This document shows, piece after piece, positions 1-25,004 of a DNA stretch of 25,004 bases; positions within the stretch are counted from its first letter, which is position 1, and each line of letters starts with the position of its first letter. This DNA is from Candidatus Delongbacteria bacterium (GTDB lineage: Bacteria > UBA4055). The stretch lies in NCBI GenBank assembly GCA_016937995.1, contig JAFGVM010000067.1:1-25004 (forward strand), written 5' to 3'. The position numbers were made by a program, and so were the translations under genes. The notes beneath the pieces were generated by a model. The model worked only from the letters and a program-made list of their open reading frames with translations. It was not told where the DNA came from and searched no databases.

Positions 1-83
1 GAAGTTAGAAGTTAGAAGTTAGAAGTTAGAAGTTAGAAGTTAGAAGTTAGAAGTTAGAAGTTAGAAGTTAGAAGTTAGAAGTA
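1..83 (+). repeat. Tandem array of a 7-bp unit (GAAGTTA)
   Basis: Eleven perfect GAAGTTA units run from 1 to 77, followed by a partial unit (GAAGTA). The array begins at the window edge, so its true length is unknown. It abuts and overlaps the GTAG head of the REP hairpin at 81. No coding function is apparent: a 7-bp period shifts the reading frame at each unit. Confidence 0.97.
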
Positions 84-164
84 GGGGCATAATTTATTAC
101 GCCCGAAACTTTACATATCACATGATGATTGGTATTATACGGGCGTTATGAATAACGCCCTTAC
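81..164 (+). repeat. Inverted pair of REP-like hairpins (BIME-like, copy A)
   Basis: Two hairpins face outward in 84 bp. The left one (81-105, head GTAG) has a GGGC..TAAT / ATTA..GCCC stem with one A-C mismatch. The right one (140-164, minus strand, head GTAA) has a perfect GGGCGTTA/TAACGCCC stem. A 34-bp AT-rich spacer separates them. The right head overlaps the TAA stop of the FMN-binding gene. The same element recurs inverted at 5152-5235. A GTAG head plus foldback is the known signature of REP sequences recognised by RAYT (IS200/Y1-type) transposases; assignment to that family is inference. Confidence 0.85.
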
Positions 165-1318
165 TTTTTTATTTTCACCCCATCTTTCAGCAGATCAAAG
201 AATTGCCCGGTGGGGCAGAGATAAAGGCACCACGGTTTTTTTACGAACAGTGAAACAATAAAAATAACTCCACTTCCAATCATTACTGTCATTGTTGCTG
301 AAGAGAAAAGAAATATTGTAAAAGGTTCTACTTCAGAAAGGTTTATTTTTAATGTGGTACTAACAATTATTATGATAGATATGAATATCAATAATCGTAT
401 CGTTCTTAATAATTTGATGATCTTTCCATTCAATTTTATCTTTTTAATCGGTAATTTACCAAGTAGTGCCTGAGTATTTCCGAAAGGGCAGATGTAACGG
501 CAGTATAAATGCTTGTTGAAAACCAGTGGGATCAGGACACTTACAGCAAGTAAAAATAGTGTAATATAAGTGGTAAAAATTGATAGTCCATGGATAGATA
601 AACTCTCTAAAAAATACATTGATATAAAATTACCTGATATTATTCCAAAGAATATAATAGATAATATTTGTATTATAAATTTATACTTATTTAATTTATT
701 TACAAAAATTGCTGTTATTGATAATATTAGAATTAAATATAACACAATTGAAACATTATGGTCAAGAAAGCTTATTTCGTTTTTATTTACTCCTGAAATA
801 TACTCTGTCTGACCTGTGAAAATGGATATCCTTTTGTCTATCATTTTGATGACAGAACGGGTTGTAATAGTTGCTCCGGAAATCACGTCTACTTTATGAT
901 CCTTAAGTTCTTCAATATTCTTACCGTTCCATGAATCAAAGAACTTCACATTTTGCAATCCTGATATCCATGCAGGTGTTTCTCTGTTATTCAATAGTCC
1001 GAGTCCAAGGATATTTTCATCCGTGTCAGCTATAATAGCTACCGGGATATTTCCACCGTAACCTCTTATTTCATCACAGAACGGGGAAGACAGGATGAAA
1101 TTTCCAATCTGGCTACCGTCTTTATCTAAAATCTTTGACCATTTCGTAGGGTAATTTGCCTTCTCAATTGAACTTGCAGCTGGAATTTTTTCTTTCACAA
1201 GATCGATCAGATTCTTATTCGCTTCGAAATCGAATTTTTCGCTTACTTCTTCTCTTGCAAGAATGAATACAATGATGAAAGCAATAATGACGGGTATTTT
1301 CAAAAGGTATTTTTTCAT
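161..1318 (-). CDS. Membrane flavoprotein: FMN-binding domain plus NosR-type CxxxCP iron-sulfur motifs
   Basis: 385 residues. An N-terminal membrane anchor (about 5-21) is followed by an extracytoplasmic FMN-binding domain (about 55-160) ending in VISGATITTR. That is the RnfG/NqrC/NosR-type site where ApbE attaches FMN to a Thr (probably T150). Four to five membrane segments follow (about 188-207, 213-236, 246-267, 305-323, 340-360), with two CxxxCP motifs (C273/C277 and C364/C368). This matches the membrane half of NosR/NapH-like electron carriers. The two soluble [4Fe-4S] ferredoxin clusters of full NosR are absent. By family it should move electrons across the membrane between a cytoplasmic donor and a periplasmic flavin; the partner is unknown. 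No nos, nap or apbE gene is in the window. There is no clear Shine-Dalgarno before the ATG. Its stop codon lies in a REP head. Confidence 0.85.
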   Translation of the reverse strand: MKKYLLKIPVIIAFIIVFILAREEVSEKFDFEANKNLIDLVKEKIPAASSIEKANYPTKWSKILDKDGSQIGNFILSSPFCDEIRGYGGNIPVAIIADTDENILGLGLLNNRETPAWISGLQNVKFFDSWNGKNIEELKDHKVDVISGATITTRSVIKMIDKRISIFTGQTEYISGVNKNEISFLDHNVSIVLYLILILSITAIFVNKLNKYKFIIQILSIIFFGIISGNFISMYFLESLSIHGLSIFTTYITLFLLAVSVLIPLVFNKHLYCRYICPFGNTQALLGKLPIKKIKLNGKIIKLLRTIRLLIFISIIIIVSTTLKINLSEVEPFTIFLFSSATMTVMIGSGVIFIVSLFVKKPWCLYLCPTGQFFDLLKDGVKIKK

Positions 1319-1428
1319 TACATTTATGCCCCGGTTATTTCAGAGTATGAATTATACGAAAAATGAGCTTAAAAGAAAATGATAAAAAACAGGGAGCCCG
1401 TATCACATAGAAATCATGATTAATATTA

Positions 1429-1457
1429 TTGCAAGTGGTCGGTATGTAGGATATATT
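1429..1457 (+). promoter_or_regulatory. Candidate sigma-70-like promoter of the endonuclease gene
   Basis: TTGCAA (1429-1434), a 17-bp spacer, then TATATT (1452-1457), about 31 bp before the ATG at 1489. The spacing is ideal and a strong ribosome site (AAGGAGAGGAG, 1473-1483) follows. A nearly identical TTGCGA-17-TATATT arrangement precedes the symporter gene at 24793. Confidence 0.5.
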
Positions 1458-1488
1458 ATTTATTTAAACAATAAGGAGAGGAGTGTTT

Positions 1489-4407
1489 ATGAAGACCAAA
1501 TTAATCGTATCAATATTATCGGTACTGCTTTTTACTTACAATGCAGTGGCAGATATACCTGCGGGTTACTATGATACTGCAACAGGTTCTGGATATACTC
1601 TTAAAACACAGCTTCATAATATCATTGATGATCATACTGTAGTATCTTACGATGCTCTTTGGACTCATTTTCAGAGTACAGATGTTGATCATTACTATGA
1701 GAACGATGGTAGTCCACTGGATATGTATTCAGAGGATCCGGATATGTCTGATCCATACAACTGGTCATTCGTATCTGATCAGTGTGGTTCATATACCGGC
1801 GAAGGAAGCTGTTACAACAGGGAGCACAGTTTCCCGAAAAGCTGGTTCAACGATGCCTCACCGATGTACTCGGATATATTCCATTTATATCTGACAGACG
1901 GATATGTCAATGGAAGAAGAAGTAATTATCCTTTCGGAGAGGTTGGTTCTGCGTCCTGGACCTCCCAAAATGGTTCAAAAGTTGGTTCTTCTTCTTATAC
2001 GGGATATACGGGTACGGTTTTTGAACCTATAGATGAATTTAAGGGTGATTTTGCAAGATCATATTTCTATATGGCTACAAGATACGAAGATGTTATCTCC
2101 GGATGGCCGGGGTCAGATATGCTTGACGGTTCATCAGACAAAGTTTTTACAGACTGGGCTTTAAATATGCTTATAGACTGGCATACAAATGACCCTGTTT
2201 CACAGAAGGAGATCGACAGAAATAATATCATCTATGATGATGTCCAGCACAACCGTAATCCTTTCATAGATAATCCAAACTATGTATATCAGATCTGGGG
2301 AGGAAATCCTGTTCCTTCATTAAACTTTGTTACAGCATCTCAGCAGATTGAAGAGAATATAGGTACTCTAACAGTGAATTTATCAATATCGGAAGCAATA
2401 CCTGATGCTGTAACTGCAAATCTGCTTATAACAGGTAGCGCAACTGATCCTGATGATTATACGATCTCATCTACAAGTGTCTTTTTCCCTGCAAGTTCAA
2501 CCGGGAACCAGTCTGCTGTACTTACGATAGAGGATGATCTTATACCCGAAGATTTTGAAACTATAACACTTACATTAGATAATCTTACAACTTCAAATCC
2601 TGATATTATTATTGGTCCGAGCAGTCAAATAACGATCACTATATATAACAGTGACGGTTTTGATGAAACTCCTCCGACTGTTTTGAGTCATACAATAGTT
2701 GATAGTACTAAATTAGTTCTCGAGTTCAGTGAAGATTTAGATCCTATAACCTCACAATTAGTAAGTAATTACGTTGTTGATAATGGTTTAGGTAATCCAG
2801 TCTCAGCAACTTTAGGATATCTTGGAGATTCTACTAAAGTAGTTTTGACTTTCGCATTAATAATGGAAGATGTTAGTTATCAGCTTACAATAAATAATGT
2901 TGAAGACACTGCATCAAATTCAATAGCAACAAATACTACCGTTGATTTTATTATTTCTGCTAGCGGGAGTGAGGGTTGGATCGAATATTTTGAGGATGCA
3001 ACTTTTTCAAGCTATTATACAGGTACAGGAACTTATCCGACAGGGGATTGGGACCTTCTCAGTGTTTACCTTGAACCTGCTTCTGAAGCATATGAAGGAG
3101 ATCACGCGGTCAGGATGAATGATGATACTGCAAATTCTTCGATCACTACTCCGGTAATTAATGGGGTCGATTCAGTTATCTTTTACTACCGAGCTTTAAA
3201 TCAGGAAGGTTCAGCTTCAACATTCTGGTTACAGAAGTCAGTTGATGGAGGAGCTTTTTCAAATGTTACAAGTCAGTCATATCAAAATAATACCTACGCT
3301 CAGTTCGCTTATAAAGTAAACGATTCCTCGGATAATATATTACTCAGAGTTTTGAATGATGATCAGGCAGGACATCTAATTGTTGATCAGTTCAAAGTAG
3401 TAACTTTTTCCGGACCTGTAGGAGATACAACTCCACCTACGATAACAGGTCATGAGATAGCTAACGGATCAGATATAATATTAGATTTTGATGAACTTCT
3501 TGATCCTATGACAGCTCAATTGGCAACTAATTACGTGCTTGATAATGCTGTAGGAAATCCTGACACTGCGGTTCTGGGTTACCTGGGTGATTTTACTAAG
3601 GTAGTATTATCGTTCTCACCATTTGTGGAAGATGTGAATTATCAGCTTACAATAAATAATGTTGAAGATAGTGCAGGAAATCCTATTGCTACAGATACTA
3701 CTGTTGATTTTATTATCAACTCAGGTGGTACAGGTGGAGGAGAGGGATGGATCGAAAGATTTGAAGATGGAACAGCTTTTGGGAGCTATTATACTGGCAC
3801 AGTTACTTACGGAACAGGAGATTGGGATCTTGTAAGTATTTACTTAGAAACTACTAATCCTCCGGCATATGAAGGAACTTATGCACTAAGGTTAAATGAT
3901 GACACACCTAACTCATCACTTACAACACCAGCTTTGAATGGAGTTGATTCTGTGATCTTTCAGTACAGAACTTTAAACAGTGAAGGTTCTCCTTCAACTT
4001 TCTGGTTACAGAAATCTGTTGATGGCGAAGCTTTTTCAAATGTTACAAGTCAGTCATATCAGGTCAATTCGTATAATGAATTTGCTTATAAAGTTGACGA
4101 TACATCGAATAACATTAAGCTAAGAGTTCTTAACGACGACCAGCTTGGACATCTTATCATTGATTACTTTAGAGTGGTAACTTTCCCTGTAGCAAATGAT
4201 CCTGATGCACCAGCCAATGTAGTAACAACTATTTCTGGAAGCAATCTTATCATAGACTGGGATGTTTCAGCAGGTGCGACGGGATATGATGTATATTCTT
4301 CTGATGATCCATATGGCACATTTACTCTTGCTGCTTCAGTAGGGACTAATCAATATACAGTTCCAGCTGATCAAGCTAAGTTGTTCTATTATATTGTCGC
4401 GAAATAA
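1489..4407 (+). CDS. Secreted endonuclease I with Calx-beta, duplicated Ig-like/jelly-roll modules and a C-terminal Fn3-like domain
   Basis: 972 residues. The signal peptide is MKTKLIVSILSVLLFTYNAVA. Residues about 22-275 form an endonuclease I (EndA/NucM, His-Me finger) domain with the NREHSFPKSW core (His about 113 catalytic) and two nearby Cys. Next come a Calx-beta domain (about 279-390), an Ig-like 'Big_5' domain (391-490), a jelly-roll-like module (493-643), second copies of both (645-745 and 750-902), and a terminal Fn3-like domain (about 904-972) ending in FYYIVAK. The protein should degrade extracellular DNA/RNA for nutrition. I see no type IX sorting tail, unlike the protein at 21157; the terminal Fn3-like domain may serve anchoring (inference). 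ATG 1489 is preferred over GTG 1483 because GGAG lies 5 bases before the ATG. Confidence 0.92.
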   Translation: MKTKLIVSILSVLLFTYNAVADIPAGYYDTATGSGYTLKTQLHNIIDDHTVVSYDALWTHFQSTDVDHYYENDGSPLDMYSEDPDMSDPYNWSFVSDQCGSYTGEGSCYNREHSFPKSWFNDASPMYSDIFHLYLTDGYVNGRRSNYPFGEVGSASWTSQNGSKVGSSSYTGYTGTVFEPIDEFKGDFARSYFYMATRYEDVISGWPGSDMLDGSSDKVFTDWALNMLIDWHTNDPVSQKEIDRNNIIYDDVQHNRNPFIDNPNYVYQIWGGNPVPSLNFVTASQQIEENIGTLTVNLSISEAIPDAVTANLLITGSATDPDDYTISSTSVFFPASSTGNQSAVLTIEDDLIPEDFETITLTLDNLTTSNPDIIIGPSSQITITIYNSDGFDETPPTVLSHTIVDSTKLVLEFSEDLDPITSQLVSNYVVDNGLGNPVSATLGYLGDSTKVVLTFALIMEDVSYQLTINNVEDTASNSIATNTTVDFIISASGSEGWIEYFEDATFSSYYTGTGTYPTGDWDLLSVYLEPASEAYEGDHAVRMNDDTANSSITTPVINGVDSVIFYYRALNQEGSASTFWLQKSVDGGAFSNVTSQSYQNNTYAQFAYKVNDSSDNILLRVLNDDQAGHLIVDQFKVVTFSGPVGDTTPPTITGHEIANGSDIILDFDELLDPMTAQLATNYVLDNAVGNPDTAVLGYLGDFTKVVLSFSPFVEDVNYQLTINNVEDSAGNPIATDTTVDFIINSGGTGGGEGWIERFEDGTAFGSYYTGTVTYGTGDWDLVSIYLETTNPPAYEGTYALRLNDDTPNSSLTTPALNGVDSVIFQYRTLNSEGSPSTFWLQKSVDGEAFSNVTSQSYQVNSYNEFAYKVDDTSNNIKLRVLNDDQLGHLIIDYFRVVTFPVANDPDAPANVVTTISGSNLIIDWDVSAGATGYDVYSSDDPYGTFTLAASVGTNQYTVPADQAKLFYYIVAK

Positions 4408-4414
4408 TAATACT

Positions 4415-4442
4415 GTAGGGTCGAACCTATGTGTTCGACCGG
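4415..4442 (+). repeat. REP-like hairpin, head GTAG
   Basis: GTAG is followed by a perfect 8-bp stem, GGTCGAAC (4419-4426) / GTTCGACC (4433-4440), with loop CTATGT. It sits 7 bp after the endonuclease stop. The stem sequence differs from the other copies while pairing is kept. Confidence 0.8.
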
Positions 4443-4451
4443 TGGGAATTT

Positions 4452-4478
4452 AAGGGCGTTTAAGGACGCCCTTTTTTT
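4452..4478 (+). terminator. Rho-independent terminator of the endonuclease gene
   Basis: Perfect 8-bp stem AAGGGCGT (4452-4459) / ACGCCCTT (4466-4473) with loop TTAAGG, then a run of T to 4478. The stem begins (T)TAAGGGCG like a REP head, so it may be a REP copy that serves as terminator. Confidence 0.85.
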
Positions 4479-4481
4479 AAT

Positions 4482-4658
4482 GCAACTCTTGGACTTGTAA
4501 TAGAAGTTGACGGTTCTAGTCATAAAAATAAGCAGGAATATGATCATCAAAGTCAGAAGTACCTTGAAAGTCTAGGTTTGAAAGTGCTTAGAGTAACTGA
4601 TATAGATGTTAAGAATAATATGGATGGAGTTTTGAGAAAATTAAAAAATAACCTCTAA
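4482..4658 (+). pseudogene. C-terminal remnant of a DUF559-type endonuclease-like protein
   Basis: A 58-codon open frame with no usable start codon encodes VIEVDGSSHKNKQEYD (about 6-21), then YLESLGLKVLRVTD and a closing helix. This is the conserved end of DUF559 (Vsr/PD-(D/E)XK-like) proteins, including the catalytic-type E-x-D-G-x-x-H strand. The N-terminal half is missing: upstream is a terminator hairpin, not coding sequence. The stop codon falls inside two 7-bp repeat units (4649-4662). I read it as a decayed gene cut at a repeat. DUF559 membership is recognised from sequence pattern only. Confidence 0.75.
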
Positions 4659-4662
4659 CTTC
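4649..4662 (-). repeat. Two 7-bp units (GAAGTTA, GAGGTTA)
   Basis: Read on the minus strand, the end of the DUF559 remnant contains GAAGTTA GAGGTTA. The first unit is identical to the unit of the array at 1-83. Confidence 0.55.
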
Positions 4663-4680
4663 TTATTTTTATTTTTAACA

Positions 4681-5076
4681 TCATCTCCACCTTACTTCAG
4701 CTTTGATCCCCTTTTTATGTTCAACTACGACAGTGCTGTCCAGTATCACACAGTTATAATCTTCAGGTAACTCAAGAAAATTTTCATTATTATAAATAAT
4801 CTTTTCACCGTAAACATATCTGGTGTTTATAAAACGCAATGATCCTGTTTGGGTGTAATAAGTTTCAGTATATTCCGCTATGGTGGAAGCAGTTTTTTGA
4901 GCTACTATTTTTAATGGCAGGGTAGGAGTAGGGGTAAGCAGGTTGAGAACTATTAGAAAAGTAGCTATGCCTGCAAAAGTTTTTCCGATAGATAAGATAA
5001 TGACTTTCTTTTTTGAGATCTGTTCCTCAGAAACTGACGGTCTTTCTTCAAAGTCTTCTTCATTATATTCGTACAA
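4681..5076 (-). CDS. Small single-pass membrane protein of unknown function
   Basis: 131 residues, family not recognised. An acidic N-terminus (residues 1-22, rich in E/D) and a KKK stop-transfer cluster precede one membrane segment (about 25-47). A proline/threonine-rich linker (TPTPTLPL) leads to a C-terminal domain of about 80 residues, predicted outside. The start is TTG at 5076: no ATG occurs in frame near the N-terminus, and AGGA lies 10 bases upstream. The gene is isolated between the DUF559 remnant and a repeat cluster. The outline is loosely like pilin-type or anchor proteins, but nothing specific supports that. Coding status is likely from the sensible membrane topology, not proven. 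Confidence 0.6.
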   Translation of the reverse strand: MYEYNEEDFEERPSVSEEQISKKKVIILSIGKTFAGIATFLIVLNLLTPTPTLPLKIVAQKTASTIAEYTETYYTQTGSLRFINTRYVYGEKIIYNNENFLELPEDYNCVILDSTVVVEHKKGIKAEVRWR

Positions 5077-5107
5077 ATTTTCGATATCCTATTTCTTTAT
5101 TACTCCT

Positions 5108-5137
5108 GGATTCCTCCCGATTTTCGGGAAGAATGAC
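5108..5137 (-). repeat. GTCAT-family hairpin
   Basis: Minus strand GTCATTC, then stem TCCCGA/TCGGGA with a 3-base loop, flanked by an outer ATTC/GAAT stem. It closely matches the hairpin at 14443-14473 in both head and stem. Confidence 0.75.
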
Positions 5138-5151
5138 GGTTATTTTTCAAT

Positions 5152-5235
5152 GTAGGGGCGTTATTCATAACGCCCTAAACATATGTATCATAATTGACAA
5201 TATTGTTATCCGGGCGTAATAAATTACGCCCCTAC
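5152..5235 (-). repeat. Inverted pair of REP-like hairpins (BIME-like, copy B)
   Basis: Left hairpin 5152-5175 (plus, head GTAG): perfect stem GGGCGTTA/TAACGCCC. Right hairpin 5211-5235 (minus, head GTAG): perfect stem GGGCGTAAT/ATTACGCCC. Total length is 84 bp, the same as copy A at 81-164, with the two hairpin types in reverse order. So this is the same element inserted in the opposite orientation. Confidence 0.88.
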
Positions 5236-5269
5236 ATTTTCCATTTTCAACTTTCAATTCTCAATTTTT
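5235..5269 (-). repeat. Heptad array abutting REP copy B
   Basis: On the minus strand five 7-bp units run directly into the GTAG head: AAAAATT, GAGAATT, GAAAGTT, GAAAATG, GAAAATG. Copy A at 1-83 has the same heptad-then-GTAG order, with a different unit sequence. Confidence 0.7.
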
Positions 5270-5289
5270 CTTGATTACGAGTAATCAAG
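5270..5289. repeat. 9-bp inverted repeat across the recG stop codon
   Basis: CTTGATTAC (5270-5278) and GTAATCAAG (5281-5289) pair perfectly with a 2-base centre. The recG stop (5275-5277) is inside. No T-run follows on either strand, so it is not a standard terminator. Confidence 0.6.
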
Positions 5290-7368
5290 GAACTTAATCT
5301 TATCTTCAAACTTCTTATTCATGAAATCCCGCAGATCTGGATAATTCTTTAGAATATTATCTTCTGCGATAAGCTTGAACGCGCTTTTTCTGGCTAAAGC
5401 CATAAGCTTTACATCATAGAGCAAACTTGCAAGTTTCAATTCAGGCATTCCACTTTGCTTTTCACCAAGGAATTCACCCGGTCCTCTAAGCTTAAAATCT
5501 TCTTCACTGATCTTAAATCCATCTGTTGTTGACACCATGACTTTAACTCTCTCACTAGTATCATCAGGTACTTTATTACCGACATGTAGGATACAATAGG
5601 ATTGATCTTTACCACGACCGACTCGACCTCTAAGCTGATGTAACTGAGACAATCCGAATCTTTCACAGTGCATGATAAGCATAACAGTGGCATTCGGAAC
5701 ATCAACACCAACTTCAACAACCGTAGTTGAAACTAAGATATCGATATCTTTATTTTTAAAAGCCTGCATCACTCCGTCTTTCTCAGCATTCTTCATCTTA
5801 CCATGCAGCATAGCCAGATTTCTTTTAGGGAATTCCTCCTCAGAGAGATATTTAAATCCTTCCTCAGCAGCCTGAATATCAAGCTTTTTACTTTTCTCTA
5901 TCAAAGGATAAACAATATATGCCTGATGACCTTTGGATATTTCTTCGTCAATGAATTTATAAACTTTGAGCAGGTCGTTCTCTGTTCGTTTGGCAGTCTT
6001 GATCGGTTTTCTACCTGCAGGAAGTGAATCTATGATAGATATGTCGAGATCACCGTAAAGCGACAGTGAAAGTGTTCTCGGGATCGGTGTCGCTGTCATA
6101 ACGAGCAGATTTGGAGCTTCTTTCGCTTTTTCTATAAGATCACCCCGCTGCATCACTCCAAAGCGATGCTGCTCGTCTATGACCACTAATCCGAGTTTGT
6201 GGAATTTCACATCTTTCTGGATAATAGCATGTGTACCAATGATAATATTACTTTTGCCGGATTTAATGTCGGAGAGAACTTCTTCTTTATCACTTTTTTT
6301 TGTCTTACCAAGTAATAAAGTTATCTTCAGCCCGAGTTCCTCACAGAATTTATGAAAACCGAGATAATGCTGTTCAGCCAATATCTCAGTAGGTGCCATG
6401 ATAGCAGCCTGAAATCCGTTATCTATCATCATAAGCATTGAAAGTAAAGCTACAACGGTCTTACCGGAACCTACGTCCCCTTGAAGCATTCTGTTCATCA
6501 GTTTATCACTTTTCAAATCCTCATATATCTCTCTGATAACTTTTTTCTGAGCTTCAGTAAGTTCAAAAGGTAATTTTTCATAAACAGCCTTCAGAAGTTT
6601 TCCACTGCTCTTAATTTTATTCTTCTTTGGTATTAGTTTTACATTTGCTCTTCTTTTTGCCATGATAAGCTGAAGATGGAATAATTCATCAAATTTTAAG
6701 CGATTCAAAGCTGTATTCTTAGAAACATTATCTTCAGGGAAATGTATCAAATTTATAGCTGTTTTGAGATCAGGAAGGTTATGTTCTTTCCGTATATTCA
6801 CAGGAGTTAGGTCTTCGATGAACTCTGAGAACTGATCGAGTGCGTTCCTGATCAATTTTCTTAAAGTTCTACTGTCAATACTGTTTTTGGTAAGTTCACC
6901 GGAAAGAGGGTAGAGGGGAATTATTCTTCCCTGATTAAGTGTTGCTGAACCTTTTTCACTGTCGATCATTTCCAGCACAGGATGATCAATCGTCCACCCT
7001 CCGAAGTATTTCGGAACACCGGATATTATGTACTCTTCACCAGTTATAAGTTTATTGACAATATATTCACCACCACGGAACCAGTTACAGTTCAATATTC
7101 CTGTGTTATCAGAGAAAGAGGCTTTTAATCTCGTCTGTCTGTTCTTTCCTGGTATCTTCATTGATTCGAACAAAGTAGCGATCAGAGTTACTTCCCCCAT
7201 TCCATCCTGTATAGTGCCGATAGTCTGAATAGTCTGCCTGTCAAGGTGTCTTCGGGGATAATAATGTAAAAGATCGGAAACAGAGAAGATACCTGCATAA
7301 TTTAAAACTATCTCCCGTTTGGGTCCGATATCGCGGACTTCTGATATTTTAACTTTATTCAGGTTCAT
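5275..7368 (-). CDS. recG: ATP-dependent DNA helicase RecG
   Basis: 697 residues, normal RecG length. The N-terminal wedge/OB domain (about 1-230) includes the DIGPKRE and LLHYYPRRHLDR motifs. The superfamily 2 helicase core carries GDVGSGKT (about residue 300), the DEQHRFG Walker B (about 396), ATPIPRTL (about 427), TTVVEVGVDVPNAT and QLRGRVGRG. The C-terminus has the usual RecG SEEDFKLRGPGEFLGEKQSG signature. It remodels stalled replication forks and branched DNA. It is divergent from the EIIA-CBS gene across 122 bp. The ATG at 7368 has no visible Shine-Dalgarno. Its 3' end overlaps a 9-bp inverted repeat and is followed by the heptad/REP cluster. Confidence 0.97.
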   Translation of the reverse strand: MNLNKVKISEVRDIGPKREIVLNYAGIFSVSDLLHYYPRRHLDRQTIQTIGTIQDGMGEVTLIATLFESMKIPGKNRQTRLKASFSDNTGILNCNWFRGGEYIVNKLITGEEYIISGVPKYFGGWTIDHPVLEMIDSEKGSATLNQGRIIPLYPLSGELTKNSIDSRTLRKLIRNALDQFSEFIEDLTPVNIRKEHNLPDLKTAINLIHFPEDNVSKNTALNRLKFDELFHLQLIMAKRRANVKLIPKKNKIKSSGKLLKAVYEKLPFELTEAQKKVIREIYEDLKSDKLMNRMLQGDVGSGKTVVALLSMLMMIDNGFQAAIMAPTEILAEQHYLGFHKFCEELGLKITLLLGKTKKSDKEEVLSDIKSGKSNIIIGTHAIIQKDVKFHKLGLVVIDEQHRFGVMQRGDLIEKAKEAPNLLVMTATPIPRTLSLSLYGDLDISIIDSLPAGRKPIKTAKRTENDLLKVYKFIDEEISKGHQAYIVYPLIEKSKKLDIQAAEEGFKYLSEEEFPKRNLAMLHGKMKNAEKDGVMQAFKNKDIDILVSTTVVEVGVDVPNATVMLIMHCERFGLSQLHQLRGRVGRGKDQSYCILHVGNKVPDDTSERVKVMVSTTDGFKISEEDFKLRGPGEFLGEKQSGMPELKLASLLYDVKLMALARKSAFKLIAEDNILKNYPDLRDFMNKKFEDKIKFLDYS

Positions 7369-7407
7369 TGATTAAATTTACAATTAACATCCGTAGTTTT
7401 ACAATTA

Positions 7408-7435
7408 TTATTATTTTTATTTTTTTTATTGCCAA
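7408..7435 (-). promoter_or_regulatory. Possible recG promoter
   Basis: Minus strand TTGGCA (7435-7430), a 16-bp spacer, then TAATAA (7413-7408), leaving a leader of about 33 bases. The surrounding sequence is almost pure A/T, so chance matches are likely. Confidence 0.35.
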
Positions 7436-7490
7436 CAAGTATGTATTATTCAACTGATAAATGATCCATTGTAAAATAGTGAGGTGAATT

Positions 7491-8387
7491 ATGAAATTAT
7501 GCAACCTGATAAGTCAGGAACTTACAATATGGGATGATCCTCATATTACTGATCATGATATGCTTTTCAAAAAAGCGGCTGATCTAATTTCGCTTGAATT
7601 TGGTTTGGATAAAGAAGAGATAAAAGAAGCATTCCATAAACGGTATGAGCTTGGTTATGAAGTATTTCCCGGTGCAACAGCTATTCCTCACGGAAGAATT
7701 GATGGTTTTGATGACCTTATTATTGTAATAGCAAAAACACAAAACCCGATAAAATTTGGAAATGGAGAAGCAAGTTATTTTTTCATAATTCTGACAAGCA
7801 ATACCGGTTCAAATATGTACTTAAAATCAGTTGCCGGATTGCTTAATATAATAAGTAAAAATGTAGATCAGTTCCCGATCATAAAACACCGGGAAGAAAT
7901 ATTTAAGATTATTGAAATTTCTGATATACGTCTAAACGAACAGGTTAAAGTATCAGAGATAATGTCAAAGGATGTAATAACAGTTACTCCTGAAGATAAG
8001 ATTTCTGATGTTGTGAATAAAATGAAAGAATATCAGCTTAAATTTTTTCCTGTAGCCGATGAAAATAATAAATATCTGGGCAAGATAGATCTTTTGGATA
8101 TTCTTGATATAGCCTATCCTTCATATCTGTTCAATATGAATAATCTTTCTTTTCTGAACAACCTGAAAACTTTTGAGGAATTCATAAACAAGGAATCTAC
8201 CTTTTTGGTCCAGGACATATTTAAGAAAGATACAAAGAAGGTGATCAGATCTGATTCAAGTATAATAGAACTCGGATTTATACTAAAAAAAGAAAAATGG
8301 CATCATTTGACAGTTTTGGATGAAAGTAAAACTATAGTTGGAATTGTTTCCATGTATGATATATTAACTAAAATAATAAGAGCTTAA
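7491..8387 (+). CDS. PTS EIIA (type 2/nitrogen-type) domain fused to a CBS pair
   Basis: 298 residues. Residues 1-145 form a PTS EIIA type-2 (mannitol/fructose/PtsN) domain with phospho-acceptor His67 in ATAIPHGRI. Residues about 152-210 and 238-296 are two CBS domains, which usually bind adenine nucleotides. No EIIB or EIIC membrane permease domain is present, so it is more likely regulatory than sugar-transporting. The stop is 1 bp from the ATG of the transporter at 8389, so the two are translationally coupled. Family-based inference: PTS phosphorylation state and adenylate level set transporter activity. GAGGTG precedes the ATG by 4 bases. No convincing promoter was found in 7369-7490. Confidence 0.88.
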   Translation: MKLCNLISQELTIWDDPHITDHDMLFKKAADLISLEFGLDKEEIKEAFHKRYELGYEVFPGATAIPHGRIDGFDDLIIVIAKTQNPIKFGNGEASYFFIILTSNTGSNMYLKSVAGLLNIISKNVDQFPIIKHREEIFKIIEISDIRLNEQVKVSEIMSKDVITVTPEDKISDVVNKMKEYQLKFFPVADENNKYLGKIDLLDILDIAYPSYLFNMNNLSFLNNLKTFEEFINKESTFLVQDIFKKDTKKVIRSDSSIIELGFILKKEKWHHLTVLDESKTIVGIVSMYDILTKIIRA

Positions 8388-8388
8388 A

Positions 8389-9657
8389 ATGACCCCGATA
8401 ATAGCCGCAACAATTTTTATTTTGGCATATATTTTTATAGCATCAGAAAAAATAAACAAAACATCTGTAGCTCTTCTTGGTGCTTCGCTAATGCTTATTT
8501 TTCACATTATCTCTCAGGATAAAGCATTTGAGCATATTGATATGAATGTGATCTTTTTACTTATCAGTATGATGGTATTAGTGAAGATAATGGAAAAGAC
8601 AGGTATCTTTGAATTTATCGCAATTAAATTCGCAAAGATGGCTAAAGGTAATCCGTATAAAATAATGGTGATCCTTTTCTTTCTCACTGCTGTATTCTCT
8701 GCTTTTCTTGACAATATCACAACAGTTCTTCTTATTGCACCTGTATCGATCCTTTTGGCAAAAGAGCTCGAAATCTCTCCAATGCCCTTTTTGATAGTCC
8801 AGATATTTGCATCAAACATAGGCGGAACAGCAACACTCATTGGAGATCCGCCGAATATTATGATAGGCAGTGCAGCCGGACTTTCTTTTCTTGATTTTCT
8901 GATAAATGTCGGTCCTATTGTGTTGATTCTCATGATCATTTTTGCTCTGTTATTCATATTTATTTTTAAAGGATCGATGACAGTAACAAACAAAAACCGT
9001 GCAAGAATAATGGATTTTAATGAAAATAACATGATAAGGGATAAAAAACTATTGAGACGGTCTCTGATAATCTTTGCCGGTGTAATTATAGGTTTTATGA
9101 TACACGGATTTGTTGATCTTGAAGCAGCAAGTATAGCTATTAGCGGTGCAGCTTTTCTTATGATCTTCAGCGGGGTAGATACTGAGGAGATATTGAAAGA
9201 AGTTGAATGGTCGGGTATATCTTTCTTTATCGGGTTATTTATAATGGTTGGAGCTCTGGTGGAAACAGGTGTAATAAAATTGATCAGCACAGAGATGCTT
9301 AATTTTACTCATGGTGATGTGCAGTTTACAGCAAAGATCATGATCTGGTTCTCGGGTATATTCTCAGCGATAGTGGACAACATACCTTTTGTAGCTACAA
9401 CGATCCCTCTTGTTAATGATGTGGGAACAGTTGCAGGAAAGGAAGCAATTGAGCCTATCTGGTGGGCATTATCCCTGGGAGCTTGTTTAGGTGGGAACGG
9501 AACGTTGATCGGTGCATCTGCAAATATAATTGTTGCGAATTTTGCTGAAAAGTCAGGTTCGAGGATCGGTTTTTTATCATTTTTAAAGTACAGCATACCG
9601 CTTACGCTATTTTCTCTACTGGTATCCTATATTTATTTGGTCTTAAGATATTTTTAA
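8389..9657 (+). CDS. ArsB/NhaD (IT superfamily) membrane transporter
   Basis: 422 residues, about 11-12 hydrophobic segments. It has the two-fold internal repeat of the ion transporter superfamily. The first half has FLDNITTV (107-113) and SNIGGTATLIGDPPN (142-156). The second half has IVDNIPFVATTIPL (about 327-340) and GGNGTLIGASANII (about 366-379). These are the helix-break motifs of ArsB, NhaD and P-protein/CitMHS-type carriers. The substrate (Na+/H+, arsenite or an organic anion) cannot be told from sequence. It is coupled to the EIIA-CBS gene immediately upstream. Its 3' end lies 7 bp from the convergent DEAD-box gene, with no terminator hairpin between them. Confidence 0.88.
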   Translation: MTPIIAATIFILAYIFIASEKINKTSVALLGASLMLIFHIISQDKAFEHIDMNVIFLLISMMVLVKIMEKTGIFEFIAIKFAKMAKGNPYKIMVILFFLTAVFSAFLDNITTVLLIAPVSILLAKELEISPMPFLIVQIFASNIGGTATLIGDPPNIMIGSAAGLSFLDFLINVGPIVLILMIIFALLFIFIFKGSMTVTNKNRARIMDFNENNMIRDKKLLRRSLIIFAGVIIGFMIHGFVDLEAASIAISGAAFLMIFSGVDTEEILKEVEWSGISFFIGLFIMVGALVETGVIKLISTEMLNFTHGDVQFTAKIMIWFSGIFSAIVDNIPFVATTIPLVNDVGTVAGKEAIEPIWWALSLGACLGGNGTLIGASANIIVANFAEKSGSRIGFLSFLKYSIPLTLFSLLVSYIYLVLRYF

Positions 9658-9664
9658 ATGAGAT

Positions 9665-10795
9665 CTAAACCATTTCATTTGCATCAATAACGTTTACTCT
9701 GCTGCCCATCTTCTTCTGGATAACTTTGAAATGGTGCAGATCATCAGTAGTCAATATTGAAATAGCCACTCCTTTAGTTTCTGCACGACCCGTTCTTCCG
9801 ATACGGTGAACATAATCCTTTGGCGAACGTGGAAGATCGAAATTTATTACATGAGGTAAAGAGTCTATATCAATTCCTCTTGAAAGGAGATCGGTTGCAA
9901 CTAAAACCTGAATATATCCTGATTTGAAATTCGTTAATGCTAACGTTCTTGCTGTCTGACTTTTTTTACCGTGTGTTGAAGCTGCTATTATTCCATTTTT
10001 GAAGAGTTTTTCAGCTAAATTATCCGCCTTCTTGGTCGAAGAAGTAAAAACAAGAACATTGTCCATATTTTCTTTATTGATTAAATGTCTTAACAGAAGG
10101 CCTTTTTTGTTTGCATCGACCAGATAAGCTTTTTGTTCGATCAGCTCTATATCAAATTTATCAGCTTCTATTTTAATTACTACAGGGTCGTTCAACAGAA
10201 CTCTGTTAAGATCTTCAACATTTTCTGTCAGAGTAGCTGAAAATAATAAATTCTGTCTCTTTTTCGGCAATAGAGCAAGTATCTTGTCAATCTCATCTTT
10301 AAAGCCAAGATCAAGGATCTTGTCAGCTTCATCCAATACCAGAGTATCTATATCGAAGATCTCAACTGCATTTGATTCTATCAATTCGATGAGTCTACCG
10401 GGTGTAGCCACTAATACATGTACTCCCTGAAGAGCCTGCATTTGTGTATTTATTGATACTCCTCCGTAAACAGCAAGAGTTTTTATCCGTTCAGGAAGGT
10501 TCAAAGCAAATGATCTAAAGACTTCCTTGACCTGATTTGCAAGTTCACGGGTAGGAACAAGGATCAATGCATTAGCCTTTCTATTCCTTGGTCCCAGATT
10601 ACCGATCAAGCTCATCAATACAGGGATCACATAACTCAGAGTTTTACCTGAACCTGTTTTTGCAATACCGAGGATATCTTTTCCTTTTAAAATTACAGGG
10701 ATAGCTTCCTTTTGAATAGGGTAGGGTTTAGAAATATCATGATCAACTAATTTATCTATGAAAAATTCAGTTACACCTAAAGACTTAAATGTCAT
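9665..10795 (-). CDS. DEAD-box ATP-dependent RNA helicase (RhlE-like)
   Basis: 376 residues: just the two RecA-like domains, with almost no C-terminal extension. Motifs: Q-motif region KPYPIQKEAIP, AKTGSGKT (45-52), PTREL (81-85), DEAD (155-158), SAT (186-188), and ATDLLSRGIDI and HRIGRTGR in the second domain. It unwinds short RNA duplexes, typically in ribosome assembly or mRNA decay. The ATG begins 3 bases after the TPR gene stop. A GGAG lying inside the last TPR codons serves as its ribosome site, so translation is probably coupled. Confidence 0.93.
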   Translation of the reverse strand: MTFKSLGVTEFFIDKLVDHDISKPYPIQKEAIPVILKGKDILGIAKTGSGKTLSYVIPVLMSLIGNLGPRNRKANALILVPTRELANQVKEVFRSFALNLPERIKTLAVYGGVSINTQMQALQGVHVLVATPGRLIELIESNAVEIFDIDTLVLDEADKILDLGFKDEIDKILALLPKKRQNLLFSATLTENVEDLNRVLLNDPVVIKIEADKFDIELIEQKAYLVDANKKGLLLRHLINKENMDNVLVFTSSTKKADNLAEKLFKNGIIAASTHGKKSQTARTLALTNFKSGYIQVLVATDLLSRGIDIDSLPHVINFDLPRSPKDYVHRIGRTGRAETKGVAISILTTDDLHHFKVIQKKMGSRVNVIDANEMV

Positions 10796-10798
10796 CTT

Positions 10799-13700
10799 CT
10801 ACTCCACCCTTACCGATTTCTTTCCCTCAATCCGTTCCACAACTTTCTTAGCCTGTCTTCCGTATGAATCATTAGGGTGGTTTGTTACTATCTCAGTGAG
10901 TATTTCAAGGGCTTTATCATATTCCTGAAGTTCTTCGTAACATAGTGCGGTTTTGTACATGGAAGTAAGTTTCCATTCAAATTTGGAATCGATCTTTATC
11001 AGATATTTAACTTTTAGGAATTCCGATATGGCTTTTCTAAAATTGCTCATCATCATGTATGTTTCTGCAATAAAGAACTGGGTTGCGGCCTCATCATCAC
11101 CCTTTGCCTCATACATCAGTCTTTTAAAGTATTCCAAAGCCTGGTCATATTCTTCGTTCCTCTGATAGATATTACCTATCTCAATACGTTTCTGGAAGAC
11201 ATCCTCTTCATCAGGGTAGAGGGAAACATAACTTCTTATCATCTTTGCGGCAGCATCATCAAATCCGAGTTTAACATAGAGGTCTATTATGTATTTATAT
11301 GACTGAAGTTTCAGTTCATGGTCCTTAGGATGATTTATAACGTTCTGGAAAGAGGTTATAGCTTTATCATACATTTCTCTGTTATTGTAAATTGCTCCAA
11401 GGTGGAAGTTCGTTTCAACAGCAATATCATCATCAGGAAATTTTGATATCAGTTCACTCCAGGTGTCAAAAGCCTCATCTTTTTTTCCTATATTATACAT
11501 TATCACAGCTTTTCCGTACATAGCTTTAGGCACAAGCACACTTTTGGGATAATCATTTATTAATGCTTTGTACCCTGAAAGTGCTTTGTCCCAGCTTTTC
11601 ATAGAAAGATAAGAATTTGCTTTTTCAAGATAGAATTCAGGTTCAAAAATATCTCTATCATATTGTTCTCTATGTTTTTTTCTGAATTCTTTTAAAAGCT
11701 GATCAGCTTCAGTTATTTTTTTCTGTCTGAATCTGCCATGGATTATCTTAGCTTCGATCTCAGTAGTATCTTCAGGATTGTAATCTTTTATTATAGCTTT
11801 ATATTGTTTGATAGCTGATTCATAATTTCCTTTATCCAGGTCAATATCAGCCAGTGTCATGGCCGCCAGATAACTTTTTTCACCTTTTGAAAGTTTTTGT
11901 ATCTCTTTGAGATTGTTCTCCAATGATTCGGCATCGTTCCGGGATCTATAGATATCGCTAAGATTCAGCAGTACTTCCTGTCTGTATGTATCAGCGCCGG
12001 GTTGTGAAAGATAATTCCTGTAGTAAAATTCAGCCTTATCATAATTTTTCAGCTCAAAATAGATATCAGCAATATTCTTTGAATAGTTATTCAGCTCAAA
12101 ATTCCATCTTGGTGAAATAATAGTGCTGTTCTTTTTTTCATCAAGTGCAATATAAATACTTAAAGCTTTCTCATACTCTCTGTTATCGGCATACACATCA
12201 GCAATAATAGGATCCACATTTTTCACAATGTCAGTATAGTAAAAATCTTTTTTAATTAAATTCAGATCAGATATTTTCTCTGATACTTCTACTGTTAGTA
12301 ATTCGGAAAGTTTTGATAATGAATTGAGCTTAAATATATCATTTTGTTTTTTAGCTGAGATCTCTTTGTATATCTCTATGGCTTTATCTTTATTGCCTGT
12401 CTTGTAATAAGCCTCAGCAGTCAGGAACCTGATCTCATTGAAATATTTTGAGTTCGATCTTGTTCCCATGAACTTCTCTGAATAACTTAAGAATCTCGGC
12501 AGGTCGTTTCCTTTATACATATCGGTAATGAACTTATAGAATATGATACCGTCAATATCATCGATGCCAGTCTCGATCAGTGCGGGGAATTTCCCCTCGA
12601 TCAATCCTTTAGCTTCTTCAGCAGGGAAAAGTTTTTTGATCAGGTCATAAAGTTCAACATAAGTTCTGATCAGGATCTTCTTATTAACTCCATCAGACGG
12701 TTTGCTGATCACAGTAGAATAGTATCCGTAAGCTTCTTTGAGTTTCTCATCATCGGTCTTTTCAATACTTACCAGAGAAGAACCAAGAAGATATAAACAC
12801 TCTGGATCAGGTTCAATCTTCTTTGACTCAATAACGCTAATGTATTTCTTAAGGTATTCAGCAGAACGGTAATAATCTTTCATCTTGTAGTAATAAAATT
12901 TCCCCCAGTCATATATGAGCTTGTCTGTGTTTTCTTCGAACAGTTTTCTTGATGACAGGTCTGCTATCTCATCCAGCAGGTCCTCTTCTCGGATCTTGTA
13001 TTTTACCAGATATTCCTTTCTTGCTCTCGCCATAGTATAAAGTTCTGAAGCTGGGTATTTATCGATCAGCATTTCATAAAGTATCAGTGAATTCTTGAAA
13101 TCCTTTGATTTTAATGCTGACTCACCGGCTAAGAATATTGCATTGTCAATATACTCTGAATTCGGATAGTTCTGAGAAAATTCTTTCAGCATCTCGTATG
13201 CGAAAGTATATTTCCCTGATTCGTAGTAAGATTTACCGATCCTGAACCTTAGTTCAGGTGAATTTTCATCCTCGGGAAATTTCTCTATAAAAAACCTCAA
13301 AGCAGTTATACCTTTATCATACTTTTTTGCTTTAATCTGATTCTCAAAGCTTGCCAGGAGTGCTATTTTTATAAGTTCATCAGTTTTATTTATAACAGAA
13401 TCGACCTGAACAGAAGAGAAAAGGATATCGCCGGCTTTTTCATATTCTTTCATCTCTGAAAAAACATATGCTGTCTTAATATGCATTTCCAGAGTGTTTT
13501 CTGTTGTTTGGGCTATTTGAAATTCATCAAGGGCTTTAGCATAATTACCTGTAAAATATTCAAGCTCTCCTTTCAGTAGGGATATTGTATAAATGTACTT
13601 CTCAGGCACTTTTTTCACATCGTATAAAAGTGTACGGAGTTCTTTGAATTTTTGATTTGACATAGCAAGATCAGCATATGAGATCAAAGCGGGGAAGTAG

Positions 13701-14428
13701 TATTCGTCATTTGAATTGTAGTCTTTTAATATCTTTTTAAGGTCTTTTTCGGCGGTTGCGAGTTTTTTTTGCCTGATAGAGAACAGAGCATGGTCATACA
13801 GTACATTGCTCTTAAATTCCTTGTTGTCAGTACGGATAAGTTCATTGAATGTTCTCTCTGCAAGAACTGTCTGATTTTCATTTTCCTGTATCTTTGCAAG
13901 GATCAGCATTGATCGTTTAGTAAAAATGTTCGCAGGATATTCCTTTCTCAGAACAGATATATTGTCCTTGGTTTCATCGATCAGTCCGATGCTGTAAAAT
14001 ATTTCAATTGCTTTGTACGCATTCTCAGGTATTCTGGATGATTTAGGGAAATAATTCTTTAATTGTAAATAATATCTGGCTGATTTTTCCTTGTCACTGG
14101 TTTCTAAAAGTTCTGCAGATCTGTTTATTGCCAGCTCACAATACTCTGACCTGGGGTAATTTAATATGATCTTCTGAAAATTTGATAATGCTTTTTCTAC
14201 ATCATTCAGCTGGAAATATGAATCTGCCAGATGATATTGTACTTTTGGAGCTGAAATGGAAGAACCATAAGTTTCGAGGAAAGATCTGAACTGAGTTATT
14301 GCCACATCGTAAATTTTGTTGTTATATAGCTTGAATCCGTATGCCAATTCAGAACTTTCATCGGATTGGGAGAATACCAAAGATGATAAAAGTACGATTG
14401 AAATTAGAATATATCTTATTGATCTCAT
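10799..14428 (-). CDS. Large exported tetratricopeptide-repeat protein
   Basis: 1209 residues. A signal peptide (about 1-20, ends SSLVFSQ) is followed by tandem TPR-like helical hairpins for nearly the whole length. Recurrent motifs are of the kind AITQFRSFLETYG, ALSNFQKIILNYP, AITSFQNVINHP and ALEYFKRLMYEA. It should form a long superhelical scaffold in the periplasm or on the outer membrane. Similar long TPR proteins in FCB bacteria are mostly uncharacterised, and I assign no pathway. The start is supported by GGGAGT 6-7 bases before the ATG. Its 5' flank (14429-14597) holds four hairpin repeats. It overlaps no neighbour but is coupled to the DEAD-box gene downstream. Confidence 0.9.
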   Translation of the reverse strand: MRSIRYILISIVLLSSLVFSQSDESSELAYGFKLYNNKIYDVAITQFRSFLETYGSSISAPKVQYHLADSYFQLNDVEKALSNFQKIILNYPRSEYCELAINRSAELLETSDKEKSARYYLQLKNYFPKSSRIPENAYKAIEIFYSIGLIDETKDNISVLRKEYPANIFTKRSMLILAKIQENENQTVLAERTFNELIRTDNKEFKSNVLYDHALFSIRQKKLATAEKDLKKILKDYNSNDEYYFPALISYADLAMSNQKFKELRTLLYDVKKVPEKYIYTISLLKGELEYFTGNYAKALDEFQIAQTTENTLEMHIKTAYVFSEMKEYEKAGDILFSSVQVDSVINKTDELIKIALLASFENQIKAKKYDKGITALRFFIEKFPEDENSPELRFRIGKSYYESGKYTFAYEMLKEFSQNYPNSEYIDNAIFLAGESALKSKDFKNSLILYEMLIDKYPASELYTMARARKEYLVKYKIREEDLLDEIADLSSRKLFEENTDKLIYDWGKFYYYKMKDYYRSAEYLKKYISVIESKKIEPDPECLYLLGSSLVSIEKTDDEKLKEAYGYYSTVISKPSDGVNKKILIRTYVELYDLIKKLFPAEEAKGLIEGKFPALIETGIDDIDGIIFYKFITDMYKGNDLPRFLSYSEKFMGTRSNSKYFNEIRFLTAEAYYKTGNKDKAIEIYKEISAKKQNDIFKLNSLSKLSELLTVEVSEKISDLNLIKKDFYYTDIVKNVDPIIADVYADNREYEKALSIYIALDEKKNSTIISPRWNFELNNYSKNIADIYFELKNYDKAEFYYRNYLSQPGADTYRQEVLLNLSDIYRSRNDAESLENNLKEIQKLSKGEKSYLAAMTLADIDLDKGNYESAIKQYKAIIKDYNPEDTTEIEAKIIHGRFRQKKITEADQLLKEFRKKHREQYDRDIFEPEFYLEKANSYLSMKSWDKALSGYKALINDYPKSVLVPKAMYGKAVIMYNIGKKDEAFDTWSELISKFPDDDIAVETNFHLGAIYNNREMYDKAITSFQNVINHPKDHELKLQSYKYIIDLYVKLGFDDAAAKMIRSYVSLYPDEEDVFQKRIEIGNIYQRNEEYDQALEYFKRLMYEAKGDDEAATQFFIAETYMMMSNFRKAISEFLKVKYLIKIDSKFEWKLTSMYKTALCYEELQEYDKALEILTEIVTNHPNDSYGRQAKKVVERIEGKKSVRVE

Positions 14429-14442
14429 ATTTTTACTCCCGT

Positions 14443-14473
14443 GTCATCCTTCCCGATTTATCGGGACAGGATC
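14443..14473 (+). repeat. GTCAT-family hairpin
   Basis: GTCAT head, then ATCCT / AGGAT outer stem and TCCCGA / TCGGGA inner stem with loop TTTA. It lies just upstream of the TPR gene. It is the same type as 5108-5137. Confidence 0.75.
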
Positions 14474-14475
14474 TT

Positions 14476-14510
14476 GTCATTGCGATCCCGACTCGTCGGG
14501 AGTGGCAATC
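14476..14510 (+). repeat. GTCAT-family hairpin, GTCATTGCGA type
   Basis: GTCATTGCGA head, then stem TCCCGAC (14486-14492) / GTCGGGA (14495-14501), flanked by outer ATTGC / GGCAAT. Starts 2 bases after the previous hairpin, same orientation. Repeats beginning GTCATTGCGA and ending TGGCAATC are seen in many bacterial genomes. Confidence 0.78.
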
Positions 14511-14530
14511 TTGATTTATTATCTGTCCCT

Positions 14531-14558
14531 TCGGAGACGAATGGGAATCGTCCCCTAC
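14531..14558 (-). repeat. REP-like hairpin, head GTAG
   Basis: Minus strand GTAG, then stem GGGGACGA / TCGTCTCC with one G-T pair and a 7-base loop. Confidence 0.72.
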
Positions 14559-14580
14559 GAAACATATTTTTTCGTACGTA

Positions 14581-14601
14581 CTCAACAATTTGAGCCCTTA
14601 T
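14581..14601 (-). repeat. Degenerate REP-like hairpin at the hflX stop
   Basis: Minus strand (A)TAAGGG followed by CTCAA / TTGAG with loop ATTG. The TAA is the hflX stop. The stem is only 5 bp and the first head base is A, so this is the weakest member of the family. Confidence 0.4.
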
Positions 14602-15878
14602 GTTTTAACTATGTATTTTTCAACTTTCTTAAGATCTTCCTGATTTATAACAGCTTCAACCAGTACACCTTCATCTGTAAAATCCTTTGAAAGTACATTT
14701 CCGAAATCATGTAACTGAGCCAATAATTTCTGTTCTTCGAACGGGAATAGCATTTTATAAATTCCGGAAAGATTCAGCATGTCATCGATCTTCTTGAGTA
14801 ATTTATCAATATTCTCTCCTGTTACAGCAGAGATTATGACTGATCTCGGATATTTATCGATGAATATCTCTTCTCTGACACGGTGTTCTGAAAGTCTGTC
14901 AACTTTGTTGAAAACCAGAACCGAAGGTATTTCATTGGCTTCAATCTCCTTCAATACGGTATCAACAGCTTTGATCTGTTCCTCACAATTATCATCTGAT
15001 ATATCGACCACGTGGACCAGTAGATCAGCATCGTTAACATCCTTCAAAGTAGCTCTGAATGAAGCTACCAGATTTCCTGGTAAATGAGAAATGAACCCCA
15101 CCGTATCCGATAGTATTATATTCTTACCTTTTTCAAGTTCAAGTGATCTTGCAGTTGAATCCAGAGTAGCGAATAATTTATCTTCAACAAGCACATCAGC
15201 ACCTGTTAGTTTATTGAATAGAGTTGATTTCCCCGCATTGGTATATCCGACTAGACATACTTTTTTTACATTCTCTCTCTGTTTTCTCTGGGTGATCTTC
15301 TGTCTCATTATATGAGCAAGTTCCTCTCCGATCTTTCCAATTTCCTGCTTTATGATCCTTTTATCTACTTCGATCTGCTTTTCACCCATACCTCTAGAAG
15401 CACCCATACCACTTCCGGAAGCACCTCTTTCTCTGTCTAGATGTGACCATAGTTTTTTTAGCCGTGGTAGCTGATACTTTAATTCAGCAAGTCTGACTTC
15501 AAGCTTTGCTTCTTTAGTCATTGCATGATCATGAAAGATGTCAAGGATCAGCTCGGTTCTGTCTATAGCCTCTATTTCATGAAGTTTTAAAATATTTCTG
15601 CCCTGAGTAGGGGACAGTTCGTTGTCGAATATTAAAATATCCGCTTCGACCATTTCCATTTTAGCTTTAATATCCTGAAGAAATCCTTTACCGACATAGG
15701 TGGTTTTATCATAATTCTTTCTTGATTGAATGAATTTACCCTTAGTTTCTATTCCGGCTGTGTCAGCTAATCTTTCAAGTTCGTCCAGTGATATTTCTTT
15801 TTGTAAAAGGTCTTTTTTATTTAAACATACACCTATTAAAAATGCCTTAGGTATAATTTTTTCTACAATAGTTTCCAT
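14598..15878 (-). CDS. hflX: GTPase HflX
   Basis: 426 residues. The N-terminal HflX domain includes TYVGKGFLQDI and the NELSPTQGRNL-like NELSPTQGRN segment. A glycine-rich linker (GERGASGSGMGASRGMGE region) and a coiled helix precede the G domain: G1 GYTNAGKS (about 211-218), G3 DTVGF (about 258), G4 NKVD (about 324). HflX binds the 50S subunit and splits stalled ribosomes. The longer open frame starting at 15902 runs into a REP hairpin. The ATG at 15878 follows AGGAGA and starts METIVEKI, so I place the start there. It lies downstream of phoH on the same strand, with only the REP in the gap. Confidence 0.94.
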   Translation of the reverse strand: METIVEKIIPKAFLIGVCLNKKDLLQKEISLDELERLADTAGIETKGKFIQSRKNYDKTTYVGKGFLQDIKAKMEMVEADILIFDNELSPTQGRNILKLHEIEAIDRTELILDIFHDHAMTKEAKLEVRLAELKYQLPRLKKLWSHLDRERGASGSGMGASRGMGEKQIEVDKRIIKQEIGKIGEELAHIMRQKITQRKQRENVKKVCLVGYTNAGKSTLFNKLTGADVLVEDKLFATLDSTARSLELEKGKNIILSDTVGFISHLPGNLVASFRATLKDVNDADLLVHVVDISDDNCEEQIKAVDTVLKEIEANEIPSVLVFNKVDRLSEHRVREEIFIDKYPRSVIISAVTGENIDKLLKKIDDMLNLSGIYKMLFPFEEQKLLAQLHDFGNVLSKDFTDEGVLVEAVINQEDLKKVEKYIVKT

Positions 15879-15881
15879 GTA

Positions 15882-15897
15882 TCTCCTGTGCTGGAGA
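15882..15897 (-). promoter_or_regulatory. Small hairpin containing the hflX ribosome-binding site
   Basis: Minus strand TCTCC AGCACA GGAGA: the 3' arm is the AGGAGA Shine-Dalgarno, ending 3-4 bases before the ATG. A 5-bp stem could partly mask it. The 5' arm overlaps the base of the neighbouring REP, so the two folds compete. Function is untested. Confidence 0.4.
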
Positions 15898-15918
15898 CGC
15901 AAAAAATTGCGTCCTTAC
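15896..15918 (-). repeat. REP-like hairpin, head GTAA, at the phoH stop
   Basis: Minus strand GTAAG, then stem GACGCAA (7 bp perfect, 15896-15902 with 15907-15913) and loop of four bases. The TAA of the head is the stop codon of the PIN-PhoH gene. Confidence 0.78.
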
Positions 15919-17264
15919 AATAATTTTGAAGCAAGTTCTGACAATTCAGATCTTTCTCCTTTTCTAAGTGTGATATGTGCATACAGTTCCTGATTTTCCA
16001 GTCTGTCAATAATGTATGACAGTCCATTAGATCCAGAATCAAGGAAAGGTGTATCTATCTGATAGATATCACCGGTGAACACAACTTTAGTTCCCACACC
16101 AGCTCTTGTTATAATAGTTTTAACTTCGTGGGGTGATAAATTCTGTGCTTCATCGACTATGAAGTATACATTACTTAAAGTCCGGCCTCTGATGTATGCT
16201 AGGGGAGAGATAACCAGTTTTTCTCTCTTTTGTAATTCATTTATGATCTCATACTGATCTGAACCTTCTTTGAAATTATTCTGTATGAATTGAAGGTTAT
16301 CGTAAAGAGGCTGCATATAAGGTTCAATTTTATTCTTTGCAGTTCCCGGTAAATAGCCGATATCCTTGTTACTTAACGGTACTATCGGTCTGCTGAGAAA
16401 TATCTGTTTATAATTTTTTCTCATAGCCAGAGATGATGCAAGTGCAAGTAATGTTTTTCCTGTTCCGGCAGTTCCGGAAATAGTAACAAGTCTTATCCTG
16501 TCATCAAGAAGGGCATCTATAGCGAATGTCTGTTCTGAGTTTCTGGGGTTTATACCAAATACTTCTTTACTTTCAACCTGCTCTATCTGCTGCTCGAAAT
16601 GACTGTATTTTGCCAATGCTGATTTTTTACCGCTTTTAAAGATGTAGAATTTATTCGGGTTCAATGGCAGATCATCTTTTAAAGGTGTGAATTCACTTAC
16701 CGGTATTTTCTTATTTGTAAGTAATCGGCTTAAAACATCATCATCAACATCTTCCAGCGTCTGAACACCCGTGTACAACTCTTCAACGCTTTTTATCTTA
16801 CCTTCATTATAATCAATAGCTACTAATCCCAAAGCTCTTGCTTTGATCCTCAAATTCATATCTTTTGTTACAAATTTCACTTCCTTATCAGGATTATCTT
16901 CGATATAATTTACAGCTCCCGACAGGATATAGTTATCTTCTTTGTTTCCTGAAAGTTTGTTCCTGAAACCATTTCTGAAACTTACGTCAGTTATTACAAA
17001 GACCTTTCCTCTTCCTTCTCCAAGATCTATACCGTCAGTGAATAAAGTTGCTTTAGGTGCATTATCACCACCTGAAAGCTCGTCAATTTGTCTGATAAAT
17101 TCTCTGGCACTGAAGTTCAATTGATTATGGCCTTTCTTAAAATCATCTATTTCCTCTAAAACTGTAATAGGTATTCCGATATCTTCACTTCCGAATCCTT
17201 TAAGACAGTTGAAATCGTGTAAGATTACATTTGTATCGATTATGTTCACTATGTTGTTGCTCAT
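15915..17264 (-). CDS. PIN domain-PhoH ATPase fusion (PhoH2/YlaK type)
   Basis: 449 residues. The N-terminal PIN ribonuclease domain (about 1-150) opens with NIVNIIDTNVILHD, carries the first acidic residue at D10, and has VTKDMNLRIKA near 135. The C-terminal PhoH domain has Walker A GTAGTGKT (about 264-271), the LSRPIVPLSNKDIGYLPG segment and Walker B YFIVDEAQN. PhoH2-type proteins couple RNA unwinding to RNase activity. The open frame extends to 17333, but the first 23 residues fall in REP-rich leader. The ATG at 17264 has AAGGAG 5 bases upstream and gives the usual MSNN-NIIDTN start, so I use it. Downstream hflX follows on the same strand. The stop is formed by a REP head. Confidence 0.93.
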   Translation of the reverse strand: MSNNIVNIIDTNVILHDFNCLKGFGSEDIGIPITVLEEIDDFKKGHNQLNFSAREFIRQIDELSGGDNAPKATLFTDGIDLGEGRGKVFVITDVSFRNGFRNKLSGNKEDNYILSGAVNYIEDNPDKEVKFVTKDMNLRIKARALGLVAIDYNEGKIKSVEELYTGVQTLEDVDDDVLSRLLTNKKIPVSEFTPLKDDLPLNPNKFYIFKSGKKSALAKYSHFEQQIEQVESKEVFGINPRNSEQTFAIDALLDDRIRLVTISGTAGTGKTLLALASSLAMRKNYKQIFLSRPIVPLSNKDIGYLPGTAKNKIEPYMQPLYDNLQFIQNNFKEGSDQYEIINELQKREKLVISPLAYIRGRTLSNVYFIVDEAQNLSPHEVKTIITRAGVGTKVVFTGDIYQIDTPFLDSGSNGLSYIIDRLENQELYAHITLRKGERSELSELASKLL

Positions 17265-17281
17265 TATGACTCCTTTTTTTA

Positions 17282-17308
17282 CAAGACGTAGTGGTATTAC
17301 GTCTTTAC
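17282..17308 (-). repeat. REP-like hairpin, head GTAA
   Basis: Minus strand GTAA, then perfect 7-bp stem AGACGTA / TACGTCT with loop ATACCAC. Lies in the phoH 5' leader, 17 bp upstream of the ATG. Confidence 0.78.
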
Positions 17309-17313
17309 GGTTC

Positions 17314-17338
17314 GTATGGACGCTGTATCGCAACGTCT
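17314..17338 (+). repeat. REP-like hairpin, degenerate head GTAT
   Basis: Plus strand GTAT, then GGACG ... CGTCT with an inner TG/CA pair and mismatches. Opposite orientation to its two neighbours. Confidence 0.45.
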
Positions 17339-17355
17339 CGTTTTTTGTTTTCTCT

Positions 17356-17380
17356 GGCTCGGTTTTGAACCGTGCCCTAC
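17356..17380 (-). repeat. REP-like hairpin, head GTAG
   Basis: Minus strand GTAGG, then GGC-CGGTT / AACCG-GCC with one internal A/A mismatch and loop CAA. Third hairpin in the phoH leader. The AT-rich block beyond it (17381-17432) is the likely place for the phoH promoter, but no clear boxes stand out. Confidence 0.72.
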
Positions 17381-17432
17381 GTTCTAAAAGTTATATATCA
17401 TATTGTCATTAATCAATAATAATTTATGATAT

Positions 17433-17460
17433 AAAAAAAAGCCCGTTTATCACGGACTTT
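17433..17460 (-). terminator. Rho-independent terminator of secG/tRNA-Leu
   Basis: Minus strand AAGTCCGT / ACGGGCTT stem (one T-G pair), loop about GATAA, then eight T. It begins about 10 bases after the tRNA 3' end. Confidence 0.88.
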
Positions 17461-17470
17461 AAATTCTAAG

Positions 17471-17554
17471 TGCTGAAGAGGAGATTTGAACTCCTACACC
17501 CGTTAGGGCACCAACCCCTCAAGCTGGCGTGTCTACCGATTCCACCACTCCAGC
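17471..17554 (-). tRNA. tRNA-Leu, anticodon GAG
   Basis: 84 nt, class II tRNA. Acceptor stem GCTGGAG / CTTCAGC (one G-T pair), D-arm with GGTAGACAC, anticodon stem CCAGC / GTTGG with loop TTGAGGG (anticodon GAG), long variable arm TGCCCTAACGGGTG, T-arm with GTTCAAATC, discriminator A. CCA is not encoded. It starts 22 bp after the secG stop and has its own terminator after it, so it is probably processed from a secG-tRNA transcript. Confidence 0.96.
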
Positions 17555-17576
17555 AATGAAATCTTTAAGAATTGCT

Positions 17577-17993
17577 CTACTTGTTCTCTTCTACCGGAAC
17601 TGGTTCGGTTTCAGTAGAAGGAAGGGTTGCTTCACCTGAAGTCTCTTCGGCTGCATCATCCAAAGGTAGTTTCTTGTCATCAAGAGTTGGTAATCCTTCA
17701 ACAGGGACACTGTTACCTTTTTGCATGATCAAACTCTGTTCAGTTGTCTGATTTTCAAAATGGCTTCTTGACATAAGACCGATAACAATAGCCAAAACGA
17801 AGAATGATACGGTCATAGTTACTGTGAATTTGTGTAAGAATGATACAGTTTCTCTTGTTCCGAAAGTGGATGATGCACCACCAACTCCACCAAAAGTACT
17901 TGAAAGTCCGCCTGCATTATTTGACTGCATAAGAATAGCTAACATCAAAAATGCTGCATTTACTACGAAAATGAATAATAAGAATGTGTACAT
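17577..17993 (-). CDS. secG: Preprotein translocase subunit SecG
   Basis: 138 residues. Two membrane helices (about 2-22 and 55-76) flank the SecG loop: MQSNNAGGLSSTFGG followed by SSTFGTRE. Residues about 85-138 form an acidic Glu/Pro/Thr-rich tail, longer than in E. coli SecG. SecG joins SecYE in the inner membrane and assists SecA-driven export. CGGAG lies 8 bases before the ATG. A good promoter is at 18041-18069. tRNA-Leu(GAG) follows, as in E. coli secG-leuU. Confidence 0.95.
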   Translation of the reverse strand: MYTFLLFIFVVNAAFLMLAILMQSNNAGGLSSTFGGVGGASSTFGTRETVSFLHKFTVTMTVSFFVLAIVIGLMSRSHFENQTTEQSLIMQKGNSVPVEGLPTLDDKKLPLDDAAEETSGEATLPSTETEPVPVEENK

Positions 17994-18040
17994 TTTATAT
18001 ACTCCGATTTATAATTTTTTGTTTACAACTAACGCGCCCT

Positions 18041-18069
18041 AATTTAATCCAATTACCCTGATATGTCAA
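18041..18069 (-). promoter_or_regulatory. Sigma-70-like promoter of secG-tRNA-Leu
   Basis: Minus strand consensus TTGACA (18069-18064), 17-bp spacer, TAAATT (18046-18041), leaving a leader of about 40 bases before secG. This is the best promoter match in the window. A GC-rich GGGCGCG stretch follows directly, near the expected transcription start. Confidence 0.72.
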
Positions 18070-18106
18070 GTTTTTATTTGTAAATGAAAAATTGCAATTT
18101 GCTTAA

Positions 18107-18160
18107 AAGTTGAGAGTTTACGGTTGAGGGTTCGCTCAAAACTCTAAACCCATAACTCAC
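18107..18160. repeat. Two opposing heptad arrays after mnmA
   Basis: The plus strand reads AAGTTGA GAGTTTA CGGTTGA GGGTTCG. The minus strand from the other side reads GAGTTAT GGGTTTA GAGTTTT GAGCGAA. The two runs meet at a GAGGGTTCGCTC centre. It lies directly 3' of the mnmA stop; no T-run follows, so it is not a standard terminator. Confidence 0.55.
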
Positions 18161-18162
18161 TA

Positions 18163-19206
18163 CTATACAATTATTCCTCCGCCTATGACGTAATCTCCAT
18201 CATAAAGCACTGCTGACTGTCCGGGTGTTACTGCAAAAACAGGCTCATTAAAGATCAATTCAACTTTATTTTCTCCGATCCTTTTAGCGATACATGGTTT
18301 GTCTGAGGAATTGTATCTGATCTTGGCGGAGCATTTGATCTCGTTGTTTATCTCACTTAGTAACCAGTTAAGATCTTTGATGATCACATTGTTTGTATAA
18401 AGATCTTTTCTTTCAGCAATGATCACCTGATTTTTTTCTCTGTCAATTTCAGATACGAACATTGGAGTAGTATATCCGCCTCCCAGGCCTTTTCTCTGAC
18501 CAATAGTATAGAAAGGATATCCTTCATGTTTGTTTTTCTGTTTTTCGCCACTATTTAATAATATAACACCTGAACCTATAGTTTTAAATTCGGCGAAATT
18601 ATCAATCAGAAAGCTTTTATAATCATCGTTTGAAATGAAGCAAATCTCCATACTTTCCTTCTTTCTGGATATGCTAAAACCTGCTTTTACACATATATCC
18701 CTGACGTCATCTTTAACCTTTCCATCAAGAGGAAATAATATCTTGGGAAGAATATTTTTATCTATTCCGTAAAGAAAATAGGATTGATCCTTCTTTGGGT
18801 CTTTACCGCGTTTGAGATAATATTTATCATTTTTGTGCTCAATTGTTGCATAATGCCCCATAGAAAGAAGGTCGCAACCAAGTTTTTGACCTTCTTCATA
18901 AAGTTTCTTCCATTTTATAGTTGAATTGCAAAGAACACACGGGTTTGGAGTTCTTCCGGCAAGGTATTCATTCTTAAAGTTCTCGATGACCGTATTCTTA
19001 AAATATTTTCTAAAATCAAAGAAGCGATGTTCTATGTCTAAAATTCTGCAAACTTCAACAGCATCAGAATATTTTTCAGGAGTATCAGCAGGAGAGAGGA
19101 GCATCGTTCCGCCAATTACTTTGTAACCTTGTTCTTTCAAAAGATATGCAGCTGCTGAACTGTCAACTCCACCACTCATTCCAACTAAAACTTTAAGTTT
19201 GTTCAA
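18163..19206 (-). CDS. mnmA: tRNA-specific 2-thiouridylase MnmA
   Basis: 347 residues from the TTG at 19206. PP-loop SGGVDSS (11-17), NPCVLCN with catalytic Cys93, SMGHYAT, KDQSYFLYG, MEICFISND with persulfide Cys189, and TIGQRKGLGGG. It adenylates and thiolates U34 of tRNA Lys/Glu/Gln. An open frame reaches an ATG at 19254, but that ATG is the reverse complement of a GTCAT repeat head and would add 16 atypical residues. TTG 19206 has AGGA 6 bases upstream and gives MNKLKVLVGMSGG, the normal family start. A cysteine desulfurase, the expected sulfur donor, is directly upstream on the same strand. Confidence 0.95.
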   Translation of the reverse strand: MNKLKVLVGMSGGVDSSAAAYLLKEQGYKVIGGTMLLSPADTPEKYSDAVEVCRILDIEHRFFDFRKYFKNTVIENFKNEYLAGRTPNPCVLCNSTIKWKKLYEEGQKLGCDLLSMGHYATIEHKNDKYYLKRGKDPKKDQSYFLYGIDKNILPKILFPLDGKVKDDVRDICVKAGFSISRKKESMEICFISNDDYKSFLIDNFAEFKTIGSGVILLNSGEKQKNKHEGYPFYTIGQRKGLGGGYTTPMFVSEIDREKNQVIIAERKDLYTNNVIIKDLNWLLSEINNEIKCSAKIRYNSSDKPCIAKRIGENKVELIFNEPVFAVTPGQSAVLYDGDYVIGGGIIV

Positions 19207-19249
19207 ATTATTTCCTAAATTGTATAATAACTGTGCGATAAGTTGTATT

Positions 19250-19277
19250 GTCATTCTCGGACTAAATCCTGGAATCC
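19250..19277 (+). repeat. Degenerate GTCAT-family repeat
   Basis: GTCATTC ... GAATCC with an outer ATTC / GAAT pair; the inner stem has decayed. It lies between mnmA and the desulfurase gene and contains the alternative mnmA ATG. Confidence 0.5.
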
Positions 19278-19286
19278 AGAAGTTGT

Positions 19287-19310
19287 GGGTTCAAGATGTT
19301 GAACCCTTAC
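19287..19310 (-). repeat. REP-like hairpin, head GTAA
   Basis: Minus strand GTAA, then perfect 8-bp stem GGGTTCAA / TTGAACCC with a 4-base loop. Confidence 0.82.
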
Positions 19311-19319
19311 AATCACCTT

Positions 19320-19354
19320 GGACATTGGATGTTCCGTGTTGAATATTGGATATT
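19320..19354 (+). repeat. Five heptad units
   Basis: GGACATT, GGATGTT, CCGTGTT, GAATATT, GGATATT in perfect 7-bp register, placed between two REP-like hairpins. Confidence 0.65.
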
Positions 19355-19356
19355 GG

Positions 19357-19379
19357 GAACGCATTTATGCGTTCATTAC
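19357..19379 (-). repeat. REP-like hairpin, head GTAA, at the desulfurase stop
   Basis: Minus strand GTAAT, then perfect 8-bp stem GAACGCAT / ATGCGTTC with a 2-base centre. The TAA of the head is the cysteine desulfurase stop codon. Confidence 0.78.
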
Positions 19380-20542
19380 ATCCAAGACATACTCCTAAGT
19401 CTTTCTACTGCTTTGATCACTGCATTACCTGCAAATTCGATCTCTTCCATTGTATTATTTCTGCCGATAGAGAACCTGATTGAACTTTGAGCATCTACTT
19501 CCATTAGACCTATACCGAGTAGAACTCTGGACGGTTTAACACTTCCTGCCGAGCATGCAGAACCTGTGGAAACAGCAACTCCTTCCATATCTAATGCCAG
19601 TAGCAACGATTCTCCTTCAACACCATCAAAAGAGATGTTTAAGATTCCTTCATACCCTTCTTCTATATCACTATTTAGGATAATATCTTTAACATCTTTT
19701 GAGATTAGTTCATAGAGTTTGTTTCTCAAGGAACCTATTCTTTGAATGTCTTTTTTGTATGTCTTCATTGCGATCTCAGCAGCTTTTCCAAATCCGACAA
19801 TACCCGGTAAATTTTCTGTCCCGTTCCTCTGTCCCGATTCCTGTTTTCCACCGAATAATATTGGTAAAATATCTACCTTGTTACGTACATACAACAAACC
19901 AACACCTTTAGGGCCGTAAATCTTATGTGATGAAGCTGATAATAGATCAATGTTCATAGTCTTTACATTGATCGGGATCTTAGTGAAGGATTGAACTGCA
20001 TCGGTATGAAATAAAACACACTTTTCTCTGCATATCCTGCCGATCTCAGCAATATCGTTAATAGCTCCTATTTCATTATTTACATGCATTATCGAAACTA
20101 TCACAGTGTCGCTTGTCAAAGCTTTTTTAACTTCATAAGGTGAGATATGTCCTTTCTTATCAGGTTTTAAATATGTGACCGTAATAAGTTGCGGGTATTT
20201 TTTTTCCAGCATTCTGCAAGTTTCATAGACTGCACTATGCTCTATTCGGGATGTTACGATATGAGCTTTATTGTTTTTCTTAATATAATTTTCAACAAAG
20301 CCACGAATCGCCCAGTTGTCAGATTCAGTTCCACCTGAAGTAAAGAATATCTCTTTAACTCCTGCATTTATCACTTTGGCTACTTTTTCTCTGGCATTAT
20401 CCATAGCATATTTTGCCTGTTGCCCAAAGAAATGGATAGAAGATGGATTACCGAATTTTTCCACCATGTATTCGGTCATTATTTTTGCGACTTCAGGATC
20501 AACCTGAGTTGTTGCACTGTTATCCAGATAAATATTCTTCAT
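19376..20542 (-). CDS. Cysteine desulfurase (NifS/IscS family)
   Basis: 388 residues. YLDNSATTQVDP near the start, SGGTESDNWAI (69-79), cofactor-stacking His102, Asp181 in HTDAVQSF, PLP-binding Lys207 in SSHKIYGPKG, and the class I mobile loop with catalytic Cys330 in STGSACSAGSVKPS. It releases sulfur from cysteine as an enzyme persulfide. No IscU or other Fe-S scaffold gene is beside it. mnmA follows on the same strand, so tRNA thiolation is the likeliest role, although supply to Fe-S assembly is also possible. AAGGAA lies about 6 bases before the ATG. The lipoprotein gene upstream ends 14 bp away, so the two probably share a transcript. Confidence 0.95.
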   Translation of the reverse strand: MKNIYLDNSATTQVDPEVAKIMTEYMVEKFGNPSSIHFFGQQAKYAMDNAREKVAKVINAGVKEIFFTSGGTESDNWAIRGFVENYIKKNNKAHIVTSRIEHSAVYETCRMLEKKYPQLITVTYLKPDKKGHISPYEVKKALTSDTVIVSIMHVNNEIGAINDIAEIGRICREKCVLFHTDAVQSFTKIPINVKTMNIDLLSASSHKIYGPKGVGLLYVRNKVDILPILFGGKQESGQRNGTENLPGIVGFGKAAEIAMKTYKKDIQRIGSLRNKLYELISKDVKDIILNSDIEEGYEGILNISFDGVEGESLLLALDMEGVAVSTGSACSAGSVKPSRVLLGIGLMEVDAQSSIRFSIGRNNTMEEIEFAGNAVIKAVERLRSMSWM

Positions 20543-20556
20543 ATATTGTTCCTTTA

Positions 20557-20961
20557 TTATTTTTCAAAGTTTGGTACAAAATCAGGGTCGTTAATGTATT
20601 TAAGTTCAAACTCTGCTGAACTTGCAAAAGAAGATCCGGGATAGTTTAATATCAGAGTATTGAAATATTTCTCTGCTTTAGTTGTATCCTGGATGTATGT
20701 CTTGTATATGTATCCTCTCATGAATAACGACTCATCCATATATGGATTTTTTGGATATTCAGCTTCTAGTTTGTCATACCATTTACTGCATTCGATCCAG
20801 TTGCTTTCACTGTAATATTTCTTTGCATAGGCATATACTTCCTCCATGTAAAGAAAATTATCTTCTTTTATCATTTCATTTGATGATGTGCAGGAAGTGA
20901 TAGTAATTAAATTGATTACCATAGTAATTCCAATGAGAATAATCAGTCGAGCGTTTTTCAT
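20557..20961 (-). CDS. Small TPR-like lipoprotein (BamD/YfiO-like outline)
   Basis: 134 residues. A type II signal peptide ends in a lipobox (LITITSC, Cys about 24). The mature part has two TPR-like hairpins, with motifs YAKKYYSESNWIECSKWYDK and TKAEKYFNTLILNYPGSSFA. This resembles a truncated BamD, which normally has about five TPRs; with only two it is too short to call BamD. It probably sits on the inner face of the outer membrane or on the inner membrane. It is first in a same-strand group with the cysteine desulfurase, with no obvious functional link. No Shine-Dalgarno is visible before the ATG at 20961. The region upstream carries heptad repeats. Confidence 0.8.
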   Translation of the reverse strand: MKNARLIILIGITMVINLITITSCTSSNEMIKEDNFLYMEEVYAYAKKYYSESNWIECSKWYDKLEAEYPKNPYMDESLFMRGYIYKTYIQDTTKAEKYFNTLILNYPGSSFASSAEFELKYINDPDFVPNFEK

Positions 20962-20978
20962 AGGGTAAATATAATAAA

Positions 20979-21006
20979 GAAATTAGAATTTAGAAATTAG
21001 AATTTG
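20979..21006 (+). repeat. Four heptad units
   Basis: GAAATTA, GAATTTA, GAAATTA, GAATTTG in perfect register, lying in the gap between the lipoprotein gene (minus) and the T9SS protein gene (plus). Confidence 0.7.
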
Positions 21007-21065
21007 CAGGGAACTGATCAAATTAAATATTCATTAGAGAATTTATAAAATTCATTATATTCTGC

Positions 21066-21094
21066 TTGACTAAATAAGTATAATTAGGTATTTT
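21066..21094 (+). promoter_or_regulatory. Candidate promoter of the T9SS protein gene
   Basis: TTGACT (21066-21071), 17-bp spacer, TATTTT (21089-21094), leaving about 55 bases of leader before the ATG at 21157. Confidence 0.5.
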
Positions 21095-21156
21095 CAAAGT
21101 ATCAGGATCATCATCATGTTTACTTTTATAAAATATGTGACGTGGAGGAGAGAGTT

Positions 21157-24100
21157 ATGAAGAAGATAATCATTTTGTTAGTTGTTATTTTTGCAACTGG
21201 TGTTTTTTCTGCTGAGTGGTATTCAAAAATTGAAAGACCTCAGTCAACAAGCAAAGATACTGTTTGGTATACTTACCCTATGGGTGGAGCTTGTATTTTA
21301 AATAATCCTGTGGAAAGAGCAACTTATTATAATATGGATGATTTCGGTATTGAATATCCTGTGTATCTTCATGCGGTCGATGCCAGTTTGATAGATGATG
21401 GGTATGAATATGTTTATAAAATTTATGCAAAAGATGGTGTGACAGTTCTTTGGGATTCAGGAAATCTAATATCACATGATGACCAGGTAAATGAAATATA
21501 TTTAGATACACCGATATTGTTCACAGATAACTTCTGGCTTTCTGTAACTCCTATTTCAGGAGGATTCCCCAGACAATTTGCTGCAGATTATCCTTTTCCA
21601 ACACACAGTTTTATAAGTGATGGTGAAGGAGGATGGATCGATCAGATCGAATATGTGAATGATGCAGAGAGTTATATCGAAAATTATTATTACATATTGG
21701 TTTCAACAAATGATGATCCTGAAATTGATGATATCTATTCACCTTCCTTAAGAAGCATCTCGGGGAACGAATGCTTTATGGATTGGGATATGGATCTGTC
21801 TATCATAATTCAGGATCAGAATCCTGTGATCTCTCCGATGCAATCACAATATTCACTTGACGGTGGTAGTACTTGGACTGATTTTGATATGACTGTTTCT
21901 AAGACAAATTATACTTTTACAGGTACAATTCCAGCTCAGGTTGACGGTACTCCGGGTTTCGTAAAATTCTACATGGAGGATTCGCTTGGAAATGCAGCAT
22001 GGTCAGAAGAAATTAATATTTCATGGTCAAAGGATATGCCTTTATTTGTTGAAGACTTTGAGAATGAAATTTTTCCACCAGAAGGATGGTCTTTAAATAC
22101 AACAGGTGCAGGATGGATAGAAGGTGATATAGCCAGTGGACATTATATTCATAATGGTAGAAGTTGTGCAACTCATATGGATGATAGTGGAATACAGGAT
22201 GACTGGCTGATCACACCTACGATTACAATTCCTGCTATGAATTCAGCTACTTTAACATATTGGCAGTGTACGTATTGGACTATGTATATGAACGGAATTC
22301 ACGAAGTTGGAGTCTCAACAGATGGTGGTACAACTTTCACAACTATATGGGTAGAAGACCCGGGTTATGTTGCAGGTACTTATGAGGATGGAGTTTATTA
22401 TTACAGAACTGCTGCTTTAGATGCTTTTGCCGGTCAGGATGTTAAGATTGGATTCCATTATACCGGAAATTATTCAGATCAGATTTATATTGATGATATA
22501 GAAGTATTTTATGACTATTCAGGACCTGTCATAGTAGATATAATCGGAAATCCAGCTTTGGATCCGGTTATTGGAGCATTTGTAAAGAACGATCTGGATA
22601 TTACAATGACCGTTAACGACGATACAGGGATTCAGTCTATAGTTGGTCATTATTCTTATGACAGTGGTACAACTTGGACAGATCTGCCATTCTCTCAAAC
22701 TAAAGGCGAAGAGAACTGGGTTGGAACTATTCCAGCTGAATCAGCTCCGATAAATGGTATAATTAACTTTGACCTCGTTGATCTTGGAGGTATTGTTTCA
22801 CCGACAACTTCGGATTATGATTTTGAATTTGTGCCCGACAACGATCCTGTAATACTTCATTATGTAAATGGGAATGAAGCATTTGTTAACACTGAAATGA
22901 ACCTGTTAATAAATTTTTATGATGAATCAGAAATTGATACTTGTTATGGCTCATACAGTAAAGATGATTGGGTTACTCAATATGACTTTCAAATGGCTCC
23001 TGCCAAAATACACGAATATACTTATGTTGGAATTATTCCTGCTGAAACTGAACCTGTATATGATGGTGAAGTTCGATTTACTATTGAAGATTCAGAAGGT
23101 AACAGTATGACTACAAGTAGCTATACTGCAAAATGGACAGATGGTAATACAGCATTTTGGGAAGATTTTGAATCCGGTGATTCAAAATGGACATTCACAG
23201 GTAACTGGGGAATAGTAGAGGAAGGAGAGTTTCATTCAAGTACTCATTCATTAACTGAAAGTCCGGGAGGAGATTATCTCTCTGATGAAATTACAACTGC
23301 AACTTTAGCAGTTCCTTTAGATCTTTCCTCATCTTTTGGTGCTGATATGTCATTTTGGTGTAAATATGAAATTGAAGCAGGATTTGACTATACGTATCTT
23401 GATGTTACTATAGATAACGGTGCCAGCTGGTCTACTTTAACATCCTGGGACGGTGAAGGTGTTGACTGGCACGAAGAGAATTTTAATTTGGATCCGTATA
23501 TCATGTACAGTGGATTCAATCTCAGATTCAGGTGGGTTAGCGATGGAGGATTGGAACTGAATGGTATGTACATAGACGATATAAAGATAGATTCATATAA
23601 TTCACCACAGCCGATTGGTCCTATCATAGATCATTCACCTTATGCACCGGTATTTTACGAAGGATCACAGAACTACCACAATTATGTGAATGCATTTGAC
23701 ATATCAGGTGTAGCTTCTGTTGAAGTGATTTACTCAATAGATAGTTTAGAGCAGAATAATATTTCTGCAACATATGTATCGGATAATCAATGGGAATTTG
23801 CATTTCCGGTTCAACAGCCGGGTAAGATAATAGATTATTCTTTCTGGGCTGTGGACAATGACGGATACGAAACTTATGATAACAATACTTACAGAATAGT
23901 AGCTGGAAGACAAAATATTTATGATTCAGGTATAGTCTCATATTATAATACAACAGAAAATGGAGATGCAAAAGCAGTAAAATTTTCACCATTGTATGGA
24001 GAAGTATTATCAACAATTTTAATACGTAATTATGCTGATCCAACCCATATCTCTAATGATATGACTGTTAGAGTATGGACAGATGACGGAGGTATGCCTG

Positions 24101-24696
24101 GGGTAGAAATAATGACTCCGTTCGATGTTACACCAACAGCAAATTCTCTTGAAAATACAAGAGCAATGACTTTGATCGACTTAAGAGAACATTATTATTT
24201 CTATTTGAATGAAAGTGATTATTGGGTAGGATTTTCATCAGACAATGGCATCGTTTACGCCACTCAGGAAGATGCTGCTGGAGAGGGTGTTACTGCATAC
24301 AATAGGTCTTTCGATGGTGTCAGTAATGGAGACGGTACTTGGTCATGGTCTCAAAATACAGGTACAAATTATCATTTTAGAGCAGTAACAGGATATACGA
24401 TAGGAATTGAAGAACAAAATGTACCAGTAACAACATCTCTCAAACAAAACTACCCGAATCCATTCAATCCAACTACAACAATAAACTTTTCTGTTGCTCA
24501 GGATAATTCAAAAGTAAAGCTAACTGTTTATAACGTTAACGGACAGTTGGTAAATACATTATTCAGCGGAGTAAAAAATATAGGAAAATACAATGTAGAA
24601 TTTGACGCATCTGCTCTGAACAGTGGAGTTTATTATTATTCACTTGAAGTAGATGGACTAAAGGAAGCTACGAAGAAGATGGTATTGATAAAGTAA
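21157..24696 (+). CDS. Large secreted adhesin-like protein with type IX secretion tail
   Basis: 1179 residues. A signal peptide (MKKIIILLVVIFATGVFSA) is followed by an unassigned N-terminal region (20-183) and an Ig-like domain (about 188-291). Next is a cleaved-adhesin/MAM-type jelly roll (about 297-451, FENEIFPPEGW to YIDDIEVFYD). Two more Ig-like domains follow (455-561, 561-663), then a second jelly roll (667-818, FWEDFESGDSKW to YIDDIKIDS), a fourth Ig-like domain (825-918), another beta-rich region (919-1085) and a C-terminal sorting domain (about 1089-1179) with NYPNPFNPTTTINFS and a final KKMVLIK. The tail should direct export through the type IX system to the cell surface. No enzymatic motif was seen; an adhesive or structural role is inference. 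ATG 21157 is preferred to GTG 21142, which lies in the GGAGGAG ribosome site. Confidence 0.92.
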   Translation: MKKIIILLVVIFATGVFSAEWYSKIERPQSTSKDTVWYTYPMGGACILNNPVERATYYNMDDFGIEYPVYLHAVDASLIDDGYEYVYKIYAKDGVTVLWDSGNLISHDDQVNEIYLDTPILFTDNFWLSVTPISGGFPRQFAADYPFPTHSFISDGEGGWIDQIEYVNDAESYIENYYYILVSTNDDPEIDDIYSPSLRSISGNECFMDWDMDLSIIIQDQNPVISPMQSQYSLDGGSTWTDFDMTVSKTNYTFTGTIPAQVDGTPGFVKFYMEDSLGNAAWSEEINISWSKDMPLFVEDFENEIFPPEGWSLNTTGAGWIEGDIASGHYIHNGRSCATHMDDSGIQDDWLITPTITIPAMNSATLTYWQCTYWTMYMNGIHEVGVSTDGGTTFTTIWVEDPGYVAGTYEDGVYYYRTAALDAFAGQDVKIGFHYTGNYSDQIYIDDIEVFYDYSGPVIVDIIGNPALDPVIGAFVKNDLDITMTVNDDTGIQSIVGHYSYDSGTTWTDLPFSQTKGEENWVGTIPAESAPINGIINFDLVDLGGIVSPTTSDYDFEFVPDNDPVILHYVNGNEAFVNTEMNLLINFYDESEIDTCYGSYSKDDWVTQYDFQMAPAKIHEYTYVGIIPAETEPVYDGEVRFTIEDSEGNSMTTSSYTAKWTDGNTAFWEDFESGDSKWTFTGNWGIVEEGEFHSSTHSLTESPGGDYLSDEITTATLAVPLDLSSSFGADMSFWCKYEIEAGFDYTYLDVTIDNGASWSTLTSWDGEGVDWHEENFNLDPYIMYSGFNLRFRWVSDGGLELNGMYIDDIKIDSYNSPQPIGPIIDHSPYAPVFYEGSQNYHNYVNAFDISGVASVEVIYSIDSLEQNNISATYVSDNQWEFAFPVQQPGKIIDYSFWAVDNDGYETYDNNTYRIVAGRQNIYDSGIVSYYNTTENGDAKAVKFSPLYGEVLSTILIRNYADPTHISNDMTVRVWTDDGGMPGVEIMTPFDVTPTANSLENTRAMTLIDLREHYYFYLNESDYWVGFSSDNGIVYATQEDAAGEGVTAYNRSFDGVSNGDGTWSWSQNTGTNYHFRAVTGYTIGIEEQNVPVTTSLKQNYPNPFNPTTTINFSVAQDNSKVKLTVYNVNGQLVNTLFSGVKNIGKYNVEFDASALNSGVYYYSLEVDGLKEATKKMVLIK

Positions 24697-24697
24697 A

Positions 24698-24722
24698 GAT
24701 TCTGAATTTACTTCAGGATGAC
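24698..24722 (-). repeat. GTCAT-family hairpin
   Basis: Minus strand GTCATCC; 8-bp stem ATTCTGAA / TTCAGGAT with one T-G pair and loop TTTAC. Immediately after the T9SS protein stop. Confidence 0.7.
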
Positions 24723-24734
24723 AAAACAAACTAC

Positions 24735-24779
24735 AAGGAAGTCTATACTTCGAGAACCTCAGTATGACTTCCTTTTTTT
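24735..24779 (+). terminator. Rho-independent terminator of the T9SS protein gene
   Basis: AAGGAAGTC pairs with GACTTCCTT and ATACT with AGTAT, with one bulged T. The loop is 11 bases, and the T-run extends to 24779. Confidence 0.9.
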
Positions 24780-24792
24780 ATTTCTTTTCAAT

Positions 24793-24821
24793 TTGCGAAT
24801 AAGTTTATTCAGAAGTATATT
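24793..24821 (+). promoter_or_regulatory. Candidate promoter of the symporter gene
   Basis: TTGCGA (24793-24798), 17-bp spacer, TATATT (24816-24821), about 50 bases before the ATG at 24871. Confidence 0.5.
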
Positions 24822-24870
24822 TTAACCTGTAAAAATAAATCATGATATTTAACTAAAATCTAGGTACAAT

Positions 24871-25004
24871 ATGCAAGTGAAAATAATAGTTTTAGCAGTT
24901 TATGCTCTTACGATCATCGGTCTTGGAATAATGGGAATGAGAAAGACAAAATCTTTCTCGGATTTCATGCTAGGTGGGGGAAAGGTAGGTCCATGGATGA
25001 GTGC
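24871..25004 (+). CDS. Sodium:solute symporter (SSS family), N-terminal part
   Basis: Only the first 44 codons are in the window; the gene runs off the edge. It opens with a hydrophobic helix (IIVLAVYALTIIGLGIMG), then RKTKSFSDFMLGGGKVGPW. This is the signature of the SSS/PutP-type family, whose first cytoplasmic loop typically carries 'dF.lggr.lg'. These carriers use the sodium gradient to import solutes such as proline, pantothenate, sugars or acetate; the substrate cannot be told here. AGGT lies about 6 bases before the ATG. Confidence 0.82.
   Translation, partial: MQVKIIVLAVYALTIIGLGIMGMRKTKSFSDFMLGGGKVGPWMS

Follow-up and report, generated by a model that had tools for sequence, protein, structure and literature searches.

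TnpA_REP relies on GTAG for recognition, where the tetranucleotide probably serves as a guide, and cleaves at a CT or sometimes a CA dinucleotide that lies outside the palindrome, on its 5′ or 3′ side (PMC8266576). GTAG REPs and the REPINs built from them are perfect or near-perfect palindromes that carry a GTAG tag and are located in intergenic DNA, and the elements of the present locus share these properties. The doublets found here likewise resemble REPINs in their inverted pairing, short spacer, and single-hairpin fold, and RAYT-like genes, some of which carry REPs, are present in the genus as in RAYT systems (PMC3116915, PMC3733652, PMC2817692, PMC8266576). The host lineage belongs to none of the phyla for which PMC3733652 lists GTAG repeats. 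Unlike known REPIN/RAYT systems, the palindromes described here have a period-7 leader on their head side, occur mostly as singlets, and share one leader among several palindrome families.

Tandem heptamers have their own literature. The small dispersed repeats (SDRs) of cyanobacteria, which go back to Elhai et al. 2008, are reportedly embedded in tandem heptamers. Compared by this description, both are very small, mobile-looking elements with tandem heptamers, with the difference being that SDRs are said to lie inside heptamer runs, whereas the heptads here are one-sided and the tail side stays at background. Heptameric intergenic repeats are also represented by the cyanobacterial STRR, by GGGAATC in Xanthomonas and GGGGA(C/T)T in Nostoc (PMC4692102), and by TAACTGA in Beggiatoaceae (PMC4679880). 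The present arrays resemble all of these in being intergenic, built of 7-bp units, and much more frequent than expected by chance, but the known examples use one or few units, whereas at least 23 unit sequences occur here in one genome and are linked to GTAG palindromes. PMC4692102 reports that heptamers have no general link to mobile elements. REPs and RAYTs are thus known already, as are intergenic heptamers, and the elements are best filed as GTAG REPs/REPINs of a RAYT-like system with unusual head-side heptads; no description of a one-sided, modular heptad-REP link in this lineage was found in the literature searched. The reading preferred here, to which about an even chance is given, is that of RAYT-mobilized GTAG REPs and REPINs with exchangeable heptad leaders, the heptads being linked on the head side only.

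The window, i.e., the whole stretch of DNA analyzed (25,004 nt), is the entire contig C12 of G000 (G0 in the following), a fragmented MAG of 2.75 Mb in 99 contigs from a Candidatus Delongbacteria bacterium. Its recG protein shares 88% identity with recG of the Candidatus Delongbacteria MAG GLR157. G001 (G1) and G002 (G2), relatives within the genus, serve as comparison species. A preliminary description had reported two 84-bp inverted pairs of GTAG palindromes in opposite orientations, which are found at exactly 81-164 and 5152-5235. The first is composed of a plus-strand REP of the AATTTATT type (81-104, GTAG head at 81-84), a spacer (105-140, plus strand), and a minus-strand REP of the TTATTCATAA type (141-164) with a degenerate head, GTAA, at 161-164 in the minus-strand reading. 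The second starts with a plus-strand REP of the TTATTCATAA type (5152-5175, GTAG head at 5152-5155), which is followed by a spacer (5176-5211, plus strand) and a minus-strand REP of the AATTTATT type (5212-5235, minus-strand GTAG head at 5232-5235). The hairpins face outward around the spacer as described, but the spacer measures 36 nt in both doublets instead of 34 to 35 nt when the GTAG heads are counted into the palindromes. All four palindromes fit GGGCGTWATNNATWACGCCC with at most one mismatch, compared to 0.02 expected from shuffles of the window. As single strands, both 84-mers form a single long hairpin, with -14.8 kcal/mol (z -4.0) for the first and -18.6 kcal/mol (z -5.1) for the second, and no shuffle equaled them in stability. 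The two 84-bp units are best read as REPINs, that is, inverted doublets of a GTAG-tagged REP family.

In each unit, the AATTTATT-type palindrome is the one whose GTAG directly adjoins a period-7 array, again in agreement with the earlier account. At the first unit, 11.7 fully identical (100%) copies of GAAGTTA (1-82, plus strand) run into the GTAG head; as the window is an entire contig, this array is truncated where the contig begins. The second array is degenerate (5236-5268, 4.7 units, 80% identity) and reads TGAGAAT TGAAAGT TGAAAAT GGAAAAT into GTAG on the minus strand. The 25-nt heptad-side ends of the two units are 96% complementary to one another.

The window harbors further elements of both kinds. 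GTAG-tagged palindromes are located at 4415-4440 (plus strand, GTAGGGTCGAACCTATGTGTTCGACC, without heptads) and, read directly, at 14533-14558 (minus strand, GTAGGGGACGATTCCCATTCGTCTCC). A heptad-phased leader copy of the AACACGG type followed by a GTAA-headed palindrome (GTAAGGGTTCAACATCTTGAACCC) occupies 19287-19355 on the minus strand, and an AGAAATT/AGAATTT array at 20978-21005 (plus strand) has no palindrome that could be found at its end. T-runs follow several palindromes (window 4453-4478; REPs at C56:26482, C81:56956, and C2:67218) and could be intrinsic terminators. The gene at 1483-4407 encodes a large predicted secreted protein whose N-terminal region resembles, by eye, an endonuclease I-type nuclease, and contains long internal repeats with 74% and 71% DNA identity.

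Across the whole genome, the REP pattern with up to three mismatches yields 37 forward and 33 reverse matches, in which near-palindromic REPs may count on both strands, and the reversed control yields 0. Among 42 distinct copies read with their flanks, most have a GTAG head and only four doublets are formed, all of them head-outward and each combining a TTATTCATAA-type with a AATTTATT-type REP. These copies conform to GTAG REPs as palindromes of 20 to 40 bp with GTAG at one end that are repeated and extragenic. GTAG-tagged palindromes of further families are also present (46 listings in 765 kb). Both doublets outside the window are without heptads, leaving heptads at two of the four, and most heptad-linked palindromes are singlets of many families; the earlier proposal of doublet plus heptads as one defined element therefore does not hold. 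Four loci of G0 (C6:35895, C6:40276, C41:17156, and C14:7103) share one order of parts: the REP, then a short run rich in A, then a further hairpin module that is itself dispersed (GATTGCCAC..GCAATGACA).

Besides the palindromes, the intergenic DNA holds heptad arrays, which form an independent class of repeat and evolve fast. The 83 kb of noncoding sequence sampled contain 43 period-7 arrays with 23 distinct units, where a dinucleotide shuffle gives 0.6 arrays. Most stand alone, and by inspection about 9 of about 40 adjoin a GTAG palindrome. A single ancestral consensus, RTNRKRR, appears only weakly on distinct units (10/23 compared to 5.4 for shuffled units; PWM fit -131.0 versus -139.3, sd 3.55, shuffled, best of 100 shuffles -129.0) and is not claimed. 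GTAG hairpins follow the strand of transcription (23 versus 6, p=0.002); the heptads do not (14 versus 15). Heptad arrays break contigs in the fragmented MAG, and four contig ends among the sampled contigs fall inside them (C12:1, C73:1, C73:52859, and C66:1 in G0). C73 and C12 may be neighbors, because the C73 end and the C12 start share the GAAGTTA array in the same orientation. Convergent pairs of arrays with the G-rich strand inward, a short spacer, and no palindrome are located at C66:15107-15181, C66:2266-2336, and C73:27643-27691 of G0.

The two repeat classes are associated in a directional manner. The statistics cover 765 kb of chosen large contigs (28% of the genome) and REP-centered stretches with crude gene calls. 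The main test asks whether lag-7 identity reaches 0.6 or more over the 42 nt preceding the GTAG of noncoding hairpins of any family; this threshold and that of 0.55 for the focal family were both set after examples had been seen. The head side is rich in period 7 in 8 of 40 noncoding GTAG hairpins (20%) and the tail side in 1 of 40 (2.5%), compared to 1% for non-GTAG hairpins and 1.5% for random noncoding sites. Lags 6 and 8 show no excess, with none reaching the threshold, and the mean lag-7 identity is significant at p<5e-5. For the focal REP family by itself, 5 of 36 head flanks are period-7 rich against a background of 1.7% (p=4e-4, threshold 0.55). Heptads and GTAG palindromes thus co-occur, in fixed orientation and on the GTAG side only, far above what their separate densities predict, the comparison against which the preliminary description had proposed to judge the association. 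About 70 to 80% of GTAG palindromes lack a heptad partner, and most heptad arrays likewise lack a palindrome. The two element types might simply collect in the same permissive spaces after stop codons and have no physical connection, and both do lie near gene ends (median distances on the 5′ side of 19.5 nt for arrays and 32 nt for hairpins). This by-product explanation is nevertheless disfavored and hardly probable: the background was itself noncoding DNA, the effect is confined to the head side, to one orientation, and to lag 7, and leader copies have one exact joint in common.

This joint is best seen in a 33-nt heptad-phased leader of non-identical units (AATATCC AATATCC AACACGG AATATCC AATGATG AAG), which is present in 12 copies with up to three mismatches, the reversed control giving 0. 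In 7 of the 12 copies the leader passes at a fixed joint, AAG|TAG, into a palindrome, which in one case is degenerate; the palindromes represent at least three families. Another leader, AGTGATAAGTT..AAGTGGTTA|GTAGGGGCG, stands before the focal REP both on C75 of G0 and on C31 of G2, at loci that are unrelated. The joint between leader and palindrome is precise while the partners vary, as follows from the sharing of AAG|TAG by several families and the recurrence of the second leader at unrelated loci. In composites with heptads the inner joint is fixed and the array varies in length and sequence; no outer element end, target duplication, or excision product was demonstrated. The heptad-GTAG joint was not found in viral contigs, nor was the reversed-heptad control pattern, and the leader-REP sequence was not found in plasmids.

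The fixed joint can also be explained if heptad arrays or leaders came first and served as preferred landing sites, with palindromes inserting at a GTAG-like position at the 3′ end of the array. This model would account for the way in which palindromes of at least three families adjoin one leader at an identical base, an observation that fits co-transfer equally well. The left flank would be target DNA under a scheme like that of IS200/IS605, and at the site labeled B, G2 harbors a weak heptad-like stretch without a palindrome. Removal of 84 bp and one AT at the second element of the window also restores the heptad phase with 6/7 cross-junction matches, but this is a single case that would arise by chance in roughly 3% (rough estimate). 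Insertion into an array should moreover leave heptads on the tail side, which is at background (1/40), and palindrome-free leaders mostly have no GTAG at the joint position. The landing-site model is considered possible but less likely than co-transfer, and the heptads are tentatively taken to be a moving component rather than a favored place of insertion.

Comparison of the three species illustrates that the parts come and go. At the orthologous junction C81:58,056-58,103, G0 contains GTCAGAA-type heptads with GTAGGGGCTTATTACTATAAGCCC and G1 contains GTGGTTA-type heptads with GTAGAGACGAGATTTATCACGTCTC, in the same place, order, and orientation, but with heptads and palindromes of different families; G2 is empty there, and its genes are nearly contiguous. 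At C66:28,444, G0 carries heptads and a palindrome, G2 is empty, and G1 has other palindromes. G2 has an insert made up of a REP alone that G0 lacks, and a heptad-only array of G0 is absent from the orthologous site in G1 with no palindrome involved. Since differences in REPs only, heptads only, and composites all occur between species, either part can be gained or lost without the other, and a whole composite can be replaced with its arrangement kept. The empty sites anticipated in relatives therefore exist at these two composite loci, but no clean one was found for the window copy at 5152-5235 in the relative compared, because its gene order beyond recG differs. The earlier idea that the architecture itself is the repeated unit is borne out insofar as arrangement is kept over sequence at one orthologous site; the doublet with heptads is not that unit.

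The difference in heptad sequence between G0 and G1 at an orthologous site is also predicted by local regrowth, in which the palindromes would give rise to the heptads: the hairpin would stall replication, and a 7-bp array would grow on one side of it by slippage. Such a process would explain arrays on one side only, and 7-mers have been proposed to originate from a polymerase footprint (cited in PMC4692102). Most arrays, however, have no adjoining hairpin, one differs between species without any hairpin, and the AACACGG leader recurs as a conserved sequence at dispersed places instead of having grown locally as a repeat, which makes slippage an unlikely source of the association.

RAYT-like genes that could mobilize the palindromes are found in all three species. 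G0 harbors an intact RAYT-like gene (C41:25191-25772, 205 aa) and decayed copies elsewhere, and further RAYT-like genes are present in G1 and G2. NF047646, the NCBIfam RAYT model, is the best match for two G1 proteins with 53 and 60 bits, under its cut-off of 80; the scan covers these two proteins only. Two REPs of the focal family are embedded in frame in the RAYT-like ORF on C84 of G2 (205 aa), where they lie between the HUH motif and the tyrosine motif; a third member of the family follows shortly after the ORF. The orthologous place in G0 holds a decayed RAYT and no REP. The intact G0 gene carries a REP type other than the focal one, and no focal-family REP linked to a RAYT gene was seen in G0. 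By this arrangement of sequences, the C84 locus ties the focal REP family to a putative RAYT within the genus. GTAG/GCAG palindromes, or coding traces resembling them, lie in frame between the HUH and tyrosine motifs of the RAYT-like ORFs L155:1597-2211 (G2, C84), L291, L292, and L298. The single IS200/IS605-type HUH Y1 transposase of G0 (C56, NF033573) has GTAG beside the hairpin at its right end and was rejected as the cognate RAYT on account of its type and of end hairpins that differ from those of the focal REP.

In the preferred reading of RAYT-mobilized palindromes with exchangeable leaders, RAYT-type HUH transposases of the genus would spread the GTAG-tagged REP family through intergenic DNA, and heptad arrays would become linked to the palindromes on the head side only. 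The enzyme would cut at CT or CA outside GTAG and palindrome, with GTAG as the guide. Because the cut would fall outside the palindrome, the stretch between the 5′ cut and GTAG would travel with it. Heptad leaders are mostly without CT and nearly C-free on the strand reading into GTAG, so leader and palindrome could move as one piece by a cut upstream of the leader. C-poor leaders permit such co-transfer but are no proof of it. Since the absence of CT results in part from the selection of C-poor period-7 windows, a CT-free leader is no independent mark of a boundary, and CT at 44-53 nt upstream was discarded as the element boundary, being inseparable from the choice of 42-nt C-poor windows. 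Later exchange would yield new leader-palindrome combinations. A more specific form of this reading, put forward tentatively and with clearly less than even confidence, makes the leaders interchangeable passengers of RAYT-mobilized palindromes that are cut outside the leader. The architecture would then persist at a site while both sequences are replaced, because leaders and palindromes reassort as modules.

Bacterial tandem heptamers have no accepted origin or function, and the copying and insertion of REPs are still open. The one-sided heptad-REP link, together with RAYT genes and several empty sites in the same genus, makes it possible to test concretely if REPs carry heptads along, target them, or give rise to them. 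Elements of REP size may extend beyond the palindrome.
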